Assembly (NCBI RefSeq): GCF_000612545.2 | Contig: NZ_CP097800.1 | Location: 6,106,501 to 6,170,500, forward strand | Origin: Streptomyces sp. PCS3-D2 | Lineage (GTDB): Bacteria > Actinomycetota > Actinomycetes > Streptomycetales > Streptomycetaceae | Length of the DNA: 64,000 bases | Direction: 5' to 3' | Part shown: piece by piece, positions 1-64,000 of the stretch | Numbering within the stretch: position 1 is the first letter of the stretch | Layout of the letters: the number at the start of each line of letters is the position of its first letter | Notes under the pieces: generated by a model | Databases searched by the model: none | Seen by the model: the letters and a program-made list of their open reading frames with translations, nothing else | What the model was told of the DNA's origin: nothing | Position numbers and translations under genes: made by a program

Positions 1-2
1 TC

Positions 3-569
3 GCCCGCTACGCCTTCGCCATGGGCCGCGAGGGCCTCCTCCCCGCAGCCTTCGGCCGTACCAACGCGGGCACCGGTGCGCCCGCCACCGGCTCGCTCCT
101 GCAGACCGGCATCGCGACCCTGGTCGTCCTCGCCTTCGCGGTCACCGACGACCTCCCGGCCGGCGACCCCACCGCACCCGTCCTGCACCTGTTCACCTGG
201 ATGGGCAGTGTCGGGGCCCTCGGTGTGACGCTCCTCATGGCCGCCGCCTCCGTCGCCGTGATCGCCTTCTTCGTCCGCCGCGGCACCGCGGGCGCCCAGG
301 TCTGGCGGCTCGTCGCGGCCGCCGGCGCCGGCCTCGCCCTGCTCGCCATCGCCGTCTACACCGTCAAGGACTTCGGCGTCCTGGTCGGCGCCGAGGAGGG
401 CTCGGCGCTCAGCTGGGTCCTGCCGGGCATCATCGGGGCCGCCGTCGTGGTCGGCCTGCTGTACGGAGTCCTCCTGCGCCGCAGCCGCCCCGAGGTCCAC
501 GCCCGGATCGGCCTCGGCAACGAAGCCTTCCGCCTCGACCAGGCGGCTGAGGGCACACCCGGCGACTGA
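3..569 (+). CDS. APC-family amino acid permease, C-terminal part (cut by window edge)
   Basis: The reading frame is open from the first complete codon, so the 5' part lies outside the window. About 188 residues remain. They open with ARYAFAMGREGLLPAAFGR, the cytoplasmic loop after TM8 of APC amino acid/polyamine permeases, where small side chains precede R-x-G-x-LP-x-x-F. At least four hydrophobic segments follow and the protein ends in a charged cytoplasmic tail. It should import an amino acid or related amine across the cell membrane, but the substrate cannot be read from this part. The next gene, 210 bp downstream, is another APC permease of a different subfamily. Confidence 0.8.
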   Translation, partial: ARYAFAMGREGLLPAAFGRTNAGTGAPATGSLLQTGIATLVVLAFAVTDDLPAGDPTAPVLHLFTWMGSVGALGVTLLMAAASVAVIAFFVRRGTAGAQVWRLVAAAGAGLALLAIAVYTVKDFGVLVGAEEGSALSWVLPGIIGAAVVVGLLYGVLLRRSRPEVHARIGLGNEAFRLDQAAEGTPGD

Positions 570-778
570 CCTCTTTTTCCAGCCTCTATGAAGCCCCTGG
601 CGCCCGTTTCCAAGGTCGTCGGGGGCTTCCGCATGCAGGGGGTGATTTTGGTGGCGGGCCCGGCCTCGTGGTCTCCTATGGCGATCAAATCACCCGGAAG
701 CCACCACAGGGGACACCACCCAGCTCCCCTGCGAGGCCGTCCGGGCTGCCTGTCCCACCCACGAAGGCGACGTCATAC

Positions 779-2218
779 ATGACCGACCGCACCATGACCG
801 AGGCACCCGCCCCGGCGTCCTCCCGCCATGTCGACGCCGGTGACGAGGGGTACAGCAAGGACCTCAAGTCCCGCCACATCAACATGATCGCGATCGGCGG
901 AGCGATAGGCACCGGCCTGTTCCTCGGCGCCGGCGGCCGCCTCGCCGGTGCCGGCCCCTCCCTCGCGATCGCTTACGCGGTGTGCGGCGTCTTCGCCTTC
1001 TTCGTGGTCCGCGCCCTCGGCGAGCTCGTCCTCTACCGGCCCTCCTCGGGCGCCTTCGTCTCCTACGCCCGTGAGTTCATGGGCGAGAAGGGCGCCTACA
1101 CCGCCGGCTGGCTGTACTTCCTGAACTGGTCCACCACCACCGTGGCCGACATCACAGCCGCCGCCGTGTTCGCCCACTACTGGTCCGCGTTCACCGACGT
1201 CCCCCAGTGGGTCCTCGCGTTCATCGCGCTCGCCATCGTCCTCACCGCCAACCTGATCTCGGTGAAGTACTTCGGCGAGATGGAGTTCTGGTTCTCCATC
1301 GTCAAGGTCAGCGCCCTGGTGATCTTCATGCTGGTGGCCATCTACCTGGTCGCCACCAGCCACCCGATCGACGGCCACACCCCCGGCCTCACGACGATCA
1401 CCGACAGCGGGGGCCTCTTCCCCTCCGGCGTGCTGCCGATGCTCCTAGTGGTCCAGGGCGTCGTCTTCGCGTACGCCTCCGTCGAGCTGTGCGGCGTCGC
1501 CGCGGGCGAGACCGAGAACCCGGAGAAGATCATGCCGAAGGCGATCAACTCCATCATGTGGCGCGTCGGCGTCTTCTACGTCGGCTCGGTCGTGCTGCTG
1601 GCCCTGCTGCTCCCGTACACCGCCTACTCCGCCGACCAGTCCCCGTTCGTCACCGTCTTCGACAAGCTCGGCATCCCGGGCACCGCCGGCATCATGAACC
1701 TGGTCGTCCTCACCGCGGCCCTCTCCTCGCTGAACTCGGGCCTGTACTCGACCGGCCGCATCCTGCGCTCGATGGCCCTGTCCGGCTCGGCCCCGAAGTT
1801 CACCGGCGTCATGAACAAGGGCAAGGTCCCCTACGGGGGTGTCCTGTTCACCGCCGCCTTCGGCGTCGCGGGCGTCGGCCTGAACTACTGGATGCCCGGC
1901 GAGGCCTTCGAAATCGTCCTCAACCTCGCCTCCATCGGCATCCTGGGCACCTGGGGCATGGTCATGCTCTGTTCGCTCTTCTTCTGGCGCCGCTCGCAGA
2001 ACGGTCTGGTCTCCCGCCCGTCGTACCGCCTGCCCTGGGCCCCCTACACCCAGGTCGTGACCCTGCTCTTCCTCGCCACGGTCCTGGTGCTGATGTGGAG
2101 CGACGGCGGCGTCGGCCGCACCACGGTCATGCTCGTCCCGGCCATCGCTGCTGCTCTGGTGGGCGGCTGGTTCCTGGTCCGCGGCCGAGTGGCCGCACTG
2201 GCCGCCGGCCGGGACTGA
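779..2218 (+). CDS. Amino acid permease, AnsP-like (APC superfamily, AAT family)
   Basis: 479 residues with about 12 hydrophobic segments. The N-terminus has the AAT signature SKDLKSRHINMIAIGGAIGT followed by GLFLG and the first TM helix. E-x-x-NPEKIMPKAINS in the middle is the conserved loop of this family, and SLNSGLYSTGRILRSMA is typical of asparagine/GABA/aromatic amino acid permeases. Overall resemblance is strongest to the L-asparagine permeases (AnsP) of actinomycetes, so proton-coupled uptake of asparagine or a related amino acid is the best guess. The ATG at 779 is preferred: 111 bp of upstream open frame encode a proline-rich non-family extension. A second ATG lies at 794. A strong hairpin at 2359 follows the gene. 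Confidence 0.75.
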   Translation: MTDRTMTEAPAPASSRHVDAGDEGYSKDLKSRHINMIAIGGAIGTGLFLGAGGRLAGAGPSLAIAYAVCGVFAFFVVRALGELVLYRPSSGAFVSYAREFMGEKGAYTAGWLYFLNWSTTTVADITAAAVFAHYWSAFTDVPQWVLAFIALAIVLTANLISVKYFGEMEFWFSIVKVSALVIFMLVAIYLVATSHPIDGHTPGLTTITDSGGLFPSGVLPMLLVVQGVVFAYASVELCGVAAGETENPEKIMPKAINSIMWRVGVFYVGSVVLLALLLPYTAYSADQSPFVTVFDKLGIPGTAGIMNLVVLTAALSSLNSGLYSTGRILRSMALSGSAPKFTGVMNKGKVPYGGVLFTAAFGVAGVGLNYWMPGEAFEIVLNLASIGILGTWGMVMLCSLFFWRRSQNGLVSRPSYRLPWAPYTQVVTLLFLATVLVLMWSDGGVGRTTVMLVPAIAAALVGGWFLVRGRVAALAAGRD

Positions 2219-2358
2219 CCTCTCCTGAGGCGCCCGGGGCCCTCGTGCCGGCCACCGCCGGTACGGGGGCCCGTTGCGCTCCGCACGCCCCCGGGCGGCG
2301 GCCGGCCGGGGGCGGCGCCACCGGACCGGGCCCGTCCGGCGCGGGGTCCAGGACGCAC

Positions 2359-2394
2359 GAGAGGCCGGCCGGGATTTCTCCCGACCGGCCTCTC
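2359..2394. terminator. Bidirectional terminator between the permease and tRNA-Leu
   Basis: Inverted repeat of 16-nt arms (one mismatch) around a TTTC loop. It lies downstream of the permease on the plus strand and immediately downstream of tRNA-Leu on the minus strand, so it can serve both. Confidence 0.7.
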
Positions 2395-2401
2395 GCTGTT
2401 G

Positions 2402-2486
2402 TGTCCGAGGGGGGACTTGAACCCCCACGCCCGATAAAGGGCACTAGCACCTCAAGCTAGCGCGTCTGCCATTCCGCCACCCGGAC
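2402..2486 (-). tRNA. tRNA-Leu (anticodon GAG), copy 1
   Basis: Read on the minus strand, the 85-nt gene begins GTCCGGGTGGCGGAATGG and ends CTCGGAC plus discriminator A. The acceptor stem pairs 7/7 with one G-T wobble. The anticodon stem is CTAGC/GCTAG around loop TTGAGGT, giving anticodon GAG, which reads CUC and CUU leucine codons. A long variable arm, typical of class II tRNA-Leu, precedes the GGGGG-TTCAAGT-CCCCC T arm. CCA is not encoded. An identical second copy lies at 4874, and the two share flanking sequence on the 5' side. Confidence 0.95.
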
Positions 2487-2599
2487 CGGGTGTGTGCCGT
2501 CCGCCTTCACGGGGCGTTGCGACGAGCGAAACACTACCAAACATTCCGGGCCCGCCGCCGCGCACCCGGTGCGGCCGTCGGCCGTGCCCGTGAACGAAG

Positions 2600-2625
2600 A
2601 AGGACCCCGCTGAAGCGGGGTCCTT
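2600..2625 (-). terminator. Terminator hairpin attached to the tRNA relic
   Basis: Perfect 11-bp stem with loop TGAA. On the minus strand it follows the tRNA relic by 7 nt and shares the core ACCCCxCTTCA with the terminator that follows the intact tRNA-Leu copy 2 (4846-4864), so both were probably copied from one tRNA-terminator unit. Confidence 0.6.
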
Positions 2626-2632
2626 CCGTCGG

Positions 2633-2658
2633 TGTCCGAGGGGCGGCTCGAACTCTCC
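2633..2658 (-). pseudogene. Relic of a tRNA-Leu 3' end
   Basis: On the minus strand this ends in CTCGGAC plus A, identical to the acceptor 3' strand and discriminator of both intact tRNA-Leu genes. It is preceded by a T-arm-like GAGAG-TTCGAGC-CGCCC whose stem now has two mismatches. No matching 5' acceptor strand, D arm or anticodon arm is found within 100 nt, so it cannot make a tRNA. It is followed by its own terminator hairpin in the same layout as the intact copy. It could be a leftover of duplication or of an integration event at the tRNA 3' end. Confidence 0.55.
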
Positions 2659-3193
2659 ACTCGGGCACCAGCCCCTTTGCCTTCTGACCTGGGGAAACGT
2701 GCCCCCCGAGGTCACTCCATCGTGGCTGCGGTCGGGCACGGTTACCTGGCACTTCTGCCTGTTCCCGCCTGGTGTTGGTCATGCGTCGGTCACGTGGCCA
2801 ACCCTCGGGCCCGAGCCCTCCAGGCGGCCGAGAACCGCCCCACAAGGGCCCTGTGAACGATCATTGGCCCTGACGCTCAGACGCCGCCGCAACGAAGCTC
2901 GTGCACGTTGGCGTGAGCCGCGACGCCGGAGGCAGTCGTGGGGCTACGGTTCATCGGGATTGACCTAAACGCGGGGCAGCGGGTTCCCCCACCGTATGAA
3001 CGGACGAGGACAAGGGGGAGCTGGTGCTTCAGCGCTGCGGCGGAGCTGAACGCGGCGAGCCTCGACCCGGCGCTTCGACCTCTGCGCCTGACTCTTCAGC
3101 ACCACCTGACCGACGGCGCCGCCCACCGGGCGCGCCGAGGTCCGCCGGCAGCTCCACCGCCCGGCCCGTCACTGCCGGGCGGGTGCTGGTGCC

Positions 3194-4396
3194 TCAGTTG
3201 TTGCACCCGGCGACGGTGTTGGCCGGGGCGCAGTTGTTCGGCGTGTTGTTGGAGAATCGGCTTCCGACTGCGGTGACCGTGGACGTCGTGTAGATGCCAC
3301 CGCCGTCGGTGGCGGAATTTCCTCTGACGGTGACGCCGACGAGCGTGGCGGTGTCCCCACCGTCGTAGTGGAGGCCTCCGCCGGTCCCTGCGGAGGTGTT
3401 GTCGCGAAGCGACCCGCCGGACATCCTGAGCGGCCCCGTGGTGTACATGCCTGCGCCGAGGCTGGTCGCCTCGTTGCGGGCGATGGTCACACCCGAGAGC
3501 CGGACCTGGGAGCCCGGGGCCCCGACGCCCAATCCCCCACCGATGCGTCCGGTGTTGTCGGTGATGGAGCCTCCGATGGCGTCGATCGTGTTACCGGGCG
3601 CACCGATGGCGAGCCCCCCGCCCAAACCTGGCGAGGTGTTGCCCTTGATCGTGACGGAGCGCAGGACGATCTCCTGATCGGGGCCACCGGTACCGACCCC
3701 ACCGGCGTAGTTGCTTGCACTGTTGTCCCGCACGGTGCCGGAGTTCGCGACCAACTTGCTGCCGAGGCCGCCGAGGAGCACGCCGCCGCCGAAGCCGGCG
3801 GAGTTGTTCCGCACCGCGCTGGAGTTGAGGGTGAGGAGAGGGCCGATGCTTGCGATGCCGCCACCGTAGGTGCCAAAACTGTCGCGCACGGTACTGGAGT
3901 TGAGGGTGAGCGTGCCGTTGTTCAGCACGCCGCCCCCGAGCTCGCCGGGGAGATGGCCATTGGCCAGGGTGACGCCGGTGAGACTGAGGCTGGCCCCGGT
4001 CCCGACCTCCATGACGCGGAAGTTCGTCGCCGCGCTGCTGCTGCGGGCGATGGTCGAGCGGGAGCCCGCGACCTTGATGTTCCCCGTGACCGGGGTGAGC
4101 CCGGTGTTACCACCGAAGGCACTGTCCAGGGTGTAGGTGCAGCCCGGCGCCAGGGCGATGGTGAAGGCGCTGGATGCGGCGTTGCCCTGCACGATGGCGG
4201 CATTCAGCGCGGAAACGTTCCCGCAAGGGACGTACGCTGCGGCCTGGGCAGGGCTCGCCAGGGCTACGGGCAGGGCCATGACGCCCATGGCGGCCAGTAC
4301 GGCCACGCAGCCCCGCAGCGCTCGGCGCGGGGGATGCGCCCCGGAGCCCGGCTCGCCCAGGGTGGCGGGCGGCCTCGACAGCATGGATGGGGACAC
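3194..4396 (-). CDS. Secreted right-handed beta-helix repeat protein
   Basis: 400 residues if started at GTG 4396, which sits 5 nt after AGGAG. Other in-frame starts are ATG 4384 (no ribosome site of its own) and ATG 4438. An Arg-rich n-region, a hydrophobic stretch and SPAQAAA give a Sec signal peptide of about 52 residues. The rest is a run of irregular repeats of roughly 20-25 residues rich in GGG, G-x-N and S/T-V (for example GGGLAIGAPGNTI), as in pectate-lyase-like or polymorphic-membrane-protein beta-helices. There are Cys near both ends and no sortase signal or membrane anchor, so it is probably released. The catalytic residues of a polysaccharide lyase are not evident, so the role is unknown. 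It is the only gene between the two tRNA-Leu copies. Confidence 0.75.
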   Translation of the reverse strand: MSPSMLSRPPATLGEPGSGAHPPRRALRGCVAVLAAMGVMALPVALASPAQAAAYVPCGNVSALNAAIVQGNAASSAFTIALAPGCTYTLDSAFGGNTGLTPVTGNIKVAGSRSTIARSSSAATNFRVMEVGTGASLSLTGVTLANGHLPGELGGGVLNNGTLTLNSSTVRDSFGTYGGGIASIGPLLTLNSSAVRNNSAGFGGGVLLGGLGSKLVANSGTVRDNSASNYAGGVGTGGPDQEIVLRSVTIKGNTSPGLGGGLAIGAPGNTIDAIGGSITDNTGRIGGGLGVGAPGSQVRLSGVTIARNEATSLGAGMYTTGPLRMSGGSLRDNTSAGTGGGLHYDGGDTATLVGVTVRGNSATDGGGIYTTSTVTAVGSRFSNNTPNNCAPANTVAGCNN

Positions 4397-4845
4397 AACG
4401 ACTCCTGGATGACCGGGCTGCCCCCGTGGCTTGGTCATCGCTCGGCGCGTGACCGCGAGGACAGCGGACGTACATCCGGCGGGATAGCCGGTGCCGACGC
4501 CCCCGTAACGTTTCGATGTGCGGTCTGCGCTCCGATGCCCCGGGGATTCCCCATATCGGCGTATCGGCGTATCGGTGGCAGCGAGGTCGGCGAGGCAGGG
4601 CCGTCATGGGCAGACGTGGACGGGGGCTCACGGCCCGTTCCCGCCCGCACGGCGCACGACGCCCGCGCGCGGAGCACTACACCACGGCCCACTACGGGCA
4701 TCCGCGTAGGGGCGGAGCAAGGACGGAGCGCGGAAGCTCGCGCCCTCCGGTGTGGACCGACACGGCCCGTCTTGCACGGTCTGACCAGGGGCTCGCTGGA
4801 CCATGGGTCACGTGGTCGGTCACGCCGCCGCCCGGAAAGCAGAAA
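4397..4845. other. Upstream region of the beta-helix gene, no gene seen
   Basis: About 450 bases. Contains a short tandem repeat TATCGGCG (2.75 copies of 8 bp, 4554-4575), about 160 bp upstream of the beta-helix gene start, that could be a regulator site. No supported coding sequence. Confidence 0.4.
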
Positions 4846-4864
4846 ACCCCACGTGAAGTGGGGT
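4846..4864 (-). terminator. Terminator of tRNA-Leu copy 2
   Basis: Minus-strand hairpin ACCCCAC-TTCAC-GTGGGGT followed by TTTTCT, a canonical intrinsic terminator 9 nt after the tRNA end. Confidence 0.75.
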
Positions 4865-4873
4865 CTCAGCTGG

Positions 4874-4958
4874 TGTCCGAGGGGGGACTTGAACCCCCAC
4901 GCCCGATAAAGGGCACTAGCACCTCAAGCTAGCGCGTCTGCCATTCCGCCACCCGGAC
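4874..4958 (-). tRNA. tRNA-Leu (anticodon GAG), copy 2
   Basis: Base-for-base identical over all 85 nt to the copy at 2402-2486, in the same orientation and 2,472 bp away. It has class II structure, anticodon GAG and no encoded CCA. The identity extends about 18 bases beyond the 5' end and then decays, while the 3' flanks differ apart from a similar hairpin layout. Streptomyces genomes often carry duplicate tRNA-Leu genes, but identical copies flanking an isolated gene suggest a local duplication. Confidence 0.95.
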
Positions 4959-5130
4959 CGGGTGTGTGCCGTCCGGCCCTCGCGGGCCGTTCCGACAGGG
5001 GAAACAGTACCAAACGGCGGGGGGTCCTCGACCGCACCCCCCGACGGCCGAGGAGCGCCCTTGGGGAGAGCGGCCCGGGGCGGGAGGATGGGAATGTTCG
5101 GTACTGCGTGGATCAGTGGGAGGAAGCAGC

Positions 5131-6456
5131 GTGAGCCAGGCGAGCGCGGGCAAGACCGTCTCCGGCGAGGACGAGGTCGTCGACCTCTGTCGGGACCTCA
5201 TCCGGATCGACACCAGCAACTACGGAGACCACTCGGGCCCCGGGGAGCGCAAGGCGGCGGAGTGGGTCGCCGAGAAGCTCGCCGAGGTCGGGCTGGAGCC
5301 GCAGATCTTCGAATCGCACAAGGGGCGCGCCTCGACGGTGGCGCGGATCGAGGGGGAGGACCCCTCGCGACCCGCGCTGCTGATCCACGGGCACACCGAC
5401 GTGGTTCCGGCGAACGCCGCGGACTGGACGTACGACCCGTTCTCGGGCGAGATCGCCGACGGCTGCGTGTGGGGCCGCGGCGCAGTCGACATGAAGGACA
5501 TGGACGCGATGACGCTGGCCGTCGTCCGCGACCGGATGCGCAGCGGCCGTAAGCCCCCGCGGGACATCGTGCTGGCCTTCCTCGCCGACGAGGAGGCGGG
5601 CGGCATCTACGGGGCGCGGCACCTCGTCGACCAGCATCCGGGCCTCTTCGAGGGCGTCACGGAGGCGATCGGCGAGGTCGGGGGCTTCTCCTTCACGGTG
5701 AACGAGAACCTCCGGCTCTACCTCGTGGAGACCGCCCAGAAGGGCATGCACTGGATGCGCCTGACGGTGGAGGGCACCGCGGGCCACGGCTCCATGACCA
5801 ACAACGACAACGCCATCACGGAACTGTGCGAGGCCGTGGGCCGGCTCGGCCGCCACCAGTGGCCGGTGCGCGTGACCAAGACCGTACGGTCCTTCCTGGA
5901 CGAGCTCTCCGACGCGCTCGGCACCCCCCTGGACCCGGACGACATGGACGCCACGCTCGCCAAGCTCGGCGGCATCGCCAAGATGGTGGGCGCGACCCTG
6001 CGCAATTCGGCGGCACCGACGATGCTCGGCGCCGGCTACAAGGTCAACGTCATCCCCGGCCAGGCCACGGCCCACGTCGACGGCCGCTTCCTGCCGGGCT
6101 ACGAGGAGGAGTTCTTCGCCGATCTGGACCGCATCCTCGGCCCCCGCGTGAAGCGGGAGGACGTGCACGGCGACAGGGCGCTGGAGACGGACTTCGACGG
6201 CCGGCTGGTGGACGCGATGCAGGGCGCGCTGAAGGCGGAGGACCCGATCGCGCGGGCGGTGCCGTACATGCTCTCGGGCGGCACGGACGCCAAGTCCTTC
6301 GACGACCTCGGCATCCGCTGCTTCGGCTTCGCGCCGCTGCAGCTGCCCCCGGAGCTGGACTTCGCCGGCATGTTCCACGGTGTGGACGAGCGGGTTCCGG
6401 TGGAAGGTCTGAAGTTCGGGGTGCGCGTGCTCGACCGGTTCATCGACAACGCCTGA
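5131..6456 (+). CDS. M20/M25/M40 family zinc metallopeptidase
   Basis: 441 residues from GTG 5131, which is 7 nt after GGGAGG; the upstream open frame runs into the tRNA region and is not coding. Metal-ligand motifs of the M20 family are present in order: HGHTDVV (His88, Asp90), GRGAVDMKD (Asp120), ADEEAGG (general-base Glu154, ligand Glu155), and a late MFHGVDE supplying a His. A dimerisation lid with TAGHGSM lies between the two halves of the catalytic domain. It resembles the dipeptidase/ArgE-DapE branch and should hydrolyse a small peptide or N-acyl amino acid in the cytoplasm. The exact substrate is not predictable. No signal peptide. Confidence 0.88.
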   Translation: MSQASAGKTVSGEDEVVDLCRDLIRIDTSNYGDHSGPGERKAAEWVAEKLAEVGLEPQIFESHKGRASTVARIEGEDPSRPALLIHGHTDVVPANAADWTYDPFSGEIADGCVWGRGAVDMKDMDAMTLAVVRDRMRSGRKPPRDIVLAFLADEEAGGIYGARHLVDQHPGLFEGVTEAIGEVGGFSFTVNENLRLYLVETAQKGMHWMRLTVEGTAGHGSMTNNDNAITELCEAVGRLGRHQWPVRVTKTVRSFLDELSDALGTPLDPDDMDATLAKLGGIAKMVGATLRNSAAPTMLGAGYKVNVIPGQATAHVDGRFLPGYEEEFFADLDRILGPRVKREDVHGDRALETDFDGRLVDAMQGALKAEDPIARAVPYMLSGGTDAKSFDDLGIRCFGFAPLQLPPELDFAGMFHGVDERVPVEGLKFGVRVLDRFIDNA

Positions 6457-6542
6457 GATTCGAGAAGGTGTGCGCATTCCACTGGGAAGAGTGAATGCAC
6501 TCATACGCTCGTAGCCCCGGTGATCCCTCCTCGTTACAGGTG

Positions 6543-6567
6543 GTGCGGTCCGCGGCTGGGACCGCAC
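6543..6567 (+). promoter_or_regulatory. 5' UTR hairpin ahead of chpH
   Basis: A 9-bp perfect stem (GTGCGGTCC/GGACCGCAC) with a 7-nt loop ends 10 nt before the AGGAGG of chpH. It could stabilise the very abundant chaplin mRNA or tune its translation. This is inferred from position only. Confidence 0.4.
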
Positions 6568-6587
6568 TTTGCCTACTAGGAGGAACA

Positions 6588-6821
6588 ATGCTCAAGAAGG
6601 TTGTCGCCGCTGCGGCTGCCACCGGTGGTCTGGTTCTCGCGGGTGCGGGTATGGCCGTCGCCGACGCGGGTGCCCAGGGTGCGGCCATCGGCTCCCCGGG
6701 TGTCCTGTCCGGCAACGTCGTCCAGGTCCCGGTTCACGTCCCGGTCAACGTCTGCGGCAACACCGTGTCCGTCATCGGCCTGCTGAACCCGGCCTTCGGC
6801 AACACCTGCGTCAACGCCTGA
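6588..6821 (+). CDS. chpH: Short chaplin ChpH
   Basis: 77 residues with a strong AGGAGG site 5 nt before ATG 6588. The signal peptide (about residues 1-25, ending GMAVA-D) is followed by one chaplin domain containing SPGVLSGNVVQVPVHVPVN, Cys56 and Cys74 in C-G-N-T and N-T-C. Secreted short chaplins form amyloid fibrils that lower surface tension at the colony surface and coat aerial hyphae. The sequence is very close to what I recall of S. coelicolor ChpH, and the next gene is a long chaplin, as in the chpH-chpC pair of that species. Followed by its own terminator hairpin at 6838. Confidence 0.9.
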   Translation: MLKKVVAAAAATGGLVLAGAGMAVADAGAQGAAIGSPGVLSGNVVQVPVHVPVNVCGNTVSVIGLLNPAFGNTCVNA

Positions 6822-6837
6822 CGCGTCTGAAGTCTTC

Positions 6838-6869
6838 GGCCCCGGAACGCAATCCAGCGCTCCGGGGCC
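6838..6869 (+). terminator. Terminator after chpH
   Basis: 9-bp GC-rich stem GGCCCCGGA/TCCGGGGCC with a 14-nt loop, followed shortly by CTTTT. Confidence 0.65.
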
Positions 6870-6985
6870 ACCGGGCTTTTACGGTCCGGAACCAGAACCA
6901 CTCATCGGCGTACCAGGCGGGGGAGCCTGGACGGTCGGGCCCTGCGGGCCCCGACCGACACGTACACACCAGGGGACGAGTACAG

Positions 6986-7621
6986 ATGCGACGACCGGCA
7001 CAGGTCACCAGGAAGACCCTGATCACCATCGCTGCCGCGGGGGGTGTCCTCGCACTGGGCGGGGGTTACGCACACGCGGACTCCGGGGCTGCGGGGCATG
7101 CGAAGAACTCTCCGGGCCTGCTGTCCGGGAACGCTGTCCAGGCGCCCGTTGACGCACCGGTGAACGCCTGCGGGAACACGGTGACCGTGGTGGGAGGCCT
7201 CAACCCGGCCTTCGGGAACCACTGCGCCAACGGCTCGGGCCACGGCAGGCCGGGCCACCCCGGTCACCCGGGCCACCCCGGTCACCCCGGGAATCCCGGT
7301 CACCCGGGTGATGGCGACGAACCGTGCGACGACCACCCGGGAACCCCCGGAAACCCCGGTACCCCGGAGAACCCGGGCAGCCCCGGTACCCCGGAGAACC
7401 CCGGTATCCCGGGCAACCCCGGAACTCCTGAGAACCCGGGCAACCCCGGAACCGGTTCCGTCACCCCCGTCACGCACCCCGGCACGGGTACCGGCACCGA
7501 GGTGACCCCCGGCCTCGCCGCCACCGGATCCGGTGACGTGCTGACCGCGGGCCTCCCGATCGCGGGTGGCCTGCTGCTGGCCGGCACCGTGCTCTACCGG
7601 CGTTCCCGGAACGCCGCCTGA
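6986..7621 (+). CDS. Long, sortase-anchored chaplin with one chaplin domain and Gly/Pro stalk
   Basis: 211 residues from ATG 6986 after AGGGGACGAG. A signal peptide ends at AHA-DSG (about 32 residues). A single chaplin domain covers about residues 33-82 with Cys62 and Cys80. Then comes a Pro/Gly-rich stalk of about 85 residues: [12 protein letters not shown]-type repeats, a DEPCDDHPG segment with an extra Cys, then PGTPENPG-type repeats. The C-terminus has LAATG, a hydrophobic helix and RRSRNAA, which is a class E sortase signal (LAxTG). It should be covalently attached to peptidoglycan and recruit short chaplins at the hyphal surface. It sits where chpC lies in S. coelicolor, but long chaplins there carry two chaplin domains, so I leave the symbol blank. 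Confidence 0.85.
7243..7452 (+). repeat. Gly/Pro-coding tandem repeats in the chaplin stalk
   Basis: Two blocks of in-frame repeats: about 7249-7314 with units of 9/18 bp coding PGHPGH, and about 7338-7452 with units coding [11 protein letters not shown]. Such tracts vary in copy number by slippage and recombination. Confidence 0.8.
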
Positions 7622-7634
7622 CGGTCGCTCACCA

Positions 7635-7660
7635 CGCGGGCCCCGCCCCCGGGGCCCGCG
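7635..7660. terminator. Bidirectional terminator between the long chaplin and the DUF5703 gene
   Basis: 10-bp stem CGCGGGCCCC/GGGGCCCGCG with a 6-nt loop between two convergent genes. It ends 2 nt from the stop codon of the minus-strand gene. Confidence 0.7.
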
Positions 7661-7661
7661 T

Positions 7662-7850
7662 TCACCAGGTGGCGCGGACCTGACGGATGATCCGGCGGCG
7701 CAGTCGCACGCGGCGGCTGCCGTCCCGGTGCAGGCTCAGCCGGTCGATCTCCCAGTTCCCGTACTCGGCATGGTCGGTCAGCAGGCGGGTGGCTTCCTTG
7801 CGAGGAACCCCGCGGGGCACGTACACGTCGACAAATTCGTATTCCGGCAT
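7662..7850 (-). CDS. DUF5703 family small protein
   Basis: 62 residues, MPEYEFVDVYVPRG at the N-terminus, then KEATRLLTDHAEYGNWE and a basic C-terminus RRRIIRQVRATW. I recognise this as the small Streptomyces family annotated DUF5703, which has no known function. It is strongly basic in the last 20 residues, suggesting nucleic acid or membrane contact. It is divergent from the next gene, with only 47 bp between start codons, so the promoters overlap. No clear ribosome binding site precedes the ATG, which is compatible with a leaderless message. Confidence 0.75.
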   Translation of the reverse strand: MPEYEFVDVYVPRGVPRKEATRLLTDHAEYGNWEIDRLSLHRDGSRRVRLRRRIIRQVRATW

Positions 7851-7884
7851 CGCATCTATTGTGCGGGCAGAGCCCCGCTACGGA

Positions 7885-7890
7885 TAGCGT
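7885..7890 (+). promoter_or_regulatory. -10 element for a leaderless transcript
   Basis: TAGCGT ends 7 nt before ATG 7898, and no Shine-Dalgarno-like sequence lies between, as expected when transcription starts at the A of the start codon. Confidence 0.45.
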
Positions 7891-7897
7891 CTGCTCT

Positions 7898-8560
7898 ATG
7901 TCTGATGCCGCTCTGCCCACTGTTGCCGAGGTCCGCGCCGCCGCCGAGGCGGTCAAGGCCGCGCTCGACCGCCACCTCGCCGCGGTCGAGCGCAGGATCG
8001 GGGACGAGGATCCGGACGTCTACGCCGCCTTCAACGAACTCGCCGCCGCCGCCGAGGAGTACGACGAACTCCTCTACGACCGCTACGACGAGGTCACGCC
8101 CTTCGAGATCCCGACGCCCGAGGACGGCGTCCCGTACACCGGCCCCGCCGAACCCGCCGCCTTCAGCGTGCTCATCCGCCGCGACTACGCCGTCGTCGAA
8201 CCGGCGCGCATGATCGCCCAGGCCGAGCGCGTCGCCGCGCACGACCGGGACGCCGACTTCGTCCGCGACGGCGGCACCGCCGACGCCCTCGGTGTGATCT
8301 TCGGGGAGTACGAACCGGACGAGATCGCCTCCCGCTCCAAGGACTTCGGGTTGGAGGAGGGCGACTCCACGCTCTGGATCGCCGCCTCGGAGGACATGGC
8401 GGAACCGGGGGAGTGGCTGGGCTCGCCCTTCGGGCACATCGACCCGCAGGACGTCCTGCACCGGTTCGACGTCAGCTCCGTCTTCGACGAGGAGGTGGAC
8501 GGGTTCGAGGACGCCGAAGGCGAGGGCGAGACCGCCCGGCCCGGCCTGGCTCCCGCCTGA
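7898..8560 (+). CDS. Conserved acidic cytoplasmic protein of unknown function
   Basis: 220 residues, strongly acidic, with alpha-helical heptad-like sequence in the first 60 residues (VAEVRAAAEAVKAALDRHL) and many Tyr/Asp/Glu around DEYDELLYDRYDEVTPFE. No signal peptide, membrane helix or catalytic motif. I recognise it only as a protein common in streptomycetes. Its C-terminal 25 residues (DGFEDAEGEGETARPG) look disordered. Start at ATG 7898 is supported by the family-like N-terminus and by a -10 box 7 nt upstream; the GTG/ATG options further upstream would run through the promoter. Followed by a strong bidirectional terminator. Confidence 0.7.
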   Translation: MSDAALPTVAEVRAAAEAVKAALDRHLAAVERRIGDEDPDVYAAFNELAAAAEEYDELLYDRYDEVTPFEIPTPEDGVPYTGPAEPAAFSVLIRRDYAVVEPARMIAQAERVAAHDRDADFVRDGGTADALGVIFGEYEPDEIASRSKDFGLEEGDSTLWIAASEDMAEPGEWLGSPFGHIDPQDVLHRFDVSSVFDEEVDGFEDAEGEGETARPGLAPA

Positions 8561-8593
8561 CCTCCGGGACCGCGCTCCGGGCGCGGGCCGCCA

Positions 8594-8627
8594 CCGTGTC
8601 CTCCCGCCCCGGGGCGGGAGGACACGG
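8594..8627. terminator. Bidirectional terminator, perfect 34-bp palindrome
   Basis: 17-bp arms with no spacer (CCGTGTCCTCCCGCCCC and its complement) between two convergent genes. The stop codon of the minus-strand gene is 5 nt away. Confidence 0.8.
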
Positions 8628-8631
8628 CCGA

Positions 8632-10932
8632 CTACTGCTCCGCGTGCTCGCCCGCCGCTGCGAGGGCCTTCAGCAGACCCGCCAGCCGCGTCGTGCGCGG
8701 CTTGGGCAGCACCTCGGCGACCGCGCGCGGCAGTGCCTGGTCGACGCCGTGCACCACCGACAGGTGCCGCTCGGCCCGACCGAACGCCGTGTAGACCCAG
8801 TCCCGCGACAGCGCCTGCGCCGCGTCACCCGGCAGCACCACGACCACGGCGGGCCAGCGCGCGCCGACCGCCTGATGTGCCGTCACCGCCCAGCCGTGCC
8901 GCACCTGGGACTCGACGAGCTCCTTGGGTACCACGATCGGCGCGCCCGCACGGTCCAGGTGCAGCCCCTGGGCGTCGGCCGACACCACACGGGCCGGGAG
9001 GGCCCGGCCGGGGGACGGCACGTGGACCACGCGGTCGCCGGGGTCGAAGCCGCCGAACCGGCCCGGGCCGGGATTGAGGCGCTCCTTGAGCGCGGCGTTC
9101 AACGCCCGGGTCCCGGCGGAGCCGCCGTGCCCGGGAACGATCACCTGGACGCCGTCCGCCGGGATCCCGAAGGCCCGCGGCACCGACTCGGCCACGAGCT
9201 GCACCGCGCGGTGCACCGCCTCCCCGGCGTCCCGCACGGGGACGATGACGACCTCCTTGCCAGGCGCCTCCACCTGGTTCAGCTCCCCGATCCCCACGCC
9301 GGAGACGAGCTCTCCGAGGGGACCCGGATCCGGCGTGCGGGAGACCAGCTGCGGGCAGGTACGCGCAGCCAGCAGATCGGCGAACACCCGCCCCGCCCCC
9401 GCGGAGCCGAGCACTCCGGGGTCTCCGGACAGGACCAGCCGGGCTCCGTCCGGAACGCCCTCGACCAGCGCGGCCGCCGCCTCCACGTCCAGCTGTGGCG
9501 CGTCCAGCACGACCAGCAGGTCCACCGGGAACTGTCCGTCCGCGTCCCGTCCGGGCCCCTCCAGGCCGGACAGCAGGCCGGCCACGGTCACCGAGTCCGG
9601 GCCGCCGGGCGCGTGCGCGGCCACGCAGACCCGCAGACCCAGCCCGCGGGCCGCCGCGGCCAGCGCGAGGGGCTCGGCCCGGGCCGCCTCACCACCCGTG
9701 TGGGTGACCAGGGCGTGGCCCGCGACCGCGCGGATCAGCTCGCCGGAAGACCGGTCCGGCGCCGCCGCGGCGGCCTGCTCCCAGTCCGCCGGGCCGCCGA
9801 AGGTGCCGGACAGCCGGGCCAGGCCGTCGGCCAGGCTCTCCTCGGCCATCGCGGCGCCCTCCAGGCCCACGAGGATCCGTACCGGCTGCTCCTCGCCCTC
9901 CTCCGTCGGCGGGCCGAGGGGCTCGTGGAAAACCAGCACCGAGGCCTCCGCGACGGCCCGCTCCAGCGCCTCGGCCGGGTCCGGCACGCCGTACTGGGCC
10001 AGAGCCTTCTCCAGGACCGGGGCCTCCAGCGCGGTGTGCCCCTTCAGGCCCGCCTGCTCCAGCAGCCAGCCCACCAGGACCCCCGTGCGGCGCTCGTCCC
10101 CGGGACCGGCCCCGTCGCCCAGCAGCGTGCGGGCGAAGCAGTCGGCCTGCGTCGGCCGTACGGCGGGGACCGCCAGCAGCCGCCACGGGTTCTCCGCGAG
10201 CTCCTGCGCCGCCGCGTCGCCCAGGGCTGCCGCCACGGGGGCGGCCAGCGACTCGGGAGCGCCACCGCGGGCCAGGACCGCGCGCACCGCCTCGACTACG
10301 TCGGCGGCGGGTACGGAGGCCGGCGCCGGCGCCGGAGCGGCCGGGCGCGGGGACGGGGGCACCGGGGCCGCCTTGCGGGGTGCGCTCGGCGCCTCGTCGA
10401 AGTACGCGGGGGCGGGCTTCTCGCCGCTCTCCACGGCCCGTACGGCGGCCAGCAGGTCGGCGGCCTTCCCGCTGAGCTTCGCGCCGGCCTCTACGGGGCG
10501 CTCCCGCTCGGCCTTGCGCCGGGCGATGCGCTCCCGCTCGATCTTCTGCGCGGCCAGTTCCGCCTGGGCCTCGCTGAGCCCGCCGCCCGCGGCGGGCTCA
10601 GCGGTGTCGTCGGCCGTCGCGGGCGCCTCCGGCCCGGGGGTCGCGGTGGGCCCCGCGGGGCTTCCCCCCACCCCGTCGCTGCCCGCCCCCGAGGGCTCCG
10701 CCGCCGGGCCACCGCCACCGGCCGGGCCGTCCGCCGGCGGCTCCGCCCCCTGGCCGTCCTCGCCGTGCGGTGCGGCAGTCCCGGCCGGCTCGTCCGAGCC
10801 GGCGCGGGCTTCGTCCGTACCGGCTTCGTCCGTACCGGCTTCATCCGTTCCGGTCTCGCCCTGCGGTGCGGCGGGGCCGGCCGGGTCGTCCGCGGCAGCG
10901 GTGGCGGGATCGGCCTGACGGTCCGTACTCAC
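8632..10932 (-). CDS. RecD2-like helicase-fold protein with degenerate ATPase motifs
   Basis: 766 residues. Residues 1 to about 190 are a low-complexity acidic Pro/Ala-rich tail. Next comes a RecD2-type helix-hairpin-helix region containing NPWRLLAVP, then a RecA-like fold. Homologous positions can be followed: motif III as SGDPGVLGSAGAGRVF (family form GDxxQLPSVGPGxVL) and motif VI as YTAFGRAERHL (family YTAxTRA). But the Walker A position reads VTHTGGEAARAE with no GKT, and Walker B reads VVLDAPQLD instead of DEAS. It is therefore unlikely to hydrolyse ATP in the RecD2 way. GTG start overlaps the stop of the upstream aldo/keto reductase by 4 nt (GTGA), so the two are translationally coupled. 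Confidence 0.75.
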   Translation of the reverse strand: MSTDRQADPATAAADDPAGPAAPQGETGTDEAGTDEAGTDEARAGSDEPAGTAAPHGEDGQGAEPPADGPAGGGGPAAEPSGAGSDGVGGSPAGPTATPGPEAPATADDTAEPAAGGGLSEAQAELAAQKIERERIARRKAERERPVEAGAKLSGKAADLLAAVRAVESGEKPAPAYFDEAPSAPRKAAPVPPSPRPAAPAPAPASVPAADVVEAVRAVLARGGAPESLAAPVAAALGDAAAQELAENPWRLLAVPAVRPTQADCFARTLLGDGAGPGDERRTGVLVGWLLEQAGLKGHTALEAPVLEKALAQYGVPDPAEALERAVAEASVLVFHEPLGPPTEEGEEQPVRILVGLEGAAMAEESLADGLARLSGTFGGPADWEQAAAAAPDRSSGELIRAVAGHALVTHTGGEAARAEPLALAAAARGLGLRVCVAAHAPGGPDSVTVAGLLSGLEGPGRDADGQFPVDLLVVLDAPQLDVEAAAALVEGVPDGARLVLSGDPGVLGSAGAGRVFADLLAARTCPQLVSRTPDPGPLGELVSGVGIGELNQVEAPGKEVVIVPVRDAGEAVHRAVQLVAESVPRAFGIPADGVQVIVPGHGGSAGTRALNAALKERLNPGPGRFGGFDPGDRVVHVPSPGRALPARVVSADAQGLHLDRAGAPIVVPKELVESQVRHGWAVTAHQAVGARWPAVVVVLPGDAAQALSRDWVYTAFGRAERHLSVVHGVDQALPRAVAEVLPKPRTTRLAGLLKALAAAGEHAEQ

Positions 10933-11912
10933 AGCGTGCTCCAGTCCTGATCGGGATAGCGGTGCTCCGGCGCCGACACGTCGTCCAGCGCCCGGCGGAT
11001 CTCCTCCGGAAGACTAAGCGCCTCCACCGACAGAGCCGCCGCGAGCTGCGCCGACGTGCGCGCGCCGACGATCGGCGCGACCACCCCCGGCCGGTCCCGG
11101 ACCCATGCCAGGGCCACCTGGAGCGGGGTCACGGCCAGACCCTGCGCCGCCGTCACCACCGCGTCCACGATCCGGCCCGCCGCATCGTCCAGGTACGGCT
11201 CCACCAGCGCGGCCAGGGACGGCGAGGCGCCCCGGGAGTCGGCCGGCGTACCGTCCCGGTACTTGCCCGTCAGCACTCCGCGGCCCAGCGGGGAGGAGGG
11301 CAGCAGGCCGACCCCCAGGTCCAGGGCCGCGGGCAGCACCTCCCGCTCGATCCCGCGCTGCAGCAGGGAGTACTCCATCTGCGTCGCGGCGATCCGGGTG
11401 CGCACCCCGGGCGCCGCGAGCTGCCAAGTCGCCGCCTTCGCCAACTGCCAGCCGCAGAAGCCGGCCACTCCCGCGTACCGGGCCCGGCCGCTGCTCACCG
11501 CCAGGTCCAGGGCTTGCAGGGTCTCCTCCAGCGGTGTCGCCGGATCGAAGGCGTGCACCTGCCACAGGTCGACGTAGTCGGTGCCCAGCCGGTCCAGCGA
11601 ATCGTCCAAGGCGGCGAGCAGACGGCCCCGCGAGCCGTCGAAGCGCCGGTCCGGGTCCGGCACGCTGCCCGCCTTGGTCGCGATCACCAGGTCCCGGCGC
11701 GGGACGAGCCCGCCCACCAGCCGCCCGAGGAGGTACTCGGCCTCCCCGCCGCCGTACACGTCGGCGGTGTCGACCAGGGTGCCGCCGGCCTCCCAGAAGG
11801 TCTTCACCTGTTCGGCGGCGGCTTCCTCGCCGGTGTCGCGGCCCCAGGTGAGGGTGCCGAGGCCGATCCGGGAGACGCGCAGTCCGGTGCGGCCGAGATG
11901 CCTCTGCTCCAT
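10929..11912 (-). CDS. Aldo/keto reductase
   Basis: 327 residues from ATG 11912 (MEQRHLGRTGLRVSRIGLG), the canonical start of this family; a 12-residue upstream extension (MLHVSAPVVSAL) is not family-like. The (beta/alpha)8 barrel carries the catalytic Asp and Tyr in DTADVYGGGEAE, Lys in IATKAG and His in WQVHAFD, forming the D-Y-K-H tetrad, and a late G-A-R-T-S-A-Q motif for NADPH phosphate binding. It is a cytosolic NADPH-dependent carbonyl reductase, substrate unknown. Its stop overlaps the start of the RecD2-like gene, an odd pairing that is probably coupling rather than shared function. Confidence 0.9.
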   Translation of the reverse strand: MEQRHLGRTGLRVSRIGLGTLTWGRDTGEEAAAEQVKTFWEAGGTLVDTADVYGGGEAEYLLGRLVGGLVPRRDLVIATKAGSVPDPDRRFDGSRGRLLAALDDSLDRLGTDYVDLWQVHAFDPATPLEETLQALDLAVSSGRARYAGVAGFCGWQLAKAATWQLAAPGVRTRIAATQMEYSLLQRGIEREVLPAALDLGVGLLPSSPLGRGVLTGKYRDGTPADSRGASPSLAALVEPYLDDAAGRIVDAVVTAAQGLAVTPLQVALAWVRDRPGVVAPIVGARTSAQLAAALSVEALSLPEEIRRALDDVSAPEHRYPDQDWSTL

Positions 11913-12013
11913 GAGCGCTGAGACTACTGGGGCGCTGACGTGGAGCACTCGGGCGCGCTACAGTCCCCGCACATCAACGTTACTGATCGGTACACCGGTA
12001 AGGGGACGACAAC

Positions 12014-13063
12014 ATGCGGCTCGGCATCAATCTCGGTTACTGGGGCGCCGGCATGGACGCCGACAACCTCGCCGTCGCCCAGGAGGCCGACCGCCTCGGC
12101 TACGACGTCTGCTGGGCGGCGGAGGCCTACGGCTCGGACGCCCCGACCGTCCTCGCCTGGGTCGCCGCCCAGACCGAGCGCATCGACGTCGGCTCGGCGA
12201 TCCTGCAGATCCCCGCCCGGCAGCCGGCCATGACCGCGATGACCGCGGCCACCCTCGACTCGCTCACCAAGGGCCGCTTCCGGCTCGGCCTCGGCGTCTC
12301 CGGCCCCCAGGTTTCGGAGGGCTGGTACGGCGTCAAGTTCGACAAGCCGCTCGCCCGCACCCGCGAGTACGTGGAGATCGTGCGCAAGGCCATGTCGCGC
12401 GAGCGGCTGAGCTACGAGGGCGAGCACTGGACCCTGCCGCTGCCGGGCGGCCCGGGCAAGCCGATCAAGCTGACCGTGCACCCCGAGCGCGAGCACATCC
12501 CGCTCTACATCGCCGCCATCGGGCCGAAGAACCTGCAGCAGACCGGCGAGATCGCCGACGGCGCCCTGCTGATCTTCCCGGCCGCCGAGCACCTGGAGGC
12601 CACCGCGCTCACCCACATCCGGGCGGGCCGCGAGAAGGCCGGGCTGACGATGGACGGCTTCGACGTCTGCCCGACCGTGCCGCTGGCGCTCGGCGACGAC
12701 GTGACCGCCCTCGCCGACATGTTCCGGCCGTACACCGCCCTGTACGTGGGCGGTATGGGCAGTCGGAAGCAGAACTTCTACAACCAGCTGGCCCAGCGCA
12801 TGGGCTACGAGAAGGAGGCCGCCGAGATCCAGGACAAGTACCTGGCCGGCGACAAGAACGGCGCGGCCGAGGCCGTCCCCCACTCGCTGATCGACTCCAC
12901 CACGTTGCTCGGCCCGGTCGAGCGGATCGCCGACGGGATGCGGGCCTACGCCGAGGCCGGGGTCACCACCCTCACGCTGGCACCGGCCGGCTTCACCCTG
13001 GACGAGCGGATCGCCGCCCTGCGCGCCGGTACCGAGGCCATGGAGCGCGCAGGCCTGGCCTGA
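12014..13063 (+). CDS. LLM-class F420-dependent oxidoreductase
   Basis: 349 residues, MRLGINLGYWG at the start and ADRLGYDVCWAAEAYGSDA, typical of luciferase-like monooxygenase-fold proteins. The actinobacterial F420 subgroup is suggested by SDAPTVLAWVAAQTERIDVG and FRLGLGVSGPQVSEGWYG. It would use coenzyme F420 (or FMN) as hydride carrier in the cytoplasm; the substrate cannot be told. A ribosome site AAGGGGACGACAAC precedes ATG 12014. It is divergent from the aldo/keto reductase with 101 bp between starts, a region holding a TACAGT box at 11959 as a possible -10. Confidence 0.88.
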   Translation: MRLGINLGYWGAGMDADNLAVAQEADRLGYDVCWAAEAYGSDAPTVLAWVAAQTERIDVGSAILQIPARQPAMTAMTAATLDSLTKGRFRLGLGVSGPQVSEGWYGVKFDKPLARTREYVEIVRKAMSRERLSYEGEHWTLPLPGGPGKPIKLTVHPEREHIPLYIAAIGPKNLQQTGEIADGALLIFPAAEHLEATALTHIRAGREKAGLTMDGFDVCPTVPLALGDDVTALADMFRPYTALYVGGMGSRKQNFYNQLAQRMGYEKEAAEIQDKYLAGDKNGAAEAVPHSLIDSTTLLGPVERIADGMRAYAEAGVTTLTLAPAGFTLDERIAALRAGTEAMERAGLA

Positions 13064-13257
13064 GCCGGCTGCCGCCGGAAAGTCCTGCGGCCGTGGTGGG
13101 GGCTCGGGGGGTCTTCCCCGCCACGGCCGACACACCCCACAACGGGCCGGACGCCCGCGGGGTTACGCACACCGGCCCGGGCGGGAGGTTCGTTCATTCG
13201 GGCGAGTCGTGCCACCTCTCGGTTGCCCGGCCCGTGGACCGGCGTTTGACTCGTTGC

Positions 13258-14046
13258 ATGCTCTCTGCCCGCAGCCTGTTCCAGGAGATCGTCGACAACG
13301 ACGACTCCTTCCAGCTGTTCTGCTCCATCGCCGCCAGCGGGGAAGCCCAGGGCGGCTGGGAGAACGCCCGCATCGCGGCCCTGGTGCCGGACTCCATGCG
13401 CGACCTCGCCCCCAAGATCACCCGGCACGGCGCCGACGAGGACAAGCACGGCCGGATCTTCCACGCCCTGCTCCGCAAACGGGGCCTGGAAGCCGTCCCC
13501 GTCCCGCCGGAGACCGACTACACGATGCTGCTGGAGCGCCGCGGGATCGGCCTGGCCCACGACAAACTGCGTCGCCAGCAGGCGCTGAGCGACGAGGACA
13601 TCGTCGTCTACCTCGCGCACAGCCGGGTCACCGAACAGCGCGCCGCCGACCAGATGGACATGCTGGTCAAGTACTTCGGCGACCACCCCGTCGTGGGCAA
13701 GGCCATCCACATGATCAGCAACGACGAGGACAACCACCTCGCCTACTGCCACGAGGAACTGCTGCGGCTGGCCCGCGCCGGCCACGGCCGGACCATCCAG
13801 CGGGTGCTGCGCGAGAGCGCGCTCGCCGAGATCTCCGTCTACCGCGACGTGAGCCTCGCGGTGATGGACCACATGGGACGGCTGCTGCACTGGCCCGCGC
13901 CGAAGGCGGCCCTGCTGGCCGCCGGCATCCGCGCGATGTACGCATACGAGCGCTTCAGCGGCTGGCACCGGATGGTCGACCTGCGGATGCCCGAGCGTCG
14001 TGACGCCCTCGGGGGCGGGCCCGCCACCAGCCCCGAGTACGCCTAG
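13258..14046 (+). CDS. Ferritin-like domain protein
   Basis: 262 residues, mostly helical. Glu/His pairs with diiron spacing can be seen: HGADEDKHGRIFHALL in the first half and ISNDEDNHLAYCHEELL in the second, with an RVTEQRAADQM helix between them. This matches a ferritin-like four-helix bundle binding two metal ions. No signal peptide. Possible roles are oxygen-dependent oxidation or metal handling, not predictable from sequence. The start at ATG 13258 has no good ribosome site. 194 bp separate it from the oxidoreductase, so it probably has its own promoter. Confidence 0.75.
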   Translation: MLSARSLFQEIVDNDDSFQLFCSIAASGEAQGGWENARIAALVPDSMRDLAPKITRHGADEDKHGRIFHALLRKRGLEAVPVPPETDYTMLLERRGIGLAHDKLRRQQALSDEDIVVYLAHSRVTEQRAADQMDMLVKYFGDHPVVGKAIHMISNDEDNHLAYCHEELLRLARAGHGRTIQRVLRESALAEISVYRDVSLAVMDHMGRLLHWPAPKAALLAAGIRAMYAYERFSGWHRMVDLRMPERRDALGGGPATSPEYA

Positions 14047-14092
14047 CTCGATCTTTGACCTGTGCGGCCACGACGGGTGCCGTCCGTCCGGC

Positions 14093-15085
14093 CTACAGCC
14101 AGCCCCGGCGCCGGAACATCCGGTGCAGGCCCAGGCAGGCGCCCGCCATGAGGGCCAGCACCGCCGGATAGCCCCACCACTGGCGCAGCTCGGGCATGTG
14201 GGCGAAGTTCATCCCGTAGATCCCGGCGACCATCGTCGGGACGGCCGCGATCGCCGCCCAGGCCGAGATCTTCCGCACGTCGTCGTTCTGCCGCAGACCC
14301 GTCTGGGCGAGGTGCGCGGCCAGCGCGTCCGACAGCAGCCGGTCCAGGCCCTCGATGTACTCGCTCGCCTTGGTGAGGTGGTCGGCGACGTCGCGGAAGA
14401 ACGGCCGGGCGTGTTCGTGGACGAAGGGCACCTCGCCGAAGGCCAGCCGTTCCATCGGCGCCAGCAGCGGGTTCGTCGCCCGCCGGAACTCCAGCACCTG
14501 CCGCTTGAAACCGTAGATCCGGGCGGCCGTGTTCCTGGTGTCCGGGGCGTTCGGGGTGAAGACCTCAGCCTCCAGCTCCTCCAGGTCCGACTGGAGTTCG
14601 GCCGCCACCTCGATGTAGTGGTCCACCACCGCGTCGGCGACCGCGTACAGCACGGCCGTCGGGCCGTGCCGCAGTACGTCCGGCTCATGCTCCAGCCGGT
14701 GGCGCACGGCGGTCAGCGGGGCCCCCTCGCCGTGCCGGACCGTGACGACGAAGCAGTCGCCGATGAACAGCATCAGTTCGCCCGCGGACACGGTGTCGGT
14801 CGCCTCGTCGTACAGCACCGGCTTCAGCACCACGAACAGCGAGTCGTCGTACACCTCCAGCTTGGGGCGCTGGTGGGCCTTGAGGGCGTCCTCCACCGCC
14901 AGCGGGTGCAGGCCGAACTCCCGGCGGACGTGATCGAACTCCGCTTCCGTCGGCTCGTACGTGCCGATCCACAGGAAGGCGTCACCGCTCGTCCGGGCTT
15001 GGTCCAGAGCGTCCGAGAAGTCCTGGGGACCCTCGGCGCGGCGACCGTCCCGGTAGATCGCGCAGTCGACAATCACGCCGAACAT
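14093..15085 (-). CDS. corA: CorA family magnesium/divalent cation transporter
   Basis: 330 residues from ATG 15085 (MFGVIVDCAIYRDG) with GGGGGAGA just before it. Family layout is clear: an N-terminal alpha/beta cytoplasmic funnel domain, a long coiled stalk helix (KASEYIEGLDRLLSDALAAHLAQ), then TM1 ending in the pore signature YGMNFAHMPEL, TM2, and a basic C-terminus HRMFRRRGWL. CorA pentamers mediate Mg2+ (also Co2+/Ni2+) influx across the membrane. The gene is divergent from the histidine phosphatase gene; start codons are 55 bp apart, so promoters overlap. In-frame upstream codons exist but overlap the neighbour's promoter. Confidence 0.93.
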   Translation of the reverse strand: MFGVIVDCAIYRDGRRAEGPQDFSDALDQARTSGDAFLWIGTYEPTEAEFDHVRREFGLHPLAVEDALKAHQRPKLEVYDDSLFVVLKPVLYDEATDTVSAGELMLFIGDCFVVTVRHGEGAPLTAVRHRLEHEPDVLRHGPTAVLYAVADAVVDHYIEVAAELQSDLEELEAEVFTPNAPDTRNTAARIYGFKRQVLEFRRATNPLLAPMERLAFGEVPFVHEHARPFFRDVADHLTKASEYIEGLDRLLSDALAAHLAQTGLRQNDDVRKISAWAAIAAVPTMVAGIYGMNFAHMPELRQWWGYPAVLALMAGACLGLHRMFRRRGWL

Positions 15086-15127
15086 TCTCCCCCGCCGCCG
15101 ACGGGCCCGCACCCCTCCGGCAGCGCC

Positions 15128-15133
15128 TACGCT
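15128..15133 (+). promoter_or_regulatory. -10 element for a leaderless transcript
   Basis: TACGCT ends 7 nt before ATG 15141; there is no ribosome binding site between them. Confidence 0.5.
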
Positions 15134-15140
15134 GGCCCCC

Positions 15141-15860
15141 ATGGCCACGCTGATCCTCGTACGACACGGGCGGTCCACCGCCAACACCGCAGGGCTGCTC
15201 GCCGGGTGGACTCCCGGCGTGGCCCTCGACGAGCGGGGCGCCGAGCAGGCAGCCGCGCTCCCCGGACGGTTGGCGGGCGTGCCCCTCGCCGCCGCCGTCA
15301 CCAGCCCGCTGCAGCGCTGCCGGGAGACCCTGGCACCCCTGCTGGCCGCCCGGCCCGAGCTGGAACTCCACACCGACGAGCGGATCGGCGAGTGCCACTA
15401 CGGCGACTGGTCCGGACGCAAACTCTCGGAACTCTCCGAGGAACCGCTGATGAAGATCGTGCAACAGCACCCTTCGGCGGCCGCCTTCCCCGGCGGGGAG
15501 TCCATGCGGGCCATGCAGGCGCGCGCCGTGGACGCCGTACGGGAGTGGAACGCCCGGATCGAGGAGCGGGAGGGCGGTGACGCCGTCTTCCTGATGTGCT
15601 CGCACGGCGACATCATCAAGTCCCTCGTCGCGGACGCCCTGGGCATGCACCTGGACCTCTTCCAGCGCATCCACGTCGATCCCTGCTCGGTGACGGCGAT
15701 CCGCTACACGCCGACCCGCCCGTTCGTGTTCCGGCTCGGCGACACCGGGGACCTCGGCTCCCTCGTGCGGCGACCGGCCGCACCGGAACCGGTCGCCTCC
15801 GACAAGGACGCCGAAGACTCCGGGAACGCCGTCGTGGGGGGCGGCGCGGGCGCGGCGTGA
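15141..15860 (+). CDS. Histidine phosphatase, MSMEG_4193 family
   Basis: 239 residues. LVRHGRSTANTAG carries the phosphohistidine RHG motif at the N-terminus, TSPLQRCRET the second Arg and CSHGDIIKSLVADALG the second His, as in phosphoglycerate-mutase-like phosphatases. Only the last 35 residues (PEPVASDKDAEDSG) look disordered. Together with DUF3090 and the SCO1664-type gene that follow, it forms an actinobacterial gene set found beside mshC. The substrate is unknown; by position it may act on a phosphorylated metabolite related to mycothiol or inositol, which is inference. The DUF3090 start is about 78 bp downstream, so the genes are probably cotranscribed. Confidence 0.88.
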   Translation: MATLILVRHGRSTANTAGLLAGWTPGVALDERGAEQAAALPGRLAGVPLAAAVTSPLQRCRETLAPLLAARPELELHTDERIGECHYGDWSGRKLSELSEEPLMKIVQQHPSAAAFPGGESMRAMQARAVDAVREWNARIEEREGGDAVFLMCSHGDIIKSLVADALGMHLDLFQRIHVDPCSVTAIRYTPTRPFVFRLGDTGDLGSLVRRPAAPEPVASDKDAEDSGNAVVGGGAGAA

Positions 15861-15937
15861 TCGCCCGGCGCAGTAGGGTGGACGGGCTCACACAAGGGCG
15901 CATACCCGCCCCCGCCGCCGAGACTTGGAGACTGGAC

Positions 15938-16528
15938 GTGCCCCGTCAGGTGTTCCTCTACGACCCGCCGGACCGCTTCGTGGCCGGCACGGTCGGCTTG
16001 CCGGGACGCCGTACGTTCTTCCTGCAGGCCTCCTCCGGCCCCCGCGTCACCAGTGTCTCCCTGGAGAAGACCCAGGTCGCCGCACTGGCCGAGCGGATGG
16101 ACGAGCTGCTGGACGAGGTCGTGCGGCGCACCGGCGGAAACGCCCCGGTCCCGGCCATGGCCCCCGCGGAGGCCGCCGACACCGCCCCGCTGGACGTCCC
16201 CGTCGAGGAGGAGTTCCGCGTCGGCACCATGGCCCTGGCCTGGGACGGCGAGGAGCAGCGGATGATCGTCGAGGCCCAGGCCCTGGTGGAGCTCGACGCC
16301 GAGTCCGACGAGGACCTCGCCGAGGCGGAGGAGCGGCTGCTCCAGGACGAGGAGAACGGCCCGCCGATGCTGCGGGTCCGCCTCACCGGCGCCCAGGCCC
16401 GCGCCTTCGCCAAACGCGCCCTGGACGTGGTCAACGCCGGCCGCCCGCCGTGTCCGCTGTGCAGTCTGCCGCTGGACCCGGAGGGGCACGTGTGCCCGCG
16501 CCAGAACGGCTACCGGCGCCAGGCGTGA
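15938..16528 (+). CDS. DUF3090 family protein
   Basis: 196 residues from GTG 15938, with GGAG 7 nt before it. The N-terminus PRQVFLYDPPDRFVAGTVG is the hallmark of DUF3090. The C-terminal PPCPLCSLPLDPEGHVCPRQ (three Cys plus His) probably binds zinc. Between lies a beta-rich domain with AYDGEE-like acidic segments and helix LAEAEERLLQDEENG. Cytosolic, no known activity. Its stop overlaps the first possible start of the next gene (GTGA at 16525). The trio of this gene, the upstream histidine phosphatase and the downstream kinase-fold gene is conserved across actinobacteria and linked to mshC. Confidence 0.88.
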   Translation: MPRQVFLYDPPDRFVAGTVGLPGRRTFFLQASSGPRVTSVSLEKTQVAALAERMDELLDEVVRRTGGNAPVPAMAPAEAADTAPLDVPVEEEFRVGTMALAWDGEEQRMIVEAQALVELDAESDEDLAEAEERLLQDEENGPPMLRVRLTGAQARAFAKRALDVVNAGRPPCPLCSLPLDPEGHVCPRQNGYRRQA

Positions 16529-17364
16529 CGGGTCAGGGGGACATGCGGGAGCACGGGCGGGGGCACATGGAGGAACTGCTCGCCAGGGGCGAGCTGACCG
16601 TCGTCGGCCGGATCCGCGAGGCGTCCAACGCCGTCCTGCTGTGCACCGTCACGTACGACGGGGTGAGCGCCGACTGCGTCTACAAGCCGGTCAAGGGGGA
16701 GCGCCCGCTGTGGGACTTCCCCGACGGGAACCTCGCCCAGCGGGAGGTCGCGGCCTATCTGGTCTCCGAAGCCACCGGATGGGGGCTGGTGCCCGCCACC
16801 GTGCTGCGGGACGGCCCCTACGGCGAGGGCATGGTCCAGCAGTGGATCGAGTCCCGGCGGCCGCAGGAGGGCTCCCCGCAGGAAGAGCTCCTCGCGCTCG
16901 TCGAGGGCGAGGAGGCCGGCGAGGGGTGGAAGCCCGTGGCCTTCGCCGACGTCGGCGAAGGCCGTACCGCCCTGCTCGTCCACGCCGACGACCCGCGGCT
17001 GCGCCGGCTCGCCGTCCTCGACGCCGTGATCAACAACGGCGACCGCAAGGGCGGGCACCTGCTGCCGGCCCCCGACGGACGGATCTACGCCATCGACCAC
17101 GGCGTGACCTTCCACACCGAGGACAAGCTGCGCACCCTGCTGTGGGGCTGGGCGGGGGAGCCGCTGACGGACGAGGCCCGCCAGGCCCTCGCCGTGCTGA
17201 CCGCGGAACTGGCCGAGGGAGCGCCGCTCGCCACCCGGCTGGCCGAACTGATCACCGAGCCCGAGCTGGCCGCCGTACGGGCCCGGGTGGCGCACCTGCT
17301 GCGCACCGGGAAGCACCCGCAGCCGTCCGGGCAGTGGCCGGCGATCCCGTGGCCACCGGTCTGA
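16525..17364 (+). CDS. SCO1664-family protein with PI3K/HipA-like kinase fold
   Basis: 279 residues if GTG 16525 (overlapping the previous stop) is used; ATG 16543 and ATG 16567 are alternatives with G-rich leaders. Family start is around EELLARGELTVVGRIREASN. A glycine-poor ATP-binding N-lobe with VYKPVKGERPLWDFPDG (Lys in YKP) and a C-lobe with AVLDAVINNGDRKGGHLL (catalytic N-x-D-R-K-x-x-H type loop) and YAIDHGVTFHTEDKLRTLLW (metal-binding DHG) match the phosphatidylinositol-kinase/HipA superfamily. So it is likely an active kinase of unknown substrate, perhaps acting opposite the upstream phosphatase. That pairing is my inference. Confidence 0.83.
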   Translation: MTGQGDMREHGRGHMEELLARGELTVVGRIREASNAVLLCTVTYDGVSADCVYKPVKGERPLWDFPDGNLAQREVAAYLVSEATGWGLVPATVLRDGPYGEGMVQQWIESRRPQEGSPQEELLALVEGEEAGEGWKPVAFADVGEGRTALLVHADDPRLRRLAVLDAVINNGDRKGGHLLPAPDGRIYAIDHGVTFHTEDKLRTLLWGWAGEPLTDEARQALAVLTAELAEGAPLATRLAELITEPELAAVRARVAHLLRTGKHPQPSGQWPAIPWPPV

Positions 17365-17461
17365 ACCGGCCATGGCGACACGCACAGAACCGGCCGCACC
17401 GCAAGAGTGCTGATCAAGACAACAGTGCAGGTCCAGTTCGTTTCCGGAACATCCGTCCGGT

Positions 17462-17467
17462 TAGGCT
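17462..17467 (+). promoter_or_regulatory. -10 element upstream of mshC (leaderless type)
   Basis: TAGGCT ends 6 nt before ATG 17474 with no ribosome site between. mshC can therefore be expressed apart from the three genes upstream. Confidence 0.5.
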
Positions 17468-17473
17468 CGACAC

Positions 17474-18703
17474 ATGCATGCCTGGCCCGCTTCTGAGGTC
17501 CCCGCCCTTCCCGGCAAGGGCCGCGACCTCCAGATCCACGACACCGCGACCCAGGGGACGATCACCCTCGCCCCCGGTCCCGTCGCCCGCATCTACGTCT
17601 GCGGCATCACCCCGTACGACGCGACCCACATCGGTCACGCGGCGACCTACAACGCGTTCGACCTCGTGCAGCGCGTGTGGCTCGACACCAAGCGGCAGGT
17701 CCACTACGTCCAGAACGTCACGGACGTGGACGACCCGCTCCTGGAGCGGGCGCTGCGCGACGGCCACGACTGGACCGAGCTGGCCGAGCGCGAGACCGCG
17801 CTCTTCCGCGAGGACATGACGGCCCTCAGGATGCTGCCGCCGCAGCACTACATCGGAGCCGTCGAGGCCATACCCGGCATCGTGCCGCTGGTCGAGCGGC
17901 TGCGGGACGCGGGAGCCGCGTACGAGCTGGAGGGCGACATCTACTTCTCGGTGGAGGCCGACCCGCACTTCGGCGGTGTCTCCCACCTCGACGCCGAGGC
18001 GATGCGGCTCCTTTCGGCGGAGCGGGGCGGTGACCCCGACCGCGCGGGCAAGAAGAACCCGCTGGACCCGATGCTGTGGATGGCGGCGCGTCCGGGCGAG
18101 CCGAGCTGGGACGGCGGCTCGCTGGGCCGCGGCCGGCCCGGCTGGCACATCGAGTGCGTCGCGATCGCCCTGGAACACCTGGGCATGGGCTTCGACATCC
18201 AGGGCGGCGGCTCCGACCTGGCCTTCCCGCACCACGAGATGGGTGCCTCGCACGCCCAGGCGCTGACGGGCGAGTTCCCGATGGCCAAGGCGTACGTCCA
18301 CGCCGGCATGGTCGCCCTGCACGGCCAGAAGATGTCGAAGTCGAAGGGCAACCTCGTCTTCGTCTCGGCGCTGCGCCGGGCCGGGGTGGACCCGGCGGCG
18401 ATCCGCCTGGCCCTGCTCTCGCACCACTACCGGGCGGACTGGGAGTGGACCGACGCCGTCCTCGACGAGGCCGTGGCCCGGCTGGAGCGGTGGCGCGCGG
18501 CGGTGTCCCGGCCGGACGGCATCCCCGCGGACGCGGTCCTCGAAGAGGTCCGCGAGGCCCTTGCGAACGACCTGGACGCCCCCGCGGCCCTGGCCGCCGT
18601 AGACCGCTGGGTGGAGCTGCAGAACGCCACCGACGGCGACGATGCGTCGGCCCCCGGCCTGGTCTCCCGGACCGTGGACGCCCTCCTGGGCGTGGCCCTG
18701 TAG
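17474..18703 (+). CDS. mshC: Cysteine:GlcN-Ins ligase MshC (mycothiol synthesis)
   Basis: 409 residues, close to the usual length. It is a class I aminoacyl-tRNA-synthetase paralog of CysRS with Zn-binding Cys in [18 protein letters not shown] (HIGH motif), [15 protein letters not shown] (Cys) and FPHHEMG (His), and [11 protein letters not shown] as the KMSKS loop. The anticodon-binding domain of CysRS is absent, which separates it from the tRNA synthetase. It joins L-cysteine to 1D-myo-inositol 2-amino-2-deoxy-glucopyranoside with ATP, the step before acetylation to mycothiol, the major thiol of actinobacteria. Followed by a terminator shared with the convergent parJ. Confidence 0.95.
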
Positions 18704-18723
18704 CCTTCGCGGCCAAGCCCGCC

Positions 18724-18751
18724 GATGCCCCCGGTCCCGGCCGGGGGCATC
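18724..18751. terminator. Bidirectional terminator between mshC and parJ
   Basis: 11-bp stem GATGCCCCCGG/CCGGGGGCATC with a 6-nt loop between convergent genes. Confidence 0.7.
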
Positions 18752-18845
18752 GCGCTGTCCGAGGGTCCCGGCGCCGCCGGGACCCGGTGGAGGGCGGGGC
18801 GGGGGCGGCTCCGCACGGCGGCGGCCCCGCACCCCGCCCCGCGGA

Positions 18846-19844
18846 TCACGCGTCCGGCGTCTCGTCCCCGCCGGCGGACGGGCCGGCCGGCGGCTCCGGA
18901 TCCTCCCCGGAGGTGTCCGGCCTGCGCTTCGGGGGACGGGGCGGACCCCCGCTCGTGTCCCGCAGGTACGAGCCGTCGCCAGGCTCCGCGGCCGGGCCCG
19001 CCGCGGGGTCCCGTCGCCGCAGGTACCTCTCGAACTCCCGTGCGATCGCGTCGCCCGAGGCCTCCGGCAGGTCGGCGGTGTCCCGCGCCTCCTCCAGGCT
19101 CTGCACGTACTCCGCCACCTCGCTGTCCTCGGCGGCCAGTTGGTCCACGCCCAGCTGCCACGCGCGGGCGTCCTCCGGGAGCTCGCCCAGCGGGATCCTG
19201 ATGTCGATCAGGTCCTCCAGCCGGTTCAGGAGGGCCAGCGTCGCCTTCGGGTTCGGCGGCTGCGACACGTAGTGCGGCACCGCGGCCCACAGCGACACCG
19301 CCGGCACCCCCGCGTGCGTACAGGCCTCCTGGAGGATGCCCACGATGCCCGTGGGGCCCTCGTACTTGGTCTCCTCCAGGTCCATGGTCCGCGCCAGGTC
19401 CGCGTCCGAGGTGACCCCGCTCACCGGCACCGGCCGGGTGTGCGGGGTGTCCCCGAGGAGCGCCCCGAGGATGACCACCATCTCGACGCCCAGCTCGTGC
19501 GCGAAGCCGAGGATCTCGTTGCAGAACGACCGCCACCGCATGGACGGTTCGATGCCGCGCACCAGCACCAGGTCGCGCGGCTTGGCCCCGCCGATCCGCA
19601 CCACCGAGAGCCGGGTCGTCGGCCACGTGATCTTCCGTACCCCGTTGTCCAGCCACACCGTCGGCCGGTTGACCTGGAAGTCGTAGTAGTCCTCGGCGTC
19701 CAGAGCCGCGAAGACCTCGCCCTTCCACTCCCGGTCCAGGTGTGCGACCGCACCGGAGGCCGCGTCTCCCGCGTCGTTCCAGCCCTCGAACGCGGCCACC
19801 ATGACCGGGTCGATCAGCTCGGGCACGCCCTCAAGCTCGATCAC
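18846..19844 (-). CDS. parJ: PAC2 family protein, ParJ homolog
   Basis: 332 residues from GTG 19844, 6 nt after AAGGAG; the frame continues upstream but family members begin here with IELEGVPELIDPVMVAAFEG. AAFEGWNDAGDAASGA and the ILGALLGDTPHTRPVPVSG loop are typical of PAC2 (proteasome assembly chaperone-like) proteins of actinobacteria. The last 75 residues are Pro/Arg/Gly-rich and likely disordered. From memory the S. coelicolor ortholog beside mshC (SCO1662) is ParJ, which binds ParA and regulates its polymerisation during sporulation septation. Identification rests on family plus position. A TAGGCT box lies 38 nt upstream at 19882-19887. Confidence 0.8.
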   Translation of the reverse strand: MIELEGVPELIDPVMVAAFEGWNDAGDAASGAVAHLDREWKGEVFAALDAEDYYDFQVNRPTVWLDNGVRKITWPTTRLSVVRIGGAKPRDLVLVRGIEPSMRWRSFCNEILGFAHELGVEMVVILGALLGDTPHTRPVPVSGVTSDADLARTMDLEETKYEGPTGIVGILQEACTHAGVPAVSLWAAVPHYVSQPPNPKATLALLNRLEDLIDIRIPLGELPEDARAWQLGVDQLAAEDSEVAEYVQSLEEARDTADLPEASGDAIAREFERYLRRRDPAAGPAAEPGDGSYLRDTSGGPPRPPKRRPDTSGEDPEPPAGPSAGGDETPDA

Positions 19845-19921
19845 CCAGGTCTCCTTCCCAAGTTCCTTGCGTACGTGGGTCAGCCTAAGCCTTGACGGGA
19901 CACCCGCCACAGCCCACGACA

Positions 19922-19951
19922 GAGGGGCGGTTCCCCTCGGAACCGCCCCTC
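19922..19951 (-). terminator. Terminator after glpD
   Basis: 11-bp stem GAGGGGCGGTT/AACCGCCCCTC with an 8-nt loop, about 20 nt past the glpD stop codon. Confidence 0.7.
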
Positions 19952-19970
19952 TTCCCCACCTGCGGGAGAG

Positions 19971-21578
19971 CTATGCCTTGCGGGCCAGCATCTCCTCGAC
20001 CCGGGCCTTGACGGAGTCGTCGTCCAGGCCGCGGATGGTCACCGTCGTACGGCGGCGCAGCACGTCGTCGACCGTCTCGGCCCACTCGTGGTCGCGGGCG
20101 TAGGCGACCTGCGCCCAGATCTCCGGACCGTCCGGGTGGATCCGCTCGGCCAGGGCCGGGTCCTCGTTCGCGAGGCGTGCGATGTCGAAGGCCAGGGAGC
20201 CGTAGTGCGAGGCCAGGTGGCGCGCGGTCAGCGGGTCCATCCGGGTGCCGGGCTCACGGTCCACCAGCAGCCGGTGCGCGACCGCGTTCGGGTTGGCGAC
20301 ACCCGGCAGCGCGATCCGGCGCACCAGGGACTTCACGGGCTCCATGTCCTCGGTCAGCGGGCTGCCCGGGAGCTTTGCGAGCTTGTCCATGACGACCCGG
20401 CCGATGTGGCGGTACGTGGTCCACTTGCCGCCGGCGACCGACAGCATGCCGCCCGCGCCCTCGGAGACGACGGTCTCGCGCTTGGCCTTCTCGACGCCGC
20501 CGGGGCCGCCGGGCAGCACGCGCAGGCCCGCGAAGGCGTAGGTCATCAGCGAGCGGTCGAGGTCGGCGTCCTTCACCGAGAAGGCCGCCTCGTCCAGGAT
20601 CTGCTGGATGTCGGACTCGGTGGCGCGCACGTCCGCCGGGTCGCCCTCGTACACCTCGTCGGTGGTGCCGAGCAGCAGCTGGTCCTCCCAGGGGAGGGCG
20701 AAGGTGATGCGGTACTTGTCGATCGGGGTGGCCATGGCGGCCTTCCACGGCGACTTGCGCTTCATGACGATGTGCGCGCCCTTGGAGAGGCGGATCGACG
20801 GCATCGAGTGCTTGTCCTCCATGCGCCGCAGGTGGTCCACCCACGGGCCGGTGGCGTTCAGCACCACGCGCGCGTCGATCCCGAACTCGGTGCCGTCCAG
20901 GCGGTCCTTGAGCTCGGCGCCGGTGACCCGGCCCTGCGTCTTGCGCAGGCCGGTGACCTCGGCGTGGTTGAGGACGACCGCGCCCGACTCGACGGCCGCG
21001 CGCACCGTCATGACGGCGACGCGGGAGTCGTTCATCTGGTGGTCGTAGTAGACCGCGACGGCCTTGAGGTTGTCGGTCTTCAGGCCGGGGTTGTCGGCGA
21101 CGGCACGGGCCGGGGATATGACCTTGCCCATGCCGTCGCCGAAGGCCGAGAGGGCGGAGTAGGCGAAGACGCCCGCGCCCAGCTTGGCCGCACCCACCGG
21201 GCCGCCCTTGTAGACCGGCAGGTAGAAGGTGAGCGGGTTGACCAGGTGCGGGGCCACGTCCTTGGCCAGCACCCGCCGCTCGTGGTGGTTCTCCGCGACC
21301 AGCTTGACCGCGCCGGTCTGCAGGTAGCGCAGGCCGCCGTGGACCAGCTTGGAGGAGGCCGAGGAGGTGGCGCCGGCGAAGTCGCCGGCGTCCACCATGG
21401 CAACCCGCAGCCCCGACTGCGCGGCGTGCCAGGCCACCGAGGTGCCCAGGATTCCACCACCGATGACCAGCAGGTCGTACGTGGCCTTCGCCAGCTGCTC
21501 GCGGGTCTCGGCACGGCTCGCGTTCGCGCCGGCGGTCGGGTGCGTACCCAGTGCGGGGACGCTCTGCAGGGTGCTCAT
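19971..21578 (-). CDS. glpD: Aerobic glycerol-3-phosphate dehydrogenase
   Basis: 535 residues. The N-terminal FAD-binding Rossmann motif is YDLLVIGGGILGTSVAWHAA; ATSSASSKLVHGGLRYL is the family signature. The FAD-binding region ends in LSVAGGKWTTYRHIG, and the C-terminal domain of about 120 residues ends RGLDDDSVKARVEEMLARKA. It oxidises sn-glycerol 3-phosphate to dihydroxyacetone phosphate, passing electrons to the quinone pool at the inner face of the membrane. It is the third gene of the glycerol catabolic unit (41 bp after glpK), named gylB in older Streptomyces literature. Start ATG 21578 follows a GAGGAGCGATAAGAG-type site. Confidence 0.95.
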   Translation of the reverse strand: MSTLQSVPALGTHPTAGANASRAETREQLAKATYDLLVIGGGILGTSVAWHAAQSGLRVAMVDAGDFAGATSSASSKLVHGGLRYLQTGAVKLVAENHHERRVLAKDVAPHLVNPLTFYLPVYKGGPVGAAKLGAGVFAYSALSAFGDGMGKVISPARAVADNPGLKTDNLKAVAVYYDHQMNDSRVAVMTVRAAVESGAVVLNHAEVTGLRKTQGRVTGAELKDRLDGTEFGIDARVVLNATGPWVDHLRRMEDKHSMPSIRLSKGAHIVMKRKSPWKAAMATPIDKYRITFALPWEDQLLLGTTDEVYEGDPADVRATESDIQQILDEAAFSVKDADLDRSLMTYAFAGLRVLPGGPGGVEKAKRETVVSEGAGGMLSVAGGKWTTYRHIGRVVMDKLAKLPGSPLTEDMEPVKSLVRRIALPGVANPNAVAHRLLVDREPGTRMDPLTARHLASHYGSLAFDIARLANEDPALAERIHPDGPEIWAQVAYARDHEWAETVDDVLRRRTTVTIRGLDDDSVKARVEEMLARKA

Positions 21579-21619
21579 GTCTCTTATCGCTCCTCGTCGA
21601 TTGACTCAGCTGGTGCGGA

Positions 21620-23146
21620 TCAGCTGGCGTCTTCGTCGTCGACCCAGCCCATGGACCGCTCGACGGCCTTGAGCCAGCTCTTGTACTCGCGCTCCCGCTG
21701 CTCGGCGGGCATCCGCGGGGTCCACTCCGCCGCCCGGCGCCAGTTGGCGCGCAGGGCGTCGGTGTCGGGCCAGAAGCCGACGGCCAGGCCGGCGGCGTAG
21801 GCGGCGCCGAGGCAGGTCGTCTCGGCGACCATCGGGCGCACCACGGGGGCGTCCAGGAAGTCCGAGAGCGTCTGCATCAGCAAGTTGTTGGAGGTCATGC
21901 CGCCGTCGACCTTCAGGGCCGCGAGCTCGACGCCCGAGTCCTTGGTCATGGCGTCGGTGATCTCACGGGTCTGCCAGGCGGTGGCCTCCAGGACGGCACG
22001 GGCGATGTGCGCCTTGGTGACGTACCGGGTGAGGCCGGCGATCACACCACGGGCGTCGGAGCGCCAGTACGGGGCGAACAGGCCGGAGAAGGCCGGCACG
22101 AAGTAGGCGCCGCCGTTGTCCTCCACGGAGAGGGCCAGGGTCTCGATCTCGGCCGCGGACTTGATCAGGCCCATCTGGTCGCGCATCCACTGGACGAGCG
22201 AGCCGGTGACGGCGATGGAGCCCTCCAGGGCGTAGACCGGCTTCTGGTCGCCGATCTGGTAGCCGACCGTGGTCAGCAGGCCGCTGTAGGAGTTGATGAT
22301 CTTGTCGCCGGTGTTCATGAGCATGAACGTGCCGGTGCCGTAGGTGGACTTGGCCTCGCCCTCGGCGAAGCAGGTCTGGCCGAACAGCGCGGCCTGCTGG
22401 TCGCCGAGCGCCGAGGCGACCGGGACACCGGCGAGGACGCCCTCCTTGACGTGGCCGTAGACCTCGGCGGAGGACTTGATCTCGGGGAGCACGTTGAGCG
22501 GGACGCCCATCGACTCCGCGATCTTCTCGTCCCAGGCCAGGGTGTGCAGGTTCATCAGCATGGTGCGCGAGGCGTTGGTGACGTCCGTGACGTGCGCACC
22601 GCCCTGGGCGCCACCGGTGAGGTTCCAGATGACCCAGGAGTCCATGGTGCCGAAGAGGATGTCGCCTGCCTCGGCGCGCTCGCGCAGGCCCTCGACGTTG
22701 TCGAGCAGCCAGCGGACCTTCGGACCCGCGAAGTAGCTCGCCAGCGGCAGGCCGGTCTCGCGGCGGAAGCGGTCCTGGCCGACGTTGCGGCCGAGCTCCT
22801 TGCACAGGGCGTCGGTGCGGGTGTCCTGCCACACGAGCGCGTTGTGGACCGGCTCACCGGTGTTCTTGTCCCACAGGACGGTGGTCTCGCGCTGGTTGGT
22901 GATGCCGATCGCCTTGACGTCGGCGGAGGTGATCTCGGCCTTGGCGATGGCGCCGGCGACGACCTCCTGGACGTTGGTCCAGATCTCGGTGGCGTCGTGC
23001 TCCACCCAGCCCGGCTTCGGGAAGATCTGCTCGTGCTCCTTCTGGTCGACGGCGACGATCCGGCCGTCGCGGTCGAAGACGATGCAGCGGGAGGAGGTGG
23101 TGCCCTGGTCGATCGCGGCGATGAAGGGGCCGGTGCTGCTGGTCAT
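21620..23146 (-). CDS. glpK: Glycerol kinase
   Basis: 508 residues, full family length. It starts [18 protein letters not shown] (ATP phosphate-binding loop) and contains [14 protein letters not shown], the glycerol-binding [32 protein letters not shown] and [18 protein letters not shown]. It phosphorylates glycerol to glycerol 3-phosphate with ATP, trapping glycerol imported by GlpF. In Streptomyces this gene was named gylA. It lies between glpF (79 bp upstream) and glpD (41 bp downstream), all on the same strand. The His in the HPr-phosphorylated loop of Firmicutes enzymes was not looked for in detail. Confidence 0.96.
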
Positions 23147-23225
23147 GATGGCTGCTCCTGGCAGGTCTGGTGAGTAGGCGGAATCAGGAGTGCGGTGCGG
23201 ATCTTACGAGCGCGGCATGTGCTGA

Positions 23226-24008
23226 TCAGGCGAACGCGATGTTGTAGAGACCGCCGGCGAGTGCGGCACCGGCGAGCGGGCCGACCACCGGGATCCAGGA
23301 GTATCCCCAGTCGGAGCCGCCCTTGTTGGGGAGCGGCAGCAGGGCGTGGACGATGCGGGGGCCGAGGTCGCGGACCGGGTTGATGGCGTAGCCGGTCGGG
23401 CCGCCCAGGGAGAGGCCGATGCCGACGACCACGAAGGACGTGATCAGGACGCCTATGACGCCGAGGCCCTTGCCGTCGTCCTGGAGGCCCTGGGTCAGGA
23501 TCGCCAGGACCAGGACGGCGGTGCCGATGATCTCGGTCGTGAGGTTCTGCACGACGTTGCGGATCTCGGGGCCCGTGGAGAAGATGCCGAGCACGGGGCC
23601 GGCCACGTCGTGCGGGTGCGGGCCCTCCGGGCCGAGCTTGGCGTCGCGGATGTGCTCGGGGTCGGCGAGGTGCACGCGGAACTGGCCGTAGTAGGTGATC
23701 CACATCAGGACCGCGCCGAGCATGGCGCCCAGCAGCTGGCCGGCGAAGTAGACGGGGGTGTCGCCCCACTCGCCGGTCTTGACGGCGAGGCCGACGGTGA
23801 CCGCCGGGTTGAGGTGCGCACCGGAGAGCGGTGCGGACACGTAGGCCGCGATGAGGACGGCGAAGCCCCAGCCGAAGGTGATCGCGAGCCAGCCCGCATT
23901 GCGGGCCTTGGAGCTCTTGAGCGTCACGGCGGCGCAGACGCCGCCACCGAGCAGGGTGAGCAGGGCGGTACCGATGGTCTCGCCGATGAAGATGTCGGAG
24001 CTGGACAC
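23226..24008 (-). CDS. glpF: Glycerol uptake facilitator (MIP/aquaglyceroporin)
   Basis: 260 residues with six TM segments and two half-helices. The first pore motif is [11 protein letters not shown] (NPA, residues 67-69). The second reads [15 protein letters not shown] instead of NPA, retaining Arg213 of the selectivity filter. The wide filter residues of glycerol channels fit with the operon. It allows facilitated glycerol entry through the membrane. GTG start follows AAGGAG by 6 nt. It is the first gene of the glpF-glpK-glpD unit (gylC in older papers), 314 bp downstream of gylR. Confidence 0.93.
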
Positions 24009-24107
24009 CCGCGACTCCTTACGTACGTCCAGGGGTGGGCGGACACCGGGTCCCTCCGGTGGTTCCGCGCACTCGGTGAGTGCTGCACCGGTCCTTGGCC
24101 TTGTCGC

Positions 24108-24144
24108 ATCCTAGCGCGTATTGCCGGTAGGTGTTCGACAATGC
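24108..24144 (-). promoter_or_regulatory. Promoter and candidate GylR site upstream of glpF
   Basis: On the minus strand, a TAGGAT -10 box lies at 24108-24113. About 20 nt further upstream is GCATTGTCGAAC (24133-24144), the same 12-mer found upstream of gylR. It overlaps or adjoins the -35 region, as expected for a repressor. The match of motif to GylR is inferred from its presence at both promoters only. Confidence 0.5.
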
Positions 24145-24322
24145 CGACCGATGAACGGCAGTTTTCCGCCCAGGTGAAGAACGCGTCAAGGGTCGGTCGG
24201 GCCAATGTGTCGGATCGTTACCCGTAGGTGCGATCAGCCAAATCCAGCCATTCGAAGGTCGGGATGTGGCGAAAAATGGGCATAAGAGGGCCAGGTGGTG
24301 GCCGAAGCCTGCTAAAGGGAGG

Positions 24323-25090
24323 TCAGAACCGGCCTGCGCCGAGATCGCGTGAAACCGCGCGCGCACAGTCGCGCACCGAGGCCACCAGGGCCGCGCGGGG
24401 CTCGCCGCCCTCGCCGCAGACCCGCTCCACGGCGCCCGCCACCGCCACCGCGCCCACGGGCATGCGGCGCCGGTCGTGGATCGGCGCCGCTACCGAGGCG
24501 ACCCCCTCCCACGTCTCCTCGACGTCCGCGGCCCATCCGCGCGCCCGGGTCAGGCCCAGGACCTCCTCGAAGCCGGTGGCGTCGGTGACGGTGCGGGGGG
24601 TGAACGCGTCGCGCTCCACCTCCAGCGCCTGGGTGTGCGCGACCGGGTCGTACGCCGACAGCACCTTGCCCAGGGCGGTGGAGTGCAGCGGCTGCATGGC
24701 CCCGACCTCCAGCACCTGGCGGCTGTCGTCGGGCCGGAACACGTGGTGCATGATCAGCACCCCGCTCTGGTGGAGCACGCCGACGTACACGCTCTCGCCG
24801 CTCGCCCGGGCCAGGTCGTCCGTCCACACCAGGGCGCGGGCGCGCAGCTCGTGGACGTCGAGGTAGCTGTTGCCCAGGCGCAGCAGCTCCGCGCCCAGCT
24901 GGTAGCGGCCGGAGGCCGGGTCCTGCTCCACGAAGCCCTCCGCCTGGAGGGTGCGCAGGATGCCGTGGGCCGTTCCCTTGGCCAGGCCCAGCGACGAGGC
25001 CACGTCGGAGAGGCCCAGCCGGCGTTCGCCGCCCGCCAGGAGTCGCAGCATCGCAGCGGCTCGTTCGAGCGACTGGATGTTCCGTGCCAT
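24323..25090 (-). CDS. gylR: IclR-family regulator of glycerol catabolism, GylR
   Basis: 255 residues. The N-terminal winged HTH is NIQSLERAAAMLRLLAGGE followed by LSDVASSLGLAKGTAHGILR, typical of IclR. An effector-binding domain follows with YVGVLHQSGVLIMHHV, PLHSTALGKVLSAYDP and MPVGAVAVAG. Upstream of and codirectional with glpF-glpK-glpD, exactly as gylR stands in S. coelicolor, where it represses the gyl genes in the absence of glycerol 3-phosphate or a related inducer. AGGAGG lies 7 nt before the start. The 12-mer at 25138-25149 suggests autoregulation. 314 bp without genes separate it from glpF. Confidence 0.93.
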   Translation of the reverse strand: MARNIQSLERAAAMLRLLAGGERRLGLSDVASSLGLAKGTAHGILRTLQAEGFVEQDPASGRYQLGAELLRLGNSYLDVHELRARALVWTDDLARASGESVYVGVLHQSGVLIMHHVFRPDDSRQVLEVGAMQPLHSTALGKVLSAYDPVAHTQALEVERDAFTPRTVTDATGFEEVLGLTRARGWAADVEETWEGVASVAAPIHDRRRMPVGAVAVAGAVERVCGEGGEPRAALVASVRDCARAVSRDLGAGRF

Positions 25091-25137
25091 CGCGCAGCCT
25101 CCTGCTGACCTTCGTTACTACTGACCATCTTGACGTG

Positions 25138-25149
25138 GTTCGACAATGC
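25138..25149 (-). promoter_or_regulatory. Candidate GylR site upstream of gylR
   Basis: GCATTGTCGAAC on the minus strand, 48 nt before the gylR start and identical to the 12-mer in front of glpF. TTC-N9-GAA symmetry can be drawn within its plus-strand context. Confidence 0.45.
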
Positions 25150-25304
25150 TGAACAGTATCGGTCGATGTCGACCTTGCGCACCGTCGGAGATCTGTTCGC
25201 CGTACGGTCACCGGGACATCCGCGCCACGTTCCCGCCACAGAATGCAGTCCGCCACGTGGGACACCCGCACCGGGGCCGGTGCCTCGCGGTTACCCTGGC
25301 CGCG

Positions 25305-25330
25305 TGCGCCCCTGACACAGCGGGGGCGCA
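25305..25330 (+). promoter_or_regulatory. Hairpin in the 5' leader of metH
   Basis: 8-bp perfect stem TGCGCCCC/GGGGCGCA with a 10-nt loop, 34 nt before ATG 25365. I see no match to cobalamin, SAM or SAH riboswitch cores. It may be a translational regulator or no more than chance in GC-rich DNA. Confidence 0.3.
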
Positions 25331-25364
25331 AAGCCGACAGCCGTCGCATCCCAGGGAGCACTCC

Positions 25365-28300
25365 ATGGCCTCGTTGCCGAACCCGCCCGCCGCCACCCAG
25401 ACCAGGGCCGACGCCCTCCGGGAGGCGCTCGCGACCCGCGTGGTCGTCGCCGACGGAGCCATGGGGACGATGCTCCAGGCGCAGGACCCCACCCTGGAGG
25501 ACTTCCAGCAGCTCGAAGGCTGCAACGAGGTCCTCAACATCACCCGTCCCGACATCGTCCGCACGGTGCACGAGGCGTACTTCTCGGTGGGCGTGGACTG
25601 CGTCGAGACCAACACCTTCGGTGCGAACTACGCGGCCCTCGCCGAGTACGACATCGCCGAACGCAACTTCGAGCTCTCGGAGGCCGGCGCACGCATCGCC
25701 CGCGAGGCCGCCGACTCCTTCACCGCCTCCACCGGACAGCAGCGCTGGGTGCTCGGTTCCATGGGCCCCGGCACCAAGCTGCCCACGCTCGGCCACATCA
25801 CCTACGCGCAGATCCGCGACGCCTACCAGACCAACGCCGAGGGCCTGCTCGCCGGCGGTGCCGACGCACTGCTCGTCGAGACCACCCAGGACCTCCTGCA
25901 GACCAAGTCCTCCATCATCGGCGCCCGCCGGGCCATGGAGGCGCTCGGCGTCACGGTCCCGCTGATCTGCTCCGTCACCGTCGAGACCACCGGCACCATG
26001 CTGCTGGGCTCCGAGATCGGCGCGGCCCTGACCGCGCTGGAGCCGCTCGGCATCGACATGATCGGCCTGAACTGCGCCACCGGCCCCGCCGAGATGAGCG
26101 AGCACCTGCGCTACCTCGCGCGCAACGCCCGCATCCCGCTCTCCTGCATGCCCAACGCCGGTCTGCCCGTCCTGACCAAGGAGGGCGCGCACTACCCGCT
26201 GACCGCTCCCGAGCTCGCCGACGCCCAGGAGACCTTCGTCCGCGAGTACGGCCTGTCCCTGGTCGGCGGCTGCTGCGGCACCACCCCCGAGCACCTGCGC
26301 CAGGTCGTGCAGCGGGTCCGCGGCACGGCGGTCGTCCCGCGCGATCCGCGGCCCGAGCCCGGTGCCGCCTCGCTCTACCAGACCGTGTCCTTCCGCCAGG
26401 ACACCTCGTACATGGCGATCGGCGAGCGCACCAACGCCAACGGCTCCAAGAAGTTCCGCGAGGCCATGCTGGAGGCCCGCTGGGACGACTGCGTCGAGAT
26501 GGCCCGCGACCAGATCCGCGAGGGCGCGCACATGCTCGACCTCTGCGTGGACTACGTCGGCCGCGACGGCGTCGCCGACATGGAGGAGCTCGCCGGCCGC
26601 TTCGCCACCGCCTCCACCCTGCCGGTCGTCCTGGACTCCACCGAGGTGCCGGTGATCAAGGCGGGCCTGGAGAAGCTCGGCGGCCGCGCGGTCATCAACT
26701 CGGTGAACTACGAGGACGGCGACGGCCCCGAGTCCCGTTTCGCCAAGGTCACCCGGCTGGCCCAGGAGCACGGCGCCGCGCTCATCGCGCTGACCATCGA
26801 CGAGGAGGGCCAGGCCCGCACCGTCGAGCACAAGGTGGCCATCGCCGAACGCCTCATCGAGGATCTGACGGCGAACTGGGGCATCCGCGAGTCGGACATC
26901 CTCATCGACACGCTGACCTTCACCATCTGCACCGGCCAGGAGGAGTCCCGCCGCGACGGCATCGCCACGATCGAGTCGATCCGCGAGCTCAAGCGCCGCC
27001 ACCCCGACGTCCAGACCACCCTGGGCCTGTCGAACATCTCCTTCGGCCTGAACCCGGCCGCCCGCGTCCTGCTGAACTCCGTCTTCCTCGACGAGTGCGT
27101 CAAGGCCGGCCTCGACTCCGCCATCGTCCACGCGTCGAAGATCCTGCCGATCGCCCGGTTCGACGAGGAGCAGGTCTCCACCGCCCTCGACCTGATCTAC
27201 GACCGGCGCACCGAGGGCTACGACCCGCTGCAGAAGCTGATGGCCCTCTTCGAGGGCGTCAACACCAAGTCCCTCAAGGCGGGCCGCGCCGAGGAACTCC
27301 TCGCGCTGCCCCTGGAGGAGCGCCTGCAGCGGCGGATCATCGACGGCGAGAAGAACGGCCTGGAGGCCGACCTGGACGAGGCCCTCCGAACCCGCCCCGC
27401 GCTCGACATCGTCAACGACACCCTCCTGGAGGGCATGAAGGTCGTCGGCGAGCTCTTCGGCTCCGGCCAGATGCAGCTCCCCTTCGTCCTGCAGTCCGCC
27501 GAGGTGATGAAGTCGGCGGTGGCCTACCTGGAACCGCACATGGAGAAGACGGACGACGAGGGCAAGGGCACGATCGTCCTCGCCACCGTCCGCGGCGACG
27601 TCCACGACATCGGCAAGAACCTCGTCGACATCATCCTGACCAACAACGGCTACAACGTCGTCAACATCGGCATCAAGCAGCCCGTCTCCGCGATCCTGGA
27701 AGCCGCCCAGGAGCACAAGGCCGACGTCATCGGCATGTCCGGCCTGCTCGTGAAGTCCACCGTGATCATGAAGGAGAACCTGGAGGAGCTGAACCAGCGC
27801 AAGCTGGCCGCCGACTACCCGGTGATCCTCGGCGGCGCCGCCCTCACCCGCGCCTACGTCGAGCAGGACCTCCACGAGATCTACGAGGGCGAGGTCCGCT
27901 ACGCCCGCGACGCCTTCGAGGGCCTGCGCCTCATGGACGCCCTCATCGCCGTCAAGCGCGGCGTGCCCGGCGCCACCCTGCCCGAGCTGAAGCAGCGCCG
28001 CGTCGCCAAGCGGGACACCCCCGCGCTCCAGGTCGAGGAGCCGGAGGAGCCCGGCGGCCGTTCCGACGTGGCCGTCGACAACCCGGTGCCCGCCCCGCCC
28101 TTCTGGGGCACCCGAGTGGTCAAGGGCATCCCGCTCAAGGACTACGCCTCCTGGCTGGACGAGGGCGCCCTCTTCAAGGGCCAGTGGGGCCTCAAGCAGG
28201 CCCGCGCCGGCGGCGCCACGTACGAGGAGCTCGTCGAGAACGAGGGCCGCCCGCGGCTGCGCGGCCTGCTGGAGAAGCTGCACACCGAGAACCTGCTGGA

Positions 28301-28877
28301 GGCGGCCGTCGTCTACGGCTACTTCCCCTGCGTCTCCAAGGGCGAGGACCTGATCATCCTCGACGACGCCGGCAACGAGCGGACCCGCTTCACCTTCCCG
28401 CGCCAGCGCCGCGGCCGCCGCCTGTGCCTCGCGGACTTCTTCCGCCCGGAGGAGTCCGGCGAGACCGACGTCGTCGGCCTCCAGGTGGTCACGGTCGGCT
28501 CGAAGATCGGCGAGGCGACGGCCCGGCTGTTCGAGTCCGACTCCTACCGCGAGTACCTGGAGCTGCACGGCCTGTCCGTCCAGCTCGCCGAGGCCATGGC
28601 CGAGTACTGGCACGCCCGCGTGCGCGCCGAGCTCGGATTCGGCGGGGAAGACCCGGCGAAGGTCGAGGACATGTTCGACCTCAAATACCGCGGTGCCCGC
28701 TTCTCCCTCGGCTACGGCGCCTGCCCCGACCTGGAGGACCGCGCGAAGATCGCCGAGCTCCTCCAGCCGGAGCGGATCGGCGTCCACCTCTCGGAGGAGT
28801 TCCAGCTCCACCCGGAGCAGTCGACGGACGCCATCGTGATTCACCACCCCGAAGCCAAGTATTTCAACGCACGCTGA
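25365..28877 (+). CDS. metH: Cobalamin-dependent methionine synthase
   Basis: 1170 residues with four modules in order. The homocysteine-binding barrel carries zinc Cys237 (LNCATGP) and Cys303/Cys304 (GGCCGTTPEH). A pterin-binding domain follows (AIGERTNANGSKKF, then FTICTGQEESRRDG). The cobalamin domain has RGDVHDIGKNLV with His747 as lower axial ligand. The C-terminal SAM activation domain spans about residues 870-1170. The enzyme transfers methyl from 5-methyl-tetrahydrofolate to homocysteine through B12. ATG 25365 is preceded by CAGGGAG; the frame continues upstream to 25146 but without family sequence. A hairpin at 28912 follows. Confidence 0.97.
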   Translation: MASLPNPPAATQTRADALREALATRVVVADGAMGTMLQAQDPTLEDFQQLEGCNEVLNITRPDIVRTVHEAYFSVGVDCVETNTFGANYAALAEYDIAERNFELSEAGARIAREAADSFTASTGQQRWVLGSMGPGTKLPTLGHITYAQIRDAYQTNAEGLLAGGADALLVETTQDLLQTKSSIIGARRAMEALGVTVPLICSVTVETTGTMLLGSEIGAALTALEPLGIDMIGLNCATGPAEMSEHLRYLARNARIPLSCMPNAGLPVLTKEGAHYPLTAPELADAQETFVREYGLSLVGGCCGTTPEHLRQVVQRVRGTAVVPRDPRPEPGAASLYQTVSFRQDTSYMAIGERTNANGSKKFREAMLEARWDDCVEMARDQIREGAHMLDLCVDYVGRDGVADMEELAGRFATASTLPVVLDSTEVPVIKAGLEKLGGRAVINSVNYEDGDGPESRFAKVTRLAQEHGAALIALTIDEEGQARTVEHKVAIAERLIEDLTANWGIRESDILIDTLTFTICTGQEESRRDGIATIESIRELKRRHPDVQTTLGLSNISFGLNPAARVLLNSVFLDECVKAGLDSAIVHASKILPIARFDEEQVSTALDLIYDRRTEGYDPLQKLMALFEGVNTKSLKAGRAEELLALPLEERLQRRIIDGEKNGLEADLDEALRTRPALDIVNDTLLEGMKVVGELFGSGQMQLPFVLQSAEVMKSAVAYLEPHMEKTDDEGKGTIVLATVRGDVHDIGKNLVDIILTNNGYNVVNIGIKQPVSAILEAAQEHKADVIGMSGLLVKSTVIMKENLEELNQRKLAADYPVILGGAALTRAYVEQDLHEIYEGEVRYARDAFEGLRLMDALIAVKRGVPGATLPELKQRRVAKRDTPALQVEEPEEPGGRSDVAVDNPVPAPPFWGTRVVKGIPLKDYASWLDEGALFKGQWGLKQARAGGATYEELVENEGRPRLRGLLEKLHTENLLEAAVVYGYFPCVSKGEDLIILDDAGNERTRFTFPRQRRGRRLCLADFFRPEESGETDVVGLQVVTVGSKIGEATARLFESDSYREYLELHGLSVQLAEAMAEYWHARVRAELGFGGEDPAKVEDMFDLKYRGARFSLGYGACPDLEDRAKIAELLQPERIGVHLSEEFQLHPEQSTDAIVIHHPEAKYFNAR

Positions 28878-28911
28878 GCTCCGGCGACGTACACTTGTCG
28901 GTCCCATACAG

Positions 28912-28961
28912 GCCGGTCGCCTGTTCCCCGGGGGGTGCCCCCGCGGGAAGAGGCGACCGGC
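28912..28961 (+). terminator. Terminator after metH
   Basis: 11-bp outer stem GCCGGTCGCCT/AGGCGACCGGC enclosing a smaller GC stem, followed by TTTCTCG. Confidence 0.65.
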
Positions 28962-28989
28962 TTTCTCGTCCCTTCCGAGAGGCACGCGC

Positions 28990-29691
28990 ATGACGAGCAC
29001 CGTTCCCGCCCCGGTCACCCGCACGGCCGACGGTTCGGCCCTGCAGGCGGTGCTGCTCGACATGGACGGCACCCTGGTCGACACCGAGGGCTTCTGGTGG
29101 GAGGTCGAGGCGGAGGTCTTCCGGGAGCTCGGGCACCGGCTTGAGGACGCCTGGCGGGACGAGGTCGTCGGCGGGCCGATGACGCGGAGTGCCGGCTTCC
29201 TGATCGAGGCCACCGGCGCCGCCATCACCGTCGCCGAGCTGAGCGTCCTGCTCAACGAGCGCTTCGAGGCCCGCATCGCCGACCGGGTCCCGCTCATGCC
29301 GGGCGCCGAGCGGCTGCTGGCCGAACTGGCCCGGCACAACGTGCCCACCGCCCTCGTCTCCGCCTCCCACCGCCGGGTCATCGACCAGGTCCTGCTCACC
29401 CTCGGCCGCGACCGCTTCACCATGACGGTCGCCGGCGACGAAGTCGCCCGCACCAAGCCGCACCCCGACCCGTACCTGCTCGCGGCCCGCACGCTGGGTG
29501 CCCACCCCTCACGTTGCGCGGTCATCGAGGACACCCGCACCGGTGTGGCGGCCGCGGAGGCCGCCGGCTGCCAGGTCGTGGCCGTCCCGTCGGTCGGCGT
29601 GATCGAACCGGCTCCGGGGCGTACGGTCGTCCGCTCGCTGGAGGACGTCGACCTGGCGTTCCTGCGCTCCCTCGTCGCCCCCATGAACTGA
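28990..29691 (+). CDS. HAD-superfamily hydrolase
   Basis: 233 residues. Motif I is LLDMDGTLVDTEG (nucleophile and acid/base Asp), motif II TALVSASHR, motif III Lys in ARTKPHPDPYLLAA, and motif IV VIEDTRTGVAAAEAAG. The helical cap inserted after motif I is that of subfamily IA (beta-phosphoglucomutase, phosphoglycolate-phosphatase type). It is probably a cytosolic phosphatase or mutase of a sugar phosphate; the substrate is unknown. ATG 28990 follows GAGAGGCACGCGC. It lies 112 bp after metH, with a terminator in between, so it is likely transcribed separately. Confidence 0.88.
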   Translation: MTSTVPAPVTRTADGSALQAVLLDMDGTLVDTEGFWWEVEAEVFRELGHRLEDAWRDEVVGGPMTRSAGFLIEATGAAITVAELSVLLNERFEARIADRVPLMPGAERLLAELARHNVPTALVSASHRRVIDQVLLTLGRDRFTMTVAGDEVARTKPHPDPYLLAARTLGAHPSRCAVIEDTRTGVAAAEAAGCQVVAVPSVGVIEPAPGRTVVRSLEDVDLAFLRSLVAPMN

Positions 29692-30294
29692 GAGTGACGA
29701 CCGGAGCCGGCCCGGCCGCCCGGACCGACTCCGGTCCGGTGCCCGCCGACCCAACGGGACACATCGGCATGCAGTGACCTACATCGGTATGCATCACCAC
29801 GCACCGGAATCCTCTGAGTACGCTCCGTGCCGAATGGAATGGCGTTGGGTTGCGTCTCGACGGAAGGATCTTCCGTCGGGGGGCCTGGAGGCTGAAATTC
29901 CATCCCCTATGAGGCCGTTGCGCAGGGTGACCTTGGTCACGCGCCACGCCCTCGACGGGCCTGTCAGGGGGCCCTTTGGGCTTCCCATGTGTCCGCATTG
30001 ATCAGCCCCTGACCGAATCTGCGGAGCCCTGCCTGTGAACAGGCAGTTCGCTCCGATCACGGTGCGATTACGCATCAAGTCCGGCCAGTTCCAGCCATCC
30101 CGCCCTGGACCACTAGTGTCGATCCGGGCACTGCGCCGCACCCAGCCGCGTCCCGGACACACACCCCTGTGCCGGACCGCGTGGACCGATCGTCACAACC
30201 ACCGGCCCGATCGTTCCGCCCAGAACGGGCGACCGCCGCGAAGTGCCCTTCACGCCGCTTTGAGCAAGTGCCGGTTACAGGGAGTACTTCCAGC
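29692..30294. other. Long intergenic region with repeats and hairpins
   Basis: About 600 bases without a supported gene. It contains a direct repeat CATCGGyATGCA at 29762 and 29782 (20 bp apart), a perfect hairpin GACGGAAG-GAT-CTTCCGTC (29859-29877) and a hairpin CTGCCTG-TGAA-CAGGCAG (30029-30046). Base composition is less GC-rich than its neighbours in places. It probably holds the promoter and control sites of the lipoprotein gene at 30295. Confidence 0.5.
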
Positions 30295-31899
30295 ATGAAC
30301 CGCAAGACCATGGTGCTGACGGCCGCGGCCGGACTGCTCACCCCCGCGCTGGCCGCATGCGGCACCGCGAGCGGCGGAGGAGCAGGATCCGCGGCGATCG
30401 TCGTCGGGACCACCGACCGGTTCGAGGCCGCAGAGTTCGCCCCCGCCCCCTTCGACCCCGCCTACGCCTACGACGCCGGCGCCTGGAACATCCTGCGCCA
30501 GACCGTCCAGACGCTCATGCACACCCCGCGCGGTGGAGGTCAGCCCGTCCCCGAGGCGGCCTCCGCCTGCCGCTTCACCGACTCCCGCAACGAGAGCTAC
30601 CGCTGCACGCTGCGCCCCGGGCTCACGTTCGCCAGCGGGGACCCGCTCACCGCCCGGGACGTCAAGTTCTCCATCGACCGCGTGCTCGCCATCAAGGACG
30701 AGAACGGCCCCTCCTCGCTGCTCTCCACCCTCGACAACGTCGAGGTCAAGGGCGAGGACACCGTCGTGTTCCACCTGAAGACCCCGGACGCGACCTTCCC
30801 CTTCAAGCTCTCCACCCCCGCCGCCGGCATCGTCAGCGAGAAGGACTACGACGCCAAGAAGCTCCGCGAGGGCTTCGTGGTGGACGGCTCCGGCCCCTAC
30901 ACCATGAAGGCCGAGGTCAAGGAGAACCGCCTCGTCCGTGCCGTCTTCAGCAAGAACCCCCGCTACAAGGGCGACATCAAGCTGCAGAACGACAAGGTCG
31001 AGCTGCGCACCTATCCCGACTCCCAAGCCATGGGCAAGGCCCTCACGGACGGGAAGATCCACATGGTCTCCCGCACCCTGTCGCCCGCCCAGATCACCGA
31101 GCTCAGCGTCAAGCCGCCCAAGGGCGTCAAGCTGGTCCCGATGCCCGGCCTGGAGATCCGCTACCTCGGCTTCAACACCGACGCGCCCGTCGTCAAGGAC
31201 AAGGCCGTGCGCCAGGCGCTCGCCGCCGCCGTCGATCGCAGCGCGCTGATCTCCAAGGTCTACGGCAAGTCCGCCCAGCCGCTCTACTCGCTGGTCCCCA
31301 CCAGCGTGACCGGCCACGTCAACTCCTTCTACAACAAGTACGGCGACGCCAACACGCCCAAGGCCGCCGCGCTGCTGAAGGAGGCCGGGATCAAGACCCC
31401 GGTCAAGCTGACCCTGCACTACACCAACGACCACTACGGCGACGGCACCGCGGCCGAGTTCGAGGCCCTCAAGGCCCAGCTCAACTCCACCCAGCTGTTC
31501 GACATCACCGTCCAGGGCAGCGAGTGGGCGGACTTCCGCCCCGCGCAGAAGAAGGGCGACCACGCCGCCTACGGGCTCGGCTGGTTCCCCGACTACCCCG
31601 ACGCCGACAACTTCCTCGCCCCGTTCCTGGAGCAGGACAACTTCCTGGGCACGCCGTACGCCAACAGCGCGGTGCGCACCAGGCTCCTCCCCGAATCCCG
31701 GCGCGCGGTCGACCGTAACGTCGCCGCCCCCGCGATCACGGAGATGCAGGACATCGTCGCCGAGGACGTACCCGTCCTGCCCCTGTGGCAGGGCAAGCAG
31801 TACGTCGCCGCGCGCGACGGGATCACCGGAGTGGAGTGGTCGGTCAACGCCATCTCCGACCTCCAGTTGTGGGAGCTCGGCCGCGGCGTAAGCGGCTGA
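30295..31899 (+). CDS. ABC transporter solute-binding lipoprotein (SBP family 5), copy A
   Basis: 534 residues. The lipoprotein signal peptide has lipobox LAAC (Cys22) after TPALAA. A family 5 (peptide/nickel type) binding fold follows: LRPGLTFASGDPLTARDVKFS, a variable middle, LGFNTDAPVVKDKAVRQALAAAVDR and PVLPLWQGKQYVA near the C-terminus. It should be anchored to the outer face of the membrane and capture a peptide-like ligand. Start ATG 30295 follows a GGGAG site. There is no permease or ATPase gene nearby, so it must deliver to components encoded elsewhere or act as a sensor. The next gene is a divergent paralog. Confidence 0.88.
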   Translation: MNRKTMVLTAAAGLLTPALAACGTASGGGAGSAAIVVGTTDRFEAAEFAPAPFDPAYAYDAGAWNILRQTVQTLMHTPRGGGQPVPEAASACRFTDSRNESYRCTLRPGLTFASGDPLTARDVKFSIDRVLAIKDENGPSSLLSTLDNVEVKGEDTVVFHLKTPDATFPFKLSTPAAGIVSEKDYDAKKLREGFVVDGSGPYTMKAEVKENRLVRAVFSKNPRYKGDIKLQNDKVELRTYPDSQAMGKALTDGKIHMVSRTLSPAQITELSVKPPKGVKLVPMPGLEIRYLGFNTDAPVVKDKAVRQALAAAVDRSALISKVYGKSAQPLYSLVPTSVTGHVNSFYNKYGDANTPKAAALLKEAGIKTPVKLTLHYTNDHYGDGTAAEFEALKAQLNSTQLFDITVQGSEWADFRPAQKKGDHAAYGLGWFPDYPDADNFLAPFLEQDNFLGTPYANSAVRTRLLPESRRAVDRNVAAPAITEMQDIVAEDVPVLPLWQGKQYVAARDGITGVEWSVNAISDLQLWELGRGVSG

Positions 31900-31970
31900 G
31901 CAAGGCAGAGACCGGCAGCGGATGTCGCGGGCCGGCGCAACGAAACAGTTCGACTGTGAAGGACGTTCGC

Positions 31971-33554
31971 GTGAATCGACGTAACCAGTGGCTGGTGGCC
32001 CCGCTCGGCGCGGCCACCGCTGCCGCGCTGCTCAGCGGTTGCGGTTCGACCGATGGCTCCAATGCCGGCAGCGGCAAGGGCGTGGTCATGGGCATATCCG
32101 ACAAGGTGAAGTCCACCGACCCGGCGTCCGGCTACGACCCGGGCTCCTGGCTGCTCTTCAACAACGTCTTCCAGTCGCTGCTCAGCTTCCCCAAGGGCGG
32201 CACCACCCCCGAGCCCGACGCGGCGCAGAGCTGCGGCTTCGAGGGCGGCGACAGCAAGCTCTTCAAGTGCACCCTCAAGCCCGACCTGAAGTTCAGCAAC
32301 GGCAACGAGCTCACCTCGAAGGACGTCAAGTACTCCTTCGAGCGCACGCTGAAGATCAACGACGAGAACGGCCCCGCCGTCATGCTCGCCTCGATCGCCG
32401 GCATCGACGCCCCCGACGACCAGACCGTCGTCTTCCGCCTGAAGAACTCCGACGCCACCTTCCCGAGCAAGATCGCCTCGGGTGCGGGCTCCATCGTCGA
32501 CCACCGTGAGTACCCGGCCGACAAGCTCCGCACCGACAACAAGGCCGTCGGCTCCGGCGTCTACAAGCTCGACTCCTTCAGCGACAAGAGCGCCACCTTC
32601 TCGGTCAACGGCTCCTACACCGGCAAGGCCAAGGCCAAGAACACCGGCGTCACGCTGAAGTTCTTCAACGGCGACCAGGCCGGTCTCAAGACCGTCCTGG
32701 AGAACGGGGACGTCGACTTCGCCTTCCGCGGCCTCGCCGCCAAGGACATCGCCGCCCTCGCCTCCACCAAGACCGGCGACGACAGGGTCGACGTCGTCCA
32801 GGGCACCGGCGCCGAAGTCGAGCACATGGTCTTCAACGTGAACGACCCGGTCGTCGGCAAGCTCCCCGTCCGCAAGGCCATCGCCTACCTCGTGGACCGC
32901 GAAGCCCTCGTCAAGGACGTCTACGCCGGCACCGCCACCGCGCTCTACTCCATCGTGCCGACCGGCATCGCCGGCCACACGACGCCGTTCTTCGACCGCT
33001 ACGGCGGCACCCCGCAGCCCGAGAAGGCCAAGGCCGTCCTCAAGGCCGCGAACATCAACGGCAAGGTCAAGGTCACCCTGTACTCGACCCCGTCCCGCTA
33101 CGGCCCCTCCACCGACCAGCAGTTCGAGGTCATCGCCAAGCAGCTCAACGACAGCGGCCTCTTCGAGGCCGACGTCAAGTCCGTCGAGTACGAGCAGTAC
33201 GAGAAGGACATCCAGGCGGGCAAGTACGGGATCTACGTCAAGGGCTGGGTCCCCGACTACCCGGACGCGGACAACTTCACCCAGCCGTTCTTCGGCCCGG
33301 GCAACGTCCTCAACAACAACTACGACAACAAGGAGATCACCGGGACGATCATCCCGTCGACCTCCGCGAAGTCCGACCGCACCGCGGCCAACACCGACTA
33401 CGACCGGCTCCAGGACATCGTCGCCGACGAGCTCCCGATCCTCCCGCTCTGGCAGGGCAAGCAGTACGCCGTCACCCGCCAGAACGTGAACGGCCTGCAG
33501 TGGTCCCTGGACGCCTCCACCGTCTTCCGCTTCTGGGAGATCAGCAAGGGCTGA
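31971..33554 (+). CDS. ABC transporter solute-binding lipoprotein (SBP family 5), copy B
   Basis: 527 residues from GTG 31971, 7 nt after AAGGA; GTG 31956 is in frame but lacks a ribosome site. Lipobox LSGC (Cys24). Family 5 motifs run in the same order as copy A: LKPDLKFSNGNELTSKDVKYS, VRKAIAYLVDREALVKDVYAG, GWVPDYPDADNF and PILPLWQGKQYAV. The two proteins share motif blocks such as ENGP, SDATFP and PDYPDADNF, so they come from an old tandem duplication. The 71-bp gap has no terminator, so both may be cotranscribed. No transport partners nearby. Confidence 0.88.
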   Translation: MNRRNQWLVAPLGAATAAALLSGCGSTDGSNAGSGKGVVMGISDKVKSTDPASGYDPGSWLLFNNVFQSLLSFPKGGTTPEPDAAQSCGFEGGDSKLFKCTLKPDLKFSNGNELTSKDVKYSFERTLKINDENGPAVMLASIAGIDAPDDQTVVFRLKNSDATFPSKIASGAGSIVDHREYPADKLRTDNKAVGSGVYKLDSFSDKSATFSVNGSYTGKAKAKNTGVTLKFFNGDQAGLKTVLENGDVDFAFRGLAAKDIAALASTKTGDDRVDVVQGTGAEVEHMVFNVNDPVVGKLPVRKAIAYLVDREALVKDVYAGTATALYSIVPTGIAGHTTPFFDRYGGTPQPEKAKAVLKAANINGKVKVTLYSTPSRYGPSTDQQFEVIAKQLNDSGLFEADVKSVEYEQYEKDIQAGKYGIYVKGWVPDYPDADNFTQPFFGPGNVLNNNYDNKEITGTIIPSTSAKSDRTAANTDYDRLQDIVADELPILPLWQGKQYAVTRQNVNGLQWSLDASTVFRFWEISKG

Positions 33555-33579
33555 TCCGGGCCGCCCCCGGACACAGCAC

Positions 33580-33677
33580 GGGGCCGCACGCGCAGGGTTC
33601 CCCGCGCGTGCGGCCCCGTGCCCGTTCCCGGCGGTTCCGGCGGCCGCCGCCGCGACCGCCGGGAACGGGCACGGGGC
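33580..33677. terminator. Bidirectional terminator with overlapping alternative hairpins
   Basis: A 23-bp perfect inverted repeat (33613-33635 with 33655-33677) ends at the stop codon of the response regulator gene. A second 14-bp pair (33580-33593 with 33604-33617) shares GCCCC with it, so only one can form at a time. It lies between convergent genes. Confidence 0.75.
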
Positions 33678-34348
33678 TACTGAGCCCCGGGGCGCACCAG
33701 ACCGCTCTCGTACGCGTACACCGCCGCCTGCACCCGGTCGCGCAGCCCCAGCTTCGTCAGGACGTGCCCCACGTGCGTCTTGACCGTCGTCTCGCTCACG
33801 AACAGGTCCGCGGCGATCTCCGCGTTCGACAGGCCCCGCGCCACCAGCTTCAGCACCTCCAGCTCGCGCTCGGTCAGCGTCCCCAGAGTGTCCGGGACGC
33901 GGTCCTCGCCCGACGGCAGGTGCCCCGCGTACTTGTCCAGCAGCCGCCGCGTGATGCTCGGCGCGAGCATCGCCTCGCCCGCCGCCACCACCCGGATCGC
34001 CTGCACCAGCTCGCCCGCCGGCGCGTCCTTCAGCAGGAACCCGCTCGCCCCCGCCCGCAGCGCCTCCACCACGTACTCGTCCAGATCGAACGTGGTCAGC
34101 ACCAGCACCTTCGCCGGACCGTCCCGGCCCGGACCAGTGATCCGGCGCGTCGCCTCGACCCCGTCCATCCGCGGCATCCGGATGTCCATCAGCACCACGT
34201 CCGGCTGCAGCGCCCGCACCTGGTCCAGCGCCTGCAGGCCGTCCCCGGCCTCGCCGACCACCGCCAGGTCCTGCTCCGCCTCCAGGATCATCCGGAAACC
34301 GGTGCGCAACAGTGGCTGGTCGTCGACCAGCAGAACGCGGATGGCCAC
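33677..34348 (-). CDS. NarL/FixJ-type response regulator (orphan)
   Basis: 223 residues from GTG 34348, with GAGG 8 nt upstream. The receiver domain has acidic pocket VLLVDDQP (Asp9, Asp10), phosphoacceptor Asp55 in VLMDIRMPRMDG, Thr in LVLTTFD and Lys in FLLKDAP. The C-terminal LuxR-type HTH starts LTERELEVLKLVARGLSNAEIA and includes FVSETTVKTHVGHVLTKLGL. Phosphorylation should drive dimerisation and DNA binding. No histidine kinase gene is adjacent, so its partner is unknown. The frame extends far upstream but that part is repeat sequence, not protein. Confidence 0.9.
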   Translation of the reverse strand: MAIRVLLVDDQPLLRTGFRMILEAEQDLAVVGEAGDGLQALDQVRALQPDVVLMDIRMPRMDGVEATRRITGPGRDGPAKVLVLTTFDLDEYVVEALRAGASGFLLKDAPAGELVQAIRVVAAGEAMLAPSITRRLLDKYAGHLPSGEDRVPDTLGTLTERELEVLKLVARGLSNAEIAADLFVSETTVKTHVGHVLTKLGLRDRVQAAVYAYESGLVRPGAQ

Positions 34349-34478
34349 GGGCGATACCTCGTATTCGTCGGACGGCTTCGGCGGGCACGCCCATTCTGCC
34401 CTGACCCGACGATCAAGGAATCCCGCCCCCGGCCGGGCCGCCCCGGCCCCGGAGCCCGGCGGCCGGACCGGGCGCGCC

Positions 34479-34538
34479 GGCCCTGCGGTACACGGCCCCG
34501 CGGTGCCCGGCCCTGCGGTGCCCGGCCCTGCGGTGCCC
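34479..34538. repeat. Tandem repeat, 4 x 15 bp
   Basis: Units GGCCCTGCGGTGCCC (34509-34523 and 34524-34538 identical; 34494-34508 one change; 34479-34493 three changes). The array touches the stop codon of the RecB-type nuclease gene and lies about 130 bp upstream of the response regulator start. It could act on transcription between the two genes or be neutral slippage. Confidence 0.85.
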
Positions 34539-34541
34539 GGC

Positions 34542-35429
34542 CTAACTCTCCGGAGCCCCGGCCGGCCGCGGCACGACCGGCAGCGGGTACACCGGGGGAG
34601 TGCCGCCGAACTCCGGACACGACGCCTGGTGGTCGCACCAGCCGCACAGCTTGGTCGGCCGCGGCCGCCACTCACCCGTCAGCGTCGCCTCCCGGATGGC
34701 TTCCCACAGCGCCAGCAGCTTGCGCTCCACCCGCTCCAGGTCCGCCACCACCGGGTCGTACGTCAGCACGTCCCCGCTGCCCAGGTACACCAGCTGCAGC
34801 CGCCGCGGCACGACCCGCTTCAGCCGCCACACCACCAGCGCGTAGAACTTCATCTGGAACAGCGCACCCTCGGCGTACTCCGGCCGCGGCGCCTTCCCCG
34901 TCTTGTAGTCGACGATCCGCACCTCACCCGTCGGCGCCACGTCCACCCGGTCGATGATCCCGCGCAGCCGCAGCCCCGACTCCAGCTCCGTCTCCACGAA
35001 GAACTCCCGCTCCACCGTCTCCAGCCGCGTCGGGTCCTCCAGCGTGAACCAGCGCTCGACCAGCGCCTCCGCCTCCGTCAGCCACCGCGCCAGTGCCGCC
35101 CCCTCATCGCCCTCCGGGAACAGCTCGGCCAGCTCCGGCCGCGAGCGGAGCAGCCGGTCCCACTGCCCCGGGACCAGCTCCTTCGCCCGTGGCGCCGTCC
35201 GCTCCTGCGCGGGATGATCGAAGAGCCGCTCCAGCACCGCGTGCACCAGCGTGCCCCGGGTGGCCGCCGCGCTCGGCTTCTCCGGCAGCTTGTCGATCAC
35301 CCGGAACCGGTACAGCAGCGGGCACTGCATGAAATCGCTCGCCCGGGAAGGAGAGAGCGAAGAGGGTGCCGCAGCACTGGGGCTCGCGGCTTCGGCCGCG
35401 CCAGGCACGGCACCGGGGCTCGTCGTCAT
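34542..35429 (-). CDS. RecB-family PD-(D/E)XK nuclease with Fe-S cysteines
   Basis: 295 residues. The nuclease core is GIIDRVDVA followed by VRIVDYKTGK (Asp and Lys of PD-D/E-x-K), with the Q-x-x-x-Y motif in FQMKFYALVVW. Cys at the N-terminal side in DFMQCPLLYRF and three in CGWCDHQASCPEF at the C-terminus give a C...C-x2-C-x5-C set, as in AddB and Cas4 proteins, where it binds a 4Fe-4S cluster. No helicase domain, so it is a stand-alone exonuclease-like protein of DNA repair type. Start ATG 35429; about 157 bp of divergent promoter region follows up to the protease gene. The 15-bp tandem repeat lies directly after the stop. Confidence 0.88.
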   Translation of the reverse strand: MTTSPGAVPGAAEAASPSAAAPSSLSPSRASDFMQCPLLYRFRVIDKLPEKPSAAATRGTLVHAVLERLFDHPAQERTAPRAKELVPGQWDRLLRSRPELAELFPEGDEGAALARWLTEAEALVERWFTLEDPTRLETVEREFFVETELESGLRLRGIIDRVDVAPTGEVRIVDYKTGKAPRPEYAEGALFQMKFYALVVWRLKRVVPRRLQLVYLGSGDVLTYDPVVADLERVERKLLALWEAIREATLTGEWRPRPTKLCGWCDHQASCPEFGGTPPVYPLPVVPRPAGAPES

Positions 35430-35586
35430 GCACAAAACCCTACGACCCGCCACGGACAGCACGCGCATACCATCGACGCCGGGCCCCCTCGCACTGCATG
35501 ATCGGAGCATCACCGGGCACCGCGCACACCGTCCCGAACGCGACCAGAACCACACATGAACCCCCAGCACCGAACGAAGGACAGAC

Positions 35587-36786
35587 GTGGCAGACACCGA
35601 CCAGACCGGCGGGCGCGATGACCGGCGCCCGGGACCGGGCGGCGGACTCCTCATGGGCCGCCCCTTCGGCGTGCCCGTCTACGTCTCTCCCAGCTGGTTC
35701 CTCGTCGCCGCCCTCATCACCTGGGTCTTCGGGGACCAGCTCGACCGCGTCCTGCCCGACCTCGGACCCGTCCGCTACCTGGTCTCCCTCTTCTTCGCGG
35801 TCGCCTTCTACGCCTCGGTCCTCGTCCACGAACTCGCGCACACCGTCGCCGCCCTCCGCTTCAAACTCCCCGTACGCCGCATCCAGCTCCAGTTCTTCGG
35901 AGGCGTCTCGGAGATCGAGAAGGAGTCCGAGACCCCCGGCCGCGAGTTCGTCCTCGCTTCCGTCGGCCCGCTGCTCTCCCTCCTCCTCGCCGGCGGCTTC
36001 TACCTCGGCATGAAGGCCGTCGACCCCGCGACCGTCCCCGGCGTACTCCTCGCCGGCCTGATGATCTCCAACCTGCTCGTCGCGGCCTTCAACCTGCTCC
36101 CCGGCCTGCCCCTCGACGGCGGCCGCATGCTCCGCGCCGTCATCTGGGGCATCACCGGCAAACCCATGGCCGGCACCATCGCCGCCGCCTGGGTCGGCCG
36201 CGCCCTCGCCGTCGCCGTCCTGCTCGGCCTGCCCCTGCTCACCCACACCGGACTCCTCGGCAACCGCACCGAGGAGATCGGCGGCATGGACACCGTCATG
36301 GACGCCCTCCTCGCCGCCATCCTGGCCGCCATCATCTGGACCGGAGCCGGCAACAGCCTGCGCATGGCCCGGCTGCGCGAACACCTCCCCGAGCTGCGCG
36401 CCCGCAGCCTCACCCGGCGCGCCATCCCCGTCGAGAGCGCCACGCCCCTCTCCGAAGCCCTCCGCCGCGCGAACGAGGCCGGAGCCCGCGCCCTCGTCGT
36501 CGTCGACGGTCATGGAGACGCCACCGCCATCGTCCGCGAGAGCGCCATCGCCTCCGTACCCGAACACCGCCGGCCCTGGGTCGCCGTCAGCACCCTCGCC
36601 CAGGACCTCACCGACGGCATGAAGGTTTCCGCGGAACTCACCGGCGAAGAACTCCTCGACCACCTCCGCGCCGCCCCCGCCACCGAATACCTCGTCCTCG
36701 AACCCGACGGCGCCATCTACGGCGTCCTGTCCACCCTCGACGTCGAGAAGGCCTTCGTGAAGGCCATGGCACGGCCCCGGTCCTGA
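35587..36786 (+). CDS. Site-2 protease family (M50) membrane peptidase with CBS-like domain
   Basis: 399 residues, GTG start after GAAGGAC. Metalloprotease motif HELAH (HExxH) lies in a TM segment after VAFYASVLV, and the second motif NLLPGLPLDGGRM gives the third zinc ligand Asp. Six hydrophobic segments. The C-terminal cytoplasmic part (about residues 280-390) resembles a CBS pair with ALVVVDGHGDATAIV and LVLEPDGAIYGVLSTLDVEKAF, as in Rip3-like proteases. It probably cleaves a membrane protein such as an anti-sigma factor within the bilayer; the substrate is unknown. It lies 18 bp before trmI, which has its own promoter box. Confidence 0.88.
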   Translation: MADTDQTGGRDDRRPGPGGGLLMGRPFGVPVYVSPSWFLVAALITWVFGDQLDRVLPDLGPVRYLVSLFFAVAFYASVLVHELAHTVAALRFKLPVRRIQLQFFGGVSEIEKESETPGREFVLASVGPLLSLLLAGGFYLGMKAVDPATVPGVLLAGLMISNLLVAAFNLLPGLPLDGGRMLRAVIWGITGKPMAGTIAAAWVGRALAVAVLLGLPLLTHTGLLGNRTEEIGGMDTVMDALLAAILAAIIWTGAGNSLRMARLREHLPELRARSLTRRAIPVESATPLSEALRRANEAGARALVVVDGHGDATAIVRESAIASVPEHRRPWVAVSTLAQDLTDGMKVSAELTGEELLDHLRAAPATEYLVLEPDGAIYGVLSTLDVEKAFVKAMARPRS

Positions 36787-36792
36787 AGCCAA

Positions 36793-36798
36793 TACACT
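36793..36798 (+). promoter_or_regulatory. -10 element upstream of trmI (leaderless type)
   Basis: TACACT ends 6 nt before ATG 36805; no ribosome site between. Confidence 0.5.
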
Positions 36799-36804
36799 GG
36801 TCAC

Positions 36805-37701
36805 ATGTCCGAACCGACCGGTGCCGCCCGCCGACGCGGGCCCTTCAAGGTCGGGGACCAGGTTCAGCTCACCGACCCCAAGGGCCGCCACTACACGTTC
36901 ACGCTCGAAGCCGGGAAGAACTTCCACACCCACAAGGGTTCCTTCCCCCACGACGAGCTGATCGGTGCTCCCGAAGGCAGTGTTGTCCGTACCACGGGGA
37001 ACGTCGCGTACCTCGCGCTGCGCCCCCTGCTCCCCGACTACGTCCTGTCCATGCCCCGCGGCGCCGCCGTGGTCTACCCCAAGGACGCAGGCCAGATCCT
37101 GGCCTTCGCCGACATCTTCCCCGGCGCACGCGTCGTGGAGGCGGGCGTGGGATCCGGCTCCCTGAGCAGCTTCCTGCTGCGCGCCATCGGCGACCAGGGC
37201 ATGCTCCACAGCTACGAGCGCCGTGCGGACTTCGCCGAGATCGCCACCGCCAACGTGGAACGCTACTTCGGCGGACCCCACCCGGCCTGGCAGCTCACCG
37301 TCGGCGACCTCCAGGACAACCTGTCCGACACCGACGTCGACCGCGTCATCCTGGACATGCTGGCCCCCTGGGAGTGCCTGGAGGCCGTCTCCAAGGCCCT
37401 CGTCCCCGGCGGCATCCTCTGCTGTTACGTGGCCACCACCACCCAGCTGTCCAAGACCGTCGAGTCCATCCGCGAGATCGGCTGCTTCGCCGAGCCGCAG
37501 CCGTGGGAGTCGATGATCCGCAACTGGCACGTCGAAGGCCTCGCGGTCCGCCCGGACCACCGCATGATCGGCCACACCGGCTTCCTCGTCACCGCCCGCC
37601 GCCTCGCGGACGGCGTCGAGCCCCCCATGCGCCGCCGCCGCCCCGCCAAGGGCGCCTACGGCGAGGACTACGAAGGTCCCGGCAGCGACCGCTCCGCGTA
37701 G
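36805..37701 (+). CDS. trmI: tRNA (adenine-58-N1)-methyltransferase TrmI
   Basis: 298 residues. The N-terminal beta domain has HTHKGSFPHDELIG and P-x-x-x-DYVLSMPRGAAVVYPKD. A SAM-binding Rossmann fold follows with ARVVEAGVGSGSLSSFLL (motif I), LHSYERRADFAEIA (acidic residue for ribose) and VDRVILDMLAPWECL (catalytic motif). It methylates A58 in the T loop of tRNAs. In actinobacteria this gene is usually linked to the proteasome ATPase gene, and it lies about 1.4 kb from arc here. A very stable hairpin follows at 37736. Confidence 0.93.
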   Translation: MSEPTGAARRRGPFKVGDQVQLTDPKGRHYTFTLEAGKNFHTHKGSFPHDELIGAPEGSVVRTTGNVAYLALRPLLPDYVLSMPRGAAVVYPKDAGQILAFADIFPGARVVEAGVGSGSLSSFLLRAIGDQGMLHSYERRADFAEIATANVERYFGGPHPAWQLTVGDLQDNLSDTDVDRVILDMLAPWECLEAVSKALVPGGILCCYVATTTQLSKTVESIREIGCFAEPQPWESMIRNWHVEGLAVRPDHRMIGHTGFLVTARRLADGVEPPMRRRRPAKGAYGEDYEGPGSDRSA

Positions 37702-37735
37702 GGTCCCTCCACCCCCGCGGCAGCCCCAACACGAC

Positions 37736-37785
37736 GGCGCTGCGGCGCAGTTCCCCCGACACCGGGGGAACTGCGCCGCAGCGCC
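37736..37785 (+). terminator. Terminator after trmI
   Basis: 22-bp perfect stem with a 6-nt loop (GACACC), followed by TTTTCG. Confidence 0.85.
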
Positions 37786-37899
37786 TTTTCGTTGTCTCCG
37801 CGTCGCCTTCGTACCGACCCGGACCCTGCCGTTCCACCCCCGTGTGAGGTGTGGCACGATGCTGGCTCCCCGTCACCCTTCGCACAGGAGACACCCCGC

Positions 37900-38493
37900 G
37901 TGCTGCACACCCCCGCCACGCTGGCAACCCCGGACCCCCTGGCCCACACCCGGACCAGGCTCCTCCACTGGCTCACCACGGCCACCGCGATGGCCGCCGT
38001 CATAGCCGCAGCGGGACTCGTACAGCCGGCCACGGGCAGCCCGGCGGCCGGGCGGGAGCCCGCGGGGGAGGGCCCGCAGGCCGTCGCCCCCGACGCCGCG
38101 GCCGTCACCTACCCCCTCGACTGCAAGGGCGCGTCGCAGACCGTCACCGCCACCGCCCAGGGCGACCTCGACGGCGACGGCCGCCCCGAGACCGTGGCGG
38201 CCGTCCGCTGCGACGCGGGCTCCGGCACCCCGCCGCACGCGATCTACGTACTCACCCAGGGGCCGGCCGAGGGCTCCCGCCCCCGCGTCGTGGCCACCCT
38301 CCTGGACACCCCCCAGCGCCGGACCGCCACGGAACTGACCGTGCGCGACCGGACCGTCACCGCGAGCCTCCTCGGCTACTCGGGCCCCGAGGTCCCGCGC
38401 TGCTGCCCCGACAAGAAGCAGCTCGCCAAGTGGCGCTGGAGCGACGGAAAATTCCGCCAGGAGCTGACGGACTCGGCCGCCAGGAGTGTTTGA
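37900..38493 (+). CDS. Secreted or membrane-tethered protein of unknown function
   Basis: 197 residues from GTG 37900, with AGGAGA 9 nt upstream. One N-terminal hydrophobic helix (WLTTATAMAAVIAAAGLV, about residues 24-41) is a signal anchor or signal peptide. After a Pro/Gly/Ala-rich linker comes a folded part with DLDGDGRPETVAAVRCDAG, an FG-GAP/EF-hand-like calcium loop. Cys pairs occur, including RCCPDKKQ. The C-terminal KWRWSDGKFRQELTDSA is a common end in streptomycete secreted proteins of this kind. No catalytic motif. It is convergent with the ferredoxin gene, with only 4 bp between stops. Confidence 0.65.
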   Translation: MLHTPATLATPDPLAHTRTRLLHWLTTATAMAAVIAAAGLVQPATGSPAAGREPAGEGPQAVAPDAAAVTYPLDCKGASQTVTATAQGDLDGDGRPETVAAVRCDAGSGTPPHAIYVLTQGPAEGSRPRVVATLLDTPQRRTATELTVRDRTVTASLLGYSGPEVPRCCPDKKQLAKWRWSDGKFRQELTDSAARSV

Positions 38494-38497
38494 AACG

Positions 38498-38818
38498 TCA
38501 CTCCGCGTCCGGGCCGAAGACCTCCACCCCGTCCGAAACGCGCCTTACGTGGATGCAGTCACCCGGGCATTCCTTCGCCGAGTCGACCACGTCCTGGAGG
38601 AGCGGCAGCGGCACCGGCGTGGTCGCCCCCGCCTCCTGCAGCAGCTCGTCGTCCGCGCTCTTCACGTACGCCAGACCGTCGATGTCCAGCTCGAACACCT
38701 CGGGCGCGTACTGCGCGCAGATGCCGTCCCCGGTGCAGAGGTCCTGGTCGATCCAGACCTCGAGCGGCTCGCCGGTCCCGCCGGCGCCGCCCGTCGGAGC
38801 GTCCTGCTGCACGGTCAT
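38498..38818 (-). CDS. Ferredoxin with Asp at the second cluster position
   Basis: 106 residues from ATG 38818, which has AGGAGAT just before it. The cluster motif reads C-T-G-D-G-I-C at about residue 30, where Asp stands in place of the second Cys of C-x2-C-x2-C, followed by APEVFELDIDG and a distant ECPGDCIHV. Ferredoxins of this kind in actinobacteria carry a 3Fe-4S or an Asp-ligated 4Fe-4S cluster and donate electrons to cytochromes P450 or other oxygenases. No redox partner gene is adjacent. It diverges from arc, with about 264 bp between starts. Confidence 0.85.
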   Translation of the reverse strand: MTVQQDAPTGGAGGTGEPLEVWIDQDLCTGDGICAQYAPEVFELDIDGLAYVKSADDELLQEAGATTPVPLPLLQDVVDSAKECPGDCIHVRRVSDGVEVFGPDAE

Positions 38819-39036
38819 ATCTCCTGCCGTTTCCTGCGGTGAGTGATCCATCCCGGTCACGACCCGCAACAAGTCGCGCGGGCCCTGACGGGTGTTGAAC
38901 ACTTCGACCTTACAACCGGCGGCTTCCCGAGTTTGATGGGTGGGTATTTCCTTGGCGTGAGGGAGTACGCAAGGGTGAAGATCGGACACACCTCTATCGT
39001 CTTTGTGATCTAGGGGTTTCAATCACCACCAGCCCA

Positions 39037-39042
39037 GGTAGG
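39037..39042 (+). promoter_or_regulatory. Possible -10 box for arc
   Basis: TAGGGT, 40 nt upstream of GTG 39083. The 264-bp divergent region also serves the ferredoxin gene. Confidence 0.35.
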
Positions 39043-39082
39043 GTCAGGAAGCGTCCAGCTCCCCTTGGAGGAGGTGAGGACC

Positions 39083-40849
39083 GTGGCAGCCCACGACGAC
39101 GACATCAACCGCGGCATCCGGCCCGCGCGAGGGTCCGAGGACCCCGCCGGCCAGGTTGCCTATCTCGAGCAGGAAATCGCCGTCCTGCGACGTAAGCTCG
39201 CCGACTCTCCGCGACACACGAGGATTCTCGAAGAGCGGATCGTCGAGCTCCAGACGAATCTGGCCGGCGTCTCCGCACAGAACGAACGGCTGGCGAATAC
39301 CCTCCGTGAGGCCCGGGACCAGATCGTGGCCCTCAAGGAGGAGGTCGACCAGCTCGCACAGCCGCCGGCAGGCTTCGGTGTGTTCCTCCAGGCGAACGAG
39401 GACGGCACCGTCGACATCTTCACCGGAGGCCGGAAGCTCCGTGTGAACGTGAGCCCCAGCGTCGACCCGGAAGACCTCCGGCGCGGCCAGGAGGTCATGC
39501 TCAACGAGGCCCTCAACGTGGTCGAGGCCATGGAATTCGAGCGGGCCGGGGACATCGTCACCCTCAAGGAGATCCTCGAGGACGGCGAGCGCGCCCTGGT
39601 GGTGGGGCACACCGACGAGGAACGGGTGGTGAGGCTCGCCGAGCCGCTCCTGGACATCACCATCCGCCCCGGCGACGCCCTCCTGCTCGAACCCCGCTCC
39701 GGCTACGTCTACGAGGTGGTCCCCAAGAGCGAGGTCGAGGACCTGGTCCTCGAAGAGGTGCCCGACATCGACTACGACAAGATCGGCGGCCTGGGCGACC
39801 AGATCGAGCTGATCCGCGACGCGGTCGAGCTCCCGTACCTCTACCCCGACCTGTTCAAGGAACACGAACTGCGGCCCCCGAAGGGCATCCTGCTCTACGG
39901 CCCGCCCGGCTGCGGCAAGACGCTCATCGCCAAGGCCGTCGCCAACTCCCTTGCCAAGAAGGTCGCCGAGGTGACCGGACAGGCCCAGGGGAAGTCGTAC
40001 TTCCTGAACATCAAGGGCCCCGAGCTCCTCAACAAGTACGTCGGCGAGACCGAGCGGCACATCCGCCTGGTCTTCCAGCGGGCCCGTGAGAAGGCCAGCG
40101 AGGGAACCCCCGTCATCGTCTTCTTCGACGAGATGGAATCCCTCTTCCGCACCCGCGGATCCGGTGTCAGCTCGGACGTCGAGAACACCATCGTCCCGCA
40201 GCTCCTCGCCGAGATCGACGGCGTGGAGGGCCTGGAGAACGTCATCGTCATCGGCGCCTCCAACCGCGAGGACATGATCGACCCGGCGATCCTGCGCCCC
40301 GGCCGGCTCGACGTGAAGATCAAGATCGAGCGTCCGGACGCCGAGGCGGCGAAGGACATCTTCGCGAAGTACCTCAAGGCCTCGCTGCCCCTGCACACGG
40401 ACGACCTGTCCGAACACCAGGGTTCCACGGCCGGCACCGTCCACAGCATGATTCAGACCGTCGTCGAGCAGATGTACGCCGAAACCGAGGAGAACCGCTT
40501 CCTCGAGGTCACGTACGCCAACGGCGACAAGGAAGTCCTCTACTTCAAGGACTTCAACTCGGGCGCGATGATCCAGAACATCGTCGACCGAGCCAAGAAG
40601 ATGGCCATCAAGGCCTTCCTCGAACACAACCAGAAGGGTCTGCGGGTCTCCCACCTCCTCCAGGCCTGCGTGGACGAGTTCAAGGAGAACGAGGACCTTC
40701 CCAACACCACCAACCCGGACGACTGGGCCCGGATCTCCGGCAAGAAGGGCGAGCGGATCGTATTCATCCGCACCCTCGTCACCGGAAAGCAGGGCGCGGA
40801 CACCGGACGCTCCATCGACACGGTGGCGAACACCGGTCAGTACCTCTGA
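39083..40849 (+). CDS. arc: Proteasome-associated AAA ATPase ARC/Mpa
   Basis: 588 residues from GTG 39083, with GGAGGAGGTGAGG before it; a TTG at 39065 is less likely. An N-terminal coiled coil (about 20-80) docks Pup. OB domains follow, then an AAA module with Walker [17 protein letters not shown], Walker [11 protein letters not shown], sensor/Arg-finger region [17 protein letters not shown], and a C-terminal Q-Y-L end with the penultimate Tyr of the HbYX type that opens the 20S gate. Hexamers unfold pupylated proteins and feed them into PrcAB. Same length as the S. coelicolor protein as I recall. It is first of the dop-pup-prcBA direction, but dop has its own promoter region. Confidence 0.96.
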
Positions 40850-40985
40850 CCCGGAGCGGCTGCGGATGCCCTCCCGGGGCGTCCGCAGCCGACTGCTTTA
40901 CCGACCGCTTTACCGGCCGTATTCCAGCCGGTGACAGGGCAGATTCAATGACGGAAATGATCTCCCCACGAGCGCGCAGTGGTTC

Positions 40986-40991
40986 TAGGCT
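40986..40991 (+). promoter_or_regulatory. -10 element upstream of dop
   Basis: TAGGCT about 120 nt before the dop start, in the 260-bp region between arc and dop. It fits the TAGGCT boxes seen at mshC and other genes here. Confidence 0.35.
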
Positions 40992-41109
40992 CTTCCATAC
41001 CGCCGGTCGCGCAGTGCGGGGACGGGCACCGCACAGTCACACGCACCGGAGCACCAGCGGTACTTGAGCGCCGCCCCCGTCAGGGGCGCCGCCGGGCAAG
41101 GAGGGCCGC

Positions 41110-42621
41110 ATGACCGTACGGCGAGTAATGGGGATCGAGACGGAGTACGGGATCTCCGTCCCCGGTCACCCGAACGCCAATGCCATGCTCACCTCGTCCC
41201 AGATCGTCAACGCCTACGCGGCGGCGATGCACCGGGCGCGGCGCGCCCGCTGGGACTTCGAGGAGGAGAACCCGCTGCGGGACGCCCGCGGCTTCGACCT
41301 CGCCCGCGAGGCCGCCGACAGCAGCCAGCTGACCGACGAGGACATCGGCCTCGCCAACGTCATCCTGACGAACGGCGCACGTCTCTACGTCGACCACGCG
41401 CACCCCGAGTACAGCTCCCCGGAGATCACCAACCCGCTGGACGCCGTGCTCTGGGACAAGGCCGGCGAGCGGATCATGGCCGAGGCCGCCGTACGGGCCG
41501 CCCAGCTGCCCGGGGCCCAGCCGATCCACCTCTACAAGAACAACACCGACAACAAGGGCGCCTCCTACGGCACGCACGAGAACTACCTGATGAAGCGGGA
41601 GACCCCCTTCTCGGAGATCGTGCGCCACCTGACCCCCTTCTTCGTCTCGCGCCAGGTCGTGACCGGGGCGGGACGCGTGGGCATCGGCCAGGACGGCCGC
41701 GAGCACGGCTTCCAGATCAGCCAGCGTGCGGACTACTTCGAGGTCGAGGTCGGCCTGGAGACCACCCTGAAGCGGCCCATCATCAACACCCGGGACGAGC
41801 CGCACTCCGACGCCGAGAAGTACCGCCGGCTCCACGTGATCATCGGCGACGCGAACCTCTCGGAGATCTCCACCTACCTCAAGCTGGGCACCACGGCGCT
41901 CGTCCTGTCCATGATCGAGGACGGGTTCATCGGCGTCGACCTGGCCGTCGACCAGCCCGTACGCACCCTCCACCACGTCTCCCACGACCCCGGACTGAAG
42001 TACCTGATCACGCTGCGCAGCGGCCGGACACTGACCGCCGTGCAGCTCCAGATGGAGTACTTCGAGCTGGCCAGGAAGTACGTGGACGAGCGTTTCGGCT
42101 CGGACGCGGACGAGCAGACCAAGGATGTCCTCGCCCGCTGGGAGGACGTGCTGGGCCGGCTGGAGAGCGACCCCATGAGCCTGTCGGGGGAGCTGGACTG
42201 GATCGCCAAGCGGGAGATCCTGGAGGGCTACCGGCGCCGGGACGGTCTCGACTGGGACGCGGCGCGGCTGCACCTGGTGGACCTCCAGTACTCGGACGTA
42301 CGGCCCGAGAAGGGCCTCTACAACCGCCTGGTGGCCCGCGGCAAGATGAAGCGGCTGGTGGACGAGTCCGCGGTGGAGCGGGCTCAGAGCAAGCCTCCGG
42401 AGGACACCCGGGCCTACTTCCGCGGCCGCTGCCTGGAGCAGTACGCGGACGACGTGGCCGCGGCCTCGTGGGACTCGGTGATCTTCGATCTCCCGGGCCG
42501 GGACTCGCTCCAGCGGGTCCCGACGCTGGAACCCCTGCGGGGGACCCGCAACCACGTCAAGGAGCTCCTGGACCGCTGCCGCACGGCGGAGGACCTGGTC
42601 CGGGTGCTTTCGGGGCAGTGA
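41110..42621 (+). CDS. dop: Pup deamidase/depupylase Dop
   Basis: 503 residues, the length of Dop and longer than PafA. It is of the glutamine-synthetase-like fold. It begins [13 protein letters not shown] with the catalytic Glu region, then has a Dop-type insertion (about 45-75, containing [20 protein letters not shown]) absent from PafA. The ATP/Mg pocket includes YSSPEI and [18 protein letters not shown]. In actinobacteria with Pup ending in Gln, Dop deamidates it; it also removes Pup from tagged proteins. Here Pup ends in Glu, so depupylation should be its main task. SD AAGGAGGGCCGC precedes ATG 41110. 174 bp separate it from pup. Confidence 0.96.
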
Positions 42622-42733
42622 GCGCGGCTGAAAGGCCGCCGGTCCGGGAATCATGAGGAGAACCGGACGTTGTGAAAGTACGAGGACGAATGCCGGGCCC
42701 TCCCTATAGGGTCCGACATAGGGTCTGATCTTG

Positions 42734-42760
42734 AGAGATCCCGAATCCCGGGGTCTCTCG
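42734..42760 (+). promoter_or_regulatory. Hairpin in the leader of pup
   Basis: 10-bp stem (one G-T) GAGAGATCCC/GGGGTCTCTC with a 7-nt loop, 35 nt before the pup start. Just upstream lie two copies of ATAGGGTC (from about 42711 and 42718) that could be overlapping -10 boxes. Confidence 0.4.
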
Positions 42761-42795
42761 ACATGAGCGTGCGAACCGAGCGGGGTGAGGTAGAC

Positions 42796-43008
42796 ATGGC
42801 GACCAAGGACACCGGCGGCGGACAGCAGAAGGCGACGCGCTCGACCGAGGAGGTCGAGGAGGCCGCGGTCGAGGAATCGACCGACCTCAAGGAGCGCCAG
42901 GAAAAGCTCTCCGACGACGTCGACTCCGTACTTGACGAGATTGACGATGTACTCGAGGAAAACGCGGAGGACTTCGTTCGGAGCTTCGTACAAAAAGGCG
43001 GCGAGTGA
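42796..43008 (+). CDS. pup: Prokaryotic ubiquitin-like protein Pup
   Basis: 70 residues, starting MATKDTGGGQQKATRS and ending EDFVRSFVQKGGE. The unstructured N-terminal part and the helical C-terminal third (VDSVLDEIDDVLEENAEDF) fit Pup, which threads into the ARC coiled coil. The C-terminus is GGE, already Glu, so PafA can link it to target lysines without prior deamidation. The acidic middle (VEEAAVEESTDLKERQ) is slightly shorter than in S. coelicolor as I recall. SD GGGGTGAGG precedes ATG 42796. 37 bp from the next gene, so they are cotranscribed. Confidence 0.97.
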   Translation: MATKDTGGGQQKATRSTEEVEEAAVEESTDLKERQEKLSDDVDSVLDEIDDVLEENAEDFVRSFVQKGGE

Positions 43009-43045
43009 CCTTCGAATCTAAGGTGGGTCCGCCAGTGTGTGCTCC

Positions 43046-43645
43046 ATGCCTCATGGAACGAAGTGGTGTCGTGGCTGCGCCCGCGACCTGCCACTGAGCG
43101 GATTCGCTTCGGATCGGAATCGAAGCGATGGGCTCCAGCCCAGATGTCGTGAATGCGTGGCGGCGTACAGTGCGGAGCACTACAGGCGCCGCCAGGCAGC
43201 CGAGGGTAAATCCGTCAGGGAGCACGTGGAGGTGCCGGCGGGGCACAAGCTGTGCCGACTGTGCGGCGAGATCAAGCCGCACAGCGAATGGCACAAGAAC
43301 GCAAGTGCTTCTGACGGGTTATCCACTCGATGCAAGGCGTGCCGGACCGCCCTGGGGCGGGCGGACCATCTCAAGCGCTCATATGGCATGACCGAGGCCG
43401 ATCGGGACGAGATGGTCGCCGCTCAGGGCGGGCTCTGCTGCATCTGTCTCAAGGCTCCGGCCGTACATGTGGATCATTGCCACAAGACGGGTAGGGTCCG
43501 AGGCGTACTGTGCTTCAACTGCAACACGGCCATCGGCAAGTTGGGTGACGACCCCGACGCAGCCCGTCGGGTCGTCTCATACTTGGAGGGACACGCGTGG
43601 AAGCCAACAATCGTGGCACAGGGCGTCTACCGGCAGCCTTCCTGA
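43046..43645 (+). CDS. Recombination endonuclease VII-like HNH nuclease, TTA codon
   Basis: 199 residues from ATG 43046; GTG 43037 is an alternative. Two zinc-binding CxxC pairs at the start ([14 protein letters not shown], then PRCREC) are repeated as a second copy ([15 protein letters not shown], then RCKAC). The C-terminal endonuclease VII domain has [27 protein letters not shown] (H-N-H metal site with Cys ligands) and AIGKLGDD. Codon use is softer than in neighbours (AAT, AGA, GAT, GGA common) and a TTA leucine codon lies in frame at 43319-43321, which makes translation depend on bldA tRNA in Streptomyces. The last 49 nt overlap the prcB start. A gene of this type lies here in other streptomycetes as I recall. 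Confidence 0.88.
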
Positions 43646-44436
43646 CGCCGGGGTCGTCGTCCTTCATGGACTTCCTGGGCGCGCACTCGCCCGAGATGCT
43701 GCCCGGCAACCGCAAGCTGCCGGAGGGTGTCGTCGAGGCGCCGCACGGGACGACCATCGTGGCCGCCACCTTCCCCGGCGGGGTCGTGCTCGCCGGCGAC
43801 CGGCGGGCGACCATGGGGAACATGATCGCGCAGCGGGACATCGAGAAGGTGTTCCCGGCCGACGAGTACTCCGCTGTCGGCATCGCCGGTACGGCCGGCC
43901 TGGCCGTGGAGATGGTCAAGCTGTTCCAGTTGGAGCTGGAGCACTTCGAGAAGGTGGAGGGGACGACCCTCTCCCTGGAGGGCAAGGCCAACCGGCTCTC
44001 CACCATGATCCGGAGCAACCTCGGCATGGCCATGCAGGGCCTGGCCGTGGTGCCCCTCTTCGCCGGCTACGACGAGGCCAAGGAGAAGGGCCGGATCTTC
44101 TCCTACGACGTCACCGGCGGCCGTTCCGAGGAGCACGGCTACGCGGCGACCGGGTCCGGTTCGATCTTCGCGCGGGGCTCGATGAAGAAGCTCTACCGCC
44201 CTGACCTGACCGAGGAGCAGGCCACCACGCTGGTGGTGCAGGCGCTCTACGACGCCGCCGACGACGACTCGGCGACCGGTGGGCCGGACCTGTACCGCCA
44301 CATCTATCCGATCGTCACCGTCATCACCGACGAGGGCTTCCGCAGGCTGGGCGAGGACGAGTCGCAGGCGCTCGCCCGGTCTGTCACCGATCGTCGCCTG
44401 GAGCAGCCCGACGGCCCGCGCGCCGCCCTGCTCTGA
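43597..44436 (+). CDS. prcB: 20S proteasome beta subunit PrcB
   Basis: 279 residues. GTG 43597 is preceded by TTGGAGGG and lies inside the endonuclease gene. The propeptide of 51 residues ends HG, with autocatalytic cleavage exposing Thr52 ([11 protein letters not shown]), the active-site nucleophile. Conserved [33 protein letters not shown] and [13 protein letters not shown] are those of actinobacterial beta subunits. Seven-membered beta rings pair with PrcA rings as a 20S core that degrades pupylated proteins. The stop at 44436 is 43 bp from prcA. Confidence 0.97.
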
Positions 44437-44479
44437 CCGCCCGTCACCTCGTCGCCCAGAAGAAAGGGACGGAAAGCCG

Positions 44480-45244
44480 GTGTCGACTCCGTTCTATGTG
44501 TCACCCCAGCAGGCCATGGCCGACCGGGCGGAATACGCCCGGAAGGGCATCGCCCGCGGTCGCAGCCTTGTCGTGCTGCAGTACGCCGACGGCATCGTGT
44601 TCGTCGGCGAGAACCCGTCCCGTGCGCTGCACAAGTTCAGCGAGATCTACGACCGGATCGGTTTCGCGGCCGCCGGCAAGTACAACGAGTACGAGAACCT
44701 GCGGATCGGCGGTGTGCGCTACGCGGATCTGCGCGGATACACCTACGACCGTGACGACGTGACGGCCCGTGGGCTGGCCAACGTGTACGCGCAGACCCTC
44801 GGCACGATCTTCTCCTCGGCCGGTGAAAAGCCGTACGAGGTGGAGCTGGTGGTGGCCGAGGTCGGTGCGACGGCCGCCGGCGACCAGATCTACCGCCTGC
44901 CGCACGACGGTTCGATCGTGGACGAGCACGGCTCCGTCGCGGTCGGCGGCAACGCCGAGCAGATCAGCACCTACCTCGACCAACGGCACCAGGACGGCAT
45001 GACCCTTTCGGAGGCGCTGAAGCTGGCGGTCGCGGCGCTGTCCAGCCAGGCCAACGGCACCGACAAGGCGATTCCGGCGGAGCGGCTGGAGGTGGCGGTG
45101 CTGGACCGGACCCGGTCCCAGCAGCGCAAGTTCAAGCGGATCCGGGGACGGCAGCTGGCGCGGCTGCTGGAGGCGGACGTGCCGGCGGCCGCGCAGGCGG
45201 ACGCCGTGTCGAACGACGAGGCTCCCGAGGACGACGCGGAGTAG
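44480..45244 (+). CDS. prcA: 20S proteasome alpha subunit PrcA
   Basis: 254 residues from GTG 44480, after GGGACGGAAAG. It begins [20 protein letters not shown], the gate-forming N-terminal tail, followed by [20 protein letters not shown] and a non-catalytic beta-sandwich fold ([22 protein letters not shown]). The C-terminal tail (about 225-254) is acidic and disordered. Alpha rings form the gate that ARC opens. Ends 27 bp before a strong terminator shared with the LacI regulator gene, which converges. Confidence 0.97.
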
Positions 45245-45270
45245 GGAGCCGGGCCAGGATCCGGGTACGC

Positions 45271-45307
45271 GGCCCCGGTTGCCCCCCGCTGGGGGGTGGC
45301 CGGGGCT
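45271..45307. terminator. Bidirectional terminator after prcA
   Basis: Outer 7-bp stem GCCCCGG/CCGGGGC enclosing a CCCCCC/GGGGGG inner stem between convergent genes. Confidence 0.7.
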
Positions 45308-45325
45308 TCGGCGTGTCCGGCCGGT

Positions 45326-46324
45326 TCAGGGGGTGGGTGCCGGTCCCGTGGAGTCACGGACGACGAGGGTGACGGGGATGTCGGGGGCGGTCCAGCGATC
45401 GCCGTCGAGGACGGCGAGGAGTGCGGTCATGCCCTGCTCGCCGACTTGTTCGGCGGGCAGGTGGACCGTGGTGAGTTCGGGTTCGACGGCGGTGGCGAGG
45501 GCGAGGTCGTCGAAGCCGGTGACGGAGAGGTCCCCGGGGACGCTCAGGCCGAGGCGGCGGGCGGCCTTGCAGGCGCCGGCGGCGAGGATGTCGTCGTCGC
45601 AGACGACGGCCGTGGGGCGTCCCTCGGGGGCCGCCAGGGCGGCTTCCATGGCCGTACGGGCGCCGTCGGCGGTGAGGGGGGACCGTACGGTGCGCAGCTC
45701 GGTCCCGGGGCCCAGGAGGGCGCTGAGGGCTTCGGCGCGGGTGTCGAAGGTCCAGGAGCCGACGGCGGAGGCGAGGTGCAGGAAGCGCCGGTGGCCGAGG
45801 GCGAGGAGGTGCTCGGTGACCTGGCGCATGCCGTCGGCCATGGCGAGGTTGACGTGGGCGGCGGCGCCGCCGGCACGGGGGTCGCTGTCGAGCATGACGA
45901 GGGGGAGGGCGTCGCCGCCGATGGCCTGGAGCGCGTGGGCGGCCATGGACGAGGCGATGACTCCGTCGAGGGCGGCGCGGGCGGAGGCGAAGGGGTCCCG
46001 GGCGGGGCCGGTGCCGTCGGGGGACGGGTAGAGGACCACGCCGAAGCCGTGTTCGGCGGCCACACGGGCGGCACCGGTGTAGACGCGGGCGAAGAACTCG
46101 TTGGTGAGGGCCGGGACGACGAGGAGGGCGGTGCGGGTGGAGCCGAGGCGCAGGTTGCGGGCGGCGAGATTGGGGCGGTAGCCGAGCCGGGTGGCGGTCT
46201 CCCGGACGAGGGCGGCGGTGCGCTCGGAGACGCGGCCGGGCCACTTGTCGCCCAGGACGAGGGAGACGGTGGCCTGGGAGACCCCGGCGGCGGTGGCCAC
46301 GTCCCGGCTGGTGGGTCTCGTCAC
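45326..46324 (-). CDS. LacI-family transcriptional regulator
   Basis: 332 residues from GTG 46324, with AGGAG 6 nt before it. N-terminal HTH RDVATAAGVSQATVSLVLGD, hinge RPNLAARNLRLG with the usual Leu, then a periplasmic-binding-protein-like sensor domain (VLYPSPDGTG, VTGFDDLALATAV). Ligand unknown; such regulators sense sugars or nucleosides. It is divergent from the MFS gene, with 135 bp between starts and a 7-bp inverted repeat (46398-46424) in that gap. The pair sits between prcA and pafA. Confidence 0.9.
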   Translation of the reverse strand: MTRPTSRDVATAAGVSQATVSLVLGDKWPGRVSERTAALVRETATRLGYRPNLAARNLRLGSTRTALLVVPALTNEFFARVYTGAARVAAEHGFGVVLYPSPDGTGPARDPFASARAALDGVIASSMAAHALQAIGGDALPLVMLDSDPRAGGAAAHVNLAMADGMRQVTEHLLALGHRRFLHLASAVGSWTFDTRAEALSALLGPGTELRTVRSPLTADGARTAMEAALAAPEGRPTAVVCDDDILAAGACKAARRLGLSVPGDLSVTGFDDLALATAVEPELTTVHLPAEQVGEQGMTALLAVLDGDRWTAPDIPVTLVVRDSTGPAPTP

Positions 46325-46397
46325 ACGGGGCTCCTGCTGGGCGAGGTCAGGGGTGGTTGCGGAGTCCGCGGGGTGGACCCGTGGACAGTGGCCATGG

Positions 46398-46424
46398 TAC
46401 GTATGACTCCTCACGTTATACGTA
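46398..46424. promoter_or_regulatory. Candidate operator for the LacI-family regulator
   Basis: Inverted repeat TACGTAT-N13-ATACGTA. Its right half lies in a short palindrome ATACGTAT (46418-46425) with the central CG typical of LacI-family sites. It lies 74 bp from the regulator start and 36 bp from the MFS start, so it can control both. Confidence 0.55.
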
Positions 46425-46459
46425 TTACCCCGGTGGGATCCGGGCAGAAGGGGGCAGTC

Positions 46460-47722
46460 ATGGCCGCGGGATACGCGGAGCTGCTGGGGACGCGGCACGC
46501 CGCGAGGCTCTTGGCGGGCACGCTCGTCGGCAGGCTGCCGAACGCCACCGCGCCGATCGCGATCGTGCTGTTCACGCGCGCGGAGGGTGGCAGCTACAGC
46601 CTCGCGGGGGCGCTGGCCGCGGTGTACGGGCTGGCGAACGCGCTGGGCCAGCCGCTGCTCGGACGTGCCGTGGACCTCCTCGGGCAGCCGCGAGTACAGC
46701 TGCCGGCGGCTCTGCTGTCCGCGCTCGGCATGGCGTGGCTGGCCCTCGCCGGCACCGGGTCGGTGGTCGTGGCGTACGCCGCGGTGGCGGTCGGCGGCCT
46801 CTTCACGCCGCCGCTGGAGGGCGGGCTGCGGGCCCTGTGGCCCGGTGTGCTGGGGGGTCGCGAGGAGAAGGTGCACGCGGCGTACGCGATGGATGCGGTG
46901 GCCCAGGAGGTCATGTACACCGTCGGTCCGCTGCTGGTGACGCTGTTCGTGTCGGTGTGGTCGCCGGCCGGCGCGCTGCTGGCGCTGCACGCGATCGGGG
47001 TGCTCGGTGCGCTGTCGGTCGTGGCCAGCGAGCCGTCGCGGACGTGGCGCTCGGAGCCCCGGGAGGCCCACTGGCTGGGCGCACTGCGGTCGAAGGGGCT
47101 GCTGGCGCTGCTGGGCTCCTTCTTCTTCGTGGGCATGGCGCTGGGCTCGATCACCGTGGCCGGCGTGGCGTACGCGGACGGCAACGGCGGCGAGGCGGTG
47201 TACGGCTGGCTGATGGCCGCGCTCGGGCTGGGCGCGCTGATCGGCGGCATGCTCTACGGCGCGCGCCCGTGGGCGGGCGCCCCCGAGCGGCGGCTGCGGC
47301 TGCTGGTGGCGCTGCTGGCGGTCTGCTACCTGCCGCTGCTGCTGACCCCGGGGCCGGTGGCGATGACGGCGCTGGCGGCGCTGTCGGGCGTGTTCCTGGC
47401 GCCGTCGCTGGCGTGCGCGTTCATCGTGGTGGACCGGCACGCGCCGGTGGGCACGGTGACGGAAGCCTTCTCGTGGCTGGTGACCTTCTTCGGCGTGGGC
47501 GCGGCGATCGGCACGGCGGCCGCGGGGCCGGCGGTGGAGCTGGGCGGTACCGCGTGGGGCTTCGCCGTGGCGTGCGCCGCGGGCGGCGCGGCGCTGCTGG
47601 TCCTGATGGTGACTCAGAGGGTGATGTCAACTGCGGTCCCCAGTCGGGCGGTGGCGGGTTCGGCGCAGGGAGTTCCGGACGGGGCCGGTGAGGTGGCCCC
47701 GCAGGCCCGGTCGGCGCAGTGA
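46460..47722 (+). CDS. MFS transporter
   Basis: 420 residues, ATG 46460 with AAGGGGGC upstream, about 12 TM segments. LLAGTLVGRLPNATAPIAIVLF begins the N-terminal half. The loop GLANALGQPLLGRAVDLLGQPR is the conserved motif A of the family. A central loop and a second half with VGMALGSITVAGVAYAD follow. The C-terminal 35 residues are hydrophilic. The class (drug efflux or sugar uptake) cannot be told by eye; pairing with a LacI-family regulator suggests sugar or nucleoside, but the family also has regulated exporters. It lies upstream of pafA, with about 140 bp between them. Confidence 0.88.
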   Translation: MAAGYAELLGTRHAARLLAGTLVGRLPNATAPIAIVLFTRAEGGSYSLAGALAAVYGLANALGQPLLGRAVDLLGQPRVQLPAALLSALGMAWLALAGTGSVVVAYAAVAVGGLFTPPLEGGLRALWPGVLGGREEKVHAAYAMDAVAQEVMYTVGPLLVTLFVSVWSPAGALLALHAIGVLGALSVVASEPSRTWRSEPREAHWLGALRSKGLLALLGSFFFVGMALGSITVAGVAYADGNGGEAVYGWLMAALGLGALIGGMLYGARPWAGAPERRLRLLVALLAVCYLPLLLTPGPVAMTALAALSGVFLAPSLACAFIVVDRHAPVGTVTEAFSWLVTFFGVGAAIGTAAAGPAVELGGTAWGFAVACAAGGAALLVLMVTQRVMSTAVPSRAVAGSAQGVPDGAGEVAPQARSAQ

Positions 47723-47850
47723 CGGGCGGGCGCGCCGGTGCGGCGCGCCGGCGGCTTTCACCCCCCGCCCGCCGGGTGCTTGGCGGCCCGCACGGGGGAA
47801 CTGATCGAAACGGCGGCTCCGAACCCGGTTTCAGAAGAGGGCAGAAGGCG

Positions 47851-47856
47851 TAATGT
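47851..47856 (+). promoter_or_regulatory. -10 element upstream of pafA (leaderless type)
   Basis: TAATGT ends 6 nt before ATG 47863. An AGAAGG exists further upstream but is too far to act as a ribosome site. Confidence 0.45.
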
Positions 47857-47862
47857 TCAGTC

Positions 47863-49224
47863 ATGGACCGCCGCATTTTCGGGCTGGAGAACGAGTACGG
47901 CGTCACGTGCACGTTCAGGGGACAGCGCCGACTGTCTCCTGACGAAGTGGCGCGCTACCTCTTCCGCCGTGTCGTGTCATGGGGCCGCAGCAGCAATGTC
48001 TTCCTGCGGAACGGCGCCCGCCTGTACCTCGACGTGGGTTCGCATCCGGAATATGCAACTCCCGAATGTGACAACGTGACCGAGCTGGTCACGCACGACA
48101 AAGCAGGCGAGCGCATTCTCGAAGGACTGCTCGTCGACGCCGAGCGCCGCCTGCACGAGGAGGGAATCGCGGGCGACGTCTATCTCTTCAAGAACAACAC
48201 CGACTCGGCGGGCAACTCGTACGGCTGCCACGAGAACTACCTGGTGGCCCGGCACGGGGAATTCTCCCGCCTGGCGGACATTCTCATTCCGTTCCTCGTC
48301 ACCCGGCAGCTGATCTGCGGGGCCGGCAAGGTGCTGCAGACCCCTCGGGGCGCGGTCTACTGCGTGAGCCAGCGGGCTGAGCACATCTGGGAGGGCGTCA
48401 GCTCCGCGACGACGCGTTCGCGGCCGATCATCAACACCCGCGACGAGCCGCACGCGGACGCGGAGCGCTACCGCCGTCTGCACGTGATCGTGGGCGACTC
48501 GAACATGTCCGAGACGACCATGCTGCTGAAGGTCGGGGCGACCGACCTGGTGCTGCGCATGATCGAGGCGGGCACGGTGATGCGGGACCTGACCCTGGAG
48601 AATCCGATCCGGGCGATCCGCGAGGTCAGCCACGACATCACGGGCCAGCGCAAGGTGCGGCTGGCCAGCGGCCGGGAGGCCTCCGCGCTGGAGATCCAGC
48701 GGGAGTACTACGACAAGGCCGTGGACTTCGCCGAGCGCCGGGGCATCCGCACCGGTGTGGTGGACCAGGTGCTGGAGCTGTGGGGCCGCACGCTGGACGC
48801 GATCGAGGCGGAGGACCTGGACCGGATCGGCACCGAGATCGACTGGGTCATGAAGTACCAGCTCATCGAGCGGTACCGGGAGAAGCACAACATGACCATG
48901 TCGAATCCGCGGGTGGCTCAGATAGACCTCGCCTACCACGACATCCACCGCCGGCGCGGGCTGTACTACCTGCTGGAGCGCAAGGGGCAGGCGGCGCGGA
49001 TCTGCAACGACCTCAAGATCTTCGAGGGCAAGTCGGTGCCTCCGCAGACGACCAGGGCCCGGCTGCGCGGCGACTTCATTCGCCGGGCGCAGGAGCAGCG
49101 GCGGGACTTCACGGTCGACTGGGTGCACCTGAAGCTCAATGACCAGGCGCAGCGGACGGTGCTGTGCAAAGACCCGTTCCGGTCCGTCGACGACCGCGTG
49201 GAGAAGTTGATCGCCGGCATGTAG
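47863..49224 (+). CDS. pafA: Pup-protein ligase PafA
   Basis: 453 residues. It begins [13 protein letters not shown] with the catalytic Glu and ATP-binding region of the glutamine-synthetase/gamma-glutamyl-cysteine ligase-like fold, without the insertion that marks Dop. Other family blocks: [57 protein letters not shown] and [13 protein letters not shown]. It forms an isopeptide bond between the gamma-carboxyl of the Pup C-terminal Glu and target lysines, using ATP. Followed by a 14-bp hairpin. Confidence 0.97.
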
Positions 49225-49251
49225 GCGGCCGGCGGACGCCCCGCATCCCAC

Positions 49252-49284
49252 CTGGGCCCCGTACGTTTCTCGTACGGGGCCCAG
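49252..49284 (+). terminator. Terminator after pafA
   Basis: 14-bp perfect stem CTGGGCCCCGTACG/CGTACGGGGCCCAG with a 5-nt loop; no T tract. Confidence 0.65.
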
Positions 49285-49338
49285 TGCACGGCTTAGAGTG
49301 GCGGTCGACCGTCCAGCCGTCAGAGATCTGAGGAACCC

Positions 49339-50280
49339 GTGCGCCGACTTGCCGGCCTGCTTGTCGTACCCCTTCTGCTGCTGTCGACAGCGGCCTGTGG
49401 CGACGACAGCGGCTCCGACTCCGCCCAGATGAAGAACGGGGCGCCCGCGATCACCAAGGGCGCCGAGTTCGGGGAGACCCCCACCCTGTCCAAGGGGAAG
49501 GGCGAGCCGCCCAAGGAGCTGAAGGTGGTGACCGTCAAGGAGGGCACCGGCCAGGTGCTGAAGAAGGGCGACATCGCCCAGGTCAACTACTACGGCCAGG
49601 TCTGGGACGGCACCGAGCCGTTCGACCAGAGCTTCGGCAAGGGGCAGCCGTTCGACGTGACGATCGGCGCGGGCGCCGTCATCAAGGGCTGGGACCAGGG
49701 CCTGGAGGGCCAGAAGGTCGGCAGCCGCGTCGAGCTGGTGATCCCGCCGGACCTCGGTTACGGGGCCCAGGGATCGCCCCCGAAGATCAAGGGGAACGCC
49801 ACCCTCGTCTTCGTCGTGGACATCCTCAAGGGCGCCACGGTCCCGCCCTCGGCGACCGGCAAGGAAGTCCCCCAGGACAACAAGGACCTGCCGAAGGTCG
49901 GTACCAACACGGACGGCAAGGAAGTCTCCGTGGCCGTCCCGAAGGACGCCACCCCGCCGTCGAAGCTGGTCTCCGAGTACGTCCTGGAGGGCGACGGCCC
50001 GGCCGTGACGGACAAGGACAACGTCACCGTCAAGTTCCACGGCAAGACGTGGAAGGACGAAAAGACGTTCGAGAGCACCTACACCTCGGGCCAGTCGGTG
50101 ACCTGGCCGCTGGAGCAGCTCCAGGTGAAGGGCCTCAAGGACGGCATCGTCGGCAAGAAGGTCGGCAGCCGCATCCTGCTGGTCATTCCCCCGGACATGG
50201 GCTTCGGCGACAAGGAGCAGGGGACCATTCCGGCGAACTCGACGCTGGTCTTCAGCCTCGACATCCTCGCAGTGATGTAA
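49339..50280 (+). CDS. FKBP-type peptidyl-prolyl isomerase lipoprotein with two FKBP domains
   Basis: 313 residues, GTG start after GAGG. Lipobox STAAC (Cys20). The first FKBP domain (about 55-165) has key residues: YYGQVWDGTEPFDQSF (Tyr, Asp, Phe) and GAVIKGWDQGLEG (Trp), with GYGAQG. The second (about 205-313) keeps the scaffold, but FDQSF is FESTY and KGWDQG is KGLKDG, so the usual Asp and Trp of the ligand pocket are gone. It is exposed at the outer face of the membrane as a folding helper for secreted proteins. The start is 114 bp after pafA. A TAGAGT box lies upstream at about 49294. Confidence 0.88.
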   Translation: MRRLAGLLVVPLLLLSTAACGDDSGSDSAQMKNGAPAITKGAEFGETPTLSKGKGEPPKELKVVTVKEGTGQVLKKGDIAQVNYYGQVWDGTEPFDQSFGKGQPFDVTIGAGAVIKGWDQGLEGQKVGSRVELVIPPDLGYGAQGSPPKIKGNATLVFVVDILKGATVPPSATGKEVPQDNKDLPKVGTNTDGKEVSVAVPKDATPPSKLVSEYVLEGDGPAVTDKDNVTVKFHGKTWKDEKTFESTYTSGQSVTWPLEQLQVKGLKDGIVGKKVGSRILLVIPPDMGFGDKEQGTIPANSTLVFSLDILAVM

Positions 50281-50318
50281 GACTGTCCCGGTTGTCCCAT
50301 AGTTTGAGGAGCAGTTCC

Positions 50319-50705
50319 GTGAGCAGCAAGCCTGAGAAGCTCGAGAAGCCCGAGATCGACTTCCCGGAGGGCCCGGTCCCCACCGACCTCGTCATCGAGG
50401 ACATCTGGGAGGGCGACGGCGCCGAGGCCACGGCCGGCTCGCGCGTCTCCGTCCACTACGTGGGCGTCGCGTTCTCCACCGGCGAGGAGTTCGACGCCTC
50501 CTGGAACCGCGGCTCCGCGCTGCAGTTCCAGCTCGGTGTCGGCCAGGTCATCGCGGGCTGGGACAAGGGCGTCCAGGGCATGAAGGTCGGCGGCCGCCGC
50601 AAGCTGACGATCCCCGCGCACCTCGCCTACGGCGACCGCGGCGCAGGCGGCGCGATCGCCCCGGGCGAGACGCTGATCTTCGTCTGCGACCTGATGGCCG
50701 CCTGA
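50319..50705 (+). CDS. FKBP-type peptidyl-prolyl isomerase, cytoplasmic
   Basis: 128 residues from GTG 50319, with TGAGGAGCAGTTCC. A single FKBP domain with FDASW, GWDKGVQGMK and the AYGDRGAGGAIAPGETL loop with conserved Tyr. All active-site residues are present. Catalyses cis-trans isomerisation of Xaa-Pro bonds in the cytoplasm. Gene lies 38 bp behind the FKBP lipoprotein, probably in one operon, and is followed by a strong terminator. Confidence 0.93.
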   Translation: MSSKPEKLEKPEIDFPEGPVPTDLVIEDIWEGDGAEATAGSRVSVHYVGVAFSTGEEFDASWNRGSALQFQLGVGQVIAGWDKGVQGMKVGGRRKLTIPAHLAYGDRGAGGAIAPGETLIFVCDLMAA

Positions 50706-50727
50706 TACCGGGCCGCGTCGCGCGCAT

Positions 50728-50753
50728 GGGCCCCCGCCGTGAGGCGGGGGCCC
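50728..50753 (+). terminator. Terminator after the FKBP gene
   Basis: 11-bp perfect stem GGGCCCCCGCC/GGCGGGGGCCC with loop GTGA, then TCGCTTTT. Confidence 0.85.
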
Positions 50754-50829
50754 TCGCTTTTGTCCGGGACCGCCGGGGCGGTACGGTCAACGGTCACGAG
50801 TGTGTGTCGAGAACGGGGGATGGGCGTCG

Positions 50830-51786
50830 ATGGCGATTGCCAAGGCCGAGCGCCTGATGAATCTGGCGCTGTGTCTGTTGGGGACCCGCCGGCCGCTGAG
50901 CAAGCGCGAGCTGCGCGGTTCCATCGAGGCCTACATGGAAGCCGGCAACGACGAGTCCTTCAACCGGATGTTCGAGCGGGACAAGGACGACCTGCGCGAG
51001 CTCGGCCTGGTGATCGAGACGGTGGAGAACCTGGAGGGGGAGACGGGCTATCTGGCCCGCCGGGACAGCAACCGGCTGCCTCCGGTCTCCCTCGACGCCG
51101 AGGAGGCCGCCGCCCTGGGGCTGGCCGCCAAGGTCTGGCAGCAGGCCCGCCTCGCGGGAGCCGCCAGCGGCGCCCTGCAGAAGCTGCGGGCCGGCGGGAT
51201 GCCGGAGGCGGACAACCCGTACGAGGGCCAGCACAGCGCCATCGAGCCGCGCATCCCGGTCCACGAGGCCGCCTTCGAACCGCTGATGCTGGCCTGCCGG
51301 GACCGTCGGCCGGTGGTCTTCGACTACCGCAAGTCGACCGCGGCCCGGCCCGAGACCCGCCAGGTGGAGCCCTGGGCGCTGGAGTGCTGGCGCGGCCACT
51401 GGTACCTGGCCGGCTACGACCGGGACCGGGGGGCGGAGCGGGTGTTCCGGCTCTCGCGGATCACCGGGAAGGTCCGCTCGCGCGCGGCGAAGTACACCGC
51501 GGAGGTGCCGGACGTGGTGACGGTACGGGAGACCGTGGCGAGCTGGGCCGGGGAGAGCGCGGAGCGCTCCGCGCTGATCCGGCTGCGGGCCGGGGCGGGC
51601 TACCCGCTGCGGGCCAAGGCCACGGCGGTACGCGAGGGCACGGACGGCTGGGACGAGCTGGAGATCCCCTACGGGCACGGGCTCGACGCCTGGCTGGTGG
51701 AGTTCGGTCCCGATGTCGTCGTGGTCGGCCCCGCCGATCTGCGGGCGGACGTGGTGGACCGGCTGCGGGCCGTGGCCGGGGCCTGA
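50830..51786 (+). CDS. pafB: WYL-domain transcriptional regulator PafB
   Basis: 318 residues from ATG 50830. An N-terminal winged HTH (IAKAERLMNLALCLLGTRRPLSKREL) is followed by a WYL domain (about 140-210) with FDYRKSTAARPETRQVEPWAL and W-Y-L in GHWYLAGYD. The C-terminal region is the WCX extension. PafB acts with PafC as a heteromeric activator of the DNA damage response (independent of LexA), as shown in mycobacteria; the genes are located next to pafA in many actinobacteria. SD GGGGGATGGGCG. PafC starts 97 bp downstream, so they are cotranscribed. Confidence 0.93.
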   Translation: MAIAKAERLMNLALCLLGTRRPLSKRELRGSIEAYMEAGNDESFNRMFERDKDDLRELGLVIETVENLEGETGYLARRDSNRLPPVSLDAEEAAALGLAAKVWQQARLAGAASGALQKLRAGGMPEADNPYEGQHSAIEPRIPVHEAAFEPLMLACRDRRPVVFDYRKSTAARPETRQVEPWALECWRGHWYLAGYDRDRGAERVFRLSRITGKVRSRAAKYTAEVPDVVTVRETVASWAGESAERSALIRLRAGAGYPLRAKATAVREGTDGWDELEIPYGHGLDAWLVEFGPDVVVVGPADLRADVVDRLRAVAGA

Positions 51787-51883
51787 CACGCTGGCCGGGT
51801 ACCGCCCGCGGTGCGGGGCCGGCCGCCGTACCACTCAAGACCGCGACATCCACAGACGTGCCCTGAGGGGGAGACGTACCAGC

Positions 51884-52852
51884 ATGGCTGCCAACGCCAT
51901 CGACCAGACCCGCCGGATGCTGTCCCTGGTGACGTACCTGCGCGAGCGCCCGGGTGCGCACGTCGCCGACGTCGCGCGCGCCTTCGGCATCACCGAGGAC
52001 GAGCTGATCTCGGACCTCGATGTGCTGCCCATGTGCGGCACCAGCTTCCGGGGCGGGGACCTGCTCGACATCGACACCGACGGGGAGCGCATCTGGTGGC
52101 GCAATCCTGATGCCTCGGGGGAGTCCACCGCCGAGCCGCTGCGGCTCGCCGCCGACGAGGCGACCGCGCTGCTGGTGGCCGCACGCGCGGTGGCCACCCT
52201 GCCCGGGCTGCGCGAGAGCGACCGGGACGCCCTGCTGCGGGCCACCGCCAAGCTGGAGGCGGCCGCAGGCGAGGCGGCCGGGGCGAGCTCCCGGCTGTCG
52301 GTCACCTTCGAGTCCGAGGGCGGGGTCTTCGCTGACGTCGACCGCGCCATCGCGGAACGCCGGCGGCTGTGGCTGCGCTACTACTCCCCGGCGCGCGACG
52401 AACTCACCGAGCGCGAGGTCGACCCGATCCGGCTCTTCGCGGTCGGGCACACGTACATGGAGGGCTGGTGCCACCTCTCCGAGGCCCGGCGTACCTTCCG
52501 GCTCGACCGGGTGGCCGAAATCCGACTGCTGGACGAGCGGGCCGAGCCGCCCGCCATCGAGCCGCGCGACCTGTCCGAGGGCCTCGTCCAGCCGGCCGCC
52601 GAGGACCCGGAAGTCGTGGTCGAGGTCGGGCCGGGCGGGCGCTGGGTCGCCGAGTACTACCCGCACGACACCGCGGAGGAGCTTGCGGACGGTGGCCTGC
52701 GCATCACGTTGCGCAGCCCGGACCCGGCCTCGCTGCGCCGGCTCGCGCTGCGACTGGGCCGCGACGGCCGGATCGTGGCTCCCGCCGAGCTGGCGGACAG
52801 CGCGCGCAGCGCAGCCCGGGAGGCCCTCGCGGGGTACGGGGAACAGGTCTGA
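51884..52852 (+). CDS. pafC: WYL-domain transcriptional regulator PafC
   Basis: 322 residues, ATG 51884 after GAGGGGGAGA. N-terminal HTH (TRRMLSLVTYLRERPGAHVADVARAFGITEDEL), WYL domain (about 155-225) with RLWLRYYSPARDELTEREV and YMEGWCHLSEARRTFRLDR, then WCX domain. Pairs with PafB as the regulator of LexA-independent DNA repair genes. Followed after 14 bp by a small zinc-ribbon gene, likely in the same transcript. Confidence 0.93.
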   Translation: MAANAIDQTRRMLSLVTYLRERPGAHVADVARAFGITEDELISDLDVLPMCGTSFRGGDLLDIDTDGERIWWRNPDASGESTAEPLRLAADEATALLVAARAVATLPGLRESDRDALLRATAKLEAAAGEAAGASSRLSVTFESEGGVFADVDRAIAERRRLWLRYYSPARDELTEREVDPIRLFAVGHTYMEGWCHLSEARRTFRLDRVAEIRLLDERAEPPAIEPRDLSEGLVQPAAEDPEVVVEVGPGGRWVAEYYPHDTAEELADGGLRITLRSPDPASLRRLALRLGRDGRIVAPAELADSARSAAREALAGYGEQV

Positions 52853-52866
52853 GGGGAGCGCGGACG

Positions 52867-53094
52867 ATGTCGCCAACGTCCGGGCCGGTCGCCTTCAAGG
52901 CCTCCTGTCCCGAGTGCCGCGCCCGCTTCGAGCTCGACGCGGGCGCCCTGCGGCTGGCCATCGGCGGCAGCCGCAGGGCCACCTTCTACTCCTTCACGTG
53001 TCCTGAATGCGGTGCCGCCGTCCGCAAGCCGGCCGGTGAGCGCATCGTGGAACTGCTGACCGGGGGCGGCGTGAGCACCCTGCGCAGCATGTGA
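52867..53094 (+). CDS. Small zinc-ribbon protein of unknown function
   Basis: 75 residues from ATG 52867, with GGGGAG 8 nt upstream. Two CPEC knuckles (residues about 14-17 and 45-48) form a four-Cys zinc ribbon; FELDAGALRLAIGGSR lies between. No other motif. It follows pafC closely and is probably cotranscribed with it. Could help RNA polymerase or translation contacts, but nothing specific can be said. Confidence 0.75.
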   Translation: MSPTSGPVAFKASCPECRARFELDAGALRLAIGGSRRATFYSFTCPECGAAVRKPAGERIVELLTGGGVSTLRSM

Positions 53095-53107
53095 GGGGCC
53101 GGTGGCC

Positions 53108-53113
53108 TAGGCT
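53108..53113 (+). promoter_or_regulatory. -10 element for a leaderless transcript
   Basis: TAGGCT ends 7 nt before ATG 53121; no ribosome site between. Confidence 0.5.
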
Positions 53114-53120
53114 CGGCCCC

Positions 53121-53321
53121 ATGCTGTGGCCGATGTTCGCAATTGCCCTGGGCTTCCTCGGAGTCGCCGTGCTCGCCGTGCTGGCCGTCCGCGTATACGT
53201 GGAGGTGCGCAGGCTCTCCGCGCAGGTCGCGCTGGCCAGCCGCCGGATCACCGCCGCGTCCGCAGACCTGGAGCGGGAGGCGCTGGGGCTGGCGCGGGCG
53301 GGCGCCGACGCGCGGCCGTGA
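53121..53321 (+). CDS. Small membrane protein upstream of tatA
   Basis: 66 residues: one N-terminal TM helix (about residues 4-25, LWPMFAIALGFLGVAVLAVLA) and a helical, charged C-terminal half (VEVRRLSAQVALASRRITAAS) facing the cytoplasm. It resembles the small membrane proteins next to tatA in streptomycetes. No known function. ATG 53121 has a -10 box 7 nt upstream, so it is likely leaderless. Sequence codon use is normal for the genome. Confidence 0.65.
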   Translation: MLWPMFAIALGFLGVAVLAVLAVRVYVEVRRLSAQVALASRRITAASADLEREALGLARAGADARP

Positions 53322-53490
53322 CGCACGCGACAGCCGTGTGACCGGGGGATTGACAACCGGCCAGGACGCAAGACCCGGTATGCCGGGGGATTGCCGGGCG
53401 TTAACCCCCTGGGGTTACGATCCTCGGTAGAGACAGTCCCATGGCGCCCGTGCCGGTGTGCTGTGAACCTCGGAGAAAAGGAAGATACCT

Positions 53491-53784
53491 ATGTTCGGCA
53501 ACCTCAGGGGTTGGGAAATCTTCATCATTCTCGGAGTCGTCATCCTGCTGTTCGGCGCCAAGAAGCTCCCCGACATGGCTCGCTCCCTCGGCAAGTCGGC
53601 CCGCATCCTCAAGAGCGAGGCCAAGGCCATGAAGAAGGACGGCGAGGCCGACGACGCGGCCGCCGCTCCCGCCGCGGACCAGTCCGCCCAGCAGCCGGTC
53701 GCCCCGCGCACCATCCAGGCCGCGCCCGGTGACGTCACCAGCTCCCGGCCGGTCAGCGAGCCGAACCGCACCGCCCAGGGCTGA
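53491..53784 (+). CDS. tatA: Twin-arginine translocase subunit TatA
   Basis: 97 residues. One TM helix ([18 protein letters not shown]) starts right after the short N-terminus MFGNLRGWE and is followed by the amphipathic helix [17 protein letters not shown], the TatA/E family layout. A long Ala/Pro-rich tail follows. Oligomers form the pore of the Tat system, which exports folded proteins. Start ATG 53491 with GAAAAGGAAG upstream. tatC follows after 47 bp. Confidence 0.95.
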
Positions 53785-53831
53785 GGGACGCCCTTCACGC
53801 CAGTCATCTGCAACGAGACAAGGGACGTGGG

Positions 53832-54797
53832 TTGCTCAAGTCTGCCCGCAAGCAGGGGAAACAAGAACGAAAGGCAAAGGACGCCGAAGGGCGCATGCCT
53901 CTCGTCGAGCACCTGCGCGAACTGCGTAACCGCCTGCTGAAGTCGGTCCTGGCGATCCTCGTGATCACGATCGTCGCTGCCTTCTTCTACCGGGAGATCA
54001 TCAACTTCCTGTTGAAGCCGATGCTGGACTCCGTCGGCTGCACCAACGGTGTGGTGACCCAGCGCAACGGACGCCCCTGCGCCGACATGACCGTGAACGG
54101 CCTGATCTCGGCGTTCTCGATCGCCCTGAAGGTCTCGCTGATGGCCGGTGTGGTGCTCTCCGCCCCGGTGTGGCTGTACCAGCTGTGGGCGTTCGCCGCG
54201 CCCGGTCTGCACAGCCACGAGAAGAAGTACGCGCGCAGCTTCGTGGCGGTCGGCGCACCCCTGTTCCTGGCCGGCGCCGTCCTCGCGTACAAGATCCTCC
54301 CGCAGACCGCGACGATCATGCTTGAGTTCACGCCCGACCACGCGCGCAACCTGCTCCCGGTCGACGACTACCTCGACCTGGTCACCCGCATGGTGATCGT
54401 CTTCGGCCTGGCCTTCGAGCTGCCGCTGCTGCTGATCCTGCTGAACTTCACCGGTGTGCTCACCGGCAAGCGGCTGGCCGGCTGGTGGCGGGGCATGGTC
54501 CTGGGCATCACGATCTTCGCCGCCTTCGCGACGCCCACCGGCGACCCGCCGACCATGCTCGCACTGGCCCTGCCCATCGTGGCCCTCTACTTCGCGGCCG
54601 TGGGCCTCTGCCTCCTCAACGACCGCAGGCGCCGCCGCAACGACCCCGACGCCGGACTGAGCGACGACGAGGCCTCCCAGCTGGACCTGACCCCGGCGCC
54701 CATCGGTGAGATGGATCCGGTGCCGGCCCCCGCGGCGCTGCCCGGACAGGCGGACGGCGGACGCCGGCGGATCAACGGCTACGACGACGCCACCTGA
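53832..54797 (+). CDS. tatC: Twin-arginine translocase subunit TatC
   Basis: 321 residues from TTG 53832 (after AAGGGACGTGGG); ATG 53895 is an alternative that would start just at MPLVEHLRELRNRLLKS, the conserved TatC N-terminus. Six TM segments. The RNRLLKS region and an acidic first periplasmic loop fit TatC, and the cytoplasmic C-terminal tail (LSDDEASQLDLTPAPIGEMD) is long and disordered. TatC receives the twin-arginine signal peptide of preproteins. Gene forms an operon with tatA. Confidence 0.94.
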   Translation: MLKSARKQGKQERKAKDAEGRMPLVEHLRELRNRLLKSVLAILVITIVAAFFYREIINFLLKPMLDSVGCTNGVVTQRNGRPCADMTVNGLISAFSIALKVSLMAGVVLSAPVWLYQLWAFAAPGLHSHEKKYARSFVAVGAPLFLAGAVLAYKILPQTATIMLEFTPDHARNLLPVDDYLDLVTRMVIVFGLAFELPLLLILLNFTGVLTGKRLAGWWRGMVLGITIFAAFATPTGDPPTMLALALPIVALYFAAVGLCLLNDRRRRRNDPDAGLSDDEASQLDLTPAPIGEMDPVPAPAALPGQADGGRRRINGYDDAT

Positions 54798-54939
54798 CGC
54801 GAAGGCCCCGCGCGCGCCCCGGCCCGGGAACGGGCTCCGGCGCCTTCCCGGTGACCGCCGGGGGCGTGCGCGGGGGTCCGGCTCCTCCCACAAATGATCG
54901 CGACTGTTGTCGGACCCGGCGGGTAGGCTCGACAACAAG

Positions 54940-57780
54940 ATGACCGAAGAACTCTCACCCGCCGAGCGGTACGCCGCTGCCCGGATCCGCGCCGCCGAAG
55001 AAGCCACCGCCCTGGCCCCCTTCCGCGAGATGTACGACTTCGACCTGGACGCGTACCAGGTGGAGGCATGCAAGGCGCTGGAGGCCGGCAAGGGCGTCCT
55101 CGTCGCCGCCCCGACCGGCTCGGGCAAGACCATTGTCGGCGAGTTCGCCGTGCACCTGGCCCTCGCGCAGGGCCGCAAGTGCTTCTACACGACGCCGATC
55201 AAGGCGCTCTCGAACCAGAAGTACGCCGATCTCGTCAAGCGCTACGGCGCCGACAAGGTGGGCCTGCTGACGGGCGACAACAGCGTCAACTCCGAAGCGC
55301 CGGTGGTCGTGATGACCACCGAGGTGCTCCGCAACATGCTCTACGCGGGCTCGCAGTCGCTGCTCGGCCTCGGCCACGTCGTGATGGACGAGGTCCACTA
55401 CCTCTCCGACCGGTTCCGCGGAGCCGTCTGGGAGGAAGTGATCATCCACCTCCCCGCATCGGTCACCCTGGTCTCCCTGTCGGCGACCGTGTCCAACGCC
55501 GAGGAGTTCGGCGACTGGCTGGACACCGTGCGCGGGGACACCGAGGTGATCGTCTCGGAGGAGCGGCCCGTCCCGCTGTGGCAGCACGTCATGGCCGGCC
55601 GCCGGATCTACGACCTCTTCGAGGAGGAGTCCGACCACGGCGGCCGCGGCTCCGCGCGCCGCGAGGTCAACCCCGACCTGCTGCGCATGGCGCGCGAGGA
55701 GAACAGCCGCACCTACAACCCCAAGGACCGGCGGCGCGGCAAGATGGTCCGCGAGGCGGACCGCGAGCGCGAGCGGCGCTCCCGCGGCCGGATCTGGACC
55801 CCCTCCCGTCCCGAGGTCATCGCCCGCCTGGACAACGACGGGCTGCTGCCCGCCATCAACTTCATCTTCAGCCGGGCCGGCTGCGAGGCGGCCGTCCAGC
55901 AGTGCCTGTACGCGGGCCTGCGCCTCAACGACGAGTCCGCGCGGCTGAAGGTCCGCGAGCTGGTCGAGGCACGCACGGCCGCCATCCCCACCGAGGACCT
56001 CCACGTCCTGGGCTACTACGAGTGGCTCGAAGGCCTGGAGCGGGGCATCGCCGCGCACCACGCGGGCATGCTGCCCACCTTCAAGGAGGTCGTCGAGGAG
56101 CTCTTCGTCCGCGGCCTGGTGAAGGCCGTCTTCGCCACGGAGACCCTGGCGCTGGGCATCAACATGCCCGCGCGCACGGTGATCCTGGAGAAGCTGGTCA
56201 AGTGGAACGGCGAGCAGCACGCCGACATCACCCCCGGCGAGTACACCCAGCTGACCGGCCGGGCCGGTCGGCGCGGCATCGACGTCGAGGGGCACGCGGT
56301 CGTGCTCTGGCAGCGGGGCATGGACCCGGCCGGGCTCGCCGGACTCGCGGGCACCCGCACGTATCCGCTGCGCTCCAGCTTCAAGCCCTCGTACAACATG
56401 GCCGTCAACCTGGTGAGCCAGTTCGGGCGGCACCGCTCGCGCGAGCTGCTGGAGACCTCCTTCGCGCAGTTCCAGGCGGACCGCTCCGTCGTCGGGATCT
56501 CCCGGCAGGTGCAGCGCAACGAGGAGGGCCTGGCCGGCTACCGCGAGGGCATGACCTGCCACCTGGGGAACTTCGAGGAGTACGCGCAGCTGCGCCGCGA
56601 CCTCAAGGACCGTGAGACGGAGCTGGCCAAGCAGGGCGCGGCCCAGCGACGGGTGCAGGCGGCCAGTTCGCTGGAGAAGCTCAAGCCGGGCGACATCATC
56701 CACGTTCCGACGGGCAAGTTCGCCGGCCTCGCCCTGGTCCTGGACCCGGGCGTGCCGGCCGGACGGGTCCACGGGCACCGCGGTCACGAGTACGCCGAGG
56801 GCCCGCGCCCGCTGGTGCTCACCGCGGAGCGCCAGGTCAAGCGGCTCGCCGCGATCGACTTCCCGGTCCCGGTCGAGGCGCTGGACCGGATGCGGATCCC
56901 CAAGACCTTCAACGCGCGCTCGCCGCAGTCCCGTCGGGACCTCGCCTCCCAGCTGCGGAGCAAGGCCGGGCACATCACCCCGGAGCGGCGCTCCCGCGGC
57001 AGGGCGGCGGCCGCCGACGACCGCGAGATCGCCCGGCTGCGCAGCGAGCTGCGGGCGCACCCCTGCCACGGCTGCGACGAGCGCGAGGACCACGCCCGCT
57101 GGGCGGAGCGCTACCACCGGCTCCAGCGGGACACCCACCAGCTGGAGCGGCGGATCGAGGGCCGGACCAACACCATTGCCCGCACCTTCGACCGGATCCA
57201 CGCGCTGCTGACCGAGCTGGACTACCTGCGTGAGGACGAGGTCACCGTGCACGGCAAGCGGCTCGCCCGGCTGTACGGGGAGCTCGACCTGCTGGCCTCC
57301 GAATGCCTGCGCGCCAGGATCTGGGAGGGTCTGAGCCCGGCGGAACTGGCCGCCTGCGTCTCGGCGTTGGTCTTCGAGGCCCGGCAGTCCGACGACGCGG
57401 TCGCGCCGAAGGTTCCCGGTGGCGCGGCGAAGGTGGCGCTCGGTGAGATGGTCCGCATCTGGGGCCGGCTGGACGCGCTGGAGGAGGAACACCGCATCAA
57501 CCAGGCGGAGGGCGTGGGCCAACGCGAGCCGGACCTCGGCTTCGCATGGGCGGCATACCAGTGGGCCTCCGACAAGAGCCTGGACGAGGTGCTCCGCGAG
57601 GCCGAGATGCCCGCCGGTGACTTCGTGCGCTGGTGCAAGCAGGTCATCGACGTGCTCGGGCAGATCGCGGCGGCCGCCCCCTCGGCCCATGGCGACAGCG
57701 GAAGTACGGTCGCGAAGAACGCCCGCAAGGCCGTGGACGCGCTCCTGCGGGGGGTCGTGGCCTACAGCTCGGTCGGTTAG
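54940..57780 (+). CDS. SKI2-like DEAD/DEAH-box RNA helicase (HelY type)
   Basis: 946 residues from ATG 54940. Walker A VLVAAPTGSGKTIVGEF, Walker B VVMDEVHYLSD (DEVH box), motif III LVSLSATVSN, motif VI QLTGRAGRRGIDVEG. SKI2/Mtr4-like features continue in the C-terminal domain, with a DSHCT-type region in about the last 200 residues. The mycobacterial homolog is HelY. It should unwind RNA, perhaps in RNA turnover. The C-terminal half is rich in Arg. Start is chosen by family length and by the TAGGCT box about 10 nt before (54924-54929). It is convergent with the RluA gene. Confidence 0.93.
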   Translation: MTEELSPAERYAAARIRAAEEATALAPFREMYDFDLDAYQVEACKALEAGKGVLVAAPTGSGKTIVGEFAVHLALAQGRKCFYTTPIKALSNQKYADLVKRYGADKVGLLTGDNSVNSEAPVVVMTTEVLRNMLYAGSQSLLGLGHVVMDEVHYLSDRFRGAVWEEVIIHLPASVTLVSLSATVSNAEEFGDWLDTVRGDTEVIVSEERPVPLWQHVMAGRRIYDLFEEESDHGGRGSARREVNPDLLRMAREENSRTYNPKDRRRGKMVREADRERERRSRGRIWTPSRPEVIARLDNDGLLPAINFIFSRAGCEAAVQQCLYAGLRLNDESARLKVRELVEARTAAIPTEDLHVLGYYEWLEGLERGIAAHHAGMLPTFKEVVEELFVRGLVKAVFATETLALGINMPARTVILEKLVKWNGEQHADITPGEYTQLTGRAGRRGIDVEGHAVVLWQRGMDPAGLAGLAGTRTYPLRSSFKPSYNMAVNLVSQFGRHRSRELLETSFAQFQADRSVVGISRQVQRNEEGLAGYREGMTCHLGNFEEYAQLRRDLKDRETELAKQGAAQRRVQAASSLEKLKPGDIIHVPTGKFAGLALVLDPGVPAGRVHGHRGHEYAEGPRPLVLTAERQVKRLAAIDFPVPVEALDRMRIPKTFNARSPQSRRDLASQLRSKAGHITPERRSRGRAAAADDREIARLRSELRAHPCHGCDEREDHARWAERYHRLQRDTHQLERRIEGRTNTIARTFDRIHALLTELDYLREDEVTVHGKRLARLYGELDLLASECLRARIWEGLSPAELAACVSALVFEARQSDDAVAPKVPGGAAKVALGEMVRIWGRLDALEEEHRINQAEGVGQREPDLGFAWAAYQWASDKSLDEVLREAEMPAGDFVRWCKQVIDVLGQIAAAAPSAHGDSGSTVAKNARKAVDALLRGVVAYSSVG

Positions 57781-57829
57781 TGGGTCCCGGTGCCGGGCGT
57801 TGTGGGCCGGTGGGCTTGGGCAGCACGCC

Positions 57830-58786
57830 CTAGCCGCCGGTGTCCCAGCCGGGGTGGTCGTGCCAGGCCCGGAGGGTGCGGGTGCTCTCGAAGCGGTGGG
57901 CGGCTCCGGTCACCGGGTCGGTGAACGCCAGCACCCGGGCCAGGAGTTGAAGGGGTCGGCGGTAGTCGTCCGGAGCCGGGTCGGTCACCTCCGGGTACAC
58001 CGGATCGCCCAGGATGGGCAGGCCCAGGCTGTTCATGTGCACCCGCAGCTGGTGGGTGCGGCCGGTGTGCGGGGTGAGCCGGTAGCGGCCCAGGGCGCCG
58101 CGGACGTCGACGAGCTCGATGAGGCTCTCGGCGTTGGGCGGGCCGGGGACCTCGGTCGCCGCGATCACCCCGCGGAGCTTCTCGATGCGGCTGCGGACGG
58201 TGCGCGGGAAGGCGAGCGCCGGGTCGTGGTGCGCGACGGCCTCGTACTCCTTGTGGACCTCGCGCCGCTGGAAGAGCAGCTGGTAGGCGCCGCGGTCCTC
58301 GGGGCGGACGCTGAACATCACCAGACCGGCGGTGAGCCGGTCCAGGCGGTGCGCGGGGCTGAGGTCGGGCAGGGCGAGCTCCTCGCGCAGCCTGGCCAGG
58401 GCGGTCTCGGTGATGTGGCTGCCGCGCGGGGTGGTCGCCAGGAAGTGTGGTTTGTCCACGACGAGGAGGTGCTCGTCCCGGTGGACCACGCCGACCGCGA
58501 ACGGCACCCTGGGTTCCGCCTCCATGTCGCGGTGGAACCACAGGTAGCGGCCGGGCTCGTACGGGTCCCCGGCGCACAGCACCTGCCCGTCGGCGCCCAG
58601 TACCCGGCCCGCGGCCAGCAGCCGCGCCATGGACTCCGCGCCGCGGGTGCCGGCGTAGCGGGCGGTGAGGTAGCTGCCGAGGTCCGGCCAGCTCCGGTCC
58701 GGGTCGGGCGGCAGCCGGAGCCTGACCGGGTCGATACCGGCCTGCTGGGGAAGGGGCGAGGGGGGTGCCTGGGTTCTGCGTCTCAT
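57830..58786 (-). CDS. RluA-family pseudouridine synthase
   Basis: 318 residues. An N-terminal S4-like segment is short or absent; the catalytic domain has HRLDRLTAGLVMFSV with catalytic Asp (HRLDRxTxG), the KEYEAVAHHDP loop, and the RYRLTPHTGRTHQLRVHMNSLG motif typical of RluA. It converts uridines in rRNA or tRNA into pseudouridine; the target is not known. ATG 58786 has a TAGCCT box 8 nt upstream and no ribosome site, so it is likely leaderless. It lies 50 bp from the stop of the helicase gene. Confidence 0.9.
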   Translation of the reverse strand: MRRRTQAPPSPLPQQAGIDPVRLRLPPDPDRSWPDLGSYLTARYAGTRGAESMARLLAAGRVLGADGQVLCAGDPYEPGRYLWFHRDMEAEPRVPFAVGVVHRDEHLLVVDKPHFLATTPRGSHITETALARLREELALPDLSPAHRLDRLTAGLVMFSVRPEDRGAYQLLFQRREVHKEYEAVAHHDPALAFPRTVRSRIEKLRGVIAATEVPGPPNAESLIELVDVRGALGRYRLTPHTGRTHQLRVHMNSLGLPILGDPVYPEVTDPAPDDYRRPLQLLARVLAFTDPVTGAAHRFESTRTLRAWHDHPGWDTGG

Positions 58787-58794
58787 CGGAGGAC

Positions 58795-58800
58795 AGGCTA
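58795..58800 (-). promoter_or_regulatory. -10 element for a leaderless transcript
   Basis: TAGCCT on the minus strand, ending 8 nt before the ATG of the RluA-family gene and lying just downstream of the serine hydrolase stop codon. Confidence 0.4.
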
Positions 58801-58805
58801 TGCGG

Positions 58806-60341
58806 CTACTGCCGGGTGAAGGTGCCCAGGTGGTTGGCGTCGAGGTACTCGACGCGGAGCGTGCCGTCCCCGAAGGTCACCCCGGTACGGCCGACGGCGT
58901 TCTCGCCCGTGGTCACGAAGCTGAAGGTGTCGCCGTCGTAGTGGGTCAGCGGGAACCGCAGGGGCTTCGGGCCGAGGGCGAGGGTGAGGGCGCCGTCGTC
59001 GTCTGCCGTCACGGTGGCCCTGCCGTAGTACGGGTTGTCGTAGGTGCCGGTGTACGCGGCGCTGTCGCGGGCCGGCTTCGCACCGGCGGGCGGGTGGGCG
59101 TAGTCGGTGGCGGACCGGCCCGCGGCGTCCATCTGCGCGTACAGGGATCCGGCGAGCGCCAGCCAGTCGGCGGTGGCCTTGCCGTGCTCGGCGAAGTCGA
59201 AGAAGTCCAGGGCGACGGCGTCGGCCAGGCCCACGGGGGCGCCGTTGGTGAGGACGACGATGCCGAGCCGCTCCAGCGGGAGCATGGTCACGTTGGTGTT
59301 CGCGCCGAGTTCGAAGGCGCCGGAGTGGCTCAGGCGCAGTCGTCCCGCGTCGTCGTACGAGACGTTCCAGCCGAGGCCGTAGAAGCCGGTGCGGGCGGTG
59401 GGGGTCGAGGGCGGATTCGAGACGATCGCGGGCACGTGGGTGCGGGCGAGCGCATCGGCGGGGATGATCCGCTTGCCGTCCAGGGTGCCGTCGGCGAGCT
59501 GGAGCCGCAGCCAGCGGGACATGTCGCGGGCGGTGGAGCTGACACCGCCGGCCGGGGCCTGGGCGTCCGGGTCGCGTACGTAGCGGGGGCTCCAGGTGCC
59601 GTCGGGGTCCTCGACGTGGGTGGCGGCGCGGTCGGGGGCGTTGGCGAAGGCGGAGAACTCGGTGCTGGTGTCCCCCATGCCGGCGGGCTTGAAGAGGGTG
59701 TCGTCGGCGAGCTTCTGCCAGCTGGTGCCCTTGGCCCGGGCGACCGCCTCGGCGGCGGCCGTGAAGCCGAAGTTGGTGTAGGCGTAGCTCGCGCGGAAGG
59801 GGGTGAGCGGTTCCAGGCGCAGGTGGTCGAGGATGTACGACTGGTCGTAGCCGAGGTCTTCGAGAAGGTCGCCGGCGTGGTCGGGCAGGCCGCTGCGGTG
59901 GGAGAACAGATCGGCGGTGGTGACGTGCCCGGTCACCCAAGGGTCCTTCAGGGAGAAGCCGGGCAGGGAGGCGTGGCGGTCCCACCCGTCGGGGTCGGCG
60001 AGGGCGCCGGCGACGACGGTGGAGGAGACGGGCTTGGAGAGCGAGGCGAGCTGGAAGACGGTGTCGGGGCCGACGGTGGCGCTCTCGCCGGTGCGGCGGA
60101 CGCCGAAGCCCTTGAGGTGGACGACCTTGTCGTCGTGGACGACGGCCACCGCGACGCCGGGGACACCGGTGCGGCGCATCAGGTCCGTGACCGTGCCGTC
60201 GAGGCGGGCGACGGCCGCGTCGACGGCGGCGTCCGTGAGCTGAGGGCGGGGAGCGGGGGGCGGGCTCGGTGCGGCCGTGGCCGCCGTGGCGGTGAGGAGG
60301 GCCGCGGCCCCTGCCGCTCCGAGAGCGCGGAGCGTACGCAT
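58806..60341 (-). CDS. Beta-lactamase-class serine hydrolase, secreted
   Basis: 511 residues from ATG 60341, with GGGAGA 8 nt upstream. Signal peptide MRTLRALGAAGAAALLTATAATA. Class C/DD-peptidase fold: the SxxK motif SLSK (QLASLSKPVSS), YTN (SYAYTNFGF) and HSG (RLSHSGAFELG) in place of KTG. A C-terminal lipocalin-like domain (about 420-511) with AYTGTYDNPYYGRATV is typical of esterases and D-aminopeptidases in this family. Likely an exported esterase or peptidase. Upstream is an in-frame extension lacking a signal, so the start here is preferred. Confidence 0.88.
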   Translation of the reverse strand: MRTLRALGAAGAAALLTATAATAAPSPPPAPRPQLTDAAVDAAVARLDGTVTDLMRRTGVPGVAVAVVHDDKVVHLKGFGVRRTGESATVGPDTVFQLASLSKPVSSTVVAGALADPDGWDRHASLPGFSLKDPWVTGHVTTADLFSHRSGLPDHAGDLLEDLGYDQSYILDHLRLEPLTPFRASYAYTNFGFTAAAEAVARAKGTSWQKLADDTLFKPAGMGDTSTEFSAFANAPDRAATHVEDPDGTWSPRYVRDPDAQAPAGGVSSTARDMSRWLRLQLADGTLDGKRIIPADALARTHVPAIVSNPPSTPTARTGFYGLGWNVSYDDAGRLRLSHSGAFELGANTNVTMLPLERLGIVVLTNGAPVGLADAVALDFFDFAEHGKATADWLALAGSLYAQMDAAGRSATDYAHPPAGAKPARDSAAYTGTYDNPYYGRATVTADDDGALTLALGPKPLRFPLTHYDGDTFSFVTTGENAVGRTGVTFGDGTLRVEYLDANHLGTFTRQ

Positions 60342-60465
60342 ACGAGCATTCTCCCGCGGTACGCCTCGTCGCGCGCGCCGCGGCTCCGGGGGAGAGGGCG
60401 GGGTGGGGCTCCGCCGCGAGGAGGCTGCCTCGCGCCCCGCACCCCGGACTCCGCCCCGGAGAGGG

Positions 60466-61305
60466 TCAGGCCGCCGCGCGGTGTTCCTGTTCGGCTTCGA
60501 CCGTGGCGTTCCAGTCGCGCTTGATCGCGCGCCAGCCCTCGTCCGTCTCGCCCAGGCGCCAGTAGCCCGAGATCGACAGGCGTTCGCGTGCGATGCCGCG
60601 CTCCAGGCGGAGGTGGCGGCGCAGGTCCTTGACGAAGCCGGCCTCGCCGTGGACGAAGGCGTGGACGTCCGGGGAGGGGAACTCCAGCGCCTGGACGGCC
60701 TCGACCAGGGCCTCGCCGACCGGGCGGTCACCGCGGTGGAGCCAGACCGGGGTGATGCCGTCGGGGGTGGCCACCTTCAGCTCGTCCTGCGGGCCGTCGA
60801 TCTCCACGAAGGCGCGGACGTCCGCGCCCGCGGGCATCCGCTCCATCGCCGCGGCGATCGCCGGCAGCGCGCTCTCGTCGCCGATCAGGAGGTGCCAGTC
60901 GGCCGCCGGGTCCGGGGCGTAGGCGCCGCCGGGGCCGAGGAAGCGCACGAGCTCGCCCGGCTGGGCCCGAGCCGCCCAGGGGCCGGCCAGGCCCTCGTCG
61001 CCGTGGACGACGAAGTCGAGCGTCAGCTCCAGGTGCGCCGGGTCCCAGTTGCGCACGGTGTAGGCGCGCTGGCGCGGCCACTGGGCCCGCGGAAAGTCGC
61101 CGCGGATGCGTTCCAGGTCCCAGGGCGCGGGGTAAGTGACACCCTCGGGAGCGAAAAGGAGTTTCACGTAGTGGTCGGTGTACTCGCCCGCACCGAAGTC
61201 GGCCAGCCCCTCACCGCCCAGCACGATCCGCACCATGTGCGGCGAAAGCCGCTCGGTGCGTACGACAACGGCGGTGCCGACGGTGCGGCCGCGTCCTTCT
61301 GCCAC
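60466..61305 (-). CDS. Siderophore-interacting protein (ferric-siderophore reductase)
   Basis: 279 residues from GTG 61305, with AGGGGAG 5 nt upstream; ATG 61326 is an alternative lying 2 nt from the iron-box region. SIP family: FAD-binding beta-barrel (VVVRTERLSPHMVRIVLGG and RAYTVRNWDPAHLELTLDFVVHG with the R-x-Y-T motif), then the NAD(P)H-binding domain with DESALPAIAAAMERM. It reduces ferric siderophores to release iron in the cytoplasm. An iron box lies directly upstream. It stands alone, with no siderophore transporter genes next to it. Confidence 0.92.
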   Translation of the reverse strand: MAEGRGRTVGTAVVVRTERLSPHMVRIVLGGEGLADFGAGEYTDHYVKLLFAPEGVTYPAPWDLERIRGDFPRAQWPRQRAYTVRNWDPAHLELTLDFVVHGDEGLAGPWAARAQPGELVRFLGPGGAYAPDPAADWHLLIGDESALPAIAAAMERMPAGADVRAFVEIDGPQDELKVATPDGITPVWLHRGDRPVGEALVEAVQALEFPSPDVHAFVHGEAGFVKDLRRHLRLERGIARERLSISGYWRLGETDEGWRAIKRDWNATVEAEQEHRAAA

Positions 61306-61328
61306 GGTGACTCCCCTGACTCCCATGA

Positions 61329-61348
61329 AACTTAGCCTTACCTAAGTT
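61329..61348 (-). promoter_or_regulatory. Iron box (DmdR/IdeR-type operator)
   Basis: Inverted repeat AACTTAG-N6-CTAAGTT; on the minus strand the core reads TTAGGTAAGGCTAA, close to the TTAGGTTAGGCTAACCTAA consensus of actinobacterial iron-dependent repressors. It sits 24 nt upstream of the chosen start. In iron-replete cells DmdR would repress the gene. Confidence 0.8.
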
Positions 61349-61354
61349 AGCACC

Positions 61355-62278
61355 TCAGCGGCGCAGGGCGCCGCCCAGGCGGGACACAGCACCGCCCAAT
61401 CCCCACCGATGGGCTAGTGCGTCGACCAGCTCGGGCTGCGCCGGGACGGCCGGAAGTGCGGCGTCGAACTGCGGAAGCGGCACGTCGGAGGCCACCTTGA
61501 CCACCTTCGGTGCCACCGCCAGGTACGGCCGGGACTCGTCCAGCCGCCTGCGCTGGGCGGGCGTCAGCTTCGACTTCGGGTCGTCGACCGCCGCGATGAT
61601 CCCGGCCAGGTCGCCGTAGGCGTCGAGCAGTTTCGCCGCCGTCTTCTCGCCGATGCCGGGGACGCCGGGCAGACCGTCGCTCGGGTCGCCGCGCAGCAGG
61701 GCGAGGTCCGCGTAACCGGGGCCGTCCACCCCGTACTTCTCCCGCAGCCACGCCTCGTCCGTCAGCTGTAGGGTGCCCACTCCCTTGAGCGGGTACAGCA
61801 CCCGCCGCTGCCGGGCGTCGTCCACGAGCTGGTACAGGTCCCGGTCGCCCGTGACGATGTCGACCGGTCCCGTCGCGCGGGCGGTGAGCGTCCCGATCAC
61901 GTCGTCCGCCTCGTACCCGGCGACGCCGACCCGGGCGATGCCGAAGGCGTCCAGCGCCGCTTCGATGATCGGCACCTGCGGGGCGAGCGTGTCCGGAGTC
62001 TCCTCCACGTCGGGGCCCGTCGCGGTCTCGACGGCGACGCGGTGGGCTTTGTACGAGGGGATCAGCTCCACCCGCCAGTGCGGCCGCCAGTCCGCGTCCA
62101 TGCACGCCACCAGGTCGTCCGGCTGGTGGTCCTGGACCAGCCGGGCGATGAAGTCGAGGAGCCCGCGCACGGCGTTGACCGGGGTGCCGTCGGGGGCCTT
62201 CACGGAGTCCGGTACGCCGAAGTAGGCGCGGTAGTAGAGGGAGGCGGTGTCCAGGAGCATCAGGCGTCGTGTCGTCAC
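61355..62278 (-). CDS. Stand-alone 5'-3' exonuclease (FEN-like, PolA N-terminal type)
   Basis: 307 residues from GTG 62278. N-terminal MLLDTASLYYRAYFG and the acidic cluster YEADDVIGTL and VTGDRDLYQLV bind metal ions. The helix-3-turn/H2TH region contains GDPSDGLPGVPGIGEKTAAKLL. It is the 5' nuclease half of DNA polymerase I on its own (no polymerase), a common second copy in actinobacteria that can process flaps and Okazaki RNA. C-terminal region ends RLGGALRR. No strong ribosome site, perhaps leaderless. It is divergent from the XRE regulator, with about 214 bp between starts. Confidence 0.92.
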   Translation of the reverse strand: MTTRRLMLLDTASLYYRAYFGVPDSVKAPDGTPVNAVRGLLDFIARLVQDHQPDDLVACMDADWRPHWRVELIPSYKAHRVAVETATGPDVEETPDTLAPQVPIIEAALDAFGIARVGVAGYEADDVIGTLTARATGPVDIVTGDRDLYQLVDDARQRRVLYPLKGVGTLQLTDEAWLREKYGVDGPGYADLALLRGDPSDGLPGVPGIGEKTAAKLLDAYGDLAGIIAAVDDPKSKLTPAQRRRLDESRPYLAVAPKVVKVASDVPLPQFDAALPAVPAQPELVDALAHRWGLGGAVSRLGGALRR

Positions 62279-62430
62279 GGGAACGATGATGCCGCAAGCG
62301 GCTTCGCCGCCGTCCCGGCCGCAGGGGCGGCGGCCGGGACGCTCCGGCGGGCTCCCGGCCCACCCCGAGGCGCCACGCACGGTGAGCGGACGAGTACGAG
62401 AAGGTCCGTGCGGGCGAAACCGGAGCCGGT

Positions 62431-62453
62431 TGCTGCGTAAGGTGCTTACAGCA
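62431..62453 (+). promoter_or_regulatory. Inverted repeat upstream of the XRE-cupin gene
   Basis: GTAAG-GTG-CTTAC (62437-62449) flanked by TGCTG/AGCA. It lies 43 nt upstream of the ATG and could be an operator for self-regulation. Confidence 0.4.
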
Positions 62454-62491
62454 CACCGATGTGCGACGGACATGGGGAGGGCAGCCCCGAC

Positions 62492-63133
62492 ATGAACGAC
62501 AGGGACGGCACGGACGGCCCGAGCGGCACGCTGGACGACAGGGACGACAAGAGCAAGGACAAGGACGGCAAGGAACCGCTGCGGGTGGGTGTGGCCGTGC
62601 GCAAGCGCCGCCGCGCGCTCCACCTCACGCTGGCCGCCGTGTCGGCGCGAAGCGGCCTGTCGGTGCCCTTCCTGAGTCAGATAGAGAACGAGCGCGCCCG
62701 GCCCAGCATGCGGTCCCTGGAGCGTGTCGCCGACGCGCTGGAGACCACGGCCGTGGAGCTGCTCGCCGCCTCCGACACCGCGCGCACCGTGGACCTCGTA
62801 CGGGCCGGGGACGAGTCCGGGCTCACCCCGGTCCCGGGGGTACGGCCCCTCGTACGCGGGCATCACCAGCTGCACGCCATGGAGTTCACCGGGGACCAGG
62901 ACGCCGGGCGCGAGTACCAGCACCGCAACGACGAGCTGATGTACGTGGTCGAGGGTGCTTGCCAGGTGGAGGCCGAAGGGCGGGCGTACCGGCTGGAGAG
63001 CGGGGACGCGTTGTTCCTGTCCGGCGGTGTGCGCCACCGCTGGCGGGCCGTCACCGAGGACACCCGGATCCTGGTCGTCGCCGTGGGGGAGCACATCCAC
63101 GCGACGTCCGAGCCCCCGTCTCCCGGCCGGTGA
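62492..63133 (+). CDS. XRE-family regulator with cupin domain
   Basis: 213 residues from ATG 62492, with GGGGAGG upstream; ATG 62459 is possible. Acidic/charged N-terminal tail, then XRE HTH (LRVGVAVRKRRRALHLTLAAVSARSGLSVPFLSQIENERARPSMRSL) and C-terminal cupin with EYQHRNDELMYVVEGACQVEAEGR and LESGDALFLSGGVRHRW. This layout senses small ligands and represses or activates nearby genes. The stop overlaps the next gene by GTGA, so the two are translationally coupled. Confidence 0.9.
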   Translation: MNDRDGTDGPSGTLDDRDDKSKDKDGKEPLRVGVAVRKRRRALHLTLAAVSARSGLSVPFLSQIENERARPSMRSLERVADALETTAVELLAASDTARTVDLVRAGDESGLTPVPGVRPLVRGHHQLHAMEFTGDQDAGREYQHRNDELMYVVEGACQVEAEGRAYRLESGDALFLSGGVRHRWRAVTEDTRILVVAVGEHIHATSEPPSPGR

Positions 63134-63861
63134 GCCCCGGCGTGCGGCGGATCGTGTCGCTGGTGCCGTCGCTGAGCGAGGCGGTGGCCGTGAGCGCGCC
63201 CGGGCGGCTCGTCGGGGTCACCGACTGGTGCACGCACCCCGGCGGCCTCGGGACGGTGGAGCGGATCGGGGGGACGAAGAACCCCGATGTGCGCAGGATC
63301 GCGGAGCTCCGCCCGGACCTGGTGATCGCCAACGAGGAGGAGAACCGGGCACCGGACCTCGCCGCGCTGAGGGCCGCCGGCGTGGAGGTGCTCGTCACCG
63401 AGATCCGCGACCTCCCCCAGGCGCTGCGGGAGTTGGACCGGGTGCTGGTGGGCGCGCTGGGACTGCCGAGACCGGCGTGGCTGGCGGACGCGGAGGCGGC
63501 GTGGGCCCGCGTGGAACCGGTGGGAGAGCTCACGGCCTTCGTACCGGTGTGGCGGCGGCCGTGGATGGTGCTCGGCCGGGACACCTTCGCGGGCGACCTG
63601 CTGGCACGGCTCGGGGTGCGCAACGTCTACGCCGGGCACGCGGAGCGGTACCCGAAGATCCCGGTGGAGGAGCTGGCCGCGGCCGGCTGCGATCTGGTGG
63701 TGCTGCCGGACGAGCCGTACCGCTTCACGGCCGCGGACGGCCCGGAGGCCTTCCCCGGCCTCCCGGCGGCCCTGGTCGACGGCAGGCACCTGACCTGGTA
63801 CGGGCCCTCGCTGGCCGACGCGCCGACGGTACTGGCCGCCGCGCTGGCCGCCGCGCGCTGA
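63130..63861 (+). CDS. Helical-backbone metal receptor (BtuF/TroA-like) without signal peptide
   Basis: 243 residues, GTG at 63130 in the GTGA overlap with the XRE-cupin gene. Starts RRIVSLVPSLSEAVAVSAPGRLVGVTDWCTHP, then IAELRPDLVIANEEENR and a long connecting helix, as in the cobalamin/iron binding proteins of class III (BtuF, TroA fold). A signal peptide and lipobox are lacking, so it probably stays in the cytoplasm. No ABC transporter genes adjoin. Could bind cobalamin or a metal chelate. The coupling to a cupin regulator suggests that it takes part in sensing; that is inference. Confidence 0.85.
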   Translation: MSPGVRRIVSLVPSLSEAVAVSAPGRLVGVTDWCTHPGGLGTVERIGGTKNPDVRRIAELRPDLVIANEEENRAPDLAALRAAGVEVLVTEIRDLPQALRELDRVLVGALGLPRPAWLADAEAAWARVEPVGELTAFVPVWRRPWMVLGRDTFAGDLLARLGVRNVYAGHAERYPKIPVEELAAAGCDLVVLPDEPYRFTAADGPEAFPGLPAALVDGRHLTWYGPSLADAPTVLAAALAAAR

Positions 63862-64000
63862 GCGGTTCGGCTCGCTCTTCGGTTCCTCTCGGAGTGGCCG
63901 GTTGCCGGGGCGGGACGGTGCCGGTGCGGTGGTGCCACGGCGGAGTGCCTCCCCGGCTCGGCGAGTGACGGCGATCTCGGCCAGGACGGGACCGCGCCCG
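63862..64000. other. Window end, no gene seen
   Basis: 139 bases after the last stop codon; nothing recognisable. Confidence 0.5.

Follow-up and report, generated by a model that had tools for sequence, protein, structure and literature searches.

The Pup-proteasome locus and the nuclease gene within it

The window, by which we mean the whole stretch of 64,000 nucleotides analysed here from contig NZ_CP097800.1 of Streptomyces sp. PCS3-D2, contains a Pup-proteasome locus in which mpa, dop and pup lie before a nuclease gene, and prcB, prcA, an MFS gene, two FKBP genes and two WYL genes (assigned by Pfam) lie on its other side. The features on which the analysis turns are the following.

41110..42621, + strand: dop (Pup_ligase family; PF03136, 644.7 bits), the upstream gene used as divergence yardstick
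42796..43008, + strand: pup (PF05639, 98.4 bits)
43037..43645, + strand: Endonuclease VII-type HNH nuclease gene, 202 aa, GTG start at 43037 (ATG at 43046 possible); PF02945, 88.6 bits; PHROG endonuclease VII, 146.3 bits; PDB matches to Hpy99I and T4 endonuclease VII
43061..43195, + strand: first CxxC...CxxC module, residues 9-53, from the alignment; the most divergent part between close relatives in the allele comparison
43247..43351, + strand: second CxxC...CxxC module, residues 71-105, from the alignment; together with the HNH part it matches Hpy99I
43319..43321, + strand: TTA leucine codon 95, in 6 of 62 intact homologues including the window's
43430..43537, + strand: HNH/zinc site, residues 132-167 (C134, C137, D146, H147, C159, C162, N163), from Pfam and the alignment
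43470..43497, + strand: promoter-like element TGGATC (43470-43475)-N16-TAGGGT (43492-43497), inside the HNH codons
43585..43590, + strand: GGAGGG, Shine-Dalgarno-like site of prcB in nuclease codons 183-185, read from the sequence
43597..43645, + strand: overlap of the nuclease 3' end with the prcB 5' end, 49 nt, frames differing, in 70/70 loci
43597..44436, + strand: prcB, GTG start at 43597 (PF00227, 142.5 bits)
44480..45244, + strand: prcA (PF00227, 63.1 bits)

An earlier, sequence-only reading of this DNA had placed an Endonuclease VII-like gene with an in-frame TTA codon between pup and prcB, and on these points it was borne out: the gene is intact, the PF02945 (Endonuclease_7) score of 88.6 bits passes the curated cut-off of 23.6 bits, the TTA at 43319-43321 is codon 95, and the nuclease stop (43643-43645) lies beyond the prcB GTG at 43597, which gives the 49-nt overlap. 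It was equally right about the softer codon use of the gene (GC3 of 0.74, with 0.81 in pup and 0.91-0.96 in mpa, dop, prcB, prcA and the pafA-like ORF); about the two CxxC modules and the HNH site, recovered by alignment with the cysteines, D146, H147 and N163 invariant or nearly so and with more Cys pairs around the HNH site; about the proximity of pafB/pafC, two WYL genes at about 50.8-52.9 kb of which the second holds a PafC domain; and in remarking that this is an odd place for a nuclease. The gene is the sole PF02945 match in the genome at E 0.001 or better. Farther along, a 453-aa ORF at 47863-49224 is pafA-like in appearance, and an MFS transporter domain (about 46.4-47.7 kb) lies between prcA and this ORF.

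The overlap is fixed and the TTA codon is not

Searching close relatives with the window protein as seed turned up 69 loci in Streptomyces, Kitasatospora and Embleya, which together with the window's own copy (L001) make 70; setting aside eight truncated or frameshifted copies (L058, L062, L064, L065, L067-L070) leaves 62 intact homologues, a set that leans towards the window's kin because the window protein seeded the search. A pup match lies upstream of the nuclease and a prcB match downstream in 70/70 loci. The sequence-only reading had named the conservation of two features, the overlap and the TTA codon, among the checks on its proposal that bldA-dependent translation of the nuclease might influence prcB. 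The overlap held without exception: in all 70 loci, the window's included, the nuclease stop falls exactly 48 nt past the first prcB base, and a fixed overlap of 49 nt is more than chance would give.

The TTA codon did not hold. Six of the 62 intact homologues carry it (L001, L009, L015, L021, L025 and L041), four of them at codon 95, and its presence implies at least 5 changes on the prcB tree; one further TTA in L042, upstream of the aligned stretch, is left out of this count. Absence from close relatives, which the earlier reading had named, along with unaffected PrcB levels, as evidence against itself, was largely found, since the codon is missing from L002-L008 (75-88% protein identity) and reappears in L009 (74%). 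In those 62 strains the stretches covering dop, prcB and prcA contain no TTA. The conservation among orthologues that would be expected of a bldA-dependent developmental gene is lacking at 6/62, and bldA coupling was rejected on this ground. A review notes that TTA codons were often unconserved even in genes that were themselves conserved (PMC4255298).

A promoter-like element inside the HNH codons

The HrdB-type promoter consensus has TTGACN at -35 and TANNNT at -10. A hexamer of the latter form, TAGGGT, ends 99 nt upstream of the prcB start in the window, and TANNNT is present in all 62 intact nuclease genes as well as in 30/30 sampled Streptomyces loci without a good nuclease match. The fuller pattern T[GTC]GATC-N16-TANNNT is found in nearly all copies of Streptomyces and kin, the -35 side at 16-nt spacing reading TGGATC, TTGATC or TCGATC (TGGACC once), and the wider pattern is matched exactly once in the window genome. 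The -35 half is a poor fit to TTGACN, and a generic sigma-70 scan called no promoter at the element.

Codons 152-154 read GGT-AGG-GTC in 42 of the 62 genes, GGT-AAG-GTC in 16, GGT-AGT-GTC in two, and GGT-AGG-GTT and GGT-ATG-GTC in one each, so that the T, A and T of TANNNT (GG-TANNNT-C or -T) are invariant while residue 153 is R, K, S or M. Synonymous variation is low throughout codons 144-160, and fourfold-site entropy, which is 1.1-1.9 bits over codons 19-107, drops to 0-0.28 over codons 151-157. It is also zero at 5/7 scored sites within the prcB overlap, and codon 185, within the Shine-Dalgarno-like site of prcB, is GGA in 60/62 intact homologues; codons 117 and 119 are likewise low (0.70 and 0.81), which a promoter does not explain. 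The protein sequence does not force the hexamer, because the protein motif was found in 25 of 33 copies from other families and none of those 25 makes TANNNT. With TANNNT kept in 62/62 intact genes and in 30/30 sampled loci that gave no good match, prcBA is probably transcribed from a start of its own, predicted from this element. An RNA family was rejected as an explanation, nothing reaching the Rfam gathering thresholds between 41000 and 46000.

Streptomyces loci without a good nuclease match

Thirty genomes (loci L071-L100) were sampled, comprising 26 of the 66 without a PF02945 match, six of which had been picked for their absence from the list of matching genomes, and four with weak matches (G009, G029, G133 and G178). 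prcB was found in all 30. In each of these loci GGTANNNT, followed by CC, lies 44-111 nt upstream of prcB, and the block before it reads T[GT]GATCA-N12-GGGTA in 14 loci, GGATGAC-N12-GGGTA in 12, the latter with N13 in one and neither in three. Damaged nuclease sequence reaching back to residue 157 or earlier was recovered by tblastn in 15/30. The tblastn 'remnants' of several others (e.g. L077, L081, L089, L095 and L096) cover just the prcB overlap and the ribosome site and are no evidence of a former gene; L086 gave no remnant match and L098 no pup. Across the 100 loci of the prcB tree, the state switches between intact and decayed at least 17 times, and starred branches force 11 of these switches. 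As far as sequences can establish it, the nuclease gene decays often, and the element outlives the nuclease reading frame in Streptomyces and kin.

A strong hairpin (z below -2, from mononucleotide shuffles) lies directly 3' of pup in 20/29 of these loci versus 8/62 intact loci, as expected if prcBA started on its own. The hairpins after pup in L071-L100 are very stable, GC-rich and terminator- or attenuator-like. Two published reports are consistent with a separate prcBA start, though indirectly: in one, insertions in pup, dop and arc of S. coelicolor raised actinorhodin and no proteasome mutants were found (PMC6585502), and the other, on an osdR mutant, names the pair prcA-prcB in its list of genes related to stress (PMC5069765).

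Two further observations concern these regions. In family f3, 8/11 fetched loci (L146, L147, L149-L151 and L154-L156) are without the nuclease and carry CTAGGGTCGC, a TANNNT element, in the pup-prcB gap, and in L148, also from f3, a remnant of the nuclease survives with GGGTAAGGTACG. Some Streptomyces also possess a second prcB-like gene with 43-68% identity to the window's PrcB (L157-L159, from G426, G418 and G292; also G009, G050, G120, G121, G124, G133, G222, G336, G376 and G419), with no pup near it in the three stretches fetched (L157-L159).

Apparent exchange of nuclease parts between species

Alleles were compared with one genome per species. Among the 1891 pairs of intact loci, 46 have dop at most 6% different; in these prcB differs by up to 10.7% and prcA by up to 12.6%, and nuclease codons 8-66 differ by at least 20% in 42, some part of the nuclease doing so in 43. 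For 20 sister pairs of the dop tree, more than three times the dop distance was found in the 5' part of the nuclease for 18, in its 3' part for nine and in prcB for none. Across ten pairs in 100-nt bins, the lowest nuclease bin has 42-65% identity in nine and 78% in L001-L002, with flanks mostly at 85-100%; low bins occur outside the nuclease too, in prcA of L018-L055 (26% and 51%) and near the dop end of L006-L035 (59%).

Tree comparisons agree with this picture. With branch supports from quick trees, dop and nuclease share 4 supported splits of 40 and 32, dop and prcB 16 of 40 and 33, and the conflicting split pairs amount to 21% for dop-nuclease versus 4% in the dop-prcB control; conflict between the gene tree and the flanking genes, as would be expected of a homing endonuclease, is thus present. 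The prcB tree unites L001-L015, L018-L055 and L010-L044-L050 (support 93, 92 and 75), and for the nuclease tree AU tests reject the pairs L001-L015 (p 1e-59), L018-L055 (p 9e-6) and L010-L044 (p 3e-5). Breakpoints fall within the nuclease gene: the HNH end, but not the front, is common to the window and S. yangpuensis (L015), which differ by 51% in codons 8-66, 4.8% in the 3' part and 2.8% in dop, and S. virginiae (L002) and S. avidinii (L009) have the front in common and differ in the HNH end. A 4-residue N-terminal insert changes state at least 14 times along the dop tree (shuffled mean 17.6), and starred branches force 10 of these changes. The L001-L015 pattern, the changes of this insert and the AU rejection of three sister pairs led us to reject plain fast evolution, and together the comparisons point to exchange of nuclease parts, above all the N-terminal zinc modules, between species.

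Distribution across genus, class and phylum

A PF02945 match lies somewhere in the genome in 327/393 genomes of the genus, with its place partly checked. When 394 genomes of the class were searched with a profile, 70 gave a match, 39 of them outside the genus, of which five (G535, G580, G589, G592 and G737) were left unfetched. In other families 32/33 fetched copies adjoin pup and/or prcB and 28 adjoin both, L232 being the exception; in G444 the match overlaps prcB by coordinates. Copies adjoining pup or prcB were found in eleven other families (f11, f13, f16, f18, f19, f20, f23, f39, f40, f42 and f50), and a search of 296 genomes of the phylum matched 20, with 13 outside the class and 11/13 of these adjoining pup and/or prcB. 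On these counts the pup-EndoVII-prcB arrangement is widespread but patchy across the phylum, and the sequence-only suggestion that the gene was captured proved too simple, since the gene recurs at the same site throughout it. One class-level set of 20 loci has a pup-prcB gap of 30 nt or less in 12, and such close junctions could be empty or ancestral sites. Tandem pairs of Endonuclease VII domains are also seen between pup and prcB (L220, L221, L223, L224, L226, L228 and L229 in f20; L237 and L241-L244 in f51; L245 in f59; L246 in f83).

In a tree of 100 nuclease domains (132 columns, LG+G4 without mixture, 22 loci dropped by a motif filter, 36/93 inner branches open), holding 65 locus rows together was not rejected (p-AU 0.84), which is no demonstration of a clade. 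The free tree does not keep the locus rows together: locus copy L247 stands beside a phage copy (starred), and the long viral rows L118, L123 and L141 fall among locus copies, but most locus copies stand apart from the viral ones in this poorly resolved tree. Long residence of the nuclease at the locus is likely but not proven, repeated arrival at one site being the alternative.

Protein family and selection

T4 endonuclease VII, whose catalytic D-H and N and zinc cysteines serve here as reference residues, cuts branched DNA as a dimer. The corresponding D146, H147, N163, C134, C137, C159 and C162 are constant in 62/62 intact homologues. The best PDB match is the restriction endonuclease Hpy99I (3fc3; E 9.5e-13 over zinc module and HNH, profile positions 63-177), followed by T4 endonuclease VII (1e7d; E 7e-9, profile positions 113-167). 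With the promoter block and the overlap set aside, median dN/dS is 0.37 in codons 8-66, 0.22 in codons 67-110 and 0.24 in codons 111-143, taken over pairs with a synonymous difference of 0.1-0.6 (547, 396 and 1216 of 1891, respectively) and with synonymous sites of the front part near saturation. Purifying selection and constant catalytic residues argue for a working protein; diversifying selection is read from exchange and not from rates, because dN/dS lies below 1.

NCBIfam gave no match for the nuclease. A named defence family was rejected, the sole PADLOC match being REase_II (E 8.2e-10), and a classic restriction enzyme is unlikely because none of the 14 frames scanned with Pfam between 39.0 and 53.0 kb is a methyltransferase. 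The nuclease copies mostly keep to one site, unlike usual defence genes. The best profile match overall is the PHROG endonuclease VII family of phages (146.3 bits), so that an ancient viral origin is possible; recent phage capture was rejected, given that the matches in 1670 phage records all stay below 60% identity (at most 35.7% among the 30 matches listed) and that most locus copies group apart. Swapped front modules combined with a kept catalytic core suggest changing DNA targets, and a polymorphic DNA-recognising nuclease is the function that we favour, a weighting that is a matter of judgement and to which we attach a little less than even confidence.

Discussion

Our overall explanation, which we hold to be somewhat better than evenly supported, is that of a resident HNH nuclease with a nested prcBA promoter and exchanged modules. 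The zinc-bound, Endonuclease VII/Hpy99I-like gene would belong to the Pup-proteasome locus, sitting between pup and prcB by long residence rather than repeated arrival, with copies of the group that, to judge from their sequences, reach beyond the class within the phylum. The element would act as the prcBA promoter, with a start about 90 nt upstream of prcB, which would make prcBA independent of translation of the TTA codon; with both promoter and ribosome site inside the gene, loss could take only the front part. The nuclease itself may recognise particular DNA, whether foreign DNA or some structure in DNA, and the zinc modules may be kept swapping by selection for diverse recognition. A bolder version, tentative and rather doubtful as a whole, would see in it an unrecognised nuclease of the phylum's Pup-proteasome locus whose alleles are swapped under frequency-dependent selection, as in defence against foreign DNA, and whose catalytic-site codons have, in Streptomyces and kin, become the promoter of the proteasome genes, so that expression of the proteasome is bound to the nuclease gene.

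Three other accounts bear on how prcB comes to be expressed. That the TTA codon times translation of the nuclease and, via the overlap, of prcB, as the sequence-only reading proposed, draws on two features that are both real; it found no support, the codon occurring in 6/62 intact homologues with at least five changes on the prcB tree, the promoter-like element and the Shine-Dalgarno-like site lying downstream of it, and prcB being present in 30/30 sampled genomes without a good nuclease match, and we regard it as extremely unlikely. The conserved block in the HNH codons might instead be a regulator site or an RNA element, which would suit its non-canonical -35 half and the negative sigma-70 scan; the constancy of TANNNT in all 62 intact genes and all 30 loci without a good match, the constant distance that separates it from a second block in 26 of the latter, and the lack of an Rfam family in 41000-46000 make this quite unlikely. 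A reading frame that survives as a relic, solely for the prcBA promoter and ribosome site, would account for remnants that retain just those parts, but codons 8-143 hold their cysteines amid synonymous change (median dN/dS 0.22-0.37) and the gene persists in families whose copies are without the element, which renders such a relic very unlikely.

As to what the protein does, a homing-type selfish nuclease, one that cuts gene-less or different pup-prcB alleles, is copied in, decays and returns, would agree with the single site throughout the phylum, with the interleaving of intact and decayed loci (17 switches on the prcB tree, of which starred branches force at least 11) and with the conflict between nuclease tree and dop. 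The 30 sampled Streptomyces loci are nevertheless not clean empty sites, because they keep the element and 15 also keep damaged gene sequence; moreover, in the pairs inspected exchange can cover the N-terminal part alone (L001-L015) or the HNH part alone (L002-L009), and of the 1891 pairs none with dop at least 10% apart has a 5' part that differs by 8% or less or a 3' part that differs by 6% or less, although the 3' part is closer than dop in some less distant pairs (L027-L033, 4.2% vs 7.1%). We rate homing as rather unlikely. Similarity to T4 endonuclease VII, linkage to pup and prcB across the phylum and the WYL/PafC genes within the window would suit a housekeeping nuclease for branched DNA that serves a DNA-damage programme and is linked with Pup and the proteasome, PafBC being nearby; such a role is unlikely in our estimation, as frequent loss and module exchange ill suit a conserved repair step. 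A resident, polymorphic DNA-recognising nuclease with a nested promoter is still the account that we prefer.

These results bear on a well-studied locus in which a recurrent nuclease is absent from the open-licence literature that we found, and they offer a testable link between bacterial proteasomes and DNA cleavage, whether in defence, repair or homing. They also provide a compact case in which a promoter-like element lies nested in catalytic-site codons and persists after the gene is lost, as well as one of apparent allele exchange within an otherwise conserved operon.

Comparison with known systems

The window resembles the reviewed Pup-proteasome locus in its mpa, dop, pup, prcB, prcA, FKBP and WYL genes. 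The open-licence literature searched yielded no description of an Endonuclease VII/HNH nuclease within that locus, neither generally nor for endonuclease VII together with pupylation (to 2016), and no paper on SCO1645, which we take to be the S. coelicolor gene at the nuclease position; neighbouring SCO numbers likewise led to no nuclease description. The words nuclease, endonuclease and HNH are absent from the main text of PMC2588565, the accessible part of PMC8223512 does not mention a nuclease, and PMC12451607, matched by endonuclease VII, proteasome and actinobacteria, concerns phage genes in its accessible part. With the TTA/bldA-controlled genes of Streptomyces the nuclease gene has in common its one TTA codon, but that codon is not conserved, occurring in 6/62 intact homologues. 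Gene 257 of Streptomyces phage Starbow shares 35.1% identity over 87% of the nuclease protein, whereas most locus copies group apart from phage endonuclease VII genes in the poorly resolved tree. T4 recombination endonuclease VII shares the HNH core and PF02945, the match being to that core only and leaving the two N-terminal zinc modules of the nuclease unmatched. From Hpy99I the window nuclease differs in having no methyltransferase among the 14 frames scanned, in its seat at a proteasome locus and in its extra N-terminal zinc module, while both proteins are built of a zinc module followed by an HNH module.
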